From Candidatus Lucifugimonas marina (GTDB taxonomy: Bacteria > Chloroflexota > Dehalococcoidia > Lucifugimonadales > Lucifugimonadaceae): a stretch of DNA of 64,000 nucleotides. The notes under the pieces are model-generated. The model was not told the origin of the DNA and did not search any database. It was given only the letters and a program-made list of their open reading frames with translations. Each line of letters opens with the position of its first letter. The first letter of the stretch is position 1. Below are positions 1 to 64,000 of the stretch, piece after piece. A program made the translations under genes and the position numbers. The stretch spans positions 1 through 64,000 of the forward strand of contig CP046147.1 of the NCBI GenBank assembly GCA_029593915.1, read 5' to 3'.

Positions 1-105
1 TGGGCCGTCTGAGGGGTTGCATACCCCAACCATGTGCATGGTACGGTTGCCCCTAGATCAGCACCACCATGGGCAATGTCCAGCTGCCGTTTTGCTTGGG
101 CTAGA

Positions 106-114
106 TCATCCACA
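106..114 (+). promoter_or_regulatory. DnaA-box-like 9-mer upstream of dnaA
   Basis: The 9-mer TCATCCACA differs by one base from the classical DnaA box TTATCCACA and is identical to one of the boxes in the presumed origin at 2291-2299. It lies about 50 bases before the dnaA start, where DnaA autoregulation would act. The remaining 5' sequence (1-162) shows no gene. A single one-mismatch 9-mer is weak evidence on its own. Confidence 0.4.
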
Positions 115-162
115 TATTCGGTCGATATTTTTTTCAGCCAGTCGGTCTGGCTCTAGGGCATC

Positions 163-1563
163 TTGTGCCCAAAAAGTGAGGGTTTGGCGACGGATAACGC
201 ACGGCAAATCTGGTCAGCAGCACTGGGGCAGCTCCAACTAGAAATCCCCAGACCAAACTACGAAACGTGGTTAAAACCCACTTCAACCGTAGGTTTAGTT
301 GATGACATCCTCACGATTTCCACGCCCAGCCCCTTCGCAGCAGAAATGCTCGAAAAACGGCTTTCCGGAACCATCCTTCGCACCGTTTCTAGGGTTGCTG
401 GAAGGAAGCTAGAAGTCAGGTTCAAGGTCCAGGGTTCAGACGTCGAAAAACAGGCGAAAAATCTTGTTCCTGAACAGCCTGTTGCTCAGGATTCTGACGC
501 GGCACCAAAAGCTGGGAAATTAGACTACGCAAAATCGTATGCGCTCAAGCCTTCGTTGAACTTCGGCTCGTTTGTTGTTGGCCCATCAAACCGATTAGCA
601 CACGCGGCAGCATCGAAGGTCGCTGAATCACCCGGCAACGTTTACAACCCTCTGTATATCTATTCAGAAGTTGGGCTCGGTAAAACTCACCTTCTTCACG
701 CCATTGGCCACTCACTAAGCCAACGAGGCATGAAAGTTCTATATGTAACTAGTGAGCGATTCACTAACGAGTACATCAGCGCTATCCGTGAAGGAACAGC
801 AAGTAAGTTCCGAGAACGTTACCGCAGCGCCGATGCTCTATTGATCGACGATATCCAGTTCATCAAATCTAAACAGCAGACTCAGGAAGGTTTCTTCCAC
901 ACGTTCAATGAGCTTCATCTGGCCGGTAAACAGATTGTTGTTACTGGCGATGAGCCAGCGAGCAAGAGTTTGCTGCAGGAACGTATTCAGTCGCGTCTGG
1001 CAGGTGGGCTTGAAGTAGATCTTCAGCCGCCTGACTATGAATCCCGATATGCAATATTGCAGAGTAAGGCCGGCGACTTAGAACCTGCCGTGCTTGATCA
1101 GATCGCACAACGAGCGCACCAGAATGTTCGTGAACTTGAAGGTGCTTTGAACAGAGTAATTGCGTATTCACAGTTGATCGGAAGTCCTGTTACTACCGAA
1201 CTCGCCGATCAGGCACTAAAAAGCTTGCTTGCTGAAACCCCAACTGACGTGACGTCGATCGATGAAGTATTGAATTCAATTTCTGAATTCTCAGGTGTTT
1301 CTGTCGATAGGATCATAGGCAAACGGCGTGACAAAGCTACTGCCGAAGCACGTCGAATGGCGATGTACATGCTACGAGAAGATGCACATCTGACTTCAGC
1401 TCGAGTGGGTAAAGCACTCGGCGGTAAAGATCACTCAACTGTGCTCTACGCTCAGAAGCGGTTTGAGCAGCTGTTGGAGACTGACAGTTCAGTACGTCAG
1501 CACCTTGCTGCTGTTCGAGACATCATCGTCAGGGCTCGCCGAATCAGCATCTCGGCCGACTAG
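163..1563 (+). CDS. dnaA: Chromosomal replication initiator protein DnaA
   Basis: AAA+ ATPase that binds DnaA boxes and opens the origin. The 466-residue reading has the usual four-domain layout: an N-terminal helical domain (about 1-85), a variable linker, the AAA+ core with Walker A GLGKTH near residue 170 and Walker B LLIDDIQ near 226, and a C-terminal DNA-binding domain whose signature GGKDHSTV (near 420) is nearly canonical. The TTG at 163 is preceded by AGGG at 155-158; an in-frame TTG at 184 is an alternative and leaves all domains intact. A probable origin lies about 600 bases downstream and DnaA-box-like sites flank the gene, as expected for dnaA near oriC. Confidence 0.97.
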   Translation: MCPKSEGLATDNARQIWSAALGQLQLEIPRPNYETWLKPTSTVGLVDDILTISTPSPFAAEMLEKRLSGTILRTVSRVAGRKLEVRFKVQGSDVEKQAKNLVPEQPVAQDSDAAPKAGKLDYAKSYALKPSLNFGSFVVGPSNRLAHAAASKVAESPGNVYNPLYIYSEVGLGKTHLLHAIGHSLSQRGMKVLYVTSERFTNEYISAIREGTASKFRERYRSADALLIDDIQFIKSKQQTQEGFFHTFNELHLAGKQIVVTGDEPASKSLLQERIQSRLAGGLEVDLQPPDYESRYAILQSKAGDLEPAVLDQIAQRAHQNVRELEGALNRVIAYSQLIGSPVTTELADQALKSLLAETPTDVTSIDEVLNSISEFSGVSVDRIIGKRRDKATAEARRMAMYMLREDAHLTSARVGKALGGKDHSTVLYAQKRFEQLLETDSSVRQHLAAVRDIIVRARRISISAD

Positions 1564-1645
1564 CGCCACCAGGCGTTCGTGATTGCACGCGTGGGTCGTA
1601 AAATTCGACACTTCGCGAATTCCCTGTATCGAATAAAGGTGCTCA

Positions 1646-2137
1646 ATGTTTCTAGATGCAATCGTTCGTCTTTATCAGTACCAGCGTGAATCAAATGCAC
1701 GCGTTCTAGATACTGTCGACGAAATATCCGTCACCGAACTCACTGCAGTAGTCGTCGAAGGTCAACCATCGATTAAAGACACGCTAGTCCATCTGTTTAG
1801 CGTTACTCAAATGGACGTTGCGTGGTGGAGAAATCGGCTTTCAGGCGAAGACGCATTCAGGATCGAACACCTCAATCAAGACTATGCAGATGCAAATAGC
1901 TTGCGAAACCTTTGGCTTGAAACGGATTCAGAGATAGCGAGCTTTATCAATTCTCTGAACTCAAGTGACGATCTCGAACGCCAATACACACGAGTAACTC
2001 CTGATGGCGAAACTAGGACAAGAGTGCTGTGGGAGATGATGCTCCACGTGATAAATCACGGCACTCAGCACCGAAGCGAAGTGGCAGTAATGCTTACAAA
2101 ACTAGGTCATTCACCTGGCGACATGGAAATTCTCTGA
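1646..2137 (+). CDS. DinB-family four-helix protein
   Basis: A 163-residue protein of the DinB/YfiT-like putative metalloenzyme fold. The three histidines that usually hold the metal are visible: His49 in VHLF, and His138 and His142 in the C-terminal NHGTQH segment. Members of this superfamily include bacillithiol- and mycothiol-dependent transferases, but most have no known substrate and none can be assigned here. The gene lies alone between dnaA and the presumed origin and reads in the same direction. The start ATG follows AAAGG at 1634-1638. Family assignment is firm, function unknown. Confidence 0.85.
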   Translation: MFLDAIVRLYQYQRESNARVLDTVDEISVTELTAVVVEGQPSIKDTLVHLFSVTQMDVAWWRNRLSGEDAFRIEHLNQDYADANSLRNLWLETDSEIASFINSLNSSDDLERQYTRVTPDGETRTRVLWEMMLHVINHGTQHRSEVAVMLTKLGHSPGDMEIL

Positions 2138-2462
2138 TTCGGGCTCAATACCATCTGTGGAATCACTGTTGAAAGCACTCTTCATCCAAGTTAGAAAATG
2201 TGAATAAAGAAGAAATTGAGTGACCAAAACTTCGACATAAATATGAACTACTTATCCACTCGACATCTGTGTTAGCAATGAAAACAAAAATCATCCACAC
2301 CTGATATTTGAACTATTACCAATTTCTTCTAAAACTCAAACACTACCCACCGTTTCTCAACAGTCGCTTTATACTCAAACTAAGAGTGTTATTCACATAT
2401 CAACAATGCCTACTGATATGACGATTAATTAACTAGAAGTATTTATTGGTTCAGTTTTCCAC
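2138..2462. other. Probable replication origin (oriC) with DnaA-box-like cluster
   Basis: This 325-base gene-free stretch is clearly AT-richer than its neighbours. It holds 9-mers within one base of TTATCCACA: TGTGAATAA at 2199-2207 (minus orientation), TTATCCACT at 2252-2260, TCATCCACA at 2291-2299, TTATTCACA at 2389-2397, and TTTTCCACA at 2455-2463, which overlaps the first base of obgE. The AT-rich run from about 2400 to 2455 could serve as the unwinding element. Position next to dnaA, box clustering and AT content all point to oriC. Cumulative GC skew would be decisive and was not computed. Confidence 0.7.
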
Positions 2463-3752
2463 ATGCTTGATTCTGCAGTAATAGAAGTTCGTGCCGGCAA
2501 TGGCGGACACGGACTCGTGGCTTTCATTCGAGAGGCCCTGCTTCCGCGTGGTGGACCAGGTGGTGGTGATGGTGGTCACGGCGGCGATGTTGTATTAGTT
2601 GCCGATTCAGCCATAAACACACTCACAAAATTTCACTGGCAACGTCACTTCATCGCCAAGAACGGCACTAAGGGCGATGGGCACCATAGAAATGGTGCAA
2701 AGGGCGAAACTATGGAAGTCTCGGTTCCGGTCGGAACTGAGGTCTGGGTTTGGGAAGACTCCGAAGATAAAGAGCTAATTGGTGACCTAAGTCAGCACGG
2801 TCAGAGAATGATTGTTGCTGAGGGAGGTCGTGGCGGCTGGGGCAATGCTCACTTCGTTAGCGCAACTCATCAGGAACCGCTTTTAGCTGAAGCTGGTGGT
2901 ATTGGCGAAATCAGGCGTGTTCGTCTGAATTTGAAACTTCTGGCTGACGTAGGTCTCATCGGAATGCCAAACGCTGGTAAATCGAGCATATTGACCGCTA
3001 TAAGCGCAGCTCGACCCAAAGTGGCCGATTACCCATTCACAACGCTTGAACCCGTTCTGGGGGTTGTTGAGCAAGGTCCACAGGCGTTTGTTGCCGTGGA
3101 CATTCCAGGTCTAATCGAGGGTGCACACACTGGCACTGGCCTCGGTGACGAATTTCTGAAGCACGTACAGCGAACTCGTGTGCTCGTTCACGTTGTGGAT
3201 GGCAGCGAAGACGATGTGGTGGGTCGAATAAAAGCGATTAATGACGAGATTACTCAGTTCGACCCGGAATTGGCTAAAAAGCCCCAGATCCTTGCGATTA
3301 ACAAATTGGATCTTGATGAAGTTTCGGTTCTGATTGATGAGATCAAGGAAAGCTTAAGTACGTTAGATGGGCTTCACTCGGAAACATTCTTTGTTTCGGC
3401 AGCTACGTACGATGGTCTTGATGAGTTGAAGGCGGCGATGTTCAATTTGTTGCGTTCGTCGTACGACAAAGAGCCGAAGCCCGAGGTTGTCGATGTTGAA
3501 GACATACCAGTACTTCGACCTACTGTTCGTAAATCTACCGATGTAATCATCCGTGAAGAAACCGGGCAGTTGAGAATTGTTCACCCGAAGGCCGTTCGTC
3601 TCGCCCGAGGAAGCAATCTTGAACTGCACGAAGCCCGACTTCAGTTTCACCGACGTTTAGATCAGTTGAAAATCACCAAAGCGTTAAGGGATGCCGGATT
3701 AGAAGATGGCGACACAGTGCTAATTGGCGATTGGGAATTTGATTGGGACTAA
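2463..3752 (+). CDS. obgE: GTPase ObgE/CgtA
   Basis: Ribosome-associated GTPase involved in 50S maturation and stress control. The 429-residue protein has the glycine-rich Obg domain at the N-terminus (GGPGGGDGGHGGDV near 29-43), a G domain with G1 GMPNAGKS near 167, G3 DIPGLIEGAH and G4 NKLD, and a C-terminal OCT domain (about 350-428). No clear Shine-Dalgarno precedes the ATG, and the start overlaps the last DnaA-box-like site, so translation may be leaderless. The stop codon TAA overlaps the ATG of nadD, implying coupled translation. Confidence 0.96.
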   Translation: MLDSAVIEVRAGNGGHGLVAFIREALLPRGGPGGGDGGHGGDVVLVADSAINTLTKFHWQRHFIAKNGTKGDGHHRNGAKGETMEVSVPVGTEVWVWEDSEDKELIGDLSQHGQRMIVAEGGRGGWGNAHFVSATHQEPLLAEAGGIGEIRRVRLNLKLLADVGLIGMPNAGKSSILTAISAARPKVADYPFTTLEPVLGVVEQGPQAFVAVDIPGLIEGAHTGTGLGDEFLKHVQRTRVLVHVVDGSEDDVVGRIKAINDEITQFDPELAKKPQILAINKLDLDEVSVLIDEIKESLSTLDGLHSETFFVSAATYDGLDELKAAMFNLLRSSYDKEPKPEVVDVEDIPVLRPTVRKSTDVIIREETGQLRIVHPKAVRLARGSNLELHEARLQFHRRLDQLKITKALRDAGLEDGDTVLIGDWEFDWD

Positions 3753-4369
3753 TGGCATCTTCACGCGTCACTGCCAATAGAAAAGTGGGCGTGTTCGGTG
3801 GCACGTTCGATCCGATTCACAATGGGCACGTTGCTGTTGCCGAGTCAGTACGTGAAGCGCTGGATCTCGATCAGGTGCTATTTGTTGTCACATCCGACCA
3901 GTGGCTTCGAGAAAACCCGCCTGTGGCCGCTGCTGCCGATCGTTTCAACATGGTTGAACTTGCTGTGGATAACGTACTTGAATTCACCGCTTCGGATGTG
4001 GATATCGTTCGTGAAGGCTCGACCTATACTGTCGATACGCTTCGTGATCTGCGGGCACAGTTGGGCGATGAAGTTGAGCTGTATTTGATCGTTGGTGCCG
4101 ACTCTGCGGCGTCGATGAATCGCTGGAAAGACGCTGAGCAAATCGGAAAACTTGCGAACATCGTTGCTGTAGGCAGGCCGGGCCAAGCATTTGCCATTCA
4201 ATCGCTCGATAAATCACACCCGGCGAGCGGGGCAGAGTATGTTGAAGGACCAATGATTGATGTGTCGGCGACCCTCGTGCGGAAATTTTTGTCTACCGCA
4301 CAGTCAGTAGACACGCTGGTGCACGAAAACGTCGCAAAATACATTGAAAATCGGAATTTGTATCGCTAA
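3752..4369 (+). CDS. nadD: Nicotinate-nucleotide adenylyltransferase
   Basis: Adenylates nicotinate mononucleotide to deamido-NAD in NAD biosynthesis. The nucleotidyltransferase motif GGTFDPIHNGH is near residue 17, and the C-terminal SATLVRK corresponds to the family ISSTxxR motif. The start is taken as the ATG at 3752 because it overlaps the obgE stop (TAATG); an upstream TTG at 3743 would lie inside obgE. Length (205 aa) is normal. The obgE-nadD order is common in bacteria. Confidence 0.94.
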   Translation: MASSRVTANRKVGVFGGTFDPIHNGHVAVAESVREALDLDQVLFVVTSDQWLRENPPVAAAADRFNMVELAVDNVLEFTASDVDIVREGSTYTVDTLRDLRAQLGDEVELYLIVGADSAASMNRWKDAEQIGKLANIVAVGRPGQAFAIQSLDKSHPASGAEYVEGPMIDVSATLVRKFLSTAQSVDTLVHENVAKYIENRNLYR

Positions 4370-4380
4370 CAGGAGCACAC

Positions 4381-4959
4381 ATGACCAACGGATCTGATCT
4401 CAAGAGCATCGCAACTCGCCTATATGACCGCGCAATGGAGCTAGATTCACTCCGGTTTGGCGATTTCACACTGTCGTCGGGTGCAAAAAGCACCTACTAC
4501 TTCGACGGTCGCATGCTTTCAACAGATCCTGAAGGTGCATCGCTAATTGCTCAGGCGTTCAGCATTGCCCTTGAAAAGTATGGAGCGGATGCGTTTGGGG
4601 GTCCGACTGTTGCTGCCGTTCCTATCGTGGGTGCCCTGGCTTTGCAGTCGCATCTCGATGGCAAAAAGCGCACGGGATTCTTCGTTCGACCCGAGCAGAA
4701 GGAGCACGGAGCCGGTAAGCAAATAGAAGGCAATCTACAGGCTGGCATGAAAGTGGCTGCGTTCGACGACACGATTTCGACCGGTGGATCGCTGTTCCCT
4801 GCTATCGACGCAGTCGAAGCAGCAGGATGCGATGTAGTGCTTGTGATGGCGATTTTGGATCGACACCAGGGTGGGGATGCTGAGGTTGAGCGACGTGGAT
4901 TGCCGTTCTTCAAGCTGTGGGAAGCGACCCCCGAAGGCAAAATTACGATCGCGGTGTAG
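4381..4959 (+). CDS. pyrE: Orotate phosphoribosyltransferase
   Basis: Forms orotidine monophosphate from orotate and PRPP in pyrimidine synthesis. The 192-residue protein shows the PyrE N-terminal pattern FGDFTLSSGAKSTYYFDGR, a dimer-loop region with K-x-R-T-G-F-F-V-R, and the PRPP-binding motif AAFDDTISTGGS near 125-136. In this motif the two acidic residues are DD rather than the usual ED. AGGAG at 4371-4375 sets the ATG start. It follows nadD after 11 bases and is probably in the obgE-nadD-pyrE operon. Confidence 0.9.
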   Translation: MTNGSDLKSIATRLYDRAMELDSLRFGDFTLSSGAKSTYYFDGRMLSTDPEGASLIAQAFSIALEKYGADAFGGPTVAAVPIVGALALQSHLDGKKRTGFFVRPEQKEHGAGKQIEGNLQAGMKVAAFDDTISTGGSLFPAIDAVEAAGCDVVLVMAILDRHQGGDAEVERRGLPFFKLWEATPEGKITIAV

Positions 4960-5034
4960 CCGTTTGCCGCGATGTCGCATCGAAGTAGATACTGACATCA
5001 CTATTTGCTGAGTGCTTGGTAAGGGTTGGTACGG

Positions 5035-6240
5035 GTGCTATCTACGATCGCTTCAAGATTCGCGTTTGACGCGGACGATACGAGTTCAGTTCGTTCTGAG
5101 AAGAACACGATATTTCTTATCGCGCTTTCTTGTTCAATCGCTGGGTTCGTTTGGGGACTGGCTTACGCCGCGATTTTGGGCAACGAGCTTGCCACCGTTT
5201 TTCCATTTGTGTTCACAGCGGTTGTCGGTGGCTCCTTAGTCATCTCACACGTGACCAAGAATCACCTTTATGCGGTTTACGCGCAGACTGCTTCAATAAT
5301 CGTCTTCACAGGACTCATCCAATGGTCGATCGGCGGTCTGTTCGATTCAGGAATAGTTATGGTTTGGGCAGCGATCGGACCACTGGGCGCCCTTCTATTT
5401 TTTACTCCAAAGAAGGCGATGCCTTTCTTCGCCCTTTACTTTTGTGTGTTGGTAATCACAGTAGGGTTCGATAGCTATTTTTCTAAGAACGCACTCGACG
5501 TTTCCGATTCGTTCAAGCAGATTTTCTTTGGGATGAATCTGGGCGTTTCTTCGCTACTGATTTTTATCTTTTCTGGGTATTTCGTTAGTACAGCGATACG
5601 AGAACGAGCCAAAGCAGATCGACTTCTGCTGAACGTGCTTCCTGCCGAGATTGCCGAGACTCTCAAGGAGAGCGACGACACTATTGCCGAACATTACGAA
5701 TCGGTGAGCGTTTTGTTTGCTGATGTGGTCGGATCGACACCGCTATTCGCCGATCTTGAACCGACTGAAGTGGTCGACTGGTTGAATGAAGTATTTTCGG
5801 TGCTAGACGAACTTGTAGAGCGTCACGGTCTCGAAAAACTTCGAACTATGGGCGACGGTTACATGGTTGGATCGGGAGTTCCTGGCACCAGGGAAGACCA
5901 CTTTCGGGCGCTGGTCGCCTGTTCGCTCGACATGATCGAGGCGTTGAAGTCGCTTCCACCTCGAAACGGCAAGCGCATGACGTTCAGGTTTGGAATTAAT
6001 TCGGGTCCTGTGGTCGCTGGCGTGATCGGCAAGTCGAAGTTCCACTACGACCTGTGGGGCGACACGGTAAATGTTGCAAGCCGTATGGAGACGTATAGCG
6101 AGGAAAGTCGACTTCACGTTTCGCAGAGCACTTACGAGATGATCAAAGACGAGTTCGAGTGTGTGTCACGCGGCACTACTGAGATTAAGGGCAAGGGCGA
6201 GATGGAGACCTGGTTCGTTGAGGGGCGTCGCACGGCTTAG
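5035..6240 (+). CDS. Membrane-anchored class III adenylate cyclase
   Basis: The first half (about residues 27-190) is hydrophobic with roughly six membrane segments. The second half is a class III nucleotide cyclase catalytic domain starting at SVSVLFADVVGST (about 223-235). Both metal aspartates are visible (FAD and MGDGY), as are the substrate-selecting Lys in EKLRTMGD and Asp in YDLWGDTVNVASR, plus the transition-state Asn and Arg of the latter motif. This set predicts ATP as substrate and cAMP as product. GTG 5035 is chosen over TTG 5026 because AAGGG at 5021-5025 then has a 9-base spacing. No cAMP receptor is adjacent. Confidence 0.88.
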   Translation: MLSTIASRFAFDADDTSSVRSEKNTIFLIALSCSIAGFVWGLAYAAILGNELATVFPFVFTAVVGGSLVISHVTKNHLYAVYAQTASIIVFTGLIQWSIGGLFDSGIVMVWAAIGPLGALLFFTPKKAMPFFALYFCVLVITVGFDSYFSKNALDVSDSFKQIFFGMNLGVSSLLIFIFSGYFVSTAIRERAKADRLLLNVLPAEIAETLKESDDTIAEHYESVSVLFADVVGSTPLFADLEPTEVVDWLNEVFSVLDELVERHGLEKLRTMGDGYMVGSGVPGTREDHFRALVACSLDMIEALKSLPPRNGKRMTFRFGINSGPVVAGVIGKSKFHYDLWGDTVNVASRMETYSEESRLHVSQSTYEMIKDEFECVSRGTTEIKGKGEMETWFVEGRRTA

Positions 6241-6288
6241 GTGCCATTTGAGTCGGCGCGTCTCAGTCGCTCGATAAGGCTCAGAGCA

Positions 6289-6477
6289 CACCCTCGTCCC
6301 GACCGAAGCCATAGCGGAGCGGAGGGATCTTGGTTGAGATCGCTGGGAATAACGTGCGCAACTCATCGAATACTTCAGCTTGACTGAAAACACCCAAATC
6401 ATTTTGTTCGTGAGCAGGTTTCTCTCACCAATGACGAAGGTCTCTCCGCTCCGCTATCGCTTCGGTCGAGAAGAGGG
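6289..6477. repeat. Family A inverted-repeat element
   Basis: Left arm (6289-6334) contains CGACCGAAGCCATAGCGGAG and the right arm (6437-6477) is its near-perfect reverse complement with CTCCGCTATCGCTTCGGTCG. The arms are about 100 bases apart. Nine other pairs of this family are in the window. It fills most of the gap between the cyclase gene and the convergent gyrB; the rest (6478-6733) holds a half-site of family B at about 6516-6540, a terminator and a CCTCGGCGGCCTCGGG motif at 6634-6656. Confidence 0.85.
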
Positions 6478-6564
6478 TCGCGGCAGTTGTGTTTTGCTGG
6501 CAGTTGGGCGTGGTTCCTGAATCAAAGTCAGGATGACAGTCCTGCTAGACGTGATCTGACGCGA

Positions 6565-6608
6565 AACGACCCACCGAATTTTCGATGGGTCGTTCATTTT
6601 TCTGTTTT
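6565..6608 (+). terminator. Intrinsic terminator between cyclase and gyrB
   Basis: A perfect 9-bp stem AACGACCCA/TGGGTCGTT (6565-6573 and 6586-6594) with a 12-base loop is followed by a T-rich tract (CATTTTTCTGTTTT). It lies in the convergent gap and would stop transcription from the cyclase side. Confidence 0.75.
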
Positions 6609-6733
6609 GATCGCATTCACGCGACCCTGCACCAGATCCCTCGGCGGCCTCGGGAAGTTGTGAATTTCCTGAAGCTTAACCTAGGCGGCTAAGCCAACTG
6701 CTCCCGATCTCTCGGAAAACATGCCCACTGGTA

Positions 6734-9256
6734 TTACACGTCGAGGTTTTTGACCTCTAGTGCGTTTGCTCGGATGAAGTTACGGCGTGGTTCAACTTCG
6801 TCACCCATCAGGGTTCGGAACATGTCGTCAGCCGCCATCGCATCGTCAGCAGTGACTCGGAGCATGACTCGTTCGTTCGGGTCCATCGTGGTCTCCCACA
6901 ACTGATCCGGGTTCATCTCGCCAAGACCCTTGTAACGCTGAACGTTCACACCTGAACGATCAGAATTGTTGTCGAGCGTTGCCGGTAGGTCATTCCAAGC
7001 CACATCGGTCGCAACAATGGCGTCGCCCTTCTCAACAGTAAGCGTTCCTGCCTCGACAACCTGCTGAATGACCGGGTAGATCGTTCGCAGTCGCTGAATG
7101 GCAGGGTTGTTGAAGATGTCCTTCGTCAGCGTGTAGCCATCGATGTCGAACGTTCGATCTGGAAGGATCTCTGGCTCGTCCTCCTCTTCAACCTCTGCGA
7201 CCTGTGTTGGGTCAACGGCTTCCGAAGAATCATCTGCGTCGGAATCGTCTGATGAAGCGTCGTCGAATAACGAAGCCTGTGCGGTTTCTACGGGAGCTTC
7301 TGGCTCAGCAGGTCGTTCAGGTCGGAAGTCGAGAGATGCGTATTCAGGATCATTGACTAGTTTTTCGATCACGTTGTCTGGAACGTTCAATACACGAGCG
7401 ACTTCGAGAGAGTCGATGTAGTCGCGTAGCGGCGTGAGAACTTTTCCGATTTTCGTGCTCTTCAGTTCGAGATCTGCGTTGTTTGCTGAAGTGATCTTGA
7501 TCGTTCCGTAGAGACGGTTAGCTGTCCATTCATCCAGTTCAGCATCTGAGTACAGCCATCGCGATGAACGTCCACGAGAAGCCTTGTACAGCGGCGGCTG
7601 AGCGATGTAGAGGTGACCATTTCCGATGATCTGTGGCATGTTGCGGAAGAAGAACGTCAGCAGCAGCGTTCGAATGTGCGCTCCGTCGACGTCAGCGTCG
7701 GTCATGATGATCACACGGTGGTATCGAAGCTTCTCTTCGTCGTAATCTTCACCCAATCCAGCTCCTAGAGCCGTGATTAGAGCTGCGATTTCTTCGTGAG
7801 CAAGCATTCGTTCGGGTCGAGCCTTCTCAACGTTCAGGATTTTTCCTCTGAGAGGCAGAATTGCCTGGAACTGTCGTTCTCGGCCTTGCTTGGCTGAACC
7901 ACCAGCGGATTCACCCTCAACGATGTAGATTTCCGATGACTCAGGGTCTTTCTCGGTACAGTCGGCGAGCTTTCCTGGAAGCGATCCACCATCCATCGCG
8001 TTCTTGCGAATGACGAGGTCACGCGCTTTCTTAGCAGCGGCTCGTGCTCGTGCAGCCGTAGTCGACTTGTTGATGATTGCTGCGCCATCGCCCGGGTTGT
8101 CTTCGAGGAATTCAACCAGTGTGCGACCCACAACCTGCTCAACAGCACCCTTCACTTCAGGGTTACCGAGTCGGCCTTTAGTCTGGCCTTCGAACTGAGG
8201 GTCTTTGACCTTCACTGAGATAACGCACATCAGACCTTCACGAGTGTCTTCACCCGACAGACTCTTGATGTCGTCTTTACCGGTTCCAAGCAGATTGTTC
8301 TTCTTAGCGAAATCGTTCAGTACTCGAGTAAGAGCTGATCGGAAGCCCGTTACGTGCGATCCGCCATCGCCTGTGCGAATGACGTTTGCGAACGAAAGAG
8401 TGTTGTCGATGAACGATTCGTTGTACTGCATCGCAACTTCGACAACTACATCGTCGATGGTTTCCTGTGCGTACATCACGTTCTGGTGAACAGCGTTGCG
8501 TCGACGGTTGAGTGATCGAACGAAGCTCTGCACACCACCATCGAACATGTATGTCACGTCGTTGAACGGCCACACGTTGTCGTGCCATTCGGAACGGAGG
8601 TGAATGGTTAGCCCCTGGTTGAGGTACGCCATCTCTTTGAATCGAGCTGAAATGGCTTCCCATTCGTACGAAATTTCAGGGAAGATCTCGGCATCTGGCA
8701 TCCAGTGAACCGAGGTTCCAGTACCCGGAAGATCGGTCTCGTCGGGCTTTCGCACGTCCATACCGCCGATGGACTTACCTCGGGCGTACTTCTGCGTGCT
8801 TACTTTGCCATCGCGTCGAACTTCTACTTCAGTCCATTCAGATAGAGCGTTCACCACGGATGCACCAACACCGTGAAGACCACCTGACACCTGGTAACCC
8901 TTGCCGCCGAATTTTCCTCCGGCGTGGAGGGTCGTCATGACCGTTTCGAGAGCAGACATGCCGGTTTTCTTGTGTTTATCAACCGGAATTCCACGACCAT
9001 CGTCAACGACGGTTACGGAGCCGTCTTTGTGGATAGTGATATCGATTCGGCTAGCAAATCCCGCCATCGCTTCGTCAACGCTGTTGTCGACGATCTCACG
9101 GATGAGGTGGAAAACACCCTCAACGCCAGTTGTACCGATGTACATTCCTGGTCGTTTTCGGACGGCTTCCATGCCTTCCATGACGGTAATGTCATCTGCG
9201 CCGTATTCGGCCGATCCGCCGGTTACATCAGCGCCTGCGCTTTTTCGCTTTGCCAT
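6734..9256 (-). CDS. gyrB: DNA gyrase subunit B
   Basis: ATPase subunit of the type II topoisomerase that introduces negative supercoils. The 840-residue protein has the GHKL ATPase domain (NSVDEA, VDDGRGIP, GGLHGVG), the transducer domain, the TOPRIM domain (EGESAGG near 446, DADVDG near 520) and the C-terminal QRYKGLGEMN segment. Between roughly 645 and 700 there is a strongly acidic, Ser/Asp/Glu-rich insertion that makes the TOPRIM tail longer than in E. coli-independent short forms. GyrB is favoured over ParE by context near oriC and the QRYKGLGEMN region. The ATG is preceded by AAGGA on the minus strand (about 9264-9268). Confidence 0.94.
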   Translation of the reverse strand: MAKRKSAGADVTGGSAEYGADDITVMEGMEAVRKRPGMYIGTTGVEGVFHLIREIVDNSVDEAMAGFASRIDITIHKDGSVTVVDDGRGIPVDKHKKTGMSALETVMTTLHAGGKFGGKGYQVSGGLHGVGASVVNALSEWTEVEVRRDGKVSTQKYARGKSIGGMDVRKPDETDLPGTGTSVHWMPDAEIFPEISYEWEAISARFKEMAYLNQGLTIHLRSEWHDNVWPFNDVTYMFDGGVQSFVRSLNRRRNAVHQNVMYAQETIDDVVVEVAMQYNESFIDNTLSFANVIRTGDGGSHVTGFRSALTRVLNDFAKKNNLLGTGKDDIKSLSGEDTREGLMCVISVKVKDPQFEGQTKGRLGNPEVKGAVEQVVGRTLVEFLEDNPGDGAAIINKSTTAARARAAAKKARDLVIRKNAMDGGSLPGKLADCTEKDPESSEIYIVEGESAGGSAKQGRERQFQAILPLRGKILNVEKARPERMLAHEEIAALITALGAGLGEDYDEEKLRYHRVIIMTDADVDGAHIRTLLLTFFFRNMPQIIGNGHLYIAQPPLYKASRGRSSRWLYSDAELDEWTANRLYGTIKITSANNADLELKSTKIGKVLTPLRDYIDSLEVARVLNVPDNVIEKLVNDPEYASLDFRPERPAEPEAPVETAQASLFDDASSDDSDADDSSEAVDPTQVAEVEEEDEPEILPDRTFDIDGYTLTKDIFNNPAIQRLRTIYPVIQQVVEAGTLTVEKGDAIVATDVAWNDLPATLDNNSDRSGVNVQRYKGLGEMNPDQLWETTMDPNERVMLRVTADDAMAADDMFRTLMGDEVEPRRNFIRANALEVKNLDV

Positions 9257-9542
9257 TCGTAGTCCTTACCATGTGGTGCGGTACACGAATCCGGATAATT
9301 TTTATCTCGTAACTCATCCGTCTAAGACACAAATCAAGCTTTTTGAGCGTGTGTGCGAGAGGCGGAGAATTCGAGCCAGAATTGATCTGGATTCGCGTGC
9401 GTTTACATAATCTATAAACGAGACCCTAATTCTAGCATTTTTAGGCACTGTTCGCCCAGTTTGGGCGCAGTATAAAATCGACTCGGAAAATGCCCGCTCG
9501 TCCCAAAGTCGCTCTAAAGATTTTTAACCCTTCGGAAATGAT

Positions 9543-9848
9543 GTGAATTTAACTGCAGACGAAATAGCACTTTTGATCGCTGTTGGACTAGCGGTCGTAA
9601 ACCTCGGATCAGTTGTTGCTATCTGGTGGGACAAACGCCGTGCAACGAAGGGTCAGTGGCGTGTAAAAGAAGAGACGCTCTTAGTTTGGGCTCTAGTCGG
9701 AGGATGGCCTGGCGGAATATGGGCAATGCGCCGGTTCCGTCACAAGACTTCTAAAAAGTCGTTCATTGCGAAATACGTGCTTGCCGTCCTTCTAAATTTG
9801 GCGATTCTTGTTGCGATAGTTTTCGCAGTGTTTGCTTACCCGATCTAG
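9543..9848 (+). CDS. DUF1294 small membrane protein
   Basis: A 101-residue protein with two or three hydrophobic segments (about 8-28, 47-58, 79-99). The family pattern is clear: WDKRRA, a GG-W-PGG turn, then M-R-R-F-R-H-K-T-x-K-x-S-F. DUF1294 proteins are membrane proteins of unknown function. The GTG start immediately follows an ATGATGTGA run and has a weak GGAA before it. It is divergent from gyrB across a 286-base gap that shows only a small GCCCA-GTT-TGGGC hairpin near 9450-9462. Confidence 0.8.
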   Translation: MNLTADEIALLIAVGLAVVNLGSVVAIWWDKRRATKGQWRVKEETLLVWALVGGWPGGIWAMRRFRHKTSKKSFIAKYVLAVLLNLAILVAIVFAVFAYPI

Positions 9849-10026
9849 CCAGAACTCAACACACGCTTCATTACGGCGGGTCTATAATCTCGCAATTCGT
9901 CCGGGGTTAGTTGTTCCCCTGAACTCGTTGTTTCCCCGGAATTTGTGATTAGACAGGTACGAACAAGTTGTTGCAGATTCAGATTGCGACGACTGGCTTT
10001 TATTTGAGAGACCCGAGGGGTTAACC

Positions 10027-11016
10027 GTGGATATCGATCGCGATACGTTGTTGCTGATGCTTCGCCGCATGTGGATGATTCGAAACTTCGAATTGAAAGT
10101 TATGGAAGTTCACGCGGCTGGTGAATTTACCGGGGCGGCTCACCCGTATATCGGTGAAGAAGCCGTTGCAGTTGGTGCTTGTGCCGCTTTGGACGACACC
10201 GACTACATTGCCGGTAACCACCGATCACACGGTCACCCAATCGCCAAGGGCGGCAGGGTCGATAAGGCGATGGCCGAGCTTTACGGTCGCGTCGACGGAT
10301 ATTGCAAAGGCAAGGGAGGATCTATGCACCTTGCCGATTACTCGATCGGAATTCTCGGTGAATCAGGAATTTTGGGCTCGAGCGTGCCGGTGGCTGTTGG
10401 GGCTGCGCTGGCGGCGCACATCAAGGGCGAAAATTTCGTATCACTGGCGTTCTTTGGTGATGGTGCATCGAACCAGGGCGCGCTTCACGAATCGATGAAC
10501 CTCGCTTCGGTATGGAACCTGCCGATGATCTTCCTATGCGAGAACAACCAGTACGCTGTCACAACCTCCTATGCAGAGACTGTTGCGGTTGAGCACGTGT
10601 CCGACCGAGCTTCGGCATACAACATGCCTGGATTGCTCGTAGACGGTCAGGATGCAATCGCGATGTACGAGGCAACCTCGGAAGCGGTGAAGCGTGCACG
10701 TGCGGGCGAAGGACCAACTCTTATCGAGGGTCTAACGTACCGATACGAAGAGCACTCACTTGGTCTTGGTCGAGTTCGACGTGGTGAGTACCGGGAACAG
10801 TCGGAGATCGATGCATGGCGAAAGCGTGACCCGCTTGTGATTCTCGAGGACACCCTGATTGCTCAGGGAATTGCGACTCGAGAAGAGTGCGACGCGATCA
10901 ACGCCGAGACTGTTGAAGAAGTTGAGAAGGCTACCGACTTCGCTCGAAACAGTCCGTTCCCTGAGCCTGAAGAACTGTTTGAGGACATGTGGGCCGACGA
11001 AATTCCGCTCCCTTAG
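10027..11016 (+). CDS. TPP-dependent dehydrogenase E1 component, alpha subunit (acetoin/pyruvate type)
   Basis: Thiamine-diphosphate-binding half of a 2-oxoacid/acetoin dehydrogenase E1. The TPP motif runs from GDGASNQG (about 144-151) to the ENNQYA Asn about 26 residues later, and the alpha-subunit loop GKGGSMHL is present near 98-105. Length is 329 aa. The GTG start is chosen because GAGGGG (10015-10020) lies 6 bases before it. The beta subunit follows after 54 bases. An AcoX-like gene and E2 about 4 kb downstream make an acetoin-dehydrogenase-like complex at least as likely as true pyruvate dehydrogenase. No E3 gene is in the window. Confidence 0.9.
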   Translation: MDIDRDTLLLMLRRMWMIRNFELKVMEVHAAGEFTGAAHPYIGEEAVAVGACAALDDTDYIAGNHRSHGHPIAKGGRVDKAMAELYGRVDGYCKGKGGSMHLADYSIGILGESGILGSSVPVAVGAALAAHIKGENFVSLAFFGDGASNQGALHESMNLASVWNLPMIFLCENNQYAVTTSYAETVAVEHVSDRASAYNMPGLLVDGQDAIAMYEATSEAVKRARAGEGPTLIEGLTYRYEEHSLGLGRVRRGEYREQSEIDAWRKRDPLVILEDTLIAQGIATREECDAINAETVEEVEKATDFARNSPFPEPEELFEDMWADEIPLP

Positions 11017-11070
11017 TTCGTTCAACAGTATTCATATTTTTAGTTCCAGCACAGTAAGAAAAAAAATAAA

Positions 11071-12057
11071 ATGGCACAGACCGTATTTGTAGAAGCGATA
11101 AACCAGGCAATCTCAGAAGAGATGGCCCGTGATGAGAACGTGTACATCATGGGTGAGGACATCAGGCGAGCCGTATATGGCGCGACGCAAGATCTTCTCA
11201 ACGACTACGGCGAGAAGCGAGTGCTCGATACTCCTCTCTCTGAAAACGGGTTCTTTGGCGCCGCCATCGGATCTTCGTTGGTTGGTATGCGACCAATCGT
11301 TGAGACTCTGACCAGTTTCATGTGGGTTGGAATGGACCAGCTCATTTCACAGGCCGCAAAGATGCGTTACATGTTCGGTGGACAGGCAACATTGCCAGTC
11401 GTGTTCCGAGCAACGATGTTCTACGGCGGTGGATCGGCAGCTCACCACTCCGACCGTTCGTACCCGATGTTCATGAACATGCCCGGAATCAAGGTTGTAG
11501 TTCCTTCGAACCCTGCCGACATGAAGGGTTTGCTCAAAGCAGCCGTTCGTGACAACGACCCGACAATTGTTTTCGAAGATGGAACACTTTTCGGAATGCG
11601 TGGCGAAGTTCCCGACAACGCAGATTTGCCGCAGGGTGAACTGGTTATCCCGTTTGGCGAAGCGAAAGTAGTTCGTGAAGGTACCGATGTGACCATCGTC
11701 GGTATCGGTGGTGCAGTGAATCACGCAGCTGCGGTTGCTGATCAGCTTGCAACCGAAGGAATTTCGGTTGAGGTTATCGACCCGCGAACGCTCGTTCCGT
11801 TCGACAAGCAGGCTGTTTTGGATTCTGTTGAGAAGACGGGTCGACTCGTTATTGCCGATCCCGCTCACAAGGTTTGCAGTGCTGCTTCGGAAATTGCTTC
11901 CATCGTTGCTGAAGAGGGCTTCTGGTCGCTCACTGCACCGATTCAGAAGGTAGCGTCCGAACAGGTTCACATTCCATACACGCCATCACTTGAAAAGCAC
12001 GTCTACCCAGACGTACCAAAGATCACAGCAGCAGTACGCCGCACGCTGGAAGGCTAG
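11071..12057 (+). CDS. TPP-dependent dehydrogenase E1 component, beta subunit
   Basis: Beta half of the E1 heterotetramer. The 328-residue protein starts with the typical V-E-A-I-N-Q-A-I-S-E-E-M and has the conserved GEDI, RVLDTPLSE, GAAIGSSLVG and SNPADMKGLLKAA segments, followed by the C-terminal transketolase domain (VIDPRTLVPFD). It works with the alpha subunit just upstream to decarboxylate the substrate and pass the acyl group to the lipoyl domain of E2. A strong terminator 35 bases after the stop separates it from the E2 gene, which is unusual for this gene set. Confidence 0.92.
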   Translation: MAQTVFVEAINQAISEEMARDENVYIMGEDIRRAVYGATQDLLNDYGEKRVLDTPLSENGFFGAAIGSSLVGMRPIVETLTSFMWVGMDQLISQAAKMRYMFGGQATLPVVFRATMFYGGGSAAHHSDRSYPMFMNMPGIKVVVPSNPADMKGLLKAAVRDNDPTIVFEDGTLFGMRGEVPDNADLPQGELVIPFGEAKVVREGTDVTIVGIGGAVNHAAAVADQLATEGISVEVIDPRTLVPFDKQAVLDSVEKTGRLVIADPAHKVCSAASEIASIVAEEGFWSLTAPIQKVASEQVHIPYTPSLEKHVYPDVPKITAAVRRTLEG

Positions 12058-12092
12058 GCGCCGAACGCACGTTTTCTTCTTGAGAAATTTTT

Positions 12093-12126
12093 AAGACCCC
12101 GGACGTTCCGTCTGGGGTCTTTCTTA
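12093..12126 (+). terminator. Intrinsic terminator after the E1 genes
   Basis: AAGACCCC (12093-12100) pairs with GGGGTCTT (12114-12121), the stem extends through GGACG/CGTCT with a wobble, and the 3' side runs into TTTCTT. It ends the E1 alpha-beta transcript before the GIY-YIG region. Confidence 0.85.
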
Positions 12127-12219
12127 TTAGCACTGGCAAATCGTATTTCTTGTCATTGCGAGAAGCCTGCCCTGAGGCGACGCTAACTACGATTGCTGGA
12201 GACAAGATAGCGACAGAGA

Positions 12220-12739
12220 ACACCCTCTTTCCGACCGAAGCGACAGCGCAGTGGAGGAACCTCGTACGACGAATTTGCCACCTTTGTTCGATGGCTATGT
12301 GACTCCTAATTCAGTCGTGAATGGTGTTGGTCATATCAACCCAGTGGAGATTTACTGATTCAATCAGTGTTATTTTCTTCTCGCGCCTCCACCTTTTGAT
12401 TTGCTTTTCACGACTCACAGCCTCAATTCGTGTTGCGGCTTCTTCAGCGAACACCAGCCGATTAATGTTGTATTTCTGAACGAATTTCGAGCCATGTCCT
12501 GATGCGTGTTGACTTAACCTCTGGCGGAGGTCGAAAGCGACACCTGTGTAGAGAGTTCTACTTCTGCTGGCGAGTATGTAAACGTGGTATCCCATTTCAG
12601 GATATTCGCTGATCGGGGTGAGATCTCATAGTGCCAGTGGCACAGAATGATTCGAGCAGATCGAAGTACGTTTGTTAGTTCTTTCCTCCGTTTTCGACTC
12701 AGGTCCCTCCGCTCCGCTATCGCTTCGGTCGGGAAGAGG
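12220..12739. repeat. Family A repeat arms flanking the GIY-YIG gene
   Basis: A diverged left arm (12220-12265, CGACCGAAGCGACAGCGCAG) and a well-kept right arm in opposite orientation (12702-12739, CTCCGCTCCGCTATCGCTTC) are about 440 bases apart instead of the usual 60-100. The GIY-YIG gene (12311-12595) sits between them. Just upstream (about 12150-12175) is a separate CATTGCGAG-type intergenic repeat. Confidence 0.65.
12311..12595 (-). CDS. GIY-YIG nuclease family protein (UPF0213/YhbQ-like)
   Basis: A 94-residue single-domain GIY-YIG protein. The two motif halves are HVYIL near residue 4 and LYTGV near 16. The expected helix residues follow (DLRQRLSQH), then REKQIKRWRREKK and a terminal W-x-D typical of the YhbQ/UPF0213 group. 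Such proteins are nuclease-fold proteins of unclear cellular role. The gene is on the opposite strand to the dehydrogenase genes, lies between two arms of the family A repeat, and interrupts an otherwise coherent E1-E2 gene set. This suggests it was inserted there. Confidence 0.85.
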   Translation of the reverse strand: MGYHVYILASRSRTLYTGVAFDLRQRLSQHASGHGSKFVQKYNINRLVFAEEAATRIEAVSREKQIKRWRREKKITLIESVNLHWVDMTNTIHD

Positions 12740-12844
12740 AATTTACCTACGCGGTTTCGACCAACCTTTCGATGATTATCACGGTAGGCTTATTGCGATA
12801 TATCTGAAATTCCGTCTGCAACCACACCCCTCGGAGCCAGCCCG

Positions 12845-13549
12845 TTGAATCCTGTTTTTGAGAATTGCAAAGCACTTACGTTTGACCTGTTCGGGACTGT
12901 TCTCGATCTAGGTGGATCGCTTACTCCACACCTGAAAATCTTTCTCGACAATCGCGATTCTGAAATCGATCCGGCCGCCATGTGGCAGCAGCTTCGCTAC
13001 CGACAGCGTATTGAGCAGTATCAGGACACGCTCGTTGAACTTGGGCACTCCGGCTATCTCGAAACCGTTCAAAAGGCGTTTGATTACGTAGCTCGGGCAA
13101 ACAAGCTCACACCAAGCCCTGAAGAAACTAAAACCTTCATGTCGGGCTGGCAGGAGCTTTCGCCGTTTCCTGAGTGTGTGGCTGCACTCGACCGACTTTC
13201 AGAGCGTTACAAGCTAATTGCTCTTTCCAACGGAAACCCATGGTTCCTCGACCACCTCGTAAAGAACCGCATCAAGTACAACTTCGATGGCGTGATGTCG
13301 GTTGAAGAGGCTGGGTACTTCAAACCAAAGCCGGGTGTATATCGACGTGCTGCTCGAAATCTGGGCATGGAACCGGGTGAGTTGATCATGGTTTCTGCAA
13401 ACTCATTCGATGTGATGGGTGCGAGAACCTGCGGACTCCGTGGTGCGTATGTGAACAGGTATGACCTGCCTTTCGAAGACACCCACGATATGTACAAGCC
13501 CGACGTCACTGTGCTCAACTTCACCGAGCTTGCTGATGCCCTTCTTTAG
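12845..13549 (+). CDS. HAD-superfamily haloacid dehalogenase, type II
   Basis: The 234-residue protein carries the nucleophile motif FDLFGTVLD (Asp14). It also has the residues that define L-2-haloacid dehalogenases: an Arg in the W-x6-R-x4-Y stretch, Ser-Asn in LSNGN, Lys in FKPKPGVY, and the SANSFDVMGA motif with Ser, Asn and Asp. In characterised members these hydrolyse 2-haloalkanoates to 2-hydroxyacids via an aspartyl ester. The substrate here is not known but halogenated organics are plausible in a marine organism. TTG start with GGAG 8 bases upstream. Its 3' end overlaps the next gene by 14 bases. Confidence 0.85.
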   Translation: MNPVFENCKALTFDLFGTVLDLGGSLTPHLKIFLDNRDSEIDPAAMWQQLRYRQRIEQYQDTLVELGHSGYLETVQKAFDYVARANKLTPSPEETKTFMSGWQELSPFPECVAALDRLSERYKLIALSNGNPWFLDHLVKNRIKYNFDGVMSVEEAGYFKPKPGVYRRAARNLGMEPGELIMVSANSFDVMGARTCGLRGAYVNRYDLPFEDTHDMYKPDVTVLNFTELADALL

Positions 13550-14942
13550 AGGTTCCCTACGAAGGAACTTCATCACGCCAGTTCGGTTTCAACTGGCGTT
13601 TTTATCGTTGCTTGCTTTTGGCCTGATCGTTGGTTGTTCGAGCGATACGAGACCTGACCCGACTTCGACTCCAATTCCAACTCAAGAACCCATTCCAACT
13701 GCGGCAGTGAAGCCTGTCGAGCTAACGGTCGACGAGCTGCTTTCTTCGATTGAACGCAGCATGGAAGAGCTTCGCGGTATCGAGAAGCCGCCTCCTGTCG
13801 ATCATAGATTTGTCGATCAAGCGGGAATGCGGGAGAAACTGGCTGAGCAGTTAGAAGATCCAGAAACCCTCGAACAGATCGATCACGAAGAAGTGCTGTT
13901 CAAACTGCTCGGGGTCATTCCTCAAGATGCTGATCTAAACGCAATTTACGACAGCATGTTTGGTAGTCAGGTGCTGGGACTTTACGATCCTGAAAAAGAA
14001 GAGTTCTTCGTGTTGGGCGATGACAGTTCAGGCGCGGAGTCGATCGATACCGAAGCACAACTGACCTACGCCCATGAGTATGTGCATCGGTTGCAGGATG
14101 CAAAGTTCGATCTGGAAGTGCTGAAAGATCTCGCCGACAACGACGATATGTCGCTAGCTATTTCGGCGATTATCGAAGGCGATGCGACTTCTGCTCAGTC
14201 GCAATACATGCTGGCGAATTACGATTTTCTTGAACTGAGTGAGTTGCTTGAAACGACTCTTGCTCGTCAGGAAGAGCTACCCGATATTCCGCACTTCCTC
14301 GAACAGAGTCTTCAGTTCGCTTATTCCGATGGCGTCGCATTTATGTCGGTTATCTTGCAGTTGGGTGAATTTGCTGCGGTCGATGCCGTATTTGCAAAGC
14401 CGCCAAGCAGCACTGAGCAGATTCTCCACCCAGAAAAATATCTCGATAAAGAAGAGCCGATCGAACTCGATATTCCAGACGACGGTATTCAGCTGAGCGG
14501 CTGGAATATTCAGGCTGAAAACGTGATGGGCGAGTTCTTCTTGCGCACGTGGCTTGAAGCTATCGGCAGTGTCGACGCAGTTGAAGCTGCAGCGGGATGG
14601 GGCGGCGACGTTTACACCGTTGTCGAATCCCAAGAAACGGGCGAACCGGGATTAGTCATGACTACCGCATGGGATACCGCAGAGGACGCAAAAGAGTTTT
14701 TCACGGTTCTTTCAGAAGCTATGGAATCAAATCCCAAGTACGTACCGGCGGGTCGAGGTATTCCCGGTGTACTCGAGTCATGGTGGGGACCTGGTGGCTA
14801 CTTAGTCATGAGTCGCTGGTCATCAGAAGGGGTGGATCGGGTAGTGATCGGTCACGGGTCGTCTGTCGAAATTGCACAGCAATTGGAGATGGCAGGCGCA
14901 TATGAATTTAGTGATGAGACTGAAATCACAGTTCTCGATTAA
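13536..14942 (+). CDS. Lipoprotein with HExxH...EGDA metallopeptidase-like core
   Basis: Start ATG 13536 gives a signal peptide with lipobox LIVGC (Cys34), followed by a Pro/Thr linker typical of surface lipoproteins. Residues 180-184 are HEYVH in the context TYAHEYVHRLQ, and Glu214 in IIEGDA is the expected third zinc ligand of a gluzincin-type site. The rest is helical and the last 150 residues resemble no family I can name. Function is inferred only from the motif: a membrane-attached zinc peptidase or a relic of one. It overlaps the dehalogenase gene by 14 bases, suggesting co-translation. Confidence 0.7.
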   Translation: MPFFRGSLRRNFITPVRFQLAFLSLLAFGLIVGCSSDTRPDPTSTPIPTQEPIPTAAVKPVELTVDELLSSIERSMEELRGIEKPPPVDHRFVDQAGMREKLAEQLEDPETLEQIDHEEVLFKLLGVIPQDADLNAIYDSMFGSQVLGLYDPEKEEFFVLGDDSSGAESIDTEAQLTYAHEYVHRLQDAKFDLEVLKDLADNDDMSLAISAIIEGDATSAQSQYMLANYDFLELSELLETTLARQEELPDIPHFLEQSLQFAYSDGVAFMSVILQLGEFAAVDAVFAKPPSSTEQILHPEKYLDKEEPIELDIPDDGIQLSGWNIQAENVMGEFFLRTWLEAIGSVDAVEAAAGWGGDVYTVVESQETGEPGLVMTTAWDTAEDAKEFFTVLSEAMESNPKYVPAGRGIPGVLESWWGPGGYLVMSRWSSEGVDRVVIGHGSSVEIAQQLEMAGAYEFSDETEITVLD

Positions 14943-15115
14943 TCCAAACGGTCGAAACCGCCGAACTGACCCTGAACTGCGCTAATATAGCCGCCGGCGC
15001 TTTGTTCCTGATTCCATATTCAGAGTTTTGTTCTTGGTCGCATCTTGTAGCCACAGCGAAACATTGCCGAAGGCGTTGCGCCCGCTAATCGGCAAAAGAA
15101 CGGTAAACAGTAAAT

Positions 15116-16333
15116 ATGTCTGCACCAATCATCCTGCCTCAGTGGGGCATGGGGATGAACGACGGCGAAGTCATCAAATGGCTAAAGGCTGTCGGCGACC
15201 CGATCGCTAAGGGCGATCAACTTGTCGAGATCGAATCTTCGAAAGTAAACGCTGAAGTAGAAGCAACTACCGATGGCACACTTGGACGCATCGACGTAGA
15301 AGAAGGTCGAGTAGTCGACGTTGGAACCGTTCTTGGGCACATTCTCGAAGCCGGCGATTCAGAGGGCGATCTTCCAGACGCTGCGCCAGTTGCTGGGTCG
15401 GCTTCAACTCCGGCTCCAGTAGCAGCCGCAGCTCCGGCCGCACCAGCTGCAGCCGCTCCAAAGGGTGGAAAGCAGATCGTTACGCCAAGAGCGCGACGAC
15501 TGGCGAAGGAGCTTGGTGTTGATCTTGCTGGCGTAACCGGAACAGGCCCAAGCGGTCGAGTTACAGAAGACGATGTGAAAGCCGCCAACGAGGCTCCTGC
15601 TGCGAGTGCTGCACCAGCTGCCGCTCCGCTTCCTGAATCGGTTGTTCCCGTGAAGGAAGTTGTGAAACTGACTGGACTAAGAGGCACGATTGCTCGACGA
15701 ATGTCTGAAAGTGCCGCAATTCCGAGCGTGACTCTATCCACAACCGCCGACGTAACAGACGCGGTCGCATTCCAGCGTGAACTCGTTGGCGAGTGGCGAC
15801 AGCATAAGATCAGGCCTCAGTATCAGGACCTAGTCATCGCTGCAGTTGCGAAGGCGCTAAAGGACATGCCCGTTGCCAACGCCCATCTGGTAGGGGATGA
15901 AATTCGAATTCTCGACGAAGTGAACGTCGGTGTAGCCATGGCGATTCCTGAAGGTCTACTCGTTCCTGTAATCAAGAACGCCGACCAGAAGTCGCTTCTT
16001 GAGATTGCTCAGGAAGTTCGTGACCTTGCTAAGAAGGCAAAGGCGAACAGTCTTTCAATTGACGAAATGACCAATAGCACGTTCTCGATCACCAATTTGA
16101 GTTCGTACAACATCAACACATTCGACCCGCTCTTGAACCCGCCTGAAATCGGCATTTTGGGAGTTGGAACTGTCGAGGAACAGCCAGCTGTTGTTGATGG
16201 CGAAGTTGCGGTTCGTTCGATAGCCAACTTGAATCTTGCGTTCGATCACAGAGCGTGGGACGGTGCGCCTGCTGCCGAGTTTGTTCGATCAATCGCCAAA
16301 CTGCTCAGCGACCCAAGCTGGATGAAGGCGTAA
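15116..16333 (+). CDS. Dihydrolipoamide acyltransferase (E2) of acetoin/pyruvate dehydrogenase
   Basis: Core acyltransferase of the complex. One lipoyl domain (about 1-80) has the lipoylated Lys in IESSKVNAE. An Ala/Pro linker leads to a peripheral subunit-binding domain (VTPRARRLAKELG, about 122-155), a second Ala/Pro linker, and the catalytic domain ending in the FDHRAWDGAPAA active site (HxxxDG). Length 405 aa. It is in the same direction as the E1 genes but about 3 kb further on, with other genes between. A TAATAT hexamer near 14984 could be its own promoter. The AcoX-like gene follows after 33 bases. Confidence 0.93.
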   Translation: MSAPIILPQWGMGMNDGEVIKWLKAVGDPIAKGDQLVEIESSKVNAEVEATTDGTLGRIDVEEGRVVDVGTVLGHILEAGDSEGDLPDAAPVAGSASTPAPVAAAAPAAPAAAAPKGGKQIVTPRARRLAKELGVDLAGVTGTGPSGRVTEDDVKAANEAPAASAAPAAAPLPESVVPVKEVVKLTGLRGTIARRMSESAAIPSVTLSTTADVTDAVAFQRELVGEWRQHKIRPQYQDLVIAAVAKALKDMPVANAHLVGDEIRILDEVNVGVAMAIPEGLLVPVIKNADQKSLLEIAQEVRDLAKKAKANSLSIDEMTNSTFSITNLSSYNINTFDPLLNPPEIGILGVGTVEEQPAVVDGEVAVRSIANLNLAFDHRAWDGAPAAEFVRSIAKLLSDPSWMKA

Positions 16334-16366
16334 GCGTCGAAATATGGCTGACGACAGGGTCGCAAA

Positions 16367-17344
16367 TTGAGCACAGTCGGAATAATCGCTAACCCGGCGG
16401 CGGGTAAAGACATACGCCGCCTGGTGGCTCACGGTCGAGTAGTTTCGAATCAGGAAAAGGCGAACATTCTTCGTAGGGTGTTTGCTGGAGTTGTTTCGAC
16501 CGGTGCCGAGCGAATTTTGGTCATGCCAGACCATTCAGGACTGGCACGTCCTGCCTCAAGCGATGTCGAAGGTCAGATCAATATCGAATATGTCGATATG
16601 GCTGTTGCCGATCATCAGGGCGCTTCGACTAACGCAGCTCGTGCGATGAAAGAACAGGGTGCCGATTGTATTGTGACGCTGGGCGGTGACGGCACGAATC
16701 GTGTTGTTGCAAAGGGAGCTGGTGAAGTTCCTTTGGTGCCGATATCGACTGGCACGAACAACGTGTTTCCTGCGAATACTGAGGGGACTTTAGCTGGAAT
16801 TTCAGCCGGAGCTTTGGCAACTGGTGTGCTGACCGTTGAAGAGGCGTGCAGGCGTTCCAAGCGGATAGATATTTTCGTCGATGGCGAACGTCGGGACGAC
16901 GCGCTAGTTGATGCGGCGGTCTCGACTCAAATGTTCGTTGGTGCAAGAGCAGTTTGGGATACCAAAACTCTTCATTCGATGTTTCTAACCCGCGCCGAAC
17001 CGGCAAGCATCGGACTTTCGTCGATTGGTTCGAGGATCATGCCTATCGCTATCGACGATGAGAACGGTCTGTACATCCGGTTCAACGGCCGAAAAGGCAA
17101 GAACGCAACTACCGTTCGCGCTCCAATAGCTCCAGGAATGGTTTCTGATGTCGAAATCAAAGACTGGAAGATTATGGAGCCCGGAAAGAAGATCGATATC
17201 GATCTTCAACCAGGAACAATCGCTCTCGATGGTGAACGTGAGGTTGAACTGCTACCGAACCAGAAGGTTCATGCCGTTATGAACTCAGACGGTCCATGGG
17301 TAGTCGATGTGCCGACTACTATGACCTTGCTATCAACTCGGTAG
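16367..17344 (+). CDS. AcoX-like ATP-NAD kinase family protein
   Basis: A 325-residue protein with the NAD-kinase-fold glycine motif GGDGTNR near residue 106 and the second motif STGTNNVFP near 127. It is not a housekeeping NAD kinase: the overall arrangement matches AcoX, an accessory protein of unknown biochemical function found in acetoin catabolism operons. Location 33 bases after the E2 gene supports this. TTG start at 16367 with AGGG at 16356-16359. AcoX presence is the main reason to read the E1/E2 set as acetoin-dehydrogenase-like. Confidence 0.8.
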   Translation: MSTVGIIANPAAGKDIRRLVAHGRVVSNQEKANILRRVFAGVVSTGAERILVMPDHSGLARPASSDVEGQINIEYVDMAVADHQGASTNAARAMKEQGADCIVTLGGDGTNRVVAKGAGEVPLVPISTGTNNVFPANTEGTLAGISAGALATGVLTVEEACRRSKRIDIFVDGERRDDALVDAAVSTQMFVGARAVWDTKTLHSMFLTRAEPASIGLSSIGSRIMPIAIDDENGLYIRFNGRKGKNATTVRAPIAPGMVSDVEIKDWKIMEPGKKIDIDLQPGTIALDGEREVELLPNQKVHAVMNSDGPWVVDVPTTMTLLSTR

Positions 17345-17399
17345 ATTCGGTATGTTCTCGCTCTCTCGAAATCAGAGAGGGTAATCTGCGAGGAATGTA

Positions 17400-18575
17400 A
17401 TGGCACCTGAACGACTGAACGTAGCATTGATCGGTGCGACCGGAAAAGTTGCAGCTCCTGCCCATTTGAATGGACTCGCTGCTGCTCCAAACGCGAATCT
17501 ATATGCCGTTTGCGACATCGATGCCGACCGAGTGGGCGAACTGGCTGAAGCGACGGGATCGAAAGCATTTACCTCGCTAGAAGCGGTGCTTGCTGATCCG
17601 AACATCGATGCAATCGATCTAGTGACACCGCCATTTGTTCACGCCGAACAGACCATCGCTGCAGCCCGTGCCGGAAAGCATGTCTACTGCGAAAAGCCTA
17701 TGACTCATTCGCTAGCCGAAGCCAGCGCAATGGTCGCAGCACACCGGGATGCTGGCACAATTTTGATGGTCGGCGAAAGCTATGTATTTCATCACCCCAA
17801 CGTCGCTGCTAGGGCGGTTATCCACAACGGCGATATTGGTGACGTTCTTCATATTCGAGAAACCAAAGGTCCGTGGGTGATGAAGCCTGAAGAGGCTGAG
17901 CGTCTATCCGGGATGAGTCATGAGGCGAACGCACCGTGGCGAGTTGACCCAAAACTTTCTGGCGGCGGAAATTTTCCGTGGATCATGGATCACGCACCTC
18001 ACTTCTTCGCAACTGCGAGGTATTTTGCCAGTGGAGCCGAAGTGACTGCGATCACGGCGCATTCGCAGATTGGCCAAACGGCTAGCGAGCGGATTTCAGG
18101 TACCGGTGCACCGACCGGCCAGGCAATTACTTCGGTTGGCTGGAGTTTTGCGAATGGCATCGATAGCGCGTGGAACCAGGTTGAGTCAGGTGGCGATGCA
18201 GTAGGTGAAGTTGGCTTTGTGACACACGTGCACGGTACTAAGGGCAGCTTGACGGTCTATGGCGAGGGTGGGGGCGCAGCAGCAGGGCTACTGCAGCCAG
18301 CAGCTGTCGTTTTGCACCGAGATGGCACTTCAAAAGTGATAGACGCCGGTAATGCAGGTGATCGGGTTTGGCTATCGAATAACAACTACTACGATGCCTC
18401 CCATCAGGCAGCCATCGAGCACTGGGTGGATTCAGTGGTAGCGGGGGAATCAGTTCGCTACTCAGGCGAAGATGGTCGAATGGAGCTTGCCGCAACGTTA
18501 GCGACTATCAAGAGCGCCGAAGAACGACGTTCGATTGCGCCGAACGACGTGCCAGAGGATTGGACTGCGTATTAG
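17400..18575 (+). CDS. Gfo/Idh/MocA family NAD(P)-dependent oxidoreductase
   Basis: 391 residues with an N-terminal Rossmann fold (VALIGATGKVAAP, about 8-20), the family hallmark CEKPM near residue 98, and a C-terminal dehydratase-like alpha/beta domain. Family members oxidise or epimerise sugars, inositols and related polyols; the substrate cannot be assigned. AGGA at 17391-17394 sets the start. It follows the AcoX-like gene after 55 bases in which CTCTCT/AGAGAG forms a small hairpin (17361-17379). A second, unrelated-in-context member is at 26475-27719. Confidence 0.9.
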   Translation: MAPERLNVALIGATGKVAAPAHLNGLAAAPNANLYAVCDIDADRVGELAEATGSKAFTSLEAVLADPNIDAIDLVTPPFVHAEQTIAAARAGKHVYCEKPMTHSLAEASAMVAAHRDAGTILMVGESYVFHHPNVAARAVIHNGDIGDVLHIRETKGPWVMKPEEAERLSGMSHEANAPWRVDPKLSGGGNFPWIMDHAPHFFATARYFASGAEVTAITAHSQIGQTASERISGTGAPTGQAITSVGWSFANGIDSAWNQVESGGDAVGEVGFVTHVHGTKGSLTVYGEGGGAAAGLLQPAAVVLHRDGTSKVIDAGNAGDRVWLSNNNYYDASHQAAIEHWVDSVVAGESVRYSGEDGRMELAATLATIKSAEERRSIAPNDVPEDWTAY

Positions 18576-18613
18576 GTTAAGGTGTGGATCGTTTGAGATG
18601 GCATGTTTGTCGA

Positions 18614-18743
18614 TTGTCATTCTGAACTAGATTCAGAATCGCTCCCACTGGAATCGATCGTCATGACGGCAGGATTGATGAACTCTGATTCGAATTTTGG
18701 AAACTGATTTGACTACTGATCCTGAATCTAGTTCAGGATGACA
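18614..18743. repeat. Family B inverted-repeat element (130 nt)
   Basis: Left arm 18614-18640 (TTGTCATTCTGAACTAGATT...) and right arm 18717-18743 (...GAATCTAGTTCAGGATGACA) are reverse complements, each itself a palindrome around CTAG. It occupies most of the space between the oxidoreductase and the broken methyltransferase gene. Confidence 0.9.
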
Positions 18744-18781
18744 TTGGCGCTGGCTGGTTTCAGGTTGAGAGAAAGAAGATT

Positions 18782-19621
18782 ATGACTGGTCGAGGCTCCG
18801 AAATATTCCCTGAAAAATCTCCAGAAAAATATACGCATGGGCATCATGCTTCGGTGGTGGCTGCTCATGCTGTGAGGCGTGCGAGCGAGGCGGCGGCGTT
18901 TGTGCTTCCTCAGTTGAAATCGCCGATGCGATTGCTCGATTTCGGATGTGGACCGGGGACGATTACGGTCGACCTCGCCGAACACCTGCTTCCAGACGGA
19001 TCGGTTGTAGGAATCGACACTTCTGAGGACTTGATAGAGCAAGCACGTGAATACGCCTCGTCAAAGAACTTAGAAAATCTCTAATTCGAAGCAAATAGCG
19101 CCTACGAAACTGGCTACGAACCGAACAGCTTCGACGCGGCGTACGCCTATCAGGTGTTGCAGCATCTTTCAGAGCCAGTACGAGCGCTGAAAGAAGTACG
19201 ACGGGTTCTGAAACCGGGCGGAATTTGTGCTGTTCGTGAAGTCGATTGGGGTGCTTCGGCTTTGTATCCGCCAGATGATCGACTAGCTCGCTTTTTGGAG
19301 GTTTACTACAAGGTCGCAGCACGAAATGGTGGCGATGCCTATGCTGGTCGTCGGCTGAAGCAATGGTTCACCGAGACCGGGTTTACCGATTTGAATGTGA
19401 CTACGTCGACCTGGACGTTCTCGGATGAATACGGACTCAAATGGTGGGGTGAGCAGTGGGCCGAGCGAATACTGCGATCTGATCTCGCAAAGCGTGCGGT
19501 TGAATACGGGATTGCAACTGAAGCCGAGCTGGCAGATATATCGCAGGGCTGGCTCGACTGGGCTAATGCCGAAGGCGCATTTTTCGCGTTCATGCAGATC
19601 GAGGTCGTGGGTACGAAGTAG
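18782..19621 (+). pseudogene. Class I SAM methyltransferase interrupted by an in-frame TAA
   Basis: Two segments in the same frame (18782-19081 and 19085-19621) together make one methyltransferase of about 279 residues. The first holds motif I LLDFGCGPGTITVDLA and the acidic post-I Asp in VVGIDTS. The second resumes with FEANSAYETGY, then motif FDAAYAYQVLQHL and RVLKPGG. A single TAA at 19082-19084 replaces residue 101, where related proteins have a variable, often polar residue, so one base change (from AAA, CAA or GAA) would explain it. Reading through is unlikely because TAA is used as a normal stop here. Either a recent nonsense mutation or a sequence error. Confidence 0.8.
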
Positions 19622-19739
19622 AAACTACTCATGTCCCGATCAACGTGGAGGGACCTGGGGTGGTTGGGTGCTATTAGGCACGTTCGCTCGAAGTAAGCAT
19701 GTAACTCTGAATTGAGCGATTGGTCTGGTTCGTTTGTCG

Positions 19740-19766
19740 CCCTTCGACGGGGCTCAGGATGACATT
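19740..19766. repeat. CCCTTCGAC-type intergenic repeat
   Basis: CCCTTCGACGGGGCTCAGGATGACA belongs to the very widespread CTTCGAC...GCTCAGGATGACA class of bacterial intergenic repeats. Related copies in this window are at 60468-60506 and 62949-62974. Confidence 0.7.
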
Positions 19767-19796
19767 TTTTTCGTCACGCCGTCATTGTCGAACCAG

Positions 19797-20096
19797 CTAC
19801 CCAGTAACTTCGAAAATTTCGGTGTTGTGGGTTTCGGCCAGAAGCGGGTAGATCTGGTCGAAGATCGAGGTGATTCCCGGAGTTTTGCGAACTGCACTTC
19901 GTGAAGCTTCGTAATCGGCTATCGAATCCCATAGCTGCTCGGTTTGCAGCATGCCGTGTGATCCATGCCAGCCTTTGTACACGGTTGGCTTCTTGTATCC
20001 TGCCGCTTCCATCGCAGCCCCCGCCTCGTTGACCAAAGCTGCCAACTTGCCGCCGGTGCCCGGCTTAGGAAGGTATGTGCGTCGTACTGCAATCAT
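19797..20096 (-). CDS. Small dimeric alpha/beta-barrel (ABM-like) protein
   Basis: A 99-residue protein with the beta-alpha-beta-beta-alpha-beta pattern of the dimeric alpha+beta barrel fold: AVRRTYLPKPG strand, a helix (GKLAALVNEAGAAMEAAG), then LQTEQLWDSIADYEASRSAV. This resembles antibiotic-biosynthesis-monooxygenase and stress-response barrel proteins. No catalytic residue can be named. It sits 61 bases downstream of the flavoprotein gene on the same strand and may share its transcript. Confidence 0.6.
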   Translation of the reverse strand: MIAVRRTYLPKPGTGGKLAALVNEAGAAMEAAGYKKPTVYKGWHGSHGMLQTEQLWDSIADYEASRSAVRKTPGITSIFDQIYPLLAETHNTEIFEVTG

Positions 20097-20157
20097 GTTC
20101 GTTCTCTTTTCACCGAACTTGTGGTCGACCGAGATTCAGGTTCTCAAGCGCACCCGA

Positions 20158-21306
20158 TTAGATTTTGAAGCTGCGCCAATCTCGCTCGAAGCGATCTTTG
20201 CTCTTCATTCCTGAAACCGTTGGTTCGCTCAGAACGGTGTCGGGACCGCCTTCTGCGAGGAACTCTCCGCCAACCGTGGCTGAACGTCCGCCCGAGTAAG
20301 CCATGTAGCAGAAACCGATGCCATCATACGGCTCCGGCTCGTGTGACTCATTGATTCGGCTGGCGATAACTTCGCCCACTTTGGTGCCCTGTCCTGCAGC
20401 GAATACACCTGCCTTTGGAATAGCAAATTCACCAGAAGGCACGACGTTCACATCACCGATAGCAAATACGTTCTTTGTAGAAGTCTCAAGGTTGGCTTTG
20501 TTCACTGGAACCCACGGCTTGCCGTTTGAAACTCCCGATGCTTCAACGATGTCGGGCATTTTGTGTACTGGGACAGTAGCGATGATGTCGGCGGTAGTTG
20601 ATGATCCGTCGCCGAAAGAAGCCTCTCGACCGTTTGCAGAAACTTCCGTTACGCCTGCCTGAGTAATCAGTTCGATTCCGCGCTGATCAAGAGCGTTTCG
20701 TACTCGCATCGAAGCTTCTTTGCCTGCGACTCCGAGTGGTCCGTGTTCAGGGATGTATACGGAAATATCGATATCTTTGCGAATGCCCTTTTTGCGAGCC
20801 CACCAGTTGATGATCATGGCGGTTTCGAGTGGAGCCGGTGGGCACTTGTACGGTGGCTTCGACGCAGCAAGAACGATCTTTCCTCGCTTTAGTCGGCTTA
20901 AGCGACGTCGCAAGTGGCGAGCGTAGTCGAAATCGTAGAACGAGTAGGCGTCTTTGGCACCGGGAACTGCGTCCCAGTCGTAAGCGGCACCAAGCGCAAT
21001 TACGAGATAGTCGTAATCGAGCGTTCCCGCCGAGGTTTCGACTTTTTGGCCTGCAGTGTCGATGGAATCGATATTGGCTTCGACGAACTTGATTCCGCGG
21101 TTGGCCAGTCGTCCGAGCGAGCGTCCGGTTTTGTCAGTGTCTCGTTCGCCAACGATTAGCAACGGATTCATTCCGCAAAGGTGGGGAACCCTGTTTCGAT
21201 CGACGATTGTTACTTCGTGTGAAGAATCGAGTGTCGCGCGTGCGCTGATCGCAGCCTGCACACCTCCGAAACCACCACCAAGAACGAGAACTTTACTACC
21301 GGCCAT
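20158..21306 (-). CDS. Sulfide:quinone oxidoreductase-like FAD flavoprotein
   Basis: 382 residues with an N-terminal FAD-binding GGGFGG motif (about 10-15), an ATG-like stretch ALGAAYDWD, and a C-terminal GDV FAD segment (FAIGDVNVVP). Cys155 in the YKCPPAPLE context and Cys333 in GFCYM match the redox cysteines of the sulfide:quinone reductase/flavocytochrome c group. Such enzymes oxidise sulfide and pass electrons to quinone or cytochrome c at the membrane surface. A DUF302 gene lies just upstream on the same strand. NADH dehydrogenase type II is less likely because of the cysteines. Confidence 0.82.
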   Translation of the reverse strand: MAGSKVLVLGGGFGGVQAAISARATLDSSHEVTIVDRNRVPHLCGMNPLLIVGERDTDKTGRSLGRLANRGIKFVEANIDSIDTAGQKVETSAGTLDYDYLVIALGAAYDWDAVPGAKDAYSFYDFDYARHLRRRLSRLKRGKIVLAASKPPYKCPPAPLETAMIINWWARKKGIRKDIDISVYIPEHGPLGVAGKEASMRVRNALDQRGIELITQAGVTEVSANGREASFGDGSSTTADIIATVPVHKMPDIVEASGVSNGKPWVPVNKANLETSTKNVFAIGDVNVVPSGEFAIPKAGVFAAGQGTKVGEVIASRINESHEPEPYDGIGFCYMAYSGGRSATVGGEFLAEGGPDTVLSEPTVSGMKSKDRFERDWRSFKI

Positions 21307-21396
21307 CTATGTTTGCCCCCGACATCACTGCGCGGCCGAGACAAAAAATTGACCGCGGGGCGAAAGCTTACCGGTTTTCTTGGGGCATCTGTTGGG

Positions 21397-21807
21397 CTAA
21401 TTACCGCCGGGAAGGCTATTTGCGACCCGAATTAGCCGCTCTTTGGCGTCGCAAGCAGTTTTGAACACTTCTGAATTGCCTGTTTCGCGCTGAATTACTT
21501 CAGGATCCATGAACGCAATCTGGGTTCCACCATCGATTTCTTGAACGACCACGTTGCATGGCAGCAGCAAGCCTGCCCAAGGCTCGGCGTTCAGTACGTT
21601 GTTCGCGAGACTAGGGTTGCAAGCACCGAGAATAAGGTATTTTGGGCGGTCGATATCTAGCTTCTTTTTGAGCGTCGCTTGAACGTCGATCTGGGTGAGT
21701 ATTCCGAACCCTTCTTCCGCCAATGCCTCGGTTACCGCTTCGACAGCATTATCGAGCTCAAGGTTGGTGTTTCGGACTATTCCGTACTTGATCGTATCTA
21801 GAGTCAT
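21397..21807 (-). CDS. DUF302 family protein
   Basis: A 136-residue DUF302 domain protein: strand-helix start IKYGIVRNTN, FGILTQIDVQATLKKKL, the conserved YLILGACNP-x-A segment, and LLLPCNVVVQE. The start is placed at the inner ATG (21807) because GAGGT lies 6 bases upstream; a longer reading begins at 21855. DUF302 proteins are of unknown function and are often found near sulfur-redox or heavy-metal genes. The downstream sulfide:quinone-reductase-like gene (90 bases away) fits that pattern. Confidence 0.85.
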   Translation of the reverse strand: MTLDTIKYGIVRNTNLELDNAVEAVTEALAEEGFGILTQIDVQATLKKKLDIDRPKYLILGACNPSLANNVLNAEPWAGLLLPCNVVVQEIDGGTQIAFMDPEVIQRETGNSEVFKTACDAKERLIRVANSLPGGN

Positions 21808-21940
21808 TTGCGTACCTCGTGAAATGTGGTTTCGACTCGAAATTGATACGTTCAAGATAGGTATGAGGGTATGTGGAAGCAGTGATTATTCGTGAAGAGG
21901 GCATGTAAGATTCGCCTGAACTGCTTTCAACTCGTCACAA

Positions 21941-23317
21941 ATGCTGAAACGCCCACTATTCAGGGAACATAACTTGAACAACCGACCTGCCAAAGCTCCA
22001 TATTCCGTCGACTGGGATCAATCATGCGACACGATGGTCGCTGTCGGAGGCGCAACACGAGGCGGTAACACTGTTTTTGCGAAGAACAGCGACCGACCGT
22101 ACAACGAAGCGCAGCCGCTGATTCTCGTTCCTGCTAGTGATCACTCAGGCGGAAATTCGGGAACGCAGTTTGCCGATGTTCCGCAGGTTGAGCGAACTTA
22201 TCGTCATGTTGGCTCGAAGCCCTACTGGTGTGCCGGGTATGAACATGGATTCAACGAGCACCAGGTGGTGATTGGCAACGAAGCTTTGCCGTCGTTACTT
22301 CCAGAGGTGAGCGAACCCAAGTTGGTTGGTATGGAGGTTTTGAGGCTCGGGCTAGAGCGTTCGAAAACTGCTGAAGAGGCGGTCGACGTGATCACTGGCT
22401 TGGTTTCCGAGTATGGACAAGGCAAGTTTTCGAACGACGCTGGAGTGCGGACTTACGACAATATCTATCTGATCGCTGATCCAACTTCTGCTTACGTTGT
22501 TGAGTGTGTAGGGCACGATTGGGCAGTGAAGCAGGTCGAGAGCGTCACGACGATTTCCAACGTGGGCCAACTTGGCAAGGACGCTGATCGGGTTTCACCG
22601 GGTGCGAAATCGGTTGCCACGCGAAACGGACTGTTCGAGATGGGATTTGGCGAGAGTTTTGCGTTCAATAAGTTCGCAGATCCAGCAAATTCGGCTAGCG
22701 GACTCGCAAGACAATGTCGATCCGAGGCGATGCTTGGGTCGGGGGCAGGCCAGCTCGATGTTCGTTCGATGATTAGCGTGTTGACCGATCATTCTGATGG
22801 CGAAAACCCGGATGAGCCGCAGGTTGTCGATGTTGCTGGTGATATTTCTATCTGCTTACACCGACAAACTGGCGATTCGATGGGTGCTTCAACTGCCAGC
22901 CTTGTTGCCGATCTTTGTGCAACCGACGAACGGCTGCCGGTCTATTGGACGGGGCTTTACTCGCCGTGCATGACAGTGTTCTTGCCAAACTTCATCGAAG
23001 GCGATCTGCCGAGCGTGCTCGGGATTGGTCCGGAGGCAGAGAGCAACGACAGTCCATGGTGGGATTTCTACAGGCTCACTCATCATGGTTTGAATGCCGG
23101 TGCCGATGCTCGAGCGGAAATTCGATCTGAGCTAAGCGTATTGCAGAACGAGCTGTTTGAATCCGCTTACGCGATAGCCACTGAGGGTCGTAACCTAATT
23201 GGAAATGGTGCGAATGGCGCGGCAAGTGAACTGCTTACGAAATACATGGCTGAGAACGCTCAGCGTGTTATTTCAAAAGTAAAATCGATGATTCCTGCCA
23301 CCACTTCGGTCGGGTAA
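21941..23317 (+). CDS. Secernin-like C69-family peptidase
   Basis: A 458-residue Ntn-hydrolase of the peptidase C69/secernin group. The probable nucleophile Cys29 is in SCDTMVAVG, followed by the family motif GNTVFAKNSDRP and, further on, YEHGFNEHQVVIGNEA. C69 enzymes (e.g. PepD) are dipeptidases; secernins are relatives with unproved activity. The 28 residues before Cys29 would have to be removed if it acts as an N-terminal nucleophile, or translation starts later than the ATG at 21941. The next gene follows after 34 bases. Confidence 0.8.
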   Translation: MLKRPLFREHNLNNRPAKAPYSVDWDQSCDTMVAVGGATRGGNTVFAKNSDRPYNEAQPLILVPASDHSGGNSGTQFADVPQVERTYRHVGSKPYWCAGYEHGFNEHQVVIGNEALPSLLPEVSEPKLVGMEVLRLGLERSKTAEEAVDVITGLVSEYGQGKFSNDAGVRTYDNIYLIADPTSAYVVECVGHDWAVKQVESVTTISNVGQLGKDADRVSPGAKSVATRNGLFEMGFGESFAFNKFADPANSASGLARQCRSEAMLGSGAGQLDVRSMISVLTDHSDGENPDEPQVVDVAGDISICLHRQTGDSMGASTASLVADLCATDERLPVYWTGLYSPCMTVFLPNFIEGDLPSVLGIGPEAESNDSPWWDFYRLTHHGLNAGADARAEIRSELSVLQNELFESAYAIATEGRNLIGNGANGAASELLTKYMAENAQRVISKVKSMIPATTSVG

Positions 23318-23351
23318 ATTTATTCTCTTTCCACTTCATGGACCGTGATCG

Positions 23352-24173
23352 TTGAGCGACTCAACTCAGAGCGAAATAAATCTTCAACTGATACTGAGCG
23401 CCGCCGACTCTGCCGCCGAATCGGCGAGCGAAGTTCTGCTGGCGAGATTTCGTGCTGAAGAATCAGACGCGCTCGATACGTTCTACAAGTCGCCGAACGC
23501 ACTTGTGACTGATGCCGATCTGGCTGCCGACAAGGCGATTCTGCTGGCACTGCAGGCGGCGGGTGCTCCCGGTCGTATTCTCTCTGAGGAAAGCGAAACA
23601 AAGCTTTCAGATGACGATGGGCTTACGTGGTTGGTTGATCCGCTGTGTGGGACGGTGCCGTTCAGTACGGGTATGGATCACTGGGGCGTGAATATCGCAC
23701 TCAGACGGGGCGGAGAGCTGATCGCTGGATCACTGCCGTTGCCGTCTTTAGGAGAACGCCTATCTGCAACTAAAGGCGGTGGCGCTTTACGTAATGGCAA
23801 GCCTTTTACCGCTTCCTCTCCTAGAACCAAACTATCTGAATCGACCGTTGGGTTGGAAGTTGATGGTCCTGAAGAATGGCGAACTCGACTGAAGTCCGAT
23901 CTCGATTGGATTCCGTCTGTGAGTCAGATCAACACGTTCGCTTCCGCGGCGTATCCGATTGCACTCGTGTGCTTGGGTCGACTGCCGGCGGGCGTTTTCT
24001 ACGGCATAGAGCCGATGCACTTTGCTGCCGGCGCCATGATCGCCAGCGAGCTTGGCGTGCGTGTGACAGATGAACACGGCGACCCGATAGATTGGTCGAA
24101 AGACGACGAACTGTCGGTAGTAGTAATCGGCTGGCCAGAGATTCACTCGCAGCTTATCGCCGCGATGAGATAA
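23352..24173 (+). CDS. Inositol-monophosphatase-family protein with altered metal site
   Basis: A 273-residue member of the IMPase/FBPase-like fold: ALVTDADLAADKAIL, ILSEES (metal Glu retained) and WLVDPLCGTVPF near 93-104. In active IMPases this last motif reads DPxDGT; here the second Asp is Cys99. The later GxWDxAAG motif is IEPMHFAAG, so the third metal Asp is missing too. Loss of two ligands suggests a changed or absent phosphatase activity. TTG start. It follows the secernin-like gene closely. Confidence 0.78.
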   Translation: MSDSTQSEINLQLILSAADSAAESASEVLLARFRAEESDALDTFYKSPNALVTDADLAADKAILLALQAAGAPGRILSEESETKLSDDDGLTWLVDPLCGTVPFSTGMDHWGVNIALRRGGELIAGSLPLPSLGERLSATKGGGALRNGKPFTASSPRTKLSESTVGLEVDGPEEWRTRLKSDLDWIPSVSQINTFASAAYPIALVCLGRLPAGVFYGIEPMHFAAGAMIASELGVRVTDEHGDPIDWSKDDELSVVVIGWPEIHSQLIAAMR

Positions 24174-24213
24174 CACGAGCCTCGTTTCGGAGTGGACGGA
24201 TCAAGCCGAACGC

Positions 24214-24681
24214 TCAGACCTTCTTGGCGTAAACCTTCAGATCTGAAGCGTTGAATCCAGCAGATTCCAGGAATCTCGAATCCCGATCATCTTCTGCAAG
24301 TAACACAGAGTAAATCTGCTTTATTCCTTCGTTTCGCGCCTGCCATTCAAGCGCCTGAACGAGCATTTTGCCTATTCCGGCTCGGCGAAGCGATGATTCG
24401 ACTGCCATCGCAACGATTCGTGCGCCGGGAGGTAGCCCATATGCAGTCGTTTGCCGTTCGGCGAGTAAAAATCCCACTAACCCCGATTCGTTTTCGGCAA
24501 CATAGCAGCCCCACGGTGGATACTGCAGCCAATCGAGTTCAATGATCGATAGCAGTCGTTCAACGTACGAATCCCAAGTTGAAGAACGGTCTGCGCCTTG
24601 GATGCTTGAATCGAGCTTCCGAACTGCGTCTGAGTCAGTTTGCCTGATGGGACGTATGTTGATATCTGGGGTTTCTTGCAA
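24214..24681 (-). CDS. GNAT family N-acetyltransferase
   Basis: A 155-residue GNAT domain. The acetyl-CoA-binding motif A is RIVAMAVESSLRRAGIGKML (R-R-A-G-I-G, about 88-107), preceded by the typical GLVGFLLAE strand and followed by a FLESAGF C-terminal motif. The acceptor is unknown. TTG start with GGAGG 5 bases upstream. It converges with the IMPase-like gene. Confidence 0.85.
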   Translation of the reverse strand: MQETPDINIRPIRQTDSDAVRKLDSSIQGADRSSTWDSYVERLLSIIELDWLQYPPWGCYVAENESGLVGFLLAERQTTAYGLPPGARIVAMAVESSLRRAGIGKMLVQALEWQARNEGIKQIYSVLLAEDDRDSRFLESAGFNASDLKVYAKKV

Positions 24682-24877
24682 CTGATCCTCCGTTCACGTT
24701 TATTTGGACATCGGGCATTGCTGTTGGCGCAGTATAGCCGCGCCCAAGAAACTGTTTCAGTTACGAGGCAGCCCCAAACCGTTTGACGCAAGCTGCCTTT
24801 GAAAGTAGCCTCGGCAGGCGATTTTCCAATATTCGATTCGCGAACAACTCCAAACGTATATCTAGATCGAGAAAAAC

Positions 24878-25267
24878 ATGCCGTTCAACGTAAATCACAT
24901 TCACCTGAAGTCCAGCGACCCAAAGAAGACTGCCGACTGGTTCGTCGAAGCTTTCAACGTCGAAATCAAGACTGACAATGTGCGACCTGTTGGTGACCGA
25001 TTCATCACGACCATGACCGAAGGTGGTCTGGCGATCAACATTTCATCTGAGCGAACCGGAGAGACCCTTGGTCCTGCAGATGCCGACCCGCACTACGGTC
25101 TTGAGCACTTTGGGTTCGACACTGACGACATGGCAGCCGACATCGCACGTCTCGAGGGTCTTGGCGCTGTGTTGAAGGAAGGTCCAATCGACAACGGCGG
25201 TGGTGTGACAATTGCGTTCGTCGCAGCCCCTGGCGACATCCGAATAGAACTGATTCACCGGGCGTAG
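24878..25267 (+). CDS. VOC-family (glyoxalase/dioxygenase fold) protein
   Basis: A 129-residue vicinal-oxygen-chelate protein with two beta-alpha-beta-beta-beta modules. Possible metal ligands are His9 or so in NHIHLKS, the His in LEHFGFDTDD, and the Glu in RIELIHRA at the end. Family activities include glyoxalase, epimerase and ring-cleaving dioxygenase, and the sequence does not choose among them. It is monocistronic, followed by a family B repeat and a terminator. Confidence 0.85.
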   Translation: MPFNVNHIHLKSSDPKKTADWFVEAFNVEIKTDNVRPVGDRFITTMTEGGLAINISSERTGETLGPADADPHYGLEHFGFDTDDMAADIARLEGLGAVLKEGPIDNGGGVTIAFVAAPGDIRIELIHRA

Positions 25268-25336
25268 GTGCCATTGGCACGCCTTCTGCGAGTCGGTCAT
25301 TGATGGCCGATTCGCAGATGTAGATCCGTTGACCAG

Positions 25337-25467
25337 TTGTCATTCTGAACTTGATTCAGAATCTTGATGTTTGGAATGATTGAGCATGATGGCAAGATCA
25401 TTGGCCGTTGATTCGGGGTTTGGATTCTGTTTTGAGCATTGATCCTGAATCAAGTTCAGGATGACAG
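25337..25467. repeat. Family B inverted-repeat element (131 nt)
   Basis: Arms at 25337-25363 (TTGTCATTCTGAACTTGATT...) and 25440-25467 (reverse complement ending in GGATGACAG) flank a 76-base spacer. It takes up much of the 337-base gap 25268-25604; the rest holds only the terminator at 25518. Confidence 0.92.
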
Positions 25468-25517
25468 CCTGTGATCGTTTTCATAGTCGACATCACGCTT
25501 GCAAATTATTGAAACTG

Positions 25518-25553
25518 CCCTCGGTTCCATATTGGAGCCGAGGGTTTTCTTTT
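25518..25553 (+). terminator. Intrinsic terminator after the VOC gene
   Basis: CCCTCGGTTCC (25518-25528) pairs with GGAGCCGAGGG (25534-25544) with one mismatch and is followed by TTTTCTTTTT. The family B element lies between it and the VOC stop codon. Confidence 0.85.
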
Positions 25554-25604
25554 TGGTCAGTTCTGGCTATTCAAGTCTCTGGAGAATGAGGCAAGATTGG
25601 CTAC

Positions 25605-26453
25605 ATGAAACTTTCCGACATCGTAAACCGAACTGCACCTCCAGCTCCCTGGGTAGAAGGCGAAAAAATCCCGTGGGACGATCCAGATTTCAGCCGACGA
25701 ATGCTGAAAGAACACCTTTCGCAGGATCACAACGCCGCGAGCAGGCGTTTTGAGATCGTTCATAGGCAAGTCGACTGGCTGGAACGGCTCGCCGGTGGTC
25801 TTGAGAAAGACTTAAAAATTCTGGATCTTGCGTGTGGTCCAGGGCTGCACTCATTGGACTTCGCACGACGTGGGCATTCGACTTACGGCATCGATTTTTC
25901 ACCAGCATCGATCGAATGGGCAAAGTCTCAAGCAGCAGAGCCGTCGCTTTCTAGCGAATTCATCCACGACGACATACGAGCTACCGAATTTGGAGAGGGT
26001 TACGACCTTGCAATCCTGCTGTTCGGCGAAATTAACGTTTTCACTGCGGAAGATCTCGGCTTGATAGCTCGAAAAGCACGTGCTGCGCTTGGAACTGGCG
26101 GCGTCCTGATGTTAGAACCGCACGAACCAGGAGTAATTCGTGCCAATTTCGAAACTACGCCTTCTTGGAGCACTCAGGAATCGGGATTATTCAGCGACCG
26201 GTCTCACATGCTTCTCGAAGAAGGTTTTTGGCACGATGACCTTCAAATGGCAGTAAAGCGTTGGTACGTTGTCGATTCCGATACAAACGAAGTCACCAAC
26301 TACTCGCAAACAGTTGTTGAACACGCCAAAAGTGAGCTCGTAAGGCTAGTCGAAGCTGAAGGGTTTACAGTGTCGGATGCCCCGGGCGGGTGGCCCGCTG
26401 GTAACGATGACGGCCCACCAGAGTTTTATCCGCTGGTGGCGATAGCAAAGTAA
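25605..26453 (+). CDS. Class I SAM-dependent methyltransferase
   Basis: A 282-residue methyltransferase. Motif I is ILDLACGPGLHSLDFA near residue 72-87, with the acidic SAM-ribose residue in YGIDFSPASI and a downstream DLAILLFGEINVF motif. The C-terminal 100 residues form a beta-rich extension seen in small-molecule methyltransferases. The acceptor is unknown. The Gfo/Idh/MocA gene follows after 21 bases, so the two are probably co-transcribed. Confidence 0.87.
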   Translation: MKLSDIVNRTAPPAPWVEGEKIPWDDPDFSRRMLKEHLSQDHNAASRRFEIVHRQVDWLERLAGGLEKDLKILDLACGPGLHSLDFARRGHSTYGIDFSPASIEWAKSQAAEPSLSSEFIHDDIRATEFGEGYDLAILLFGEINVFTAEDLGLIARKARAALGTGGVLMLEPHEPGVIRANFETTPSWSTQESGLFSDRSHMLLEEGFWHDDLQMAVKRWYVVDSDTNEVTNYSQTVVEHAKSELVRLVEAEGFTVSDAPGGWPAGNDDGPPEFYPLVAIAK

Positions 26454-26474
26454 TCAGAATCGACAGGATTTCGG

Positions 26475-27719
26475 ATGACGATAAAACTGGCAGTGGCGGG
26501 TGGGAACCGTGGCGCAAGATTTGATCAGGTGCTCGGCGGGCTGGAAGAACAAATCGAGCTAGTAGCGATTTGCGATCCTGAAGAGCAAGTTCGTGACTCC
26601 TGGACAGACGGTCGACCTGAACTAAAGGCGTATGCTGAGTTCGAAGACATGGTCGAGGATCCCGGAATCGACGCCGTGTTTATCGCCACACCGATGCTGC
26701 TTCATGCTGGTCAAGCTCTCACAGCCTTGAACGCAGGTAAGCACGTTCTTTCAGAAGTAATTGCAGCCGCCACGCTCGACGAGTGCTATGCGTTAGTTGA
26801 AACGGTCGAGAAGACCGGACTCACCTACATGATGGCCGAGAACTACTGCTATCGGCGTGAAGCCATGATGATTAAGAACATGGCCGACCAGAACGCCTTT
26901 GGCGATCTGACTTACGTCGAGGGCGCTTATATTCACGATTGTCGTGATCTGATGTTCAATGCCGATTATTCTCGTACCTGGCGCGGCGGCGGAACTGGAA
27001 CCGGAAATACGCAAGCTTCTCGTGGAAATGGCTATCCGACCCACTCGCTGGGTCCAGTTGCCCAGTGGCTAGGAATAAATCGCAGTGATCGATTAGCACG
27101 CACCACTACGTTCGTCACGAAATCTGCAGCAAGGCAGGAATGGGCTCGATCTGTGTTGCCAGAGGGACACGCAGACGCCCGAGACTCTGCATGGGCGGAC
27201 TTCACTGACTCTGCGACGACGTTGATCGAAACTGAACAAGGGCGAGTGATTTGTCTTCGAAAGGACTCTGCCAGCCCGCGACCGCACAACATGGCTCTAC
27301 ACACGCTTCAGGGCACAAAAGGGGCATATATGTCGGGTCGGTTCGATGGCGAAGACCCGCTTGTTTGGCTCGAAGGCGTCTCGAAGGGTGTGAGTCCAGC
27401 AAACTTCCGATACGAAAACAAAGCTCGACCTCCTGGTGGCGTCAACGAAATTCAACCCGAATGGCAGCTCTTGTGGGATTTGAGCGACAAGTACGAGCAT
27501 CCGTATTGGAAAGAGCTTGGCGAAGAAGCGATTCAGGCAGGTCACGGTGGTGGCGACTACTTCGTCATGTACGACTTCGCCCGAGCTGTAGGGGGCGAAA
27601 TCGAACCGCCTATCGACGTATACGATGCTGTCACTTGGAGCAGCATCTTCTCGATTTCAATCGAGAACGTAGCTCGAAACGGCGAGCCGCTCGATATTCC
27701 CGATTTTCGAAAGCGGTGA
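26475..27719 (+). CDS. Gfo/Idh/MocA family oxidoreductase
   Basis: A 414-residue member with the Rossmann segment LAVAGGNRGARF, the second-strand acidic residue in VAICDPEE, and GKHVLSEVI in place of the usual GKHVxCEKP. The Lys of the EKP motif is therefore replaced (SEV), which removes the residue usually needed for catalysis. The C-terminal half includes the substrate-side MMAENYCYRREAMMIKNM segment that this subfamily conserves. Substrate unknown. It follows the methyltransferase by 21 bases. Confidence 0.87.
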   Translation: MTIKLAVAGGNRGARFDQVLGGLEEQIELVAICDPEEQVRDSWTDGRPELKAYAEFEDMVEDPGIDAVFIATPMLLHAGQALTALNAGKHVLSEVIAAATLDECYALVETVEKTGLTYMMAENYCYRREAMMIKNMADQNAFGDLTYVEGAYIHDCRDLMFNADYSRTWRGGGTGTGNTQASRGNGYPTHSLGPVAQWLGINRSDRLARTTTFVTKSAARQEWARSVLPEGHADARDSAWADFTDSATTLIETEQGRVICLRKDSASPRPHNMALHTLQGTKGAYMSGRFDGEDPLVWLEGVSKGVSPANFRYENKARPPGGVNEIQPEWQLLWDLSDKYEHPYWKELGEEAIQAGHGGGDYFVMYDFARAVGGEIEPPIDVYDAVTWSSIFSISIENVARNGEPLDIPDFRKR

Positions 27720-27727
27720 GCAGCGAT

Positions 27728-27761
27728 TAAAAAAGCAGGCGGATACCATCTGGCATCCGCC
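27728..27761 (-). terminator. Intrinsic terminator for the FN3/coiled-coil gene
   Basis: Read on the minus strand, GGCGGAT...ATCCGCC (27738-27744 and 27755-27761, with additional CCA/TGG pairs inside) is followed by a run of six T (27729-27734). It lies downstream of the minus-strand gene ending at 27820. A second hairpin CACGGG..GCAT/ATGCCCGTG occupies about 27768-27799. Confidence 0.75.
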
Positions 27762-27819
27762 CTGGGGCACGGGGGCATGAGGCTGTCCGTATGCCCGTGA
27801 GATTTTGAACTAGTTGAAA

Positions 27820-28899
27820 CTAGCTCTGGTTTGCTGCGCGCTCGATCCACAAGTTGCGGAGTCGTTGTAATAGATCGTGTAATCGACCCTGCATTCGTTC
27901 TACGTTTCGAGTGATTCGTTCCTCGGCACGCCCGAGAGAGTTTTCTGCTCGCTCTTCAGCCCGATCGATTCGCTTTTGGGTCTGCTCTTCAGCCTTTGCG
28001 ACTCGTCGATCTGTCTGTTCCTGAGACTTTTCTAGTCGATCAGCTAACTTCTCGCCTGCATCCTCAAGTTTTTCTGCTGCCCGGGCACGAAGCTCCTCAT
28101 AGCGTTCGGTGCCTTCGGCTCGTTCGAGATGTTTTGCGAGCTGTTCCTGAAGCTTGCTGTACCAGTCACGAGCTTTTTCCGACTTGTGCTCGTTCTGCCG
28201 GTTGGCTTTATCGGTGATCTTGTTCAGATGCTCGTTTGCACGGTCGTTGTGCTTTGTCAGCCATTCGCCGATACGAGTCTGGTTCTTTTCAAGCTGCTCG
28301 CGTGCACGTACTTTGGCTTTCTCGAGTCGTTCTCGCGCCTCATGGGCCAGTTTTCGCAGGTGCGCCCGTAATCGTTCAAGCTGTTCTTCGTTCAGTTCAA
28401 TACCGGCTTCGGGAGTTACCGGGTTCGAAGGCTCAGAAACTGCGCCTTGCCCGTTTTCATTGAAGGCAACGACGGTGAACGTGTATTCAACCCCGTTTTC
28501 GAGCCCTTTGACGATTACGAGAGTGTCGTCAGAAGTCGTTTCCGCGGTGATTCCAGATGGGTTTGCAGTAACGATATAGCCATCGACAGAGATTTCATCT
28601 TCGCCGGGTGCGGGCTTTACCCATGCGACCGCGGCAGATTCATCGCCTGGTTTTGCGGTTACGAATCGCGGCTCACCGAGAGTTGAAGTTGGTGGTGGAT
28701 CGGGGTCGGGTGCTGTACTGCCCGAATCTGCACTCGCCCACTGGGAAGACCCGAGAAGCAAGATGAGCAAGGCTGCGAAGGTCGCCAGCATTGCGGCGAT
28801 GAATCGATTGCTCAGTGGATTTCTAGTGCCCGTAACGGCGGCGAGAGTGCCAGGAGTTGTGGCGGAATCGATTTCGGAAGTAGATCGTGAGAAGTTCAT
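27820..28899 (-). CDS. Exported FN3-domain protein with long charged coiled coil
   Basis: A 359-residue protein of no named family. An N-terminal cytoplasmic stretch precedes a hydrophobic export/anchor segment (about 32-56, ending in WASA). One fibronectin type III domain follows (about 75-168: RFVTAKPGDESAAVAWV...DGYIVTANP...YTFTVVAFNENG). The C-terminal 190 residues are almost all Glu/Lys/Arg/Ala/Gln with heptad-like spacing (RAEERAENSLGRAEERI), predicting a long helical rod. Aromatic residues are few. A surface stalk or cell-wall/DNA-contacting role is conceivable but not shown. Monocistronic, with its own terminator. Confidence 0.75.
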   Translation of the reverse strand: MNFSRSTSEIDSATTPGTLAAVTGTRNPLSNRFIAAMLATFAALLILLLGSSQWASADSGSTAPDPDPPPTSTLGEPRFVTAKPGDESAAVAWVKPAPGEDEISVDGYIVTANPSGITAETTSDDTLVIVKGLENGVEYTFTVVAFNENGQGAVSEPSNPVTPEAGIELNEEQLERLRAHLRKLAHEARERLEKAKVRAREQLEKNQTRIGEWLTKHNDRANEHLNKITDKANRQNEHKSEKARDWYSKLQEQLAKHLERAEGTERYEELRARAAEKLEDAGEKLADRLEKSQEQTDRRVAKAEEQTQKRIDRAEERAENSLGRAEERITRNVERMQGRLHDLLQRLRNLWIERAANQS

Positions 28900-29072
28900 A
28901 GTCGTAAATATCTCCTCCGCATCAGTCTCCTCATTACCGCTGCGGTGGTTGCCTGCGAACTATGATCTTCGGTTGGCGATTACATGAGTGTTACTCGCGT
29001 ACGGGACGATAGTCCCATTCGAGATTTTTTCTGATCTCAAACGATCACCAGTGCCAGTCGACAGTTCAAGTA

Positions 29073-30509
29073 TCAGGCGATAAATCGAGCGTCGTCTTCG
29101 GAATCTGTGGCAGGAGCGGATTGCCCGATCTGGCGAGGCAAGGTGACTACCACCTCAGTACCGCTCGGGAATCCGTCCAGGATTTCAATCGATCCCTCAT
29201 GCGCTTCAACAATCATCTTCGAGACTGCGAGTCCTATTCCGGTACCAGATTCCTGTGTTGCCCTTCTCGATGTTCCGCGGAAGAACATGTCGAACGCTTT
29301 TTCTTTGTCGGCGTCTGACATGCGTTCGCCTTCATCGATCACTGAGATTGATACGTTCTCATCACTTACGGTCGATGTGATCATGATCAAAGTGTTTGGC
29401 GGCGAATATTTCGAAGCATTTCCGAGAAGATTTGAGAGCACCTGTAACAGTCTGAGGTGATCGCCTCGCACTTGAAGGGTGTCATCGAATTTTCTAATTA
29501 TTAGACGCTGTTTTTTACGATTAACGATAGGACCAAACGAACTCTCTAGTTCAGCCATTAAGTCGGCGACGGCTGTAGGTTTCAGATCGATAGTTATTCG
29601 ACCAGTTTCTAGTTGAGAAACATCGATCAAATCGTTGACGAGAAGTCGAAGGTAGTCGGCGTTTCGCTTAATCACATGCAGCTGTTTGGATTGCCTCTCC
29701 GAGAGCGGTCTGTCCGATTTTCCAATGAGTTGATCTGTGAACGATATGACGCTGGTGAGCGGTGTTTTGAGTTCGTGCGATACCTGGGTTACGAACAGAG
29801 TCTTCTCATCGTTAATTTTTGCCAGCTGTTCGATCTCGGCTTGAAGTTTTGCACGTCCTCTAGCTCGAATTCCCACAACGATTACTGCAAGTGCACCTAG
29901 AGCGGCGATTGGAGCGAATACCGAGAAGAATCGGACCTGAGATTCAAGTTGATCCTGTGCATGGGTTAGGTTGGCAGCCAGGACTTGAGTCACCCATGTG
30001 TCGGCAGCTCGTTTCGCGTGAATTCGAGTGCTTTCGATGCTTTCGAAAGTTATCGATATCAGTTGCGGATCGCGTTCTCCATTGAGAATTCTCATAATCC
30101 CCAATCGAGCAAGTTTCCACGATTCCTGCGAAATGAGCGTGTGTTCTACAGCTTCACCTGTGAAGTTTGTCTCGCCAAGGCTAAGTTGAGTGGTGACTAC
30201 ATCGGTTCGTGCTCGTAACTTGTCCTCAACATCCTCTCCTCGCAAGTACTCAGAAAGTAATTGGGAGACGATTGCACTTGCTAACGCTGAATCGTTACTG
30301 GTGACGGATTGTCCGAGAACATTTTCTCTGAATTTATCGACAGAGCTTTTTGTTTGTGCGCCGTGAATGAAAGATGCAAGTGCCACCGATGCGAAGAGGA
30401 TAAACGCAACAACCGGAACCGACGCCTCGAGTAATTTGCGGAGGCTTATCCGGAGTTGCTCTAAGCGAATCTTGTTTCCAGCGATTAGGAATTTGAACGG
30501 CGAAGACAC
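29073..30509 (-). CDS. Membrane sensor histidine kinase
   Basis: 478 residues. Two membrane segments (about 30-50 and 194-216) enclose an extracytoplasmic sensing region of about 145 residues. The HisKA box VSHELKTPLTS places the phosphoacceptor at His245. The HATPase domain shows NLLGNASKYSP (N box), a G1 motif DEGERMSD that departs from the usual DxGxG, and GTGIGLAVSKMIVEAHEG (G2). No response regulator is adjacent. The gene begins 4 bases after the stop of a molybdopterin-domain-like lipoprotein, which is probably its extracytoplasmic partner. Confidence 0.9.
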   Translation of the reverse strand: MSSPFKFLIAGNKIRLEQLRISLRKLLEASVPVVAFILFASVALASFIHGAQTKSSVDKFRENVLGQSVTSNDSALASAIVSQLLSEYLRGEDVEDKLRARTDVVTTQLSLGETNFTGEAVEHTLISQESWKLARLGIMRILNGERDPQLISITFESIESTRIHAKRAADTWVTQVLAANLTHAQDQLESQVRFFSVFAPIAALGALAVIVVGIRARGRAKLQAEIEQLAKINDEKTLFVTQVSHELKTPLTSVISFTDQLIGKSDRPLSERQSKQLHVIKRNADYLRLLVNDLIDVSQLETGRITIDLKPTAVADLMAELESSFGPIVNRKKQRLIIRKFDDTLQVRGDHLRLLQVLSNLLGNASKYSPPNTLIMITSTVSDENVSISVIDEGERMSDADKEKAFDMFFRGTSRRATQESGTGIGLAVSKMIVEAHEGSIEILDGFPSGTEVVVTLPRQIGQSAPATDSEDDARFIA

Positions 30510-30513
30510 GGAA

Positions 30514-31092
30514 TTACTTGACGGTGATGTTTGCTATCTGCCAGATCCAGAACGGATCGTAGGTACTTGGGTCGAGTTCTGGATATGAATCATATGGATA
30601 GACGATCATCGCCGGGCCACGGTGGGATCGAGGTGCGTATTCGCCGTCAGACTTGAGTGCCAACAGCACGGGCCATTCTTCGACATGGTCAATCGGGATT
30701 GTCTGTTGGTAATCGTCGATTGCCGTTAGCGTTATGCCAGTGGTGTTGCTACCGCCAAACTGATCAAGAACGGTTTCGACAAGTACGCCTTCATATTCGA
30801 CCTGACGGTTTTCGTACGGGTCTTCAACTGTGTATTTGACAGTCCCCAACGATTCGAGAAGCGATATATCGATATCGATTGGTTCGTTACCAGTCGCAAC
30901 GGCGTTCAGCGTGAATATCGTGTCGCCTGTGGCAGCTGGAATCTCTTCGCCCCGAGTTAGGGTGCGAGGCAGCACCTCGGTGTAGTCAGGCTCTGTTTCT
31001 GTAGTACAGCTGACAAGAGTGACCAGGACAACGCTTACCAAGATTGCCAGATTCAGCCAGCTGAAGCGTATCGAGACGAAAGAGTAGTTCAT
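30514..31092 (-). CDS. Lipoprotein with sulfite-oxidase-type molybdopterin-binding-like domain
   Basis: A 192-residue lipoprotein: signal segment followed by lipobox LVSC (Cys29). The mature part matches the short oxidoreductase molybdopterin-binding domain family seen in proteobacterial lipoproteins. Landmarks are YEGVLVETVLDQFG, LTAIDDYQQTIPIDHVEEWPVLLALKSDG, and RGPAMIVYPYDSYPEL ending in IWQIANI. There is no cysteine after Cys29, so the cofactor-ligating Cys of real sulfite oxidases is absent. It is likely a binding or sensing protein. Four bases separate it from the downstream histidine kinase. The conserved pairing of these two families in other bacteria is from memory. Confidence 0.75.
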   Translation of the reverse strand: MNYSFVSIRFSWLNLAILVSVVLVTLVSCTTETEPDYTEVLPRTLTRGEEIPAATGDTIFTLNAVATGNEPIDIDISLLESLGTVKYTVEDPYENRQVEYEGVLVETVLDQFGGSNTTGITLTAIDDYQQTIPIDHVEEWPVLLALKSDGEYAPRSHRGPAMIVYPYDSYPELDPSTYDPFWIWQIANITVK

Positions 31093-31139
31093 GAGCCCGT
31101 TCAGTATTCGAGATCGCCCTGAAATCAGTATTAGAGCGA

Positions 31140-31188
31140 GATTTAGATGTTTGTATTGAATTCATACTGAATAATTTCGATCTAAATC
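31140..31188. promoter_or_regulatory. Inverted repeat upstream of the lipoprotein-kinase operon
   Basis: A perfect 9-bp inverted repeat GATTTAGAT (31140-31148) / ATCTAAATC (31180-31188) has an AT-rich spacer with the inner partial dyad GTATTGAATTCATAC. It lies 48-96 bases before the start of the minus-strand operon and is the only structure I see in the 268-base gap. It could be an operator. No T-tract is present, so it is not a terminator. Confidence 0.45.
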
Positions 31189-31360
31189 GAATCGTTGGAA
31201 AGCTGAAATCGAATTGCGTAAATGCTCAGGTTGTTTGGCGCGATTGGCTACACGTTATTCAAGATCGTTATTCGTCAATTACGGCATGTTTCGCAGACGT
31301 GTAACTAGGCTGAAACACACAGGTTGATCTCGATAGCTTGCGTCTAAGTGTTACTTGCGG

Positions 31361-32953
31361 CTACGGAATGGCGTGGCCAGCCATTACGCCGGTCACTTCT
31401 TCGTTCTCAACGACTAGCTTGCCGTTCACTAGAACGTGCGGAACGCCTTCTGGGTGTACTGCGGGGTCTTCGAATGAGGATCGGTCGTTGATGTTTTGTT
31501 CATCAAAAATCACCAGATCGGCGAATTTTCCTTCGGCGATAACTCCGCGATCAGTTAGACCAAACCGTTCGGCTGGATTCTGGGTCATTCGCTGAACCAC
31601 TTGCTCGACTGGGTAGTTGTAACGACGGCGAAGTCGTCCGACCATTCGAACGAAGCAGCCGTACGCACGTGGGTGTGGCATGCCGCCTACGGGAATTGAG
31701 TCTGACCCAACCATGTAGTCAGGTCGTGCCATCAGTTGCATCACGTCTTCTTCGACCTTCCGCCACTGTCGAACGTTGCCGGGAGGTGCGACGCGCATTC
31801 CGCATGCAAGCGAGGTTTCCGCCATCATGCGGGTCATCATTTCTTCGACGCTCACGCCCCATTTTTTGGCCAGGTCGTCGAATAGCCAGCCTTCGAATTC
31901 CTGATTGCCGCCGGCACCGATATGCGTCCACACGTTTCCTTCTGGAGCTGTGTACGAAATTTCGCTCATTCTCTCGATAAGTTCGGCTCGCTTATCTTCA
32001 TCGTTGAGAATGGCGAGCATGGCTTCGGGTCCGCCTTCATGGAAGTAGCCCGGGAAGAACGCCTGAGGGAAGGAAGAGCCGACCGGATATGGGTAGGTTT
32101 CGAGGGTTATATCGACTCCCTCAGCTTTTGCTTTATCGATTGGTTCCATCAGTTTGTCGACTTCACCAGCTGAATCGACAAAAGTTCGGTAGTGCTCGAA
32201 ATGGAGTTTAGTTCCGGTTCTTCGAGCTACTTCTATCGCTTCGGGCACTCCACCGCCGCCAAACGCGCGGTCGCCGTTGTGGTTTCTGAGGTGAATCGAC
32301 ATCGGTTTGCCGTATTCACCGGCAACTTCCATCAAAGCGCAAAGCTCGTCGGTATCCGACCAGCTATTTGGATAGTACGACAGTCCCGTGGCGAATCCGA
32401 CAGCGCCTTGCTCGAACGATTCCCTGAGTAGGTTTTTCGCCTTCTCAAGCTTGTCGCCGGTGAGCGTAACATCGTTCATGCCAGCCGCTTCGAGCCTGAT
32501 TGGGCCGTGTCCCGCAAACGTCGCTACGTTTGGCGCGGTTTTGCGGTGATAGTTCTTGCGAGACGCCTCGATTGATGACATATCGAGACCTTCGGGTGCC
32601 CAGCCCAAAATTCCTGAAAGGTACCAGCGGTACATCTCGTAGTTTTCTGGCGAAAGCGGGGCGAGAGTCAGACCGTCTGGCGAGATTATTTCGGTCGTAA
32701 CGCCCTGCCGTATGCCGCTGGCATGTTGCCCGTCGTTTAGCAGTGCTGCATCGGCGTGAGAGTGGACATCAACGAATCCGGGAGAAATGTGAAGTCCGTC
32801 GGCATCGATAGTTTTGGCAGATTCGCTCGCTGAAGCTGGTATATCGCCAACAGCCGTGATTCGTTCGCCAGAAATGCCGATATCGGCTTTTATGGGTGCT
32901 GTGCCGGTTCCATCGATAACCCTGCCGCCGCGAATAACTACGTCGAATGCCAA
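31361..32953 (-). CDS. Amidohydrolase of the N-acyl-D-amino-acid deacylase family
   Basis: 530 residues with the amidohydrolase layout. The N-terminal beta-sandwich leads into the HxH metal motif DVHSHAD (His64, His66), then HLRNHNGD, HFEHYRT and the late Asp motif VGSDSIPVGGMPHPRAYG. The overall order matches D-aminoacylases and N-acyl-D-glutamate deacylases. One departure: the metal-bridging Cys usual in VVVGNCG is replaced, the corresponding stretch being EIISPDGLTLAP. The acyl substrate is unknown. Monocistronic. Confidence 0.85.
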   Translation of the reverse strand: MAFDVVIRGGRVIDGTGTAPIKADIGISGERITAVGDIPASASESAKTIDADGLHISPGFVDVHSHADAALLNDGQHASGIRQGVTTEIISPDGLTLAPLSPENYEMYRWYLSGILGWAPEGLDMSSIEASRKNYHRKTAPNVATFAGHGPIRLEAAGMNDVTLTGDKLEKAKNLLRESFEQGAVGFATGLSYYPNSWSDTDELCALMEVAGEYGKPMSIHLRNHNGDRAFGGGGVPEAIEVARRTGTKLHFEHYRTFVDSAGEVDKLMEPIDKAKAEGVDITLETYPYPVGSSFPQAFFPGYFHEGGPEAMLAILNDEDKRAELIERMSEISYTAPEGNVWTHIGAGGNQEFEGWLFDDLAKKWGVSVEEMMTRMMAETSLACGMRVAPPGNVRQWRKVEEDVMQLMARPDYMVGSDSIPVGGMPHPRAYGCFVRMVGRLRRRYNYPVEQVVQRMTQNPAERFGLTDRGVIAEGKFADLVIFDEQNINDRSSFEDPAVHPEGVPHVLVNGKLVVENEEVTGVMAGHAIP

Positions 32954-33083
32954 ATTTCTTCTCCATGGGTGGAATGCCAGCTAACGGGATTGATCGGACG
33001 CAGAGTACGCCGCCAACAGGCGCAGGTCGAGAGTTTCGTCGGAAATTGCGCTATAAATCTTGGAAGCAATTCGCGAAATCGCC

Positions 33084-33235
33084 CGTCATTCCGACCGTAG
33101 CGATAGCGGAGCGGAGGAATCCGGTCGGGCGATTAAGGCAGACTCGTTACTGAGCTGCACATAGAAAAATGTGTTCGATCAACGATCTAACTAGCAAGTC
33201 GATCCAAGATCCCTCCGCTGCCGGTCGGGATGACG
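33084..33235. repeat. Family A inverted-repeat element (152 nt)
   Basis: Left arm 33084-33124 (CGTCATTCCGACCGTAGCGA...) and right arm 33204-33235 (AGATCCCTCCGCTGCCGGTC...) are reverse complements. It fills part of the 448-base gap 32954-33401, in which I see no gene. Confidence 0.85.
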
Positions 33236-33401
33236 ATTGGCCAGGCTGGCGAGCTTTTTTTGCGAGCACGTGATGAAGCGTCGAAAGGCAACCAATGGTG
33301 GAAAACATCTATTCGCCTCTCGAACATAGAGGGAAAATTTTCTGGAACAATAGCGCCATCTTCTACGTGTTGAATTCAGATGAACAGCAAAAGGCGAGTT
33401 A

Positions 33402-34337
33402 ATGGGCAGATTTGATGGTCGGGGCGCGATTGTTACGGGCGGAGCGCTCGGTATTGGCGGTGGGTGTGCAAGACGAATAGCAGCCGATGGCGGAAGCGTG
33501 CTTGTCGTTGATGTGAACGAAGCTGCCGGAGCTAACACCGTCAAAGAAATCCGTGACGCAGGTGGCAAGGCCGAGTTCATGGCTGGCGACGTTTCGAAAG
33601 AATCGACCGCCAAAGAGATGGTCGAACAAGCGGTTTCGTCGTTTGGACGACTCGATCTTCTAGTTCAAAACGCATACGCAGGTGCCGATAACGCCGGAAG
33701 TGCTGTCGAAGTGAAGCCTGAAAACTGGCACAACGGTATGGACCTGCTTGTAGGTGCGCTCTATCTCGGCGCCAAATACGCGGTTCCTGCGATGGAAGAA
33801 TCGGGAGCTGATCCCAATTTCGAGCAACCTGAATGGACTGGTGCGGGACGTCGTCACGGTAATCCACCTGCTCAGAACGTTGGACGCATCGTAAACATGT
33901 CGTCAGTTCACGGGCTTCATCAAGCACCTCGTTCGCTCATATACAACGCTGGTAAAGCGGCTGTTATTGGTCTCACAAAGCAGATGGCAATCGACTTTGG
34001 ACCGCTTGGAATCACCGTGAACGCCATCGCACCGGGTCACATCGTTACTGAACGGGGTGATGAACACTGGAACGAGGTTGGTAACGACGCCGGGTTCAGG
34101 CTATTCGAACTGCACTACCCTGTTCGGCGAACCGGTGTTCCTGAAGATATCGCCAACGCTGTCGGTTTCCTGTGTTCGAACGAAGCTTCGTTCATCACTG
34201 GTCACGTTTTGGCTGTTGATGGCGGGATGACGATTCAGCTGCAGGAAAACCTTGTGATGGATTCCAAGGATTACATCGTCGCTAACCCCGATTTGAAGAC
34301 CCACTTCGATTCGAATCGCGGCGAGAGCCGGTTTTAG
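33402..34337 (+). CDS. Short-chain dehydrogenase/reductase
   Basis: 311 residues, classical SDR: cofactor motif TGGALGIGGG near 14-23, Asp in VVDVNEAAG (NAD preference likely), QNAYAG in place of the usual NNAG, catalytic Ser in NMSSVHG, and YNAGKAA (Tyr-x3-Lys). It is longer than the usual 250 because of an insertion near 132-160 rich in Pro/Gly/Asn. Substrate unknown. GNAT and MOSC genes follow closely on the same strand, and may be co-transcribed. Confidence 0.9.
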   Translation: MGRFDGRGAIVTGGALGIGGGCARRIAADGGSVLVVDVNEAAGANTVKEIRDAGGKAEFMAGDVSKESTAKEMVEQAVSSFGRLDLLVQNAYAGADNAGSAVEVKPENWHNGMDLLVGALYLGAKYAVPAMEESGADPNFEQPEWTGAGRRHGNPPAQNVGRIVNMSSVHGLHQAPRSLIYNAGKAAVIGLTKQMAIDFGPLGITVNAIAPGHIVTERGDEHWNEVGNDAGFRLFELHYPVRRTGVPEDIANAVGFLCSNEASFITGHVLAVDGGMTIQLQENLVMDSKDYIVANPDLKTHFDSNRGESRF

Positions 34338-34346
34338 GGCGCGGTC

Positions 34347-34757
34347 ATGGAAATTCGAACATTTCAAGAATCGGACCGCTCAGCCGTGGTGACATTGTGG
34401 CGGCGGTGCGAACTTGTTCGACCCCAGAACGATCCTGACAGTGATATCGATCTGAAGATGTCGTTTCAACCTGAGTTGTTTTTAGTGGGTGTGGACGAGG
34501 GTTCTGTTATTGGCACGGTAATGGGCGGTTACGAGGGACACCGCGGGTGGATTAACTATCTCGCCGTCGACCCTGATCGGCAGAGTGTCGGGCTCGGTGC
34601 AACGCTAATGGAATATGCGGAGGCAAAGCTGCGGGAGCTCGGTTGTGTGAAAATTAACCTCCAAGTTCGTTCCAGCAACGAAAAAGTACTAGGGTTTTAT
34701 CGCGCAATCGGTTATTTGGAAGACGACGTGATATCGATGGGGAAGCGACTTTCGTGA
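34347..34757 (+). CDS. GNAT acetyltransferase, YpeA-like
   Basis: 136 residues. It resembles the YpeA subgroup: IRTFQESDRSAVVTLWRRC at the N-terminus, YLAVDPDRQSVGLGATLM as acetyl-CoA motif (Q-S-V-G-L-G), and LGFYRAIGYLEDDVISMGKRL at the end. YpeA itself has no established substrate. Its 3' end overlaps the MOSC gene by 4 bases. Confidence 0.87.
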   Translation: MEIRTFQESDRSAVVTLWRRCELVRPQNDPDSDIDLKMSFQPELFLVGVDEGSVIGTVMGGYEGHRGWINYLAVDPDRQSVGLGATLMEYAEAKLRELGCVKINLQVRSSNEKVLGFYRAIGYLEDDVISMGKRLS

Positions 34758-35536
34758 AAGTAATCGAACTGTATCGGCACCCAGTGAAGTCGTTCACACC
34801 TGAGCGACTAGACCAGTTGCACGTGGTCGAAGGCAAAATTCGGGGCGATCGTGTTCTGGCGTTTAGGTTCGCCGATCAGGGGGCTCCGGATGACTGGTCG
34901 TGGCGCAGAAAGATCAATTTTGTCGCCCTTTCAAATACGCCTGGAATCCCCCAACTTGAACTCAGTTTCGATGATGACTCGCGGGTTTTAACACTGAAGT
35001 ACGAGAACGAAATGTTTGCAGAAGGCTCTGTTGATTCTGAGGAAGATCGATTTGATCTTAGCGAGGCAGTAGGCGAATTTGTGACCGCACTCGAAGTGAA
35101 CCCGCTGATCGGACATCCCGAACGCGTACCGCTGAACCTGATAGGTGATGGCCGGCAGGGACTTTTCCACGATTTCGAGGACGGTGGAGTAACGCTCCAC
35201 AGCGTGGAATCGCTGAAAGCACTCGAATCGCACATGTCGACAACTCTAGATGGTCGACGGTTTCGAACTAACGTCGTAGTTGGGGGTGTGGAAGCGTGGG
35301 AAGAGCTTAGCTGGACAGGCCGAATATCGATTGGCGATAGCGCTTACAAAGTGAACCGACTCGTGCCGCGCTGCCTTGCGACGCACGCAAACCCTGTGAA
35401 TGGCGAACGTGATCTAGATATCATGAAGAGTCTGATGTCGGCAAACGGGTATGAAGAACCGACTTTCGCAGTTCAGCTTTCGCCATTCGATACGCAGGCT
35501 GTAATCCGTGTTGGCGATTCGGTAACGGTCGGATAG
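34754..35536 (+). CDS. MOSC domain protein
   Basis: 260 residues. The N-terminal beta-barrel (YRHPVKSFTPERLDQLHV) and the C-terminal MOSC domain with GRRFRTNVVV, W-x-E-L-S-W-T-G-R-I-S-I-G, and VPRCLATHANPVNGERD match the MOSC pattern. The Cys in PRCLATHANP is the residue that in MOCOS/mARC proteins binds sulfur or molybdenum. Function could be molybdenum-cofactor-dependent reduction of N-hydroxylated compounds. GTG start overlapping the GNAT gene (GTGA) implies translational coupling. Confidence 0.87.
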   Translation: MKVIELYRHPVKSFTPERLDQLHVVEGKIRGDRVLAFRFADQGAPDDWSWRRKINFVALSNTPGIPQLELSFDDDSRVLTLKYENEMFAEGSVDSEEDRFDLSEAVGEFVTALEVNPLIGHPERVPLNLIGDGRQGLFHDFEDGGVTLHSVESLKALESHMSTTLDGRRFRTNVVVGGVEAWEELSWTGRISIGDSAYKVNRLVPRCLATHANPVNGERDLDIMKSLMSANGYEEPTFAVQLSPFDTQAVIRVGDSVTVG

Positions 35537-35541
35537 CCTGA

Positions 35542-35904
35542 GTGGCCATGAGCACTAGCGTTCGAGACCTAATTATCACTGGCTGGGCGATTATTTTCGC
35601 CGTCACGGTCGGCGTCGTGGCGTTTCATCCGTCGTTCGTCGATGAACCGCCGATCAACGCCATTCGAATTGCAGGGTTCGCGTTTATCTCGATGGTCGCA
35701 GGAATCTTGCTGTTGAGATTCACTGAGATCATCGGACGTTCGTCGGCGCGGTCCAGAAAAATTACGTTGGGCATTTTCATCGTTTGCATACTGCCGTTGA
35801 TTCCGGTTGGTATGGCGACTTTTGGGATGCCGTGGGCTGCGCTGATCATCATCACTCTCGTGTACGTTCGTTGGAAATGGGCGCTGGTTACGCCGGCAAG
35901 CTAA
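35542..35904 (+). CDS. Small four-helix membrane protein
   Basis: A 120-residue hydrophobic protein with four predicted membrane segments (about 10-27, 40-58, 75-93, 95-112) and basic loops (SSARSRK). It starts 6 bases after the MOSC stop, so probably belongs to the same transcript. GTG 35542 and ATG 35548 are both possible starts. I do not recognise a family. Confidence 0.6.
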   Translation: MAMSTSVRDLIITGWAIIFAVTVGVVAFHPSFVDEPPINAIRIAGFAFISMVAGILLLRFTEIIGRSSARSRKITLGIFIVCILPLIPVGMATFGMPWAALIIITLVYVRWKWALVTPAS

Positions 35905-35921
35905 GCGGGCAACTGGACTCA

Positions 35922-36066
35922 CCGTCATCCCGACCGATAGCGGAGGGATCTTAGATCGCTCTGTCGGCTTCGATGTTCGATAGGGGTTATTCAGTTTCGG
36001 ACGAGTGCGGACTGAATCGAGTGGCCAGATTCCTCCGCTTCGTTGTCGCTCCGGTCGGAATGACGG
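35922..36066. repeat. Family A inverted-repeat element (145 nt)
   Basis: Arms 35922-35954 (CCGTCATCCCGACCGATAGC...) and 36025-36066 (...CTCCGGTCGGAATGACGG). The left arm is shortened by a deletion relative to others. The remainder of the 364-base gap up to leuS has no recognisable feature. Confidence 0.85.
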
Positions 36067-36268
36067 AGGGGAGGTGATGGTCGGACTGGCGGAGAATCCG
36101 TCAGTTTACGGGTCGGTGTTTCTACTCACTTCACACTTCTCGCACCCATCACTCCTCAGCATTGGTAAAATTCGCCACTTGTTGCGTGTTTCGCGCGCAC
36201 GTAAGCAAGCTAAATTGGTTTGATCGCTATTCACACATGGCGATCACGAGCAAGTCCGGAAGCGAATT

Positions 36269-38740
36269 TTGATTACAACGGGTAACGATTTCGACCGCTA
36301 TACCCCTAGCGAAATCGAAAAAAAGTGGCAAGAAAAATGGGAAGCCGATGGCGTATACAAAGCCGTCGACAAGGTTGAAGGCAAGGAAAACTACTTCCAC
36401 CTAACGATGTTCCCGTACCCGTCTGGCGATCTTCACATTGGTCACTGGTATCAGTACGCCCCTTCCGATGCTCACGCTCGTTTCAAGCGCATGCAGGGCT
36501 ACAACGTTATGCAGCCTCAGGGATTCGACTCGTTTGGACTCCCTGCAGAAAACGCAGCTATCGAAAACGGTGAAGACCCACGTAAGTGGACCAATATCAA
36601 CATCAATAACTTCCGACGACAGTTCCGCGAAATGGGCGGAGCATATGACTGGGATCGTGAGTTGGCGACGTCGGATCCCGAGTACTACAAGTGGAACCAG
36701 TATTTCTTCCTGAAGTTCTACAAAAACGGGATAGCCTACCGAGAGCATGGACTAGCGAACTGGTGTCCGAAAGACCAGACCACTCTCGCAAATGAACAGG
36801 TCAAAGACGGCCTTTGTGAACGCTGCGACACGGTCGTAGTAAAACGGGCGCTCCCTCAGTGGTTCTTTGCGATCACGAAATACGCCGACGAGCTTTTGAA
36901 CTTTGACCAGATGGACTGGCCAGAGCAGATCAAGACCATGCAGACCAACTGGATTGGTCGATCAACTGGTACGACTATCGGGTTCGATGTTAGCGAGTTT
37001 GCTCCCGGCGAAAAAATCGAAACATTTACAACTCGAATCGACACGGTTTACGGCGTGACGTTCGTGGTGCTCGCTCCTGAGCATCCGCTGGTCGAGAAAC
37101 TCACTCAACCTTCGCACAAAGCAGCGGTTGAAGAATATGTAGAGCAGGCGAGTCGACAGACCGAGATTGATCGAACGTCTACCGAGCGTGAGAAGACCGG
37201 TGTTGAAACTGGCGCCTACTGCATCAACCCGCTAAACGGCGAACGAGTTCCGGTTTTGGTTGGCGACTACGTGCTTGCCACTTACGGAACAGGTGCTGTG
37301 ATGGGTGTGCCAGCTCACGACGCTCGAGATTTCGTATTTGCAAAAAAGTACGGACTCGAAATTCGAGTTGTTGTCGCACCTCCCAACTGGGATGGTGGCG
37401 AACTCGAAGAAGCGTGGATTCCAGTTGGAACTCAGGTGAATTCGGGCGAATTCGATGGCATGTCGAGCACTGAAGGCAAGGAAGCCATTGCCGATAAAAT
37501 CGAAGCTGAAAATATCGGTACACGGACTATCACCTATCACCTGCGTGACTGGCTGATTTCTAGGCAACGCTACTGGGGCACGCCAATTCCGATCATCTAC
37601 TGTGACGATTGCGGAACGGTGCCTGTCCCTGAACAAGACCTCCCGGTCATTCTGCCCGATAACTTGAAGTTCGAGGCCGATGGAAAATCGCCGCTTACTA
37701 AGGACCCCGACTTCCTGAACACCAGTTGCCCCAACTGCGGCAAAGACGCAAAGCGAGAAACCGACACTCTCGATACGTTCGTGTGCTCATCGTGGTATCA
37801 CTTGCGATTCGCAAGCCCCAAGCACGCCGAAGTTCCGTTCGACAAAGATGAAATAAACGCGTGGTCGCCGGTTCATTCGTACATCGGCGGACGAGAACAC
37901 GCAGTGATGCATCTGCTCTACTCGCGATTCTTCAACAAGGCGTTGCGTGATCTCGGATTCGTTGATTTTGACGAGCCGTATGCGAAGCTCACCAACCAGG
38001 GAATGCTGATCAAAAACGGCAAGAAGATTTCGAAGCGATCTAACCCGCTGAATCCCGACCCTGTGGTCGAACAGCACGGCGCCGACACGCTTCGTCTGTA
38101 TTTGATGTTCTTGGGTCCGTGGGATCAGGGTGGTGACTGGTCGGACTCTGGCATCAACGGCATTCGTCGTTGGCTGACTCGAATTTGGGACATTTCTCAA
38201 CGTGACGTATCGGTGCTTGGTGAGACTGGCTCGGATGAGGCAGAAAAATCGCTCGAACGGGCTGCTCACGTTGCGACGAAGCGCATTCTTGCCGATATGG
38301 AAGTGTTCAAATTCAACACATCTATCGCAGCACTGATGGAATACACGTCTGAGCTGATTCGTTCTTACGATTCTGGCGATATTTCAGCCAGTTCATTCCG
38401 GTCGAGCGTCGAAAGACTATTGCTGCACGTAGCGCCAATGGCTCCTCACGTGGCTGAAGAGCTTTGGCAGCGAACGGGTCACACAGGTTCGATCCACCTA
38501 GAACTACTGCCTACTTTCGACGAGTCGCTGACTGTGAGCGACACGATCACACTTGCTGTGCAGGTTCAGGGCAAACTTCGAGATCAGATCGAAGTTGCAG
38601 CCGATATCTCGCAGGATGACGCAATCGCCCAAGCCAAAGCTGCTCCGAACGTTGCACGTCACCTTGAAGGCATGGCTATTGTCAAAGAGATTTATGTACC
38701 GGGACGACTCGTAAACATCGTAGTTAGGCCAGCCAATTGA
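36269..38740 (+). CDS. leuS: Leucyl-tRNA synthetase
   Basis: Class I synthetase charging tRNA-Leu. 823 residues, normal length. The HIGH motif is LHIGHWY near 55-58, the KMSKS loop is GKKISKRSNP near 585-590, and the CP1 editing domain (TTRIDTVYGVTF, TGAVMGVPAHDARD) is present. TTG start with GGAAG at 36258-36262. Its TGA stop overlaps the TTG start of the next gene by two bases. Confidence 0.96.
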   Translation: MITTGNDFDRYTPSEIEKKWQEKWEADGVYKAVDKVEGKENYFHLTMFPYPSGDLHIGHWYQYAPSDAHARFKRMQGYNVMQPQGFDSFGLPAENAAIENGEDPRKWTNININNFRRQFREMGGAYDWDRELATSDPEYYKWNQYFFLKFYKNGIAYREHGLANWCPKDQTTLANEQVKDGLCERCDTVVVKRALPQWFFAITKYADELLNFDQMDWPEQIKTMQTNWIGRSTGTTIGFDVSEFAPGEKIETFTTRIDTVYGVTFVVLAPEHPLVEKLTQPSHKAAVEEYVEQASRQTEIDRTSTEREKTGVETGAYCINPLNGERVPVLVGDYVLATYGTGAVMGVPAHDARDFVFAKKYGLEIRVVVAPPNWDGGELEEAWIPVGTQVNSGEFDGMSSTEGKEAIADKIEAENIGTRTITYHLRDWLISRQRYWGTPIPIIYCDDCGTVPVPEQDLPVILPDNLKFEADGKSPLTKDPDFLNTSCPNCGKDAKRETDTLDTFVCSSWYHLRFASPKHAEVPFDKDEINAWSPVHSYIGGREHAVMHLLYSRFFNKALRDLGFVDFDEPYAKLTNQGMLIKNGKKISKRSNPLNPDPVVEQHGADTLRLYLMFLGPWDQGGDWSDSGINGIRRWLTRIWDISQRDVSVLGETGSDEAEKSLERAAHVATKRILADMEVFKFNTSIAALMEYTSELIRSYDSGDISASSFRSSVERLLLHVAPMAPHVAEELWQRTGHTGSIHLELLPTFDESLTVSDTITLAVQVQGKLRDQIEVAADISQDDAIAQAKAAPNVARHLEGMAIVKEIYVPGRLVNIVVRPAN

Positions 38741-39237
38741 GCGACTCTAAATCTACCGGCACACAGCAAAACATCTTGATGCCGGGCGATAAATTTCCAG
38801 AGATAGAAATAGCACTGCCGCGGGGTGAAAAGCTATCGCTTCCACGAGATATCGACGACTCGTGGGCGTACGTGATGTTCTATCGAGGTGGCTGGTGAGG
38901 CTACTGTCTGCGCCAGTTGGCTGCGGTTCAGGATCAGTACAGACTTCTTAGTCGTTTAGGCGTCAAAGTAATTGCGGCAAGCACCGATTCAGAAGCTGCC
39001 GTGCGAAAGACCATATCGGACGGCGGATTCACGTTCCCAATCGGATTCGGCGTGACTGAAGAGACCATCGCAGCGGTTGGAGCCGTGTTGGGTGAGCGGA
39101 AAGATTTGGCGATCACGCAGCCGGCAGAGTTCATACTGAAACCCGGTGGTGAAGTAGCGGCGTCTCTGTACGCAACCACTCAGATCGGGCGTATGAGTCC
39201 ACGCGAAATCGCCGTGTTCGTGAAAGATCGCTTGTAG
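38737..39237 (+). CDS. Peroxiredoxin-like selenoprotein (in-frame TGA as selenocysteine)
   Basis: The TTG at 38737 reads through a TGA at 38896-38898 to give a 166-residue thioredoxin-fold protein: GDKFPEIEIALP, VMFYRGGW-U-GYC, then IAASTDSEAAVRK and FILKPGGEVAASLY. Homologous AhpC/TSA-type proteins have FYRGxWCPYC at this point, so the TGA replaces the peroxidatic Cys (U54, with C57 making UxxC). Downstream of TGA, GCC-AGTT-GGC (38912-38921) closes a small hairpin with a G in its loop 17-20 nt from the TGA, nested in an outer TACTG/CAGTA stem (38902-38906, 38935-38939). This is consistent with a bacterial SECIS. It overlaps the leuS stop. An inner ATG at 38779 is an alternative start. No selA/B/C/D is in the window. 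Confidence 0.8.
38899..38939 (+). promoter_or_regulatory. Candidate bacterial SECIS hairpin
   Basis: Immediately after the TGA, nested pairings TACTG/CAGTA, TCTG/CAGG and GCC/GGC can form an imperfect stem-loop with apical loop AGTT. The apical G lies in the 16-37 nt window downstream of UGA expected for SelB binding. Predicted by eye only. Confidence 0.45.
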
Positions 39238-39302
39238 TTTTTTTGACTGCACGTTCGTTGTGTTGAGTGATGGTGCCCTGAAAACTCGTAATAGAGGAAA
39301 TT

Positions 39303-40478
39303 TTGAAACGAAGTTTGCTGATACTGATCGCCATCGCCCTGGTTGCGGCGTTCTTAATCGCCTGCGGAAGCACCGCGGCTGAGCCAACCGCAGCTCCGGC
39401 AACTTCAACGCCTGTGCCGACGCCAACAGCTTCTATTGCGATCATTTCCGACTCGCCAGAAACGGACTTCGATGCGTTCTTGAGCCAGATTCCCGAATCA
39501 GATGTCGAATGCTTCACCGCCAAATTGGGCGAAGATCGGATGAAGGCACTCGCACTTGGCGAAATTGAGCTTGATGAAGATGAAGAGACCGCAATTCAGG
39601 GCTGCTTCTCGAATGAATTCGTCGTTGGCTTTCTAGCGGGCCAGATTCAACAAGAATTAGGTGTGTTTAGCGGATCATCGGCGGCATGTGCAGCGTCGCT
39701 TTTAGACGATATTCCAGCCGGTGTACTAACTGAGTTAATGCTTGGTGAGGATGAAGGTTCTAGCCAAGAAGCGCAACTTGCAATTCAAGGCTTTACTGAG
39801 TGCCTCACCCAAGAAGAACTAGCAGCTTTGGCTGCTTCTAATGCTGATGACGAAAGCACACAGAACAACGGCGAACCTCAGCGATATTCTTCACCAGATG
39901 AACAATGCATGATCGCTGATCTGGGCAACTCGTTTGCTGATGGATATGGTGAACTGCTGGGCGGGGGGTTGCTTCTTGGATTCTCGAGCGCTGTTGAAAA
40001 CTGCGACATAGAAATCGATGCCGAAGCCCTGGTCAGCAAACTCGAAGACACCGAGCGTATGTACGTTATTTCCGATCTTGAGGCAGTTGGATTCAAGAAG
40101 TCGAAAACATACGACATCGACGGCCTAGAAAGTGCCAGCTCGGCACACTACGGCTTCTACGGGATTGATCCGTACAACCGACTCGAATACGAGGCCCGAT
40201 TCTACTTTTCTCACGAAGCAGCCAAGACCGCCGGAGTTGAGTTTGCAAACGAAGCGACGGGCGCTCATTCCTCGTTGTACGAGGACGATCAGCGTTGGAA
40301 AGAGGGACTTTCAGAGCGTCGCAGGTGCGACTCGAACGGCGGACATCACGTTGGTCGATGCGGATTCCCAAAATATTTTGACTATGCCGTCGCCGGGAAT
40401 ATGGTCCTGCTGTGTCAGGGCAAAGAAACGCTCGAATCTCTGAGCGCTTGCGCCGACTTGCTCAACGTGATCGAGTGA
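39303..40478 (+). CDS. Lipoprotein with cysteine-paired repeats (paralogue 1)
   Basis: 391 residues. Signal peptide with lipobox FLIAC (Cys21), a Pro/Thr/Ala linker, then three units of about 40-60 residues that each open with C-x-x-x-L and close with a Cys 31-38 residues later (ECFTAKLGEDR...GCF; ACAASLL...ECL; QCMIADLG...NCD). The units look helical. A separate C-terminal domain (about 255-391, RMYVISDLEAVGF...) is not shared with the neighbour. GAGGAAA precedes the TTG start. The next gene encodes a second lipoprotein of the same repeat type. No family is known to me. Confidence 0.75.
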   Translation: MKRSLLILIAIALVAAFLIACGSTAAEPTAAPATSTPVPTPTASIAIISDSPETDFDAFLSQIPESDVECFTAKLGEDRMKALALGEIELDEDEETAIQGCFSNEFVVGFLAGQIQQELGVFSGSSAACAASLLDDIPAGVLTELMLGEDEGSSQEAQLAIQGFTECLTQEELAALAASNADDESTQNNGEPQRYSSPDEQCMIADLGNSFADGYGELLGGGLLLGFSSAVENCDIEIDAEALVSKLEDTERMYVISDLEAVGFKKSKTYDIDGLESASSAHYGFYGIDPYNRLEYEARFYFSHEAAKTAGVEFANEATGAHSSLYEDDQRWKEGLSERRRCDSNGGHHVGRCGFPKYFDYAVAGNMVLLCQGKETLESLSACADLLNVIE

Positions 40479-40629
40479 CGGCTCGGTGATCTTCACAATT
40501 CCTGAATACATGTCTGAAATCATAGTCGCTACGGTGCCCAAATCAGGTGTTTTTGTGTCCTGAGATCTTGTTCCCACATGGAACCGTTTGAGAAGCACGA
40601 GAATTACCGTAGAAATCTAGATAGACCAC

Positions 40630-41622
40630 ATGCCAAAAATTTCAAAATCAACTCTACTCATATCGATAGCGATTATGCTGACTGTAGTTGCTGTTGCTTG
40701 TGATAGCTCGGCAGAGAAGCCAACTGCAGAACCGGAGCCGCCTACAGCTGTTCCGACCGTTGTTGAGTCGGAGAGTATTGGCACTGATTCCGCTGGTAGA
40801 ACTCGAACACCTGGTGTCAGGGGTGATTCAGCAGCCAGCTTCGACGATCCTGAAATTCAGGAATGTCTCGCTTCATCGTTGGAAATCGACCTAGGGGACT
40901 CTACGGAGTTCGATGTAGATGCTCTAAGGCAACTCGATCCAATAGCGATTTCATCGGCGTTTCAAGATTGCGGTGTTGAGTTTGGACGCCCCGGTGGAAC
41001 TGGTGGGATTCTTGGTGGAGGGGGATTTGTAGGCAGTGGAATTGCTGATCCGGAGATTAGGGACTGTCTGACTGGAATTCTGGGTGAAGACGCACTCGAT
41101 AATTTGGGTCAAGGCAGCGGCTTAGGTCTCGAGCCAGAATCTTTAGCGGCTTTTGAAGAGTGCGGCATTAACTTTGGAGATGGCGGCGGAACACGATTTC
41201 AGTTCGGTGGAGGTCTGCGGGGCGGTGACCGCGGTGGGTTTGGTGGTGACGGATCATTCTTGGAGTGTATGGCCGAAGAGTTAGGCGAAGACGCACTAAT
41301 TCAGCTTCTAAATCCATCGGGAGCGCCTTCTCCTGAGGTCCAGGGAGCATTAACCAAGTGCGGTGCTGGTATCGCAATTCCTGTTGAACCAGATGGCGGT
41401 ATTGGCGATGGAGCAGGTCCGATTCCAATCGAACCGGCCGAAGAGCCAACCGCAACTCAGATTCCAGTAAGCGAACTAACGATTGAGCAGCTTACGTGTC
41501 TCTCAAGTGAGCTCGACCCTTCGGCGCTTGCGAGTGCGGTAGTAGCTACCAGCTCGGGCGATCTATCAGAGATCCCCGACGAAATATTGGCGGCGCTGCA
41601 GACGTGTGGCATTGGTTCGTAA
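40630..41622 (+). CDS. Lipoprotein with cysteine-paired repeats (paralogue 2)
   Basis: 330 residues. Lipobox VAVAC (Cys24) and a Pro/Glu-rich linker are followed by four repeat units: CLASSLEI...QDCG, CLTGILGEDAL...EECG, CMAEELGEDAL...TKCG and CLSSELDPSAL...QTCG. The cysteines in each unit are 31-36 residues apart and the intervening helices are separated by Gly-rich spacers (GGTGGILGGGG). This suggests beads of a small disulfide-closed helical hairpin at the cell surface. Function unknown. It lies 151 bases after paralogue 1. Confidence 0.75.
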   Translation: MPKISKSTLLISIAIMLTVVAVACDSSAEKPTAEPEPPTAVPTVVESESIGTDSAGRTRTPGVRGDSAASFDDPEIQECLASSLEIDLGDSTEFDVDALRQLDPIAISSAFQDCGVEFGRPGGTGGILGGGGFVGSGIADPEIRDCLTGILGEDALDNLGQGSGLGLEPESLAAFEECGINFGDGGGTRFQFGGGLRGGDRGGFGGDGSFLECMAEELGEDALIQLLNPSGAPSPEVQGALTKCGAGIAIPVEPDGGIGDGAGPIPIEPAEEPTATQIPVSELTIEQLTCLSSELDPSALASAVVATSSGDLSEIPDEILAALQTCGIGS

Positions 41623-41653
41623 TACTGACACTAGTCGTCGCTCGTAGCTACCC

Positions 41654-41789
41654 ACCGTCATCCTGGCCGTAAGCGGAAGGATCTGAGACGTCTAAGCTGA
41701 CTGAGGCATTCGATAGTCAGATTGTCGCCCGTTGATAGTAAGAAGCCACTAAGCAAAACCAGATCCCTCCGCTTACGGTCGGGATGACG
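41654..41789. repeat. Family A inverted-repeat element (136 nt)
   Basis: Arms 41654-41686 (CCGTCATCCTGGCCGTAAGC...) and 41759-41789 (...CTTACGGTCGGGATGACG) are reverse complements. It sits in the 309-base gap between the lipoprotein and Zn-dehydrogenase genes, which is otherwise featureless. Confidence 0.85.
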
Positions 41790-41934
41790 AGTATTCAATT
41801 CTGGTCTTCGGGTAACCAGATAGATCGAGCTGGCGTCGGTGAAAGTGGACACTGCACCGCGTTGAACTGGTGACTGGTCGCGCCTAATATCGGCAGCGAG
41901 CGAGCTATCTGAACGAAACGAGGCGATCACGTTG

Positions 41935-42936
41935 ATGAGAATAATGACCTGGCACGGTGGCGATAAGTTCACGCTAGACCAGGTTCCCGACCCTGTAGCT
42001 CGACCCGGACGGGTAGTCGTGAAGGTCGACACCATTGGCGTTTGCGGAACTGACGTTCACATTACGCAGGGGCTATTCCCTTCAACCCCGCCTAAAGTGC
42101 TTGGTCATGAAGGATCGGGCGTGATTGTCGAAGTCGGTGAAGGCGTCGACAAAAGCCGGATCGGCGAACGGGTCGTGATGAACACCACGAGTCACTGTGG
42201 AGTTTGTTCGGCGTGTACTACGTGGTCGGAATCTCGTTGCGAAAACGCCGATCTCACATCTGGAATGTTCGCTGAGTACGCCACAGCTCCGTCGCAGTCA
42301 GCTGTGAAAATTCCAGACACTCTCGATCTCGAACAAGCTGCGTTGACTGAACCCGCTTCTTGTTGCTTTTCAGGTGCGGAAATGGTGCGAATAGACGACA
42401 ATGGAATTGGGGTCGTGATCGGTGGCGGAATTATGGGACTGTTCACGCTGGCGTTCTTGAAGCGACAGGGCGTTGAACGGATGATCATGTCGGAACCCGT
42501 TGCAGCCCGGCGCGAGATGGCGACCCAGTTCGGAGCTGATCTGCTTCACGATCCGGCAGAGAGCGATCTCACCGAGTTCGTTAAGGATCACAACGGCGGC
42601 TACGGTGCGAATATCGCTGCTGAAGTAGTGGGACAGCCGAAACTAGTCGCCAAGTGCGTCGAAGTTGTTCGTCCGCGTGGCGAGGTGTTGATGATTGGCG
42701 TGAACCCTGAAGGTGCTCCGTTGCCTGTCGATATGTACGACCTTCACTATCGAGAGATAACTCTGAAGGGCGCTTTTGGGCGTGGTGATGTGTTTGCTCG
42801 AACTCCAGCTGAGATCGACACACTGAATCTCGATGGAGTGATTTCTGGTCGCTACGAACTGCAAGATGTGCCGCAAGCAATTGTCGATTCAGGTGAAGGC
42901 AAAGGCGTGAAATTCGTAATCAAGCCAAATGGGTAG
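41935..42936 (+). CDS. Zinc-dependent medium-chain alcohol/polyol dehydrogenase
   Basis: 333 residues. The catalytic zinc site is visible as GVCGTDVH, GHEGSG and the later EP Glu. Four cysteines for structural zinc lie in HCGVCSACTTWSESRC. The nucleotide fold has GGGIMGLFTLA and an acidic Glu after strand two (MSEPVAARR), suggesting NAD. It resembles sorbitol/threonine-type dehydrogenases acting on sugar acids or polyols. This fits as first step (sugar to lactone or acid) in the catabolic island that follows. ATG 41935 is preferred over TTG 41932. Confidence 0.9.
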   Translation: MRIMTWHGGDKFTLDQVPDPVARPGRVVVKVDTIGVCGTDVHITQGLFPSTPPKVLGHEGSGVIVEVGEGVDKSRIGERVVMNTTSHCGVCSACTTWSESRCENADLTSGMFAEYATAPSQSAVKIPDTLDLEQAALTEPASCCFSGAEMVRIDDNGIGVVIGGGIMGLFTLAFLKRQGVERMIMSEPVAARREMATQFGADLLHDPAESDLTEFVKDHNGGYGANIAAEVVGQPKLVAKCVEVVRPRGEVLMIGVNPEGAPLPVDMYDLHYREITLKGAFGRGDVFARTPAEIDTLNLDGVISGRYELQDVPQAIVDSGEGKGVKFVIKPNG

Positions 42937-42994
42937 ATTTCCGCTAAGACAAGACGAATATCGGTCGAACTGCTAGATCGTAATTACAAGCCCG

Positions 42995-43126
42995 TTGTCA
43001 TTCTGAACTTGATTCAGAATCATTTTCTTTTGGCGCAGACGTTCTTGTCGGAAGGGTTAGTATGTGGGCGTGATCGAAGAATGTACGAAGTTGATCACTG
43101 ATTCTGAATCTAGTTCAGAATGACAA
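42995..43126. repeat. Family B inverted-repeat element (132 nt)
   Basis: Arms 42995-43021 and 43100-43126, both TTGTCATTCTGAACTT/AGATTC-type, are oriented towards each other between the convergent dehydrogenase and kinase genes. Confidence 0.92.
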
Positions 43127-43158
43127 TGTTGAGGGATTCAACCCGTTGAACGCGATTC

Positions 43159-44124
43159 CTAAACCCTCGCCAGCAGTTGCTCGACTGATGCGGTGTGGTT
43201 GTCTCGCACGTTCTTGGCTGTCAGCGCAATGCCGCCCAAAGCACGATAGCCATCGACCCACACTCCGGGATCGGGCATCTCGCTGAGCGCTACCGACATT
43301 CGCCAAAAGTCGTAATCCTTCAAGGTTCGACCCGAAATAATTCGGTGCTGGCTAATCACTGCTTCTTCGATATCCATACCGAAGCAAGCAGCGTCTTGAA
43401 CTATCACCGCGATGTCCCATGTTGGTTCGCCGAGTCTTGGCTCTTCCCAATCGACAATCGCAAAGAGCTCTCCATCTTTCCAGAGCGTATTTCCGGGCCA
43501 GTAATCAGCGTGAACCAGGTAATCCTCGGTTTTTCCGACTGATGGCCAGAGATCCTTCGCCGCCTGCCAGAGGTCGTGACCCAGAGGGTGCTGAGAAATG
43601 TTGTCAGTCGGCTCATCACGGGTAAAAAGCCGATCGAATCCGCTATACAAATTCGGCAGCAGTTTTTTCACTTTCGGAGTGAGCGGAGTGTTGTGAACTT
43701 TAGATACAGCAGCCACCAATTGCTCCGACCAGTTTCGTTCATCTTGTGGCACTAGCTCTGGTCGACCATCGATGAACGAGGTCACGATGGTTCGGTTACC
43801 CATGATTCTGGTCGCTTTTTTATCGAGAATTAGGGAGGGGGCGGCAACGCCGTTCCTGTCCAGTAGATCGAGCACGGCGGCTTCGACAGTTCCGGGATGT
43901 AGTTCGTCAGACTCGTGCCACGGTCCGTATTGTCTGACTACGACTTGTTGAGTATCTTCAGCTTTTCCGTTGCTGGCTGCAAACTCGAGAACGTCCATTC
44001 GACACGAAATGCCGCCTGTGAGCCTGCGCGTGGAAACGACCTCAGCTGAAGAATCGACTGCTTTGGCAGGAGACGCGAACTGCTCAGGCGTTGGTTTTGG
44101 AGCCAGTTCTCGAATTTCAGGCAT
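43159..44124 (-). CDS. APH-family small-molecule kinase (copy 1)
   Basis: 321 residues of the aminoglycoside phosphotransferase/choline-kinase fold. Brenner motif HADYWPGNTLW (His, Asp, Asn) and metal Asp in IVDWEEPRLGEP are present, so it should be an active kinase on a small hydroxylated molecule. The upstream neighbour, which overlaps it by 8 bases, is a paralogue with the same motif order and very similar N-terminus (RLTGGISCRMDVLE versus KLLGGLGCRMDVLE). Substrate unknown; antibiotic resistance is not implied. Confidence 0.82.
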   Translation of the reverse strand: MPEIRELAPKPTPEQFASPAKAVDSSAEVVSTRRLTGGISCRMDVLEFAASNGKAEDTQQVVVRQYGPWHESDELHPGTVEAAVLDLLDRNGVAAPSLILDKKATRIMGNRTIVTSFIDGRPELVPQDERNWSEQLVAAVSKVHNTPLTPKVKKLLPNLYSGFDRLFTRDEPTDNISQHPLGHDLWQAAKDLWPSVGKTEDYLVHADYWPGNTLWKDGELFAIVDWEEPRLGEPTWDIAVIVQDAACFGMDIEEAVISQHRIISGRTLKDYDFWRMSVALSEMPDPGVWVDGYRALGGIALTAKNVRDNHTASVEQLLARV

Positions 44125-45076
44125 TCTGGTTGAACTCTTCTATCAAGTTCGCAATGTGATCACGATGCGCACGTCTGATCTCATCGGCGTTCATTTTTCG
44201 CATTCCCAGTTCAGCGTAGCCCTGTGCCCAGGGACCCACATCAGGGAGTGGCATCGCTGTGGCAAGCATTTTCCAGAATAGTAAGTCTTGAACAGGCTTG
44301 CCCGATACAGATTCGTAGGTTTCCAAAAAGGTTTTTTCTACGTCGAATCCAACATAAGCGGCGTCAGATAGGAAGTAACCGACATCCCCACTGGGAACAC
44401 CCAGTGATGGCCATTCCCAATCGACTATTGCCAGCAATTGGTCAGCCTTCCAGAGCATATTTCCGGGCCAGAAATCGGTGTGAATAATCTGCCTTGCTGA
44501 AGTGTCGACGCTCGGCCAGAGAGTCCTCATCGCACTCCAAAGATCGGAACCAAGCTCGTGCTTTTCGAAGCGTTCAGGTGGTTTTTCGGCATTCATCCAT
44601 TTTTTGAGTGACCCGACATGCGCTTGAGGTAGTAATTCCAGTTCATGCGGCACGTTCGATGTATGAATTTTTGCCAGTGCCACAGCAATCTGTCGCGCCC
44701 AATCCTGAAGATCTGCGGGTCCTAGATTTGGCATGCCATTGATGTAAGAAATCACCAAACCCGGTCGACCAAAAATTTCACTGGCAACTTCCTCATTTAG
44801 AACAGGTTCGGGTGCTGGTACGCCGTTTATCTGCAACGCTCGAAGGATTTTTGATTCACCAATCGGACGTTTATCAGACGTTGGATCGTCCTTTACCCAG
44901 TACTGGCGAGTGACTACTCGCTGTGAATCACCATCGCCTACCCGATATTCGAGAACATCCATTCGGCATCCGAGTCCGCCCAATAGTTTGTGCGTAGAGA
45001 TTACTTTCGCGTCAGGATTGATCGCTCGGGCGACCTGTTCGAACTGCGAGGGGGTTGGCGCGGGTGGAATCGGCAT
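44117..45076 (-). CDS. APH-family small-molecule kinase (copy 2)
   Basis: 319 residues, tandem paralogue of the next gene. Brenner motif HTDFWPGNMLW and metal Asp in IVDWEWPSLGVP are intact. It is first in the pair; its 3' end overlaps the start of copy 1 by 8 bases, so the two are translated from one message. This suggests a recent duplication with divergence in substrate. It is 76 bases from the FGGY kinase gene upstream on the same strand. Confidence 0.82.
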   Translation of the reverse strand: MPIPPAPTPSQFEQVARAINPDAKVISTHKLLGGLGCRMDVLEYRVGDGDSQRVVTRQYWVKDDPTSDKRPIGESKILRALQINGVPAPEPVLNEEVASEIFGRPGLVISYINGMPNLGPADLQDWARQIAVALAKIHTSNVPHELELLPQAHVGSLKKWMNAEKPPERFEKHELGSDLWSAMRTLWPSVDTSARQIIHTDFWPGNMLWKADQLLAIVDWEWPSLGVPSGDVGYFLSDAAYVGFDVEKTFLETYESVSGKPVQDLLFWKMLATAMPLPDVGPWAQGYAELGMRKMNADEIRRAHRDHIANLIEEFNQNA

Positions 45077-45152
45077 AACTTGGGTATTGTCGCCTAATCC
45101 CTGTTGTTTGGCGTAGTTAGAAGTGGTTAGGCGTGCGTTTCGCGTTGATTAG

Positions 45153-46616
45153 TTAGCCGGCAAACGAACTGCTGGCTGCGGCGATAGATTTGAACGATCC
45201 ATCGGCAACCGCAGCACACAAAGCAGCACCAATCGCAGCTTCCTCATTGTTGTTGCCTAGTTCAAGTGGCATTCCTAGTTCAGTCTCAAGTGATTCCCGA
45301 AGAACCGCATTTAACTTAAGCCCGTTGCCCGAACCAACAAGTTTCGATCGTTCACCTGCACCGAGCTTCGCCGCCTCACGATACGATTCGGCCAGTTGAG
45401 CCGCCATCGCCTCAAAGAGCGCACGTGCCATGTGTCCGGGCGTGAATGTGCCGGGAGTGATCTCGCGTACCGCTGCTTTCGCCAGAGGGTTGCTGCGTGA
45501 CCCAGTGAATAGTGGGTCGAACACTACGCCTTCGGCACCTGCAGGTACTTCTGCCGCTAGCTCGACCAGCTTTTCGTAGAGAACGTCAGGATCGAGTTCG
45601 TATCCGGCGATAGCCCGACTGGTGTTATTGAAGAAATCTCTAAGTGTTCGAAAGGTTCGGCCGCCGACTACGCCGACTCCTGCGAGCAGATAGCCGCTTT
45701 GGATGTAAGGTCGAAGTTCGAGCCAGCCTCTTGGAGTTGGATTTTCGACGTAAACCGATGCCTGACCACCTGTGCCGATATTAATCGCCACAGTGTTCTC
45801 GTAGTCGGCAACCGTACCGGCGAAGCTGCACTGGTGATCGCCTGATGCAACCGAAACGGGAATTCCGAGTCTTGCACCCAACTTTGCCGCCATTGCCGGG
45901 GTGAGTTTTCCGGCAGGAGTGCACGAGTCGGCCTGATTCGAGAATATTTCTTTGTTCAGACCGAGCGATTTGATGAGATCGTAGTTCCAGTCCATCTTGG
46001 TGAGATCGTAAACACCCCAGCTGACTGCATCGGTCGGATCGGTAAGGGGTCGGGTGCCGGTAAGTCTGGAAACCACGAACTCTGGAGCGGTTGTGGCGTG
46101 GAGATTCGGAATGTTGGTGGGTAGCTCGTTGTTGGCTTTGAGCCAGTAGAGATTCGGAGCTGTATAGCCGGTTACAACCGGGCAACCAGTGTTTTCGAAG
46201 GCTGGAAGTCCGTTTTCCTCGGTAACAGCACCGCCAAGTTCGCCCATGGCATCGAGATATGTGCGATTTTCGCCCGGGATCAAATCCTTCGAGCGTTGAT
46301 CCTGCCACGAGATGAAGCTGCCGACTGTTTTTAAGTCATCGTCGAGAAGCTGGAGTCCTTGCTGCTGACCGGTGATTCCGATCGCTGCAGGATCGGTTTT
46401 GGTGCGCCAGATGAGCTTCGCTGCGTTATCGACCGCAAGCTCGGTCATGCGGTCTAGATCCCACTCAGAGCGACCGCGTTTTTTGTCGTTTGCGGATGTC
46501 GTTTCGGCGTTGTTGGCGACAGTCGAAGAATCGACGACAGTTTTCGACTCGATGTCGATTATCAAAGCCGTAACCGAGGTCGAGCCAACGTCGATAGAAA
46601 GATAGTGAGTAGGCAT
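45153..46616 (-). CDS. FGGY-family carbohydrate kinase
   Basis: 487 residues with the FGGY two-domain actin-like fold: phosphate-1 motif SIDVGSTSVTALI, GQQQGLQLLDDD, catalytic region WQDQR and GDHQCSFAGT, and the adenine-side INIGTGGQASV and GSGNGLKLNAVL. The GDHQCS-x11-NIGTGGQ arrangement is closer to sedoheptulokinase- or xylulokinase-like members than to glycerol kinase. It probably phosphorylates a pentose, heptose or derived sugar in the surrounding island. ATG start at 46616. Confidence 0.87.
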   Translation of the reverse strand: MPTHYLSIDVGSTSVTALIIDIESKTVVDSSTVANNAETTSANDKKRGRSEWDLDRMTELAVDNAAKLIWRTKTDPAAIGITGQQQGLQLLDDDLKTVGSFISWQDQRSKDLIPGENRTYLDAMGELGGAVTEENGLPAFENTGCPVVTGYTAPNLYWLKANNELPTNIPNLHATTAPEFVVSRLTGTRPLTDPTDAVSWGVYDLTKMDWNYDLIKSLGLNKEIFSNQADSCTPAGKLTPAMAAKLGARLGIPVSVASGDHQCSFAGTVADYENTVAINIGTGGQASVYVENPTPRGWLELRPYIQSGYLLAGVGVVGGRTFRTLRDFFNNTSRAIAGYELDPDVLYEKLVELAAEVPAGAEGVVFDPLFTGSRSNPLAKAAVREITPGTFTPGHMARALFEAMAAQLAESYREAAKLGAGERSKLVGSGNGLKLNAVLRESLETELGMPLELGNNNEEAAIGAALCAAVADGSFKSIAAASSSFAG

Positions 46617-46686
46617 TCGGGGATTTTATCGAGCGCGACGACGGTTAATCGAGCGTCTAGGCAACATATCCGATGGACTAGATCGG

Positions 46687-46792
46687 CCCCTTCTCCCAGC
46701 GGGAGAAGGTTGGGATGAGGGAGATTTGTTCGATCATGGCGAAAATGATCGTTCCTCCCTCACCTAAATCCTCTCCCGCTGGGAGAGGACTT
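46687..46792. repeat. Inverted repeat of the CTCTCCC-type intergenic class
   Basis: Left arm CCCCTTCTCCCAGCGGGAGA... (46687-46722) and right arm CTCCCTCACC...CCCGCTGGGAGAGG (46755-46792) pair with each other, and each contains its own CTCCC-AGC-GGGAG hairpin. The class is widespread in bacteria. Confidence 0.8.
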
Positions 46793-46926
46793 TCGCGCGT
46801 CAGCCTACCTAAACGAACGCGAAAACGTACAGGCGACGGTTTTTGAGAAGCCCAGTAGTGCGAGGGCGACTGTGACTAGTTTTTGGAGCATGAGATTTTG
46901 GCTTGCCATTCAAGTACAGAACCGGC

Positions 46927-47093
46927 AACCCTCGTCCCGACGAAGTGGAGGGATCGCGCCTCAAACACACGGGTTCGGCAACTTAGCAACAGGACATAAC
47001 CTCATCCTTAAACAACCTGAGTACATCTAGCAGTAGACATCGCTGGTCGATCAAGATCTCTCCGCTTCGCTGTCGCTTCGGTCGAGACGAGGG
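46927..47093. repeat. Family A element, inverted orientation (167 nt)
   Basis: Arms 46927-46956 and 47052-47093. Its reverse complement lines up along its whole length with the copies at 50874, 51080 and 55294, including the internal TTGCTAAGTTGCCGAACC stretch. Together with the repeat at 46687 it fills the 504-base gap 46617-47120. Confidence 0.88.
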
Positions 47094-47120
47094 AGAGTCG
47101 CGACCAAATTACTAGCAACT

Positions 47121-48350
47121 TTACCCATCCTGCCCGTCAGGCACGTTGGGAGCGAAGAAGTGGCTTACTTTTTGGCCAGGGTCTTTGAATCCGGTGGCTT
47201 CCCACTTGTAACCTTCGGTTGTTTCTTGAATGTTCACGTCGGAACGATTGAAGACGTCGTCTTTTAGTCGAGTGCCAAGTCCGGGGCCTTCTGGCGCAAG
47301 CAAGTAGCCGTCTTTGATCACGATGTTTGGCTCGATGAACTTGTCGTACCAGCCTTTGTAGTAGGCGCGGTTTGTTTCCTGAATCATCACGTTCGGGGCG
47401 TTCATCGATATGTGGGCGCAGGCAAATACGTTGATCGGACCCGTCCAGTCGTGGGGTGCAATCGGCGTTTGATACGTATCGGCCATCGTTGCGATTTTCT
47501 TTGTTTCCGTGATGCCGCCAGTCCAAATCAGATCGGGCATCACGATTTCTGCCGAGCCGTTCTCGATGTACTCCCTGAATTCAAACCGAGTCATAAGCCG
47601 CTCGGCTGCGCAGATCGGAGCTTTCGTTTCCTGCGCAAGTTTTAGATGAGTTTCGGCGTTCACTGGATGAATGATCTCCTCTTGCCAGAGCATGTCGTAC
47701 TCGTCCATCGCCTGTGTGATGCGAATTGCGGGAGCCAGCGCCCATTGTCCGCCGCCATCGTGAGCGATTTCGATCTGGTCCCCGAGTGCTTTTCGCTGTT
47801 TGGCTAGCGGGGCGAGTCCCTCTTTGATCTGCTTTGCCGAGACGAAATTTCCGCCCGATTCTGCGGCGTACGGAGCCATGTAGTACGCCTTGACTGCCGT
47901 GATTCCTTCGTCGATCAGGCTTTGGAGGAAGCCGACAGGGTCCTTTTGCTCGAACTCATTGTCTTGATACTCGCCGTAACTGCCGATCGTGTTGTAGATG
48001 CGGATTTTGTCGCGGGTTTTGCCGCCGAGAAGGTTATAGATCGGCTGATCGAGTGCCTGCCCTACGATGTCCCAGAGAGCGATGTCGATTGCTGATAGCG
48101 CTCTCAGTTCTGCTCCCGAATAAGTGAAAATTCCCGCTAGTTTGAAGAGTTCGTCCCAGATGCCTTCGCGGTCCATTGGGTCGCGACCGATTAGTGTGGG
48201 TCCGAATAGCTCGTGAACTACTGCGGCGACTGATTTAGGCAGGTACCACGTTTCGCCAAGTCCGATTTCACCCGAATCGGTGTGAATGCGAACCCAGCAC
48301 ATCTGCCAGAACTCGTCGACGTAAACAGTTTCAACTTTGGTTATTTGCAT
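47121..48350 (-). CDS. Enolase-superfamily sugar-acid dehydratase (mandelate racemase-like, galactonate-dehydratase type)
   Basis: 409 residues. Capping domain then TIM barrel with KAYYMAPY at the second strand, metal ligands Asp in EIAHDGG, Glu in LWQEEI and Glu in AAERLMTR, and general-base His in APHDWTGP. This ligand set matches acid-sugar dehydratases of the mandelate racemase subgroup. Expected product is a 2-keto-3-deoxy sugar acid, the substrate of the aldolase at 49985. The start ATG lies 10 bases from the tandem structured element F1/F2 (48361-48545). Confidence 0.88.
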   Translation of the reverse strand: MQITKVETVYVDEFWQMCWVRIHTDSGEIGLGETWYLPKSVAAVVHELFGPTLIGRDPMDREGIWDELFKLAGIFTYSGAELRALSAIDIALWDIVGQALDQPIYNLLGGKTRDKIRIYNTIGSYGEYQDNEFEQKDPVGFLQSLIDEGITAVKAYYMAPYAAESGGNFVSAKQIKEGLAPLAKQRKALGDQIEIAHDGGGQWALAPAIRITQAMDEYDMLWQEEIIHPVNAETHLKLAQETKAPICAAERLMTRFEFREYIENGSAEIVMPDLIWTGGITETKKIATMADTYQTPIAPHDWTGPINVFACAHISMNAPNVMIQETNRAYYKGWYDKFIEPNIVIKDGYLLAPEGPGLGTRLKDDVFNRSDVNIQETTEGYKWEATGFKDPGQKVSHFFAPNVPDGQDG

Positions 48351-48360
48351 TTTTCGTTAT

Positions 48361-48435
48361 GGCTCCGGGCGTCATCGGATGACTTGGTCGCGCGTCGCAG
48401 TCTACCCTCCCTCAATCCCTCCCGAAGGAGGGAAG
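48361..48435 (-). promoter_or_regulatory. Structured leader element F1 upstream of dehydratase gene
   Basis: Read along the mRNA (minus strand): a CCTCC/GGAGG hairpin with CGAA-type loop (48416-48433), a conserved linker GGTAGACTGCGACGCGCG, a 5-bp hairpin GTCAT-CCG-ATGAC (48371-48383), then CGCCCGGAGC. GGAGC (complement of 48362-48366) is 11-12 bases before the ATG and could be the ribosome-binding site. The hairpin shows compensatory changes compared with copies F3 and F4. Confidence 0.6.
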
Positions 48436-48468
48436 TTAGGACAGGATGGCTCCGGGCGTGGGGGTTAA

Positions 48469-48545
48469 GGTCCGGGCGTCATGGGATGACTTGGGACCTC
48501 GTCGCAGTCTACCCAACCCCTAACCCCTTCCCGAAGGAAGGGGGA
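48469..48545 (-). promoter_or_regulatory. Structured leader element F2 (second tandem copy)
   Basis: Second copy of the F element: hairpin CCCCTTCC-CGAA-GGAAGGGG (48524-48543), linker GGGTAGACTGCGACGAGG, and hairpin GTCAT-CCC-ATGAC (48478-48490). A partial third copy (GGCTCCGGGCGT) is at 48448-48459. Distance and order relative to the gene mirror the arrangement at 55019-55175. Confidence 0.55.
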
Positions 48546-48609
48546 CTGAATCGTGCAGCAGGGAGGGGGAACCTTACTCCGATTTTGACGACGGGTATCG
48601 ATGTCAACA

Positions 48610-48741
48610 TTGTCATTCTGAACTTGATTCAGAATAATTTCCGACTGGATGTATCGGTCTTGCGTGAGGGTGTTCGTGGAAGGCTAGGTCGTGCGGTTTC
48701 AGCAGTTGGACGCCGATTCTGAATCAAGTTCAGAATGACAA
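48610..48741. repeat. Family B inverted-repeat element (132 nt)
   Basis: Arms 48610-48635 and 48715-48741 (GATTCTGAATCAAGTTCAGAA...). With F1, F2 and the terminator at 48768 it accounts for the 532-base gap 48351-48882. Confidence 0.92.
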
Positions 48742-48767
48742 CTGGTTAATGCTTGTCGGCAGTTAAA

Positions 48768-48805
48768 CAAAAAGCCCTCGGCAATTTGCCGAGGGCTTTT
48801 TTTAT
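48768..48805 (-). terminator. Bidirectional intrinsic terminator
   Basis: AAAAGCCCTCGGC-AATTT-GCCGAGGGCTTTTTTT: a 10-bp GC-rich stem flanked by A-run and T-run, so it works in either direction. It ends the minus-strand FKBP transcript. Confidence 0.92.
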
Positions 48806-48882
48806 CGAACTATTTGCTCACCGGCTGGATATCTGCGATTCAGAGAATCTCAACCCTGCCGGAGAAAACGTGGCTAAGCCAC

Positions 48883-49896
48883 CTAGCGAGCGTTGTCGAG
48901 GACGATGTCGAATACGAGATCGGCGTTTGGCGGAATTGCTCCACCAGCACCCTGCGCACCGTAGCCCTGATCTGCAGGAATGTAGACCCGTCGCTGTCCG
49001 CCGACCTTCATGCCGAGGATAGCGTCACGGAATCCTGGAATTACTCCACCAACAGGGAACGAAATCGACTGCCCACGTGAGTAGGAAGAGTCGAACACAC
49101 ATCCGTCGGCAACAAGCCAACCGGTGTAGTGAACATCAACAGTCTGATCCGGGCTAACAGATGCACCATCTCCGACATTCGTGTCGAACACTCGAATGCC
49201 TGATGGCTCGTCGGTGTACTGATCTTCAGTCACATCTTCGTACTGAGGAGCGGAATCTGGGTAACCAGGATTGTCACAAGACACGATAGGCCCTCCTTCG
49301 GGCGTTGCAGTAGGAACAGGGGTTGCGGTTGCGTTGGCTGCAATAGCGGTTGCCGTAGCAATCGCTGCATTTGGCGTTAGAACATCCACAAGTTCAATTT
49401 CAAAAGTAAGAGTTGCGTTTGGCGGAATAACCGGTGGTGAGCCAAGCTCGCGGTAACCGAGTGCTGGTGGAATTTCGACACGTCGAACACCACCGACATT
49501 CATCGTCAGCATTGCTTCTCGCCAACCTGGAATCAAGGCAACCAGCAGCAGTTGGGCATCTTCACCACGAGGGTGCGACGAATCGAACACACAGCCATCG
49601 TTTAGCCAGCCGGTGTATCGAACCGTCACCATGTCTTCGAGCTTTGGAGTTGCACCATCACCCTCGACTCGGTCGAAGATCTTTACTCCGGCTGCGTCGC
49701 CAACGAGTTGGCTGCGATCAACATCGCCGAATACTGGAGCATCCGATGGGTACACATCGTTTTGACAGAGCGAGGCGTCGACTGTTGGTACAACGACGGG
49801 TATATCGATGTTCTCAGGGTTCTTGCCCGCCGCCTGACATGCTGTAAGCACGACAAATACGAGCATTCCCGCAAGAACCAACATTCGCTTGGACAT
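48883..49896 (-). CDS. Lipoprotein with two FKBP-type peptidyl-prolyl isomerase domains
   Basis: About 337 residues from the ATG at 49896 (a GTG at 49923 gives a longer form). Signal peptide with lipobox VLTAC, then FKBP domain 1 (VTVRYTGWLNDGCVFDSS...IPGWREAML...RRVEIPPALGY...LTFEIELVDV), an Ala/Thr/Pro linker, and FKBP domain 2 (VDVHYTGWLVADGCVFDSS...IPGFRDAILGM...RRVYIPADQGYG...LVFDIVL). Domain 2 keeps more of the catalytic aromatic residues. Probably an extracytoplasmic folding catalyst. The domains are more like each other than expected by chance, pointing to internal duplication. Confidence 0.9.
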   Translation of the reverse strand: MSKRMLVLAGMLVFVVLTACQAAGKNPENIDIPVVVPTVDASLCQNDVYPSDAPVFGDVDRSQLVGDAAGVKIFDRVEGDGATPKLEDMVTVRYTGWLNDGCVFDSSHPRGEDAQLLLVALIPGWREAMLTMNVGGVRRVEIPPALGYRELGSPPVIPPNATLTFEIELVDVLTPNAAIATATAIAANATATPVPTATPEGGPIVSCDNPGYPDSAPQYEDVTEDQYTDEPSGIRVFDTNVGDGASVSPDQTVDVHYTGWLVADGCVFDSSYSRGQSISFPVGGVIPGFRDAILGMKVGGQRRVYIPADQGYGAQGAGGAIPPNADLVFDIVLDNAR

Positions 49897-49984
49897 CACA
49901 CTTTTCAAATCGAAAACTCTCACTGTTTGAGTTGTTATTAGCTATGCGCTAATTTTCGTACAAATTTCGTAAACGTCTAATTGT

Positions 49985-50740
49985 CTACTTTTTTCCAGAG
50001 TTTGCACTGGCAACAAACTCGTTGTAGCCCTTTGCAATCCATGGACCTGCGCCAGTCATGAAGAACCTGACACCCATTTCAACGTACTGAGCAACATTTT
50101 CGGTTGTTGCCAGAGCACCAGCGTGCTTGCCGGCTGCAACGATTCGTTTGAGCGAGTCGTTGATCTTTTCGACAACGTCAGGGTGCGTTAGATCGCCCAT
50201 GTGACCCATCGAAGCTGCGAAATCGGAAGGAGCAACGAAAAACACGTCGATTCCTTCTACGGCGAGAATTTCGTCGAGGTTCTCCCACGCAATGATGTCT
50301 TCGAGCAAGATCACCAGTAGCGATTGGTCGTTTGCCTGGTCGAAGTAGTTTTCTACTCCGTAGCCCTGTCGACTCGTAAACATTCCACGTTTGCCGATTG
50401 GGGTGAACTTACCGCCATCGACTACGTTCTGCGCTTCGGCAGCGTTGTTCACGTGCGGAACGACGATCGACTGTGCACCGCGGTCGAGTGTTCGGTAGAT
50501 GAGTCCTTGTTCGTTCAAGTTGATTCGAGCGACAGAAGTCATGCCCCAGAGGTCGCAAGCTCTAGTGAGGTTTCCGAGGTCGCCAGCTTCAGTAGCACCG
50601 TGTTCACCCTCGAACCAGATACCGTCGAATCCCAGTGGCCCAACTGCGTCGATGTCGTCTGGATGGGTGATTCCACTGACGATAGTTACTATTTCGCCGT
50701 TTTCGAGCTTCTGCTTGGCGCGGTTGGTCCTGAGTTTCAC
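49985..50740 (-). CDS. HpcH/HpaI-family 2-keto-3-deoxy sugar-acid aldolase
   Basis: 251 residues. Class II pyruvate-dependent aldolase fold: FDGIWFEGEHG near the N-terminus, SVARINLNEQGLIYRTLDRGAQSIVVPHVNNAAEAQ, metal ligands Glu in LLEDIIAWENLDE and Asp in FVAPSDFAASMG. Members cleave 2-keto-3-deoxy-L-rhamnonate, -glucarate or 4-hydroxy-2-oxoacids to pyruvate plus an aldehyde. Four dehydratase genes nearby make a sugar-acid substrate likely. Start ATG/TTG context on the minus strand is unremarkable. Confidence 0.85.
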   Translation of the reverse strand: MKLRTNRAKQKLENGEIVTIVSGITHPDDIDAVGPLGFDGIWFEGEHGATEAGDLGNLTRACDLWGMTSVARINLNEQGLIYRTLDRGAQSIVVPHVNNAAEAQNVVDGGKFTPIGKRGMFTSRQGYGVENYFDQANDQSLLVILLEDIIAWENLDEILAVEGIDVFFVAPSDFAASMGHMGDLTHPDVVEKINDSLKRIVAAGKHAGALATTENVAQYVEMGVRFFMTGAGPWIAKGYNEFVASANSGKK

Positions 50741-50873
50741 TGGAGTTGCTCCCCAAATGTGATGAGTAATATGCGGGCTGATCGAATTAACCCACGGAAT
50801 TCTACGCCGCTACGCGGGTTGTTGGGGATGAGAGTGCATTGTTCACCCGTTGCTTCGCGACCCCGTAGCACCA

Positions 50874-51040
50874 ATCCCTCGTCTCGACCGTAGCGAGAGC
50901 GGAGTGGAGAGATCTTGGTCGATTAGCGGTGGTTACTACCGGATTTGCTGAGGATGTTGAGGGGTGGAATTACGTTCTGATGCTATGTTGCCGAACCGGT
51001 GGGTTTGATACGTGGTCCCTCCACTACGTCGGGAAGAGGG
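50874..51040. repeat. Family A element (167 nt), copy 1 of tandem pair
   Basis: Starts ATCCCTCGTCTCGACCGTAG and ends CCACTACGTCGGGAAGAGGG. The interior is conserved with the copies at 51080 and 55294 (GTTGCCGAACCGGTGGGT), so the whole unit, not only the arms, has been copied. Confidence 0.9.
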
Positions 51041-51079
51041 GGTTGGTTCAGCTTGCTACTTCGTGGCGCCGTGGCAGCT

Positions 51080-51245
51080 ATCCCTCGTCTCGACCGTAGC
51101 GATAGCGGAGCGGAGAGATCTTGGTAGATTAGCGGTGGCTGCTGCCGGATTTGCTGTGGTTGTTGAGGGCGTGGTCAGGTGCTGGGGCTACGTTGCCGAA
51201 CCCGAGTGTTTGAGGCGTGGTCCCTCCACTTAGTCGGGAAGAGGG
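51080..51245. repeat. Family A element (166 nt), copy 2 of tandem pair
   Basis: Direct repeat of the preceding unit, 39 bases further on; the intervening GTTCAGCTTGCTACTTCGTGGC is itself repeated after this copy. The tandem pair fills the 521-base gap 50741-51261. Confidence 0.9.
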
Positions 51246-51261
51246 AGGGTGGTTCAGTTTG

Positions 51262-52617
51262 CTACTTAGCGGCGCCGTGGCAGCGTTTGAATTTCTTGCC
51301 TGAATCGCACGGGCAAGCATCGTTTCGACCTACTCCGGCGTACGGATCGTCAGAACCCTGTGATTCGGGCATCTGGCTGGTCTTTTCCATGATGTTGGCA
51401 GCCGGACGACCGCTTCGCAGTTCGCCAACCATCGCCTTCATGTACGGCTCGGTGTGCTTGAAGAAGGTTTTGTAGCCCTTGCAGAGGTAGTTCAATCCGT
51501 CTTCGCCGTCCGGGGTTTTCACAAATCGCTGCTTCGGACAACCGCCGTTGCAGGCGAACCGGAATTCGCATGTTCGACAGTACTCAGGAAGAGTGTCTCG
51601 CTTGTCGGTTCCGAACTTTCTCTGCTCGGGCGATTCCGCCATCTCGCGAATGGTCGTGTCAGCAACGTTTCCGAGGTTGTACTCGGGGTAAACAAAGTGG
51701 TCGCAAGAATAAACATCGCCGTTGTGTTCGATGATCATCGCATCGCCGCAGGTCTCAGCGAAGATGCAAAGTCCTGGATTTTGACCCATCCATCCAGCGA
51801 GAGTCGTGTCGAAAATCTGGATGAAGTACTGGCCAATGTCTTTTCGAACCCACTGATCGAAAATACCGTTCAAAAAGTTTCCGTACTGCTCGGAACCAAC
51901 CGACCACTCTGTAACGGTCGCTCCATCTCGGAATTCGGGTCCAACCAGTTGAAGGAAGTGAGCAGGAAGTTTGTCGGCAACTCGTTCTACGATTGGGATG
52001 AACTGCAGGAACTGGCTTCCGACTTCGCGCGTCAAGAATTCGTAAATTTCTTTTGGGTGATCGGCATTGTGCTTGTGGAGCACGGTAAGAGTGTTGAACT
52101 CAACCTTGTGCTTTTTGAGCACTTCGATACCGGCCATCACCTTGTCCCAAGTCGGCTCGCCACCTCGACCTACTCGGTACCTGTTGTGAATATCTTCTGG
52201 TCCGTCGATAGAAACGCCGACCAAGAACTTGTGCTCAGCTAGGAACTCGCCCCACTCGTCGTCGATGAGAATGGCGTTGGTCTGAAAAGCGTTGGTGATC
52301 TGCTTCTGGCCGGCGTACTTCTGCTGAAGTGCCACTGCCTTCTTATAGAAATCGAGCCCAAGCAGAGTAGGTTCGCCACCCTGCCAGGCGAAGCTCACAA
52401 CCGGAATGTCGTTGGCTTCGATGTACTGCTTTACGTACGCCTCAAGCTCTTCATCGCCCATTCTCCAGGCACCGCGCGCCTTGTCCGGGTACAGCTTTTC
52501 TTTTTCGAGATAGAAGCAGTAGGTGCAATCGATGTTGCAGATAGCGCCACTTGGCTTTGCCATTACGTGAACGGCAAGCGGGCGTTTCATAGGGGGGCGT
52601 TGAGTAGGCGTGGTCAT
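51262..52617 (-). CDS. Radical SAM sulfatase-maturase-like enzyme with C-terminal SEC-C motif
   Basis: About 451 residues. Radical SAM motif CNIDCTYC near 27-34 binds the catalytic 4Fe-4S cluster. The GGEPTL motif, AFQTNAILID and the SPASM-type cysteine array (CGDAM...CDHFVYPEYNLGNV...CRTCEFRFACNGGCPK) match anaerobic sulfatase-maturating enzymes, which convert a Cys/Ser of sulfatases to formylglycine. The last 30 residues are a SEC-C zinc motif (GRNDACPCDSGKKFKRCHG). No sulfatase is in this window. ATG 52617 is preferred over TTG 52623. Confidence 0.88.
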   Translation of the reverse strand: MTTPTQRPPMKRPLAVHVMAKPSGAICNIDCTYCFYLEKEKLYPDKARGAWRMGDEELEAYVKQYIEANDIPVVSFAWQGGEPTLLGLDFYKKAVALQQKYAGQKQITNAFQTNAILIDDEWGEFLAEHKFLVGVSIDGPEDIHNRYRVGRGGEPTWDKVMAGIEVLKKHKVEFNTLTVLHKHNADHPKEIYEFLTREVGSQFLQFIPIVERVADKLPAHFLQLVGPEFRDGATVTEWSVGSEQYGNFLNGIFDQWVRKDIGQYFIQIFDTTLAGWMGQNPGLCIFAETCGDAMIIEHNGDVYSCDHFVYPEYNLGNVADTTIREMAESPEQRKFGTDKRDTLPEYCRTCEFRFACNGGCPKQRFVKTPDGEDGLNYLCKGYKTFFKHTEPYMKAMVGELRSGRPAANIMEKTSQMPESQGSDDPYAGVGRNDACPCDSGKKFKRCHGAAK

Positions 52618-52706
52618 ATCCAATAAATTCTACGTGGCGCGATTGGCGCGCGGTGATGCCAGATAGAGATTGGGCCAATCTTGGCATCAGGGTGTGTCGC
52701 AAATTA

Positions 52707-52874
52707 CTCTCGCGTCCCGAGCGGTAGTCGAGGGATCTGGTGGGCGGGGCTTCAGTGGCACGTTTGTACGAACGCTGGGGTGCTTGATTCAAACTGATAG
52801 CTTCCGCTTGTTGCCGGCTACTGGTCGAACTTTCATCACCCCACACCAGGTCCCTCCGCGTTGGTCGGGACGCG
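52707..52874. repeat. Family A inverted-repeat element (168 nt)
   Basis: Diverged arms 52707-52740 (CGCGTCCCGAGCGGTAGTCG...) and 52846-52874 (...CCGCGTTGGTCGGGACGCG). It lies in the 327-base gap 52624-52950, which has no other feature. Confidence 0.75.
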
Positions 52875-52950
52875 TGAATGACAGTGCCCCTGTTAAAAGG
52901 ACCTCGAAAATGAATTCAGGGTGATAGTTGTGAAGATTGGGCACCCAAGG

Positions 52951-53781
52951 TTATGAAAACCACAAGCGTTCGGCTGTTTTGCCAAGAATCGCCTCTTGAT
53001 CTGATTGCGATAGGCCTAGCTCGTCAGTGAAAAGCGAAAGGTTCTGGGCGTAGCTCGTGCCCTTCGACCAGAGTGCGTTCGGAAAGTTCGAACCCCACAC
53101 GCACCGATCAGGCGTGAACGCTTCGATAACTCGCTTGAGAGGGGGGTGCATGTCTTCGTGTGGATAAATCCTCGAAGAGCCGTGCGTTCCGCTGGTTAGT
53201 TTGGCGTGGACGTTCGGAAGTTTCGCGAGACGTTCGAGAGCAAGCAGAGTTTCTTCCGTTTTGCGAACAGTGTTGAGCATGAAGCAGTGGTCGATGACGA
53301 TATTCAGGTCGTCGTGCTGTCGCGCCATGAGTTCGATCTCGTACACACGTTCGAGATCGTCCATCACCATGCAGTTCACGACAACGTCTAGGTCTCGGGC
53401 TTTTCTCCACAGGCGACGAACGTTTGCTGAGTTAATCTCGCCGTTCTGATCGGAAGTTCCGCGAAGTCCTCGCACCGAATAGTTGTTTACGGCGTCTTCG
53501 AGGACATCGAGGTGTTCGGGATCGTCGGGACTAAGGGTTGCTACGCCGGTAGCCCACTCCGAGTATTTTCGTGTTGAATCCATCACGTAGCGGTTGTTGT
53601 GACCGTAGTAGGTGCTGGTCTGGATGAACACGGCTCTCGAAACGCCAAATTCGTCCATCTTCGACTTCAGATCTTCGGCGGTAGAAGGTTCCCCCGGATG
53701 CCACGGATCGTCGATAGTCGGATACTTGTCCTGCTCGCTCGGGTCAGCATAAATATGTGGATGTGCGTCGATGATGTTCAT
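52951..53781 (-). CDS. Amidohydrolase-2 family protein, lactonase-like
   Basis: 276 residues from ATG 53781. TIM-barrel metal hydrolase: IDAHPHIY gives the HxH motif, followed by FGVSRAVFIQTSTYYGHNNRY, GVATLSPDD, RGLRGT, IVIDHCFML (His) and the terminal RCVWGSNFPNALW with the catalytic Asp position occupied by Asn (SN rather than SD). The family includes L-fuconolactonase and L-rhamnono-lactonase, which fits the neighbouring dehydratases and aldolase. The Asp-to-Asn change at the last motif may mean altered activity. Confidence 0.8.
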   Translation of the reverse strand: MNIIDAHPHIYADPSEQDKYPTIDDPWHPGEPSTAEDLKSKMDEFGVSRAVFIQTSTYYGHNNRYVMDSTRKYSEWATGVATLSPDDPEHLDVLEDAVNNYSVRGLRGTSDQNGEINSANVRRLWRKARDLDVVVNCMVMDDLERVYEIELMARQHDDLNIVIDHCFMLNTVRKTEETLLALERLAKLPNVHAKLTSGTHGSSRIYPHEDMHPPLKRVIEAFTPDRCVWGSNFPNALWSKGTSYAQNLSLFTDELGLSQSDQEAILGKTAERLWFS

Positions 53782-53821
53782 AGTTGTGCGCAATCTACCA
53801 CTAGCTTGCGGGGAGCACGAC

Positions 53822-55006
53822 TTAAAACCCCGGACCTCGACCGGGTTCCCAAACGTGGGCTCGGGCTACGTCTTCGTCTAGGTCGACTCCCCAGCCGGGT
53901 TTGGTTGGGATTTGTAGTTCGCCGCCGGTGTAATCGAGAGGTCCGCCAGTGATTTCGTCTTTCCACGGAACATCGTCGATGTCGGCTTCCATGATTCGAA
54001 CGTTCGGCACGGTTGCGCACAGGTTGATCGAATGCATCGTCGAAAGGTGTGAGTAGTAGTTATGCGGAGCGATGTTTAGCTCGTAACTTTCGGCAAGCAT
54101 TGCGATATCTCGTGAACGGGCGAATCCGTTCCAAGGTACGTCGATCATCACGTTGTCCATCGAGCGGTTGTCGAAGTAGGGTCGGTATTCACGAATGCCG
54201 AACAGGTTTTCGCCTGAAGTGATCGGGACCGACGTTCCGGCTTTAACCTCGGCTAGTCCTTCTGGCTCGTACATGTCGACTTCGACCCACATCGTGTTGA
54301 ACTGCTCCATCACTTCACAGATCTGTCGAGCTGCTAGTGGCTTGAAGTGGAAATTGAGGTCGATAGCTATTTGAACTTCGCCCTTCGTACCCTCTTCGAA
54401 CGCACCAATGTACTTTTCGATGTGCTCAAGCGTTTGCCATGTGACGTTCTGGTCGGTCGCACCGGTTCCAAACCCGCCGTCGTAGTTCCGAGCCGGAGTA
54501 CCCGGGTAGTTGATGTTGGTTTTGAGCGCCTTAAAACCTTTTTCGCGTACTTCGGCACCGAGTTCAGTCACCGCTTCGAACGAATCCATTGGCGGAACTC
54601 CGATAAGTTCGTGCCGCCGAACTCGAGAAGTTCCACAGTGCGACCAGTAGACCTGCTGACTCTGCCTCGTTGGTCCTCCGAACAATGAGTAGACCGGAAC
54701 GCCAAGCGCTTTGCCCTTGATGTCCCACAGTGCCAGTTCGATTCCGGCGATCGCCTTCGCTGCGATTCCGCCTGTCGATTGGCGGGCAAGGCGGTACATG
54801 TCCCAGTATCGCTTTTCGACTGCCATCGGGTCTTGCCCTTTGAGAATCGGTAGGAAGTCGGTTACTGCCCCGACGATTCCGTACGGATTTCGACCGTCCG
54901 ACATCTCGCCGTAGCCGGTTATTCCTTCGTCGGTGCGAACGGCAGCGTATATCCAGGGTCGCCATCCGGCGTCGACTACGAATGTTTCGATAGCTGTGAT
55001 TTTCAT
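53822..55006 (-). CDS. Enolase-superfamily dehydratase (mandelate racemase-like)
   Basis: 394 residues. Strand-two motif LKTNINYP, metal ligands Asp in IAIDLNFHF, Glu in MWVEVDMYEP and Glu in TSGENLFG, and general-base His in APHNYYSHL. All catalytic positions of the mandelate-racemase subgroup are filled. Substrate unknown but presumably an acid sugar. The ATG at 55006 is 12 bases from structured element F3, as in the dehydratase gene at 47121-48350, although the two proteins are only distantly similar. Confidence 0.88.
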   Translation of the reverse strand: MKITAIETFVVDAGWRPWIYAAVRTDEGITGYGEMSDGRNPYGIVGAVTDFLPILKGQDPMAVEKRYWDMYRLARQSTGGIAAKAIAGIELALWDIKGKALGVPVYSLFGGPTRQSQQVYWSHCGTSRVRRHELIGVPPMDSFEAVTELGAEVREKGFKALKTNINYPGTPARNYDGGFGTGATDQNVTWQTLEHIEKYIGAFEEGTKGEVQIAIDLNFHFKPLAARQICEVMEQFNTMWVEVDMYEPEGLAEVKAGTSVPITSGENLFGIREYRPYFDNRSMDNVMIDVPWNGFARSRDIAMLAESYELNIAPHNYYSHLSTMHSINLCATVPNVRIMEADIDDVPWKDEITGGPLDYTGGELQIPTKPGWGVDLDEDVARAHVWEPGRGPGF

Positions 55007-55018
55007 GCTTTTCGTTTT

Positions 55019-55089
55019 GCTCCGGGCGTCGTCGGACGACTTGGTCGCTCGTCGCAGTCTCCCCTTTGGCTCCCCCTATCTGGGGAGGA
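55019..55089 (-). promoter_or_regulatory. Structured leader element F3 upstream of dehydratase gene
   Basis: Along the mRNA: hairpin CTCCCC-AGATAG-GGGGAG (55070-55087), linker AGACTGCGACGAGCGACC, hairpin GTCGT-CCG-ACGAC (55028-55040) and CGCCCGGAGC, then AAAACGAAAAGC and the ATG. The fourth base pair of the hairpin is G-C where F1 has A-T, a compensatory change. The stretch up to the start codon (CCCGGAGC..AACGAAAA) also matches F1. Confidence 0.6.
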
Positions 55090-55095
55090 CTCGTT

Positions 55096-55175
55096 GGCTT
55101 CGGGCGTCACTAGCGTGACTTGGTCGCGCGTCGCAATCTACCCATCCCCTAACCCCTATCCGCAGGAAGGAGGAT
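55096..55175 (-). promoter_or_regulatory. Structured leader element F4 (second tandem copy)
   Basis: Linker GGGTAGATTGCGACGCGCG and hairpin GTCAC-GCTA-GTGAC (55106-55119), in which the fifth pair is C-G where F1 has T-A, a second compensatory change. The distal CCTCC/GGAGG hairpin is only partly kept. Confidence 0.55.
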
Positions 55176-55293
55176 TGTTGTTGGCGCTCGGCGGCAGTTT
55201 AGTGCAGTTTGTGCATGTTGCAAGGGGGCACGTGTGCGTGCGTCGACAATCGTGAACACCCTCGTCTCGACAGATATCGATGAGACACCAACT

Positions 55294-55460
55294 ATCCCTC
55301 GTCTTGACCGTAGCGACAGCGGAGCGGAGAGATCTTGGTCGATAGTGGAGTGGCTACTGCCGGGTGTGTTCAGGTTGTTTAGGGCGTGGTTACGTTCTGT
55401 TGCTAAGTTGCCGAACCGGTGGGTGTGAGTCGTGGTCCCTCCACTTCGTCGGGAAGAGGG
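55294..55460. repeat. Family A element (167 nt)
   Basis: Starts ATCCCTCGTCTTGACCGTAG and ends CCACTTCGTCGGGAAGAGGG. Same length and interior as the copies at 50874 and 51080, and the inverse of 46927. With F3 and F4 it accounts for the 469-base gap 55007-55475. Confidence 0.9.
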
Positions 55461-55475
55461 GTGCGTACCGTGCGG

Positions 55476-56666
55476 CTACTCGCCTGCGTCGTACACCGCT
55501 CGTTTTTGGTTTGCGTAGTCCCACGGAACTATCCAGTCTTCGGGTATTTCCAGGCCGAACCCTGGAGCGTTTGAAGGAACAACCTTGCCGTCAACAGCAG
55601 CCGGAACACCTGGCATGAGTTTGTCGGCAACAGGCTGCCCAATATCGGTGTCCATGAACCACTCTGCGAGGGTCGTTTCAGGCATGGCATAGGCGAAGTG
55701 CTGCCCCCATGCCGTGTTTGCTCCCATGTGGGTGATCGTTTCGATTCCAGCAGCTTCGGCGTAAGTGTAAATCTTGAGTATCTCGGATAGACCGCCTGCC
55801 CATTCGATGTCGGGCTGAACGATATCTACCGCACGAGCTGCGATCAGTTGCTGAAACTGCTTGCGACCGTAGTGATGCTCGCCAGTTGCAAGTGCGGTCC
55901 ACGTCATCGCTCGTTTGAGTTCTTTGTGTCCTTCCAAGTCCCATGGCGGCAGCGGTTCTTCGAGCCATCGTAGTTTGTACGGACGTAATCGTTCGGCGAC
56001 TCGCAATGCAAGATCAGCGTTGTACGACATCACAGGGTTGAACGTGAGTTCTGCGTCGTCACCAGCCACTTCGCGCTGGCTTGCGACATGATCTTCGAGC
56101 TTGGCGAGACCCTCAGAACCTTCTTCGTAGAAGAATGGATTGCTGATTTTGAATCGCTCGAATCCAATTTCTCGCATCCACTCGATGTCGTCACCGGTTG
56201 CGTACAGCTCGACATGATCTCGTGATGGTCCGCCGATCAATTCGTAAACAGGTCGATCTAAAAGCTTCCCTTTGAGATCCCATAGCGCGAGATCAACTCC
56301 ACTTTGAGCAGCAGTGGCGATTCCCCCCTGGAACCCTTCGTTCATGCGCCAAATTTGGTCGTTGATTAGCTCGATAGCTAAGGCATCTTTGCCTTCGATC
56401 AACGGTGCTATTAGGTAGTCGACAACCGAAGCTCCCATAGCACCATGAGCGAACGAACCAAGTCCAAATGTGCCGTCTTCAGCGGTGATCTGCACCCATG
56501 CCTTGCCCGATTGGCCCGGTTTGTTGCCATCGACGCGTGTGTATTCGGAGTAGCGAGCTATTGGCTGTGAACGAGTTGAATAGGTGTTCCAGCCGGGTTT
56601 GGTGTTGGATCGAACTGGAGGTGCGGGCTTGTTGATCTGCACGCAGCGAACGCTTTTTATCTTCAT
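55476..56666 (-). CDS. Enolase-superfamily protein, L-rhamnonate-dehydratase-like
   Basis: 397 residues from ATG 56666, which is one base after the stop of the upstream paralogue (TAGCATG). RhamD-type landmarks: RFKISNPFFY, the strand-three segment LTFNPVMSYN, RWLEEPLPPWD, ATGEHHYGR, IVQPDIEWAGG and ITHMGANTAWGQHF. The Glu ligands are present, but the first metal position, normally Asp, reads Asn (FNPVMS). Both paralogues share this. Probably a dehydratase or racemase on a deoxy-sugar acid, with an unusual metal site. Confidence 0.85.
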   Translation of the reverse strand: MKIKSVRCVQINKPAPPVRSNTKPGWNTYSTRSQPIARYSEYTRVDGNKPGQSGKAWVQITAEDGTFGLGSFAHGAMGASVVDYLIAPLIEGKDALAIELINDQIWRMNEGFQGGIATAAQSGVDLALWDLKGKLLDRPVYELIGGPSRDHVELYATGDDIEWMREIGFERFKISNPFFYEEGSEGLAKLEDHVASQREVAGDDAELTFNPVMSYNADLALRVAERLRPYKLRWLEEPLPPWDLEGHKELKRAMTWTALATGEHHYGRKQFQQLIAARAVDIVQPDIEWAGGLSEILKIYTYAEAAGIETITHMGANTAWGQHFAYAMPETTLAEWFMDTDIGQPVADKLMPGVPAAVDGKVVPSNAPGFGLEIPEDWIVPWDYANQKRAVYDAGE

Positions 56667-56667
56667 G

Positions 56668-57837
56668 CTAGTTCGACCCCCAATCGCTAATATCACTCGG
56701 TTCAAAGTGCATACCGAATCCAGGTTCGTTTGTAGGTCGAACCTGTCCGTTCACAGGAACAGCGGTTCCCGGAATGCGAACTGTTTCTTCCAGAGGAACT
56801 CCCGGATCGGTACCGAGCCAGTACTCGGTCATCGGAGATTCTGTTGCTGCCATTGCAAAATGTTGCCCGAACGGATTATTCGCTCCGCCGTGCGGAATAG
56901 TCGCCATTCCAGCCATCTCGGCGATAGTGTGAGCTTTCCAAGCCTCAGTCATGCCGCCGCCCCAGGTGAAATCGGGTTGCAAAATATCGACTGCACGCTT
57001 TTCGACGAGATCCAAAAAGGCGTGTCGACCGTGATGGTCTTATCCGGTCGCAATTGCCACCCATGGAGCGGAACGGCGGAGATGGGCGAGTCCTTCTGTG
57101 TCGGTCGGAACTAGCGGTTCCTCGAACCAGCGCAGGTTGTAGGGTCGAAGCTCTTCAAGCAGCCGCAGTGCGAATTCGACGTTGTACGACATCACCGGGT
57201 TGATCATCAGATCGCGCTCAACACCTACTTTTTCGCGAGCTTGTGCAACGTGAGCCACAACAGCCTTGATCCCCGCATCACCTTCCGAGTAGTGAGAAGG
57301 ATTCGTAATTTTGAATTTTGTGAATCCGAGTTCCTGCGCCCAGTCGAGATCATCTCCAGTTGCGTAGCAAGTGATCGATTCTCGAACGGGTCCGCCGAGT
57401 AGTGCGTACACGGGCTGCCCAATAATCTTGCCTTTGAGATCCCACAGTGCCAGATCAACTCCGCCCATCGCAGTCGAAGCAGTTCCTGAAGACCCAAAAC
57501 GGTGCGAAATGCGAAGAACAAGATCGTTCAGGTGCTCGATAGCCATGCAATTGCGACCCTCGAGCATCGGCGCAATGACCGTGTTTACGAACGCCGCCAC
57601 TGGCTCGCCGAACGCAGCCTGTCCTAGACCCCAAGTCCCATCTTCTGCGGTTACTTGAACCCAAACTGCGCCTAGTCCGCCTCCCGGCATGCTACCCGGT
57701 AAACCTGAAAACTCTGAATACATGTTGATCGGCATCGCCCGTTTTGCCGACTTATTCCACGTATCTCGTCGAGGTGTAGTTGGATTGGCAGGCTTGGGCA
57801 GCTTAACTTGAACTGCTTTTATGGACTTAATCTTCAA
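56668..57837 (-). pseudogene. L-rhamnonate-dehydratase-like paralogue interrupted by TAA
   Basis: Two segments in one frame (57837-57043 and 57039-56668) align end to end with the next gene: KFKITNPSHY, LMINPVMSYN, RWFEEPLVPTD, WVAIATG, then TAA at 57042-57040, then DHHGRHAFLDL and ILQPDFTWGGG. The intact paralogue reads ATGEHHYGR here, so the stop replaces the third metal-ligand Glu; GAA to TAA is one base change. Everything after the stop is still well conserved, so the event is recent or an error. TTG start. It is co-directional and nearly contiguous with the intact copy. Confidence 0.82.
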
Positions 57838-57950
57838 AAATGTCGCTCGTGAGTATGTTGTGGTTGCGGGTCGTACGGATGCAATGAAGCTGCGAACGAC
57901 TTATGCTTGCGGCGGCGCAAGTTTAGCAATGCCCAAGTAAAACGTTGGAA

Positions 57951-58970
57951 ATGAGTGGTATGGAACCGAGAAAAGTCGATATTGAACAGCTGGCATGGTC
58001 GTGGTCTGAAGAGCCGGGCCTCGAGCAGCTGACTGTGACTCGAACTCATTCTTCAGGCGAAGTGATCGAAATTCCGGTCGCCAGAATCAAGGGCACTCGT
58101 CCCGGACCGCAGATGACGGTCATGTCGGGAATGCACGCTGGAGAGTACTCAGGAATTCTTGCTGCTCAAAAGCTGATCAACGATGTAAAGCCCGATGAGC
58201 TAACGGGCACGCTGTTCATAATTCCGGTTATTTCCACGAAGGCGTTCATGGAACGCAACATGCAACTGAACCCGATCGACCAGAAGGAAGTTCACTTCAT
58301 CCGTCCCGGAAATCCTGACGGCACGTACAGCGACATGCTGATCGACACGCTGTTCGACATCGTCAAAGAATCGGACTATCTGATCGATTCCCATGCTGGC
58401 GAAATGGCTCAGTCGCTGATGTCATGGGTTCCGGTTCCGATGCGAGGCGCAAACGAGCTCAGCAGCCGATCGCTTGAGCTAGCTCGTGGGTTTGCTGTCG
58501 AATATGTTGAGCCTCGATACGATTTGCCTTCGATTCCGCCATTCTGTGTCGCACTTCTGAACGCTGGAATAGCCAATATATGGGTTGAATGCGGCAAGAA
58601 CGGTGTGCCGACTGACGAAGATATTGCTATTCACTTCGATGGATATATTGCTGCTCTTCAGACAATGAAGATGCTTAGTGGCGACGCAGCTCGACCACGC
58701 CAGAAACTGCTGAAAGGCACTCGTTCTCAGATCAACTCAGAACAATCGGGTGTTTGGCATCCCATAGTCAAAGAGGGCGATGTAGTCGAGGCAGGTCAGT
58801 ATCTGGGCAAGCTAACCGACTATTTCGGGAACACGCTTGAAGAATTTCACGCCCCGAACAAGGCTTTGGTGTTGTACTACTGGTCTAACCCGGCGATTAA
58901 TGCCGAACGACGACCTCATGGCTACGACTGGCACAACGGCCTTGTAAGCCTTCTAGATCTCGAGGACTAA
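57951..58970 (+). CDS. Succinylglutamate desuccinylase/aspartoacylase-family zinc hydrolase
   Basis: About 339 residues. M14-like carboxypeptidase fold: GMHAGEYSG supplies the first zinc His and Glu, LIDSHAGE the second His, and IWVECGKNG the C-terminal catalytic Glu region. A lipoyl-like beta domain closes the protein (VWHPIVKEGDVVEAGQYLG). Members deacylate N-acyl amino acids or related amides. It is divergent from the broken dehydratase gene over about 110 bases. TTG 57945, ATG 57951 and ATG 57960 are all possible starts. The M19 gene follows after 3 bases. Confidence 0.85.
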   Translation: MSGMEPRKVDIEQLAWSWSEEPGLEQLTVTRTHSSGEVIEIPVARIKGTRPGPQMTVMSGMHAGEYSGILAAQKLINDVKPDELTGTLFIIPVISTKAFMERNMQLNPIDQKEVHFIRPGNPDGTYSDMLIDTLFDIVKESDYLIDSHAGEMAQSLMSWVPVPMRGANELSSRSLELARGFAVEYVEPRYDLPSIPPFCVALLNAGIANIWVECGKNGVPTDEDIAIHFDGYIAALQTMKMLSGDAARPRQKLLKGTRSQINSEQSGVWHPIVKEGDVVEAGQYLGKLTDYFGNTLEEFHAPNKALVLYYWSNPAINAERRPHGYDWHNGLVSLLDLED

Positions 58971-58973
58971 ATT

Positions 58974-59981
58974 TTGCCCGACTTCCCGGTTTATCTCGCA
59001 CATGATCACATGCAGCGAGCCGAAGATTTCGCTCGTGACATTGATGGCGGAGTGAGCGGAAAAATCGTTCACCTGACTATCGATTCATGGATCGACGCTC
59101 CAACTCAAGCTGAGTACGACGCTGCTTACGATTCATACGAAGGCTTTCGAGATCGTGGCTTGGGTGCGCTGACCAACTTGCACGCGGTTGCGGGCGATCC
59201 TGCGAACAACGTTCGTGTTGTGAGAGAGTTTCGTGACCTAGAAACTGCACGGTATATGGGACAGCTTGGAGTTATCGCTGGAAACGAGGGTGGAAAAATT
59301 CTCGGTTCAGACCCAGATTTACTCGATGCATGGTTCGGATTAGGACTAAGGCACGTTCAGTTCAACTGGGCGATGCCGAATCTTCTTGGAGCTTCGCAAG
59401 ATCAGGAAAACGACCCTGCGCAGCCGGGGCTTACTGATTTTGGCCGGACAACTATCGAGAACATGAACGAAAAGGGCATGATCGTCGATGTTTCACACTC
59501 AGCTCCACAGACGATTATCGATGCTCTCGAAGTCACCAATAAGCCAATCTTGAACTCGCACTCCGGTGGACGAGCTATTGCTGACAAACCTCAAAATCTT
59601 TCCGATCAACAGATCAAAGCAATGGGTGAGAACGGTGGAGTGATTGGAATTCACTTTTGCTCACGTCTCGTACTGGGTGTGAACGGCGTTCAAGCCGAAA
59701 TCGACGATGTTGTGAAGCAGATTCGTTACGTAGTAGAAGTCGGCGGAATCGACGTCGTTGGGCTGGGTCCTGACTGGGTGCTCGGCGACCCGATGCGAGA
59801 TGTTCCCTACTTGCGCAACACGAATCAGGAAGACTTAACTTGGGCGAAGGGGCTTGAAGACTCGACTGAGCTACCGAACTTGTGGGACCCGCTAGTGGGC
59901 GCAGGATTCACCGCTGCCGAGATCGAAAAGATCGCCGGTGGCAACATGCTCAGGCTGTTCAAGGACGTTTTACCCGGGTGA
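58974..59981 (+). CDS. Membrane-dipeptidase family (M19) hydrolase
   Basis: 335 residues. Renal-dipeptidase-type TIM barrel: HDHM near residue 10 at the place of the usual HxD, VIAGNEGGKIL (bridging Glu), GLTDFGRTTIENMNEKGMI, VDVSHSAP, LNSHSGGRAIADKPQNL, and GLGPDWVLGD at the last Asp motif. All but the first metal position look normal. Substrates are dipeptides or other small amides. TTG start 3 bases after the deacylase stop; probably one operon with the VOC gene 20 bases downstream. Confidence 0.86.
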   Translation: MPDFPVYLAHDHMQRAEDFARDIDGGVSGKIVHLTIDSWIDAPTQAEYDAAYDSYEGFRDRGLGALTNLHAVAGDPANNVRVVREFRDLETARYMGQLGVIAGNEGGKILGSDPDLLDAWFGLGLRHVQFNWAMPNLLGASQDQENDPAQPGLTDFGRTTIENMNEKGMIVDVSHSAPQTIIDALEVTNKPILNSHSGGRAIADKPQNLSDQQIKAMGENGGVIGIHFCSRLVLGVNGVQAEIDDVVKQIRYVVEVGGIDVVGLGPDWVLGDPMRDVPYLRNTNQEDLTWAKGLEDSTELPNLWDPLVGAGFTAAEIEKIAGGNMLRLFKDVLPG

Positions 59982-60001
59982 GTGCGTAATAGGAGCGGCA
60001 A

Positions 60002-60433
60002 TTGGTTTCAGGACTAAATCACACGGGGATCGTGGTGAACGATCTCGAAAAGATGGTCAGCTTTTATTGCGGTGATCTGGGATTGATCGAGCATCATCGA
60101 AGTGAGTCGAACGCTCCGCCAGAGGGCAATCACACTGGCATTCCGGGTTCGCGTCGAACTCTCGTATTCATCGGGTTCGAAAATGGTCACCGGATCGAGC
60201 TTGTGAAGTATCACGAACCAACTTCTGCGAGTCGTGATGAAGACATGATTCGTGAAGGCACGAATCACATTTGTTTCAACGTGGACGATATCGAGAAACT
60301 GCAGGCAGATCTAACAGCTAAGGGCATCGAGTTTGTCACTGATCCGATTATCAGTTTCAGAGCCGACGGAACTCGGCATGGAATCGTTTACGCACGTGAT
60401 CCCGAAGGCAACTGGCTCGAGTTCATCGAGTAA
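60002..60433 (+). CDS. VOC-family protein
   Basis: 143 residues with two VOC modules: LNHTGIVVNDLEKMVSFYCGDLGL at the start (metal His in NHTG), RIELVKYHEP, then NHICFNVDDIEKLQADL and WLEFIE (final metal Glu). Typical of methylmalonyl-CoA epimerase/glyoxalase/dioxygenase-like enzymes; no specific assignment. TTG start supported by AGGAG at 59991-59995. It is the last gene of the deacylase-dipeptidase-VOC operon. Confidence 0.87.
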   Translation: MVSGLNHTGIVVNDLEKMVSFYCGDLGLIEHHRSESNAPPEGNHTGIPGSRRTLVFIGFENGHRIELVKYHEPTSASRDEDMIREGTNHICFNVDDIEKLQADLTAKGIEFVTDPIISFRADGTRHGIVYARDPEGNWLEFIE

Positions 60434-60467
60434 GTGGTGCAATTTGCGGCGTGGGCTGGTGAGCGCC

Positions 60468-60506
60468 AATGTCCTGAGCGAAGTCAGCGGAGTCGAAGGA
60501 CCTGGG
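60468..60506. repeat. TCCTGAGCGAAG...GTCGAAGGA intergenic repeat
   Basis: GTCCTGAGCGAAGTCAGCGG followed by AGTCGAAGGACCTGGGG is the common CTGAGC-GAAGTCGAAGG class in reverse orientation to 19740 and 62949. Confidence 0.7.
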
Positions 60507-60537
60507 GTGGTGTCGCGCAAATGAACGAACGTCGAAG

Positions 60538-60670
60538 TTGTCATTCTGAACTTGATTCAGAATCAGTAGCCAGAATGGGTGCGTTGACCTATTCCGAGTC
60601 GTTTGTTCTTGCCTAACCTGATGATCATGTCAGCCCGTGCCAGCGATACTGAATCAAGTTCAGCATGACA
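60538..60670. repeat. Family B inverted-repeat element (133 nt)
   Basis: Arms 60538-60564 (canonical) and 60645-60670 (GATACTGAATCAAGTTCAGC..., slightly diverged). It lies between the convergent VOC and GNAT genes. Confidence 0.9.
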
Positions 60671-60707
60671 GTCGTCAAATGTCGTCTTGCCGAGAAGTTG
60701 TGAAAAA

Positions 60708-61151
60708 CTAATCGAACTTGTACCGCATTCTGACGCCAACTTGAGTGAACCCGAGATTTCGATAGAAACTTTCCGCTCGTTCGCCATCTGGTGGTGTACT
60801 TAGCTCGATCATCGGATATCCCGCGTTTTCAGCGAGGGATTTCGCTTTCGAAATTAGTTGCTCGCCGAGCTTTGCGCTTCTGAATTTAGGTGCAACGTAC
60901 ATTTCCTGAATGATTGCGTACTTGCCGAGCGTTCGAATCGACGACTGATAGGTGAGGGTGCAAACTCCGACCAAATCGCCATCGTTCGATGCAACGATCA
61001 CCGCCCCTTCGTGGCCGCCGCCGATGAATTGAGCCGCTGTGGTGGTAGCTTCATCAACTGGCAGAGGCGCTCCACCGAGTTCGATGATCAGATCGTTGAT
61101 CAGTTCAACGACTTGTACTTCATCTCCCTCAACGGCCAAACGAATTTCCAT
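60708..61151 (-). CDS. GNAT family N-acetyltransferase
   Basis: 147 residues. GNAT fold with YAIIQEMYVAPKFRSAKLGEQLISKA as the acetyl-CoA motif (R-S-A-K-L-G, the second position deviating from RxxGxG/A) and ESFYRNLGFTQVGVRM at the C-terminus. Its ATG directly follows the nudC TAG stop (TAGATG), so the pair is translationally coupled. Acceptor unknown. Confidence 0.85.
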   Translation of the reverse strand: MEIRLAVEGDEVQVVELINDLIIELGGAPLPVDEATTTAAQFIGGGHEGAVIVASNDGDLVGVCTLTYQSSIRTLGKYAIIQEMYVAPKFRSAKLGEQLISKAKSLAENAGYPMIELSTPPDGERAESFYRNLGFTQVGVRMRYKFD

Positions 61152-62081
61152 CTAAATATTCGCGGTGCCGTATGCCCATGATTTGATGAGGTGGTGGGCT
61201 ATGGCGATTGGACCGGGGATGCTTACACCTTCGAGCTTGTCTTCGAGTGCGAGTTTTACTTCGTCACGTGTGAACCAGCGAACATCGGACATTTCGCCTT
61301 CATCGATCACGATATCTTCGGAAATTGCCTCAGCGTGGCACCCAATCATCAAAGAAGACGGGAACGGCCACGGCTGCGACGAGTGGTACGTAACTTTGCC
61401 GACCTCGAGACCACCCTCTTCCATGACTTCTCTTCGAACGCCTTCTTCGATCGATTCGCCCTGATCCATGAATCCTGCAAGACACGAGTAGAACGTTGAA
61501 TTGTGGCGTGCCTGGGTTTGACCCATCACACAGCGGTCGCCTTTGTAAACGAGCATGATTGCAACGGGGTCAGTTCGAGGAAAGTGCTGAGATTTGCACT
61601 TTGGACACTCACGCATGAGTCCGCCCCGCTGGCTTTGCGACTCAGTTCCACAAACTGAGCAAAAGCGGTGTTGGGAGTGCCAGTTTATGTTCGAACGAGC
61701 CTGGGCCAGTATGCCCGATTCTCCTTGCGAAATATCGGTGGCTGCAGCACGACCGTCTTCGAAAGCTGCGCCGGGAATGAGTGCTGCAATGCCTGAAGGG
61801 TCTTCGACGGGAGAAATATCGACTGCAAAATGAGGGTTTTGATCGGCATCGAAACCTAAGAACTTTGGACCACCAGCTTCTTCGGGTAGTGAATCCAGGA
61901 ACTCGTGACCGATCCATCCCAGTTCGGGTTGTCCTTGTCGACTTACGAGGGGTTGAAGTTTGTGAAACGGCAGGTGCCTCGCGTTATCTTGCCGGATCAT
62001 CTTTTTGAGCAGGTCTTCGTCTCGTCGGGCGTGATCGCCACGGTCGAATGGGTTTCCGGCAAAGATGTGGGTGTACGACAA
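61152..62081 (-). CDS. nudC: NADH pyrophosphatase (RNA NAD-decapping) NudC
   Basis: 309 residues. N-terminal domain, a four-cysteine zinc ribbon (FCSVCG...ECPKC), the Nudix box GFMDQGESIEEGVRREVMEE with all essential residues, and the NudC-specific SQPWPFPSSLM signature. It hydrolyses NADH and NAD-capped RNA to NMNH. Length is normal. The GNAT gene follows immediately. Confidence 0.93.
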   Translation of the reverse strand: MSYTHIFAGNPFDRGDHARRDEDLLKKMIRQDNARHLPFHKLQPLVSRQGQPELGWIGHEFLDSLPEEAGGPKFLGFDADQNPHFAVDISPVEDPSGIAALIPGAAFEDGRAAATDISQGESGILAQARSNINWHSQHRFCSVCGTESQSQRGGLMRECPKCKSQHFPRTDPVAIMLVYKGDRCVMGQTQARHNSTFYSCLAGFMDQGESIEEGVRREVMEEGGLEVGKVTYHSSQPWPFPSSLMIGCHAEAISEDIVIDEGEMSDVRWFTRDEVKLALEDKLEGVSIPGPIAIAHHLIKSWAYGTANI

Positions 62082-62189
62082 GTTTTTGTTCTCTTTTTAC
62101 TTTGGTAAGTATGGTTTGCGTTCGCAGCCCGCCACTGTATCAGTGCACAAGAGCAACGTCAGAGTAAGCGTAAACATCTTTCAACAGAT

Positions 62190-62302
62190 GTCTTTCTGAA
62201 CTTGATTCAGAATCGTATTCATACGTCGACATCGCTCGATTTATCCTTCGATAGCCAGGTGCTTCTCTCCAATGTGATTCTGAATCTAGTTCAGAGTGAC
62301 AG
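62190..62302. repeat. Family B inverted-repeat element (113 nt)
   Basis: Arms 62190-62214 (first bases degraded, TCTTTCTGAACTTGATTC) and 62276-62302. It takes up a third of the 358-base gap between nudC and the DUF1761 gene, in which I see nothing else. Confidence 0.85.
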
Positions 62303-62439
62303 CGGGGAGATTCGTTTCTAGTGCGCCGAAATTCGTCAATGTTGTACCGTTTTGTTGCTGAAAGTGGCGTATTAGATCGTCGAAAATCAAAAACACGATC
62401 AAGCGGATGCAGATTAACGCACCAGCAGGGAGGGCTGTC

Positions 62440-62862
62440 ATGGGGTTTGAATGGGATTTCGGAAACGTTGAGTGGATAGGCGTTATCGTCGCGATTATCG
62501 CCAACATGGCGTTCGGCATGATTTGGTACAACAAACGGGCTATGGGAACGATGTGGATGGAAGATGTAGGGATGAACGAGGAGAAGATTCGAGAAGGCAA
62601 TCTCCCGCTTATCTACATCTCGATGATCGTACTGCTCGTCATCACGAACATATTTATCGCTCTTGCTGTGATGAATATCGGCGGTGGGCTCGAAGAAGGT
62701 CTTGTAGTTGGAGCCGTACTCGGATTCGGAATCGCGGCTACGAACGCAATTCCGCACTATTCGTTCGCTCAGCAGCCATGGCGATTGGCGATATTGAACG
62801 CTGTGAACACTGGAGTGGCTATCACCCTAAGCGGAGCGATTATCGGAGCGTTCGCAGAGTAA
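62440..62862 (+). CDS. DUF1761 membrane protein
   Basis: 140 residues from ATG 62440, preceded by AGGGAGGG. DUF1761 landmarks: VEWIGVIVAIIANMAFGMIWYNKRAMGTMWMEDVGMNEEKI at the N-terminus and a Gly-rich third helix. Four membrane segments (about 9-27, 57-76, 83-100, 115-135). Function of the family is unknown. Confidence 0.82.
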   Translation: MGFEWDFGNVEWIGVIVAIIANMAFGMIWYNKRAMGTMWMEDVGMNEEKIREGNLPLIYISMIVLLVITNIFIALAVMNIGGGLEEGLVVGAVLGFGIAATNAIPHYSFAQQPWRLAILNAVNTGVAITLSGAIIGAFAE

Positions 62863-62888
62863 GGATTTTCATCCGGACTGCCAACGAT

Positions 62889-63080
62889 TGACTTCCCGAG
62901 GCCGCCGAGGGATTTGGTGTGGGGGCGCGTAAATTTGCGACCTGCGGTCGACCCTTCGACGGGGCTCAGGATGATGTTGTTCGATAGCTGCGGGGTTGAA
63001 CGATCGTGGCGCGTGGGCGATAGATGCTGAACCCGTTCGGCGTTGCTCAGGGCAGGCATGAATTCAGCATGACAGCCTCG
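62889..63080. repeat. Cluster of intergenic repeat fragments
   Basis: In the 301-base gap before trpB: ACTTCCCGAGGCCGCCGAGG at 62891-62912 (inverse of the motif at 6634-6656), CCCTTCGACGGGGCTCAGGATG at 62949-62974, and GTTGCTCAGGGCAGGCATGA with CAGCATGACAG near 63040-63075. Confidence 0.65.
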
Positions 63081-63103
63081 GTTGTGTTTTAGGTTGCTCA
63101 AAT

Positions 63104-63135
63104 AAAAAGGGGTAGGCAAATACCGACCCCTTTTT
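63104..63135 (-). terminator. Bidirectional intrinsic terminator after trpB
   Basis: AAAAAGGGGT (63104-63113) pairs with ACCCCTTTTT (63126-63135) around a 12-base loop. It is placed 29 bases after the trpB stop. Confidence 0.85.
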
Positions 63136-63163
63136 AATTTCTATTCAACTTTTCGTCGAAAAA

Positions 63164-64000
63164 CTAGCCGATCTGCGGAACTGACTTCATCGCTTCTGCG
63201 ATTGCTTCTGATGGCAATGCGTAATCGACCATGTCGCCTGAGAAGTAGTTGTCGTACGCCGAGAGGTCTAAGTGACCGTGGCCACAGAGGTGGAACAGGA
63301 TGTTCTTCTCTTCACCGGTCTCTTTCGCCTCAAGCGCTTCGTCGATGGCTGCTTTCAGGGCGTGAGTTGGCTCTGGGGCAGGAATGATTCCCTCGGTGCT
63401 TGCAAACAGAATAGCTGCCTCGAAGCAGGCGTTCTGGTGGTACGCCTTCGCTTCGTATACGCCTGCGTCGAACAGAGCGCTAACGAGAGGAGCCATGCCG
63501 TGGTAGCGAAGGCCGCCAGCGTGAATTGGGTTCGGCACGAACGTGTGACCCAGTGTGTGCATCTTGAACAACGGGGTTGTTCCGATAGCGTCACCAAAGT
63601 CATAAGTAAATTCACCTTTTGTGAGCGAAGGCGAAGCCTCTGGCTCAACAGCAATGAATCGTGTGTTCGTCTTGCCCGCCAGCTTGTCGGCAATGAACGG
63701 GAACGAGATACCAGCGAGGTTCGATCCACCACCGGCACAGCCAATCACAACGTCAGGATATGCGTCTGCCATTTCCATCTGCAGAATAGCTTCCTGTCCG
63801 ATCACGGTCTGGTGCATTAGAACTTGGTTTAGAACCGATCCGAGCGAGTACTTTGTATCGTCGTTCTGGGCAGCCACTTCGACCGCTTCCGAGATTGCAA
63901 TACCGAGTGGAACCCGGTGAATTTGGATCTTCAGCCAAAATGCTTCGACCTGCTTCGGTTTCATTACTTGGGCTAGCGGTTACTGTTCCGCCAAACGTCT
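63164..64000 (-). pseudogene. trpB: Tryptophan synthase beta chain (TrpB2 type), partial and frameshifted
   Basis: The C-terminal 250 residues match TrpB2: [27 protein letters not shown], the PLP-phosphate loop CAGGGSN, and [10 protein letters not shown]. Upstream the same protein continues in another frame to the window edge ([20 protein letters not shown] and [10 protein letters not shown]). Removing one base near 63908 joins PGS to LGIAIS as in intact TrpB2. The gene is therefore cut by the window and has a +1 frameshift, real or a sequencing error. The PLP-lysine region is outside the window. Confidence 0.82.

Follow-up and report, generated by a model that had tools for sequence, protein, structure and literature searches.

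Small repeats such as Correia/NEMIS, ERIC, BOX and RUP can alter the expression of adjacent genes or donate expression signals to them, and Chi and KOPS provide the comparison for polar signals selected for a role in replication or segregation. The REP/REPIN/BIME sequences with their TnpA-REP (RAYT) are the system closest to the element described here: as set out in PMC6006769 and PMC3116915, they are short palindromes, imperfect and with an internal loop, which occur in many extragenic copies and form clade-specific families that are sometimes arranged in arrays. IS200/IS605 elements have been documented to transpose as single strands at the replication fork, and a replication-strand bias is expected of them and of their non-autonomous derivatives from single-strand transposition on the lagging strand (PMC6006769).

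The repeat that we describe shares these traits with both systems, the replication-strand bias included, and differs from each. Unlike REP/RAYT, it occurs without a Y1 transposase in 19 genomes and without a GT[AG]G foot, its units lie mostly in direct tandem rather than in inverted pairs, and it joins a strong replication orientation to a GGAG set against start codons. Unlike IS200/IS605, it comes with no TnpA gene that we could find, and no IS body or guide/target tetranucleotide was identified. It resembles Correia/NEMIS, ERIC, BOX and RUP in that it may donate a signal, but the few junctions examined showed neither terminal inverted repeats nor target duplications. It is probably a genus-specific, REP-like, non-autonomous repeat that spread as a single strand in step with replication and was partly co-opted as a portable leader. 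A structured repeat with near-perfect replication orientation and no identifiable transposase is unusual, and it may be absent from print, as far as a limited literature search can tell: we found no published link of REP, leading strand and orientation bias, and the main text of PMC10444878 and of PMC6946804 holds no word beginning with "repeat".

Four copies of the element in the window

The window, the whole 64-kb stretch that was analysed, belongs to contig CP046147.1, the source genome (3,094,136 bp; 3.09 Mb). The pattern TCCGGGCGTC-N4..14-GACTTGG occurs in 30 copies in this genome, as against 0 for a reversed-pattern control, and from these 30 copies we built a covariance model, R1. An earlier reading of the window, made from its sequence only (the sequence-only reading), had noticed four copies of one element; all four were located as core units:

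48351-48409, plus strand: core unit 1, type A (R1 match, 75.1 bits), CGTTA end toward the ATG of the gene at 47121-48350
48363-48366, minus strand: GGAG (CTCC on the plus strand), candidate Shine-Dalgarno sequence of the gene at 47121-48350
48404-48436, plus strand: polypyrimidine hairpin 3' of unit 1 (hairpin scan and sub-threshold match to Rfam whalefall-1)
48446-48459, plus strand: ATGGCTCCGGGCGT, exact direct repeat of 48359-48372 (repeat family D3), compared with genome G013
48458-48516, plus strand: core unit 2, type B (GGTCC/GGGACC; R1 match, 69 bits)
48517-48545, plus strand: polypyrimidine hairpin 3' of unit 2 (hairpin scan)
55008-55066, plus strand: core unit 3, type A (R1 match, 74.6 bits), CGTT end toward the ATG of the gene at 53822-55006
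55020-55023, minus strand: GGAG, candidate Shine-Dalgarno sequence of the gene at 53822-55006
55070-55090, plus strand: second hairpin 3' of unit 3 (hairpin scan)
55086-55145, plus strand: core unit 4, type A variant (GCTTC; R1 match, 56 bits)
55140-55175, plus strand: degenerate stretch resembling the polypyrimidine hairpin, 3' of unit 4 (by eye; absent from the hairpin-scan output)
47121-48350, minus strand: enolase-superfamily gene 1 (MR_MLE; Pfam PF13378, 1.4e-50)
53822-55006, minus strand: enolase-superfamily gene 2 (MR_MLE; Pfam PF13378, 1.1e-38)

Read on the minus strand, each copy has the linker, a GTC..GAC hairpin and CCCGRASC (CCCGGAGC or a near variant), in that order. The conserved linker is GAYTGCGACG, followed by CGCG in units 1 and 4 only. 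Four copies are far beyond chance, since the linker and hairpin patterns have an expectation of 0 in shuffled windows. The unit, of about 50 bp, is built of CGTTA, an outer arm, the GTC..GAC hairpin, TTGG, the other outer arm and GCAGTCT; its end carries GTTA, and the core sites of integron attC read RYYYAAC / GTTRRRY. Short arrays are frequent, with the polypyrimidine hairpin at the closing end. The second hairpin that had been ascribed to three of the four copies was found at 48416, 48524 and 55070, the fourth being only degenerate. The two proximal copies do adjoin the ATG of two enolase-superfamily genes, as the earlier reading had it: the CGTTA end of unit 1, which as a leader reads on the minus strand, is 4 nt from the start codon of gene 1, and the CGTT end of unit 3 is 5 nt from that of gene 2.

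Other repeats are also present. By eye, a different palindromic repeat (TTCTGAATCAAGTTCAGAATGACA and its complement) stands twice beside the element, at 48611-48640 and 48714-48741, and two more pyrimidine/purine hairpins (CCCTTCTCCC.. and TCCTCTCCC..) lie at 46688-46790, where the core unit is absent. Some polypyrimidine hairpins are preceded by a CTTCGACTGGCTCAGCA-like module (L075 4740-4790 and 5390-5440).

Secondary structure

The repeat has a conserved secondary structure, as expected of a leader RNA. In a first alignment of 30 copies (A1), built without reference to structure, seven pairs showed standard pairing in 97.6% of cells, and both sides had changed in 29 cells, as against 8.2 in shuffles. 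The coordinated changes which the sequence-only reading saw in a few hairpin pairs are real and general: in a set of 120 copies (76 sources), two-sided changes affect 8 of 10 pairs and 132 cells, vs 38.2 cells in shuffled controls and no more than 22 in slid ones, with a covariation score of 0.312 (0.134 shuffled, ≤0.103 slid), in an alignment that leans toward 7 of the 10 tested pairs because these were already in R1. The outer helix covaries too: GGTCC/GGGACC, GTGCC/GGGCAC and GGCCC/GGGGCC are fully complementary, and the commonest type, GCTCC/GGTCGC (45/120), pairs only in part. The folding energy of single copies is ordinary (z of -1.5 to +0.8 in five folds), so the claim of structure rests on covariation and not on stability.

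Folding on the gene-sense strand, considered on account of G.U pairs in early copies, was not upheld: the 120 copies hold 15 G.T vs 10 A.C on the forward strand, counts which do not identify the folding strand.

Rfam gave no match within the window at the gathering score; in seven other loci, nothing but rRNA and tRNA reached E≤0.01. Below threshold, the polypyrimidine hairpin alone resembles whalefall-1 RNA (RF01762; 23.1 bits, gathering score 37), the core unit giving no match to it, and one lncRNA family appears at E 1.3.

A dispersed family limited to one genus

R1 returned 71 matches in the source genome at E≤0.1. At E≤0.01 it matched 15 of 19 genomes of the genus, source included, and none of 21 relatives beyond it; G017 and G018 have one match each, and the draft genomes G002, G003, G006 and G016 have none. 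Across a class-wide sample (n=343, E≤1e-4), matches were confined to the source genome and one congener (0/341 for the others, of which 20 were among those listed, all non-genus, and 321 were not); this search used stricter filters and recovered just 16 matches in the source genome, so weak relatives may be missed. Carriage by phage was considered and rejected: 12 IMG/VR contigs match a 17-letter pattern, which is about chance by a rough estimate, and R1 matches four of them in part and none at full length.

Copies are spread very unevenly, with many at 584-796 kb and few elsewhere. The 582-798 kb region of G000 (L075-L088) is repeat-rich, lies at or near an rRNA operon and is strongly skewed in GC (0.12 to 0.25), against 0.00 to 0.09 in the remaining plus-arc samples up to 1.33 Mb; the skew at 2.66-2.76 Mb is strong as well, at -0.14 to -0.18. 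In strain JH545, regions of anomalous GC skew overlap predicted islands, according to PMC10444878.

Orientation relative to replication

All 53 matches with E≤1.7e-5 are consistent in strand by arc (39 plus, 14 minus): the plus strand carries those between 48 kb and 1.644 Mb as well as at 3.058 Mb, the minus strand those between 1.741 and 2.804 Mb, which places the strand switches at 1.64-1.74 and 2.80-3.06 Mb. With dnaA at 547, the sampled GC skew becomes positive between 3.00 and 3.03 Mb, and the 3.058 Mb copy therefore belongs to the plus arc. Near the other switch, samples from 1.50-1.74 Mb have a slightly negative skew and those from 1.80 and 2.00 Mb a slightly positive one; as GC skew does not fix the terminus independently, the plus copy found at 1.644 Mb may break the pattern. 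Among 18 weaker matches in the source genome, those at 2799542 (+), 328996 (-) and perhaps 3026541 (-) are out of line, and a structure scan added a type C unit at 665725 (-) as a further exception.

The same polarity is seen in other species. On contigs of G009 and G013 with at least two loci, 59 of 66 loci are on the majority strand of their contig, leaving 7 exceptions; 20,000 random draws gave a mean of 46.7 and a maximum of 57. Of 20 contigs sampled, 17 have a majority strand that agrees with the sign of their GC skew (11/11 in G009, 6/9 in G013). Orientation tracks replication, not transcription, given that copies adjoin the starts of head-on genes as well as tRNAs and the stops of co-directional genes.

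At 1643949 (+) and 2754946 (-) of G000, one combination of gene end, terminator-like hairpin and repeat is found mirrored on the two arcs, and both copies fit the polarity.

Placement at gene boundaries

The element shows a preference for gene boundaries at one of its ends, and these include starts as well as stops. Placement was counted for 140 arrays from three genomes with a simple ad hoc codon-usage gene caller; by these rough calls, 135 of the 140 lie outside genes. Of the 125 arrays whose left neighbour was usable, 51 have their CGTTA end no more than 25 nt away from the end of a called coding sequence (a start codon in 34, a stop codon in 17), as compared with 16 of 129 for the far end, past the polypyrimidine hairpin, which was located by a rough pattern. 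A lack of preference for gene 5' ends, which the sequence-only reading had named as a refuting result, is thus half borne out: a boundary preference exists at one end, but start codons share it with stop codons. In the source genome, 11 arrays are at a start codon and 9 at a stop codon (each ≤25 nt), with 29 others; two start sites beyond the caller were added by hand and checked with Pfam (141354, enolase; 710361, flavoprotein), and the remaining entries of the permissive list, short ORFs with mostly TTG starts, were excluded as probably spurious.

Copies abut the start codons of head-on genes and the stop codons of co-directional ones, and at least two of the co-directional genes (586501, an ORF, and 2139199) take their stop codon, TAG, from the start of the element. 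Others lie directly 3' of tRNA-Met, tRNA-Ser and 5S genes or, by eye, behind terminator-like hairpins.

The sequence of type A contains GGAG. At start sites of the three genomes, GGAG is found at -24 to -5 in 26 of 33 cases vs 18 of 104 background genes (p 2e-10), a count in which one of the 34 sites (L080) was not placeable, two starts were manually reset to an internal ATG and L289 was scored as GGAG despite its odd position. Compared with other units of the family, those at start sites carry GGAG only modestly more often (23/34 vs 61/130, p=0.035). Where the proximal unit is without GGAG, a stub GGAG is present closer to the ATG at two sites (gene 1 of G013 and source 3057960) and no stub at three (source 2803870, L147:117-174 of G013 and L156 of G009), a mixed outcome for selection on GGAG. 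The 3' end of 16S was not found within the genome stretch examined for it. Use of this GGAG in translation initiation is plausible.

Variation at orthologous genes

Presence of the repeat at orthologous genes is polymorphic between species. Among the 15 gene 1 orthologues, eight carry the element at that start codon (G014 with just 18.6 bits) and R1 matches none of the remaining seven; hairpin letters, and sometimes the A or B type, vary between species at one gene. At gene 2, R1 matches the start in four of 15 (source, G014, G009 and G004) and in none of the other 11, among which G012 and G001 have apparent degenerate traces by eye and G013 lacks the element beside a 95% identical protein. 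Named relatives of gene 1 come from SAR202, Dehalococcoidia and Chloroflexi bins. Six distant SAR202 bins gave no R1 match: three (L225-L227) have, by eye, 3 nt from the upstream stop to the ATG of gene 1, a distance of ~530 bp in the window, and the other three have a different gene 1 context.

The gene 1 regions of the source genome and G013 differ by ~330 bp, and unit 1 with its hairpin is enclosed by the two copies of ATGGCTCCGGGCGT (48359-48372 and 48446-48459), which suggests that short homologies may have let the region grow. Beside an intact 5S lies a degenerate second copy (L075 3059-3260), which has a lone unit inside it and is 46 bp longer there, with no clear target duplication.

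Proposed origin and spread of the repeat

One-way orientation with respect to the fork can arise by spread or by retention. The simplest route would be copying or insertion as folded single-stranded DNA at the fork, with the repeat settling at gene edges. At a head-on start codon, the CGTTA end would then form the end of the 5' leader and supply a GGAG ribosome-binding site; at a co-directional gene, the repeat would come to lie just behind the stop codon, sometimes supplying the stop itself (CGTTAG). The transcription-independent polarity, the hairpin and the placement at gene edges fit with spread as a folded single strand at the fork. The extra 46 bp in the second 5S copy and the 3-nt gap ahead of gene 1 in three distant bins speak for insertion. 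The family itself, its covarying structure, its orientation, its boundary placement and its polymorphism are observed; we infer the replication-coupled single-strand spread, the transcription of the unit as a leader and the use of GGAG in translation. Against this reading, searches for Y1 transposases and reverse transcriptases brought up no candidate mobilising enzyme, one reverse transcriptase in G017 aside, the polarity has exceptions, and start positions shared between species may point to a function instead of to mobility.

A more specific version of this reading, that the copies are remnants of REP/RAYT or IS200/IS605 elements whose Y1 transposase has been lost, seems to us possible but doubtful. 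It would account for the internal-loop hairpin, the many extragenic copies and the replication-linked orientation, which is expected of single-strand transposition (PMC6006769), but PF01797 is absent from all 19 genus genomes (drafts for the most part, 79-96% complete; control rings 5/14) and the consensus is without the GT[AG]G foot, which is absent on both strands from the invariant TCCGGGCGTC before the loop and GACTTGG after it in 30 copies. Neighbouring units are also mostly in direct order, save at two places in G013 (L247 and L249) with inverted neighbours within 0.4 kb. A retro-element origin (group II intron or retron) was rejected, as reverse transcriptase (PF00078) is present in only 1 of 19 genus genomes, G017, which has one weak repeat match.

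Association with enolase-superfamily genes

The source genome has 78 PF13378 matches. PMC10444878 gives 80 enolase-superfamily genes, ~2.8% of CDS, for cultivated SAR202 strains, and PMC6946804 describes the expansion of this paralogue family in SAR202 group I. Enolase genes make up 7 of 13 start sites in the source genome vs ~2.8% expected (p 2e-8; by the gene caller alone, 6/11 within 25 nt, p 2e-7), 9 of 11 in G013 and 4 of 12 in G009 (phmmer to the window's four enolases), counts that are not independent because the sites are often orthologous across genomes.

This enrichment is unexplained by neutral insertion. It would be expected if the element were in truth a leader RNA that regulates enolase-superfamily and other catabolic genes in cis, its other copies being decayed or displaced descendants, and certain genes do carry it in more than one species: PNP_UDP_1 (MTAP-like) and several enolases in G013 as in the source genome, and rhaM and NIPSNAP in G009 (the source copy of the latter at 55 nt). 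By eye, the gene 2 copy also lies between the ATG and a TAAACT-like stretch common to the orthologues, which may be a promoter. We nonetheless consider a dedicated leader RNA unlikely. With arc limits of our choosing, 50 of the 78 enolase genes are head-on, and start-position copies occur at 7 of these 50 and at 0 of 28 co-directional ones (p=0.045); the element is at the starts of head-on enolases only, because its polarity demands it. Copies behind stop codons, tRNAs and 5S, the replication orientation, the unlike hairpin letters and types between species at one gene and the many orthologues without an R1 match argue in the same direction. The sequence-only reading had offered either a cis-regulatory RNA of sugar-acid genes or a mobile repeat that donates a ribosome-binding site. 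The second fits better and is favoured, as the family is dispersed, genus-limited and polymorphic and brings GGAG to start codons; of the first, what endures is the enolase enrichment and the shared genes, which keep a riboregulator alive. A replication or segregation signal made polar through selection rather than by its mode of spread is very improbable: it would give the near-perfect polarity on both arcs and in other species, but not the crowding at 584-796 kb, the lack of a match in 4 of 19 genus genomes (drafts) and in 21 of 21 non-genus relatives, or a long structured unit with two covarying helices.

If the repeat did spread as we favour, its replication orientation may document, in nature, how single strands are inserted at forks, and its link to the expanded SAR202 enolase family suggests a way in which duplicated catabolic genes can receive ready-made leaders. 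The fuller proposal, that a transposase-free polarised repeat propagated as single-stranded DNA at forks is now a portable leader which wires SAR202 enolase paralogues and other catabolic genes post-transcriptionally, is a bold one with, in our estimate, a small chance of being right.

Another enolase-superfamily match in the window, at 56701-57837, is broken by one in-frame TAA and is a possible pseudogene.
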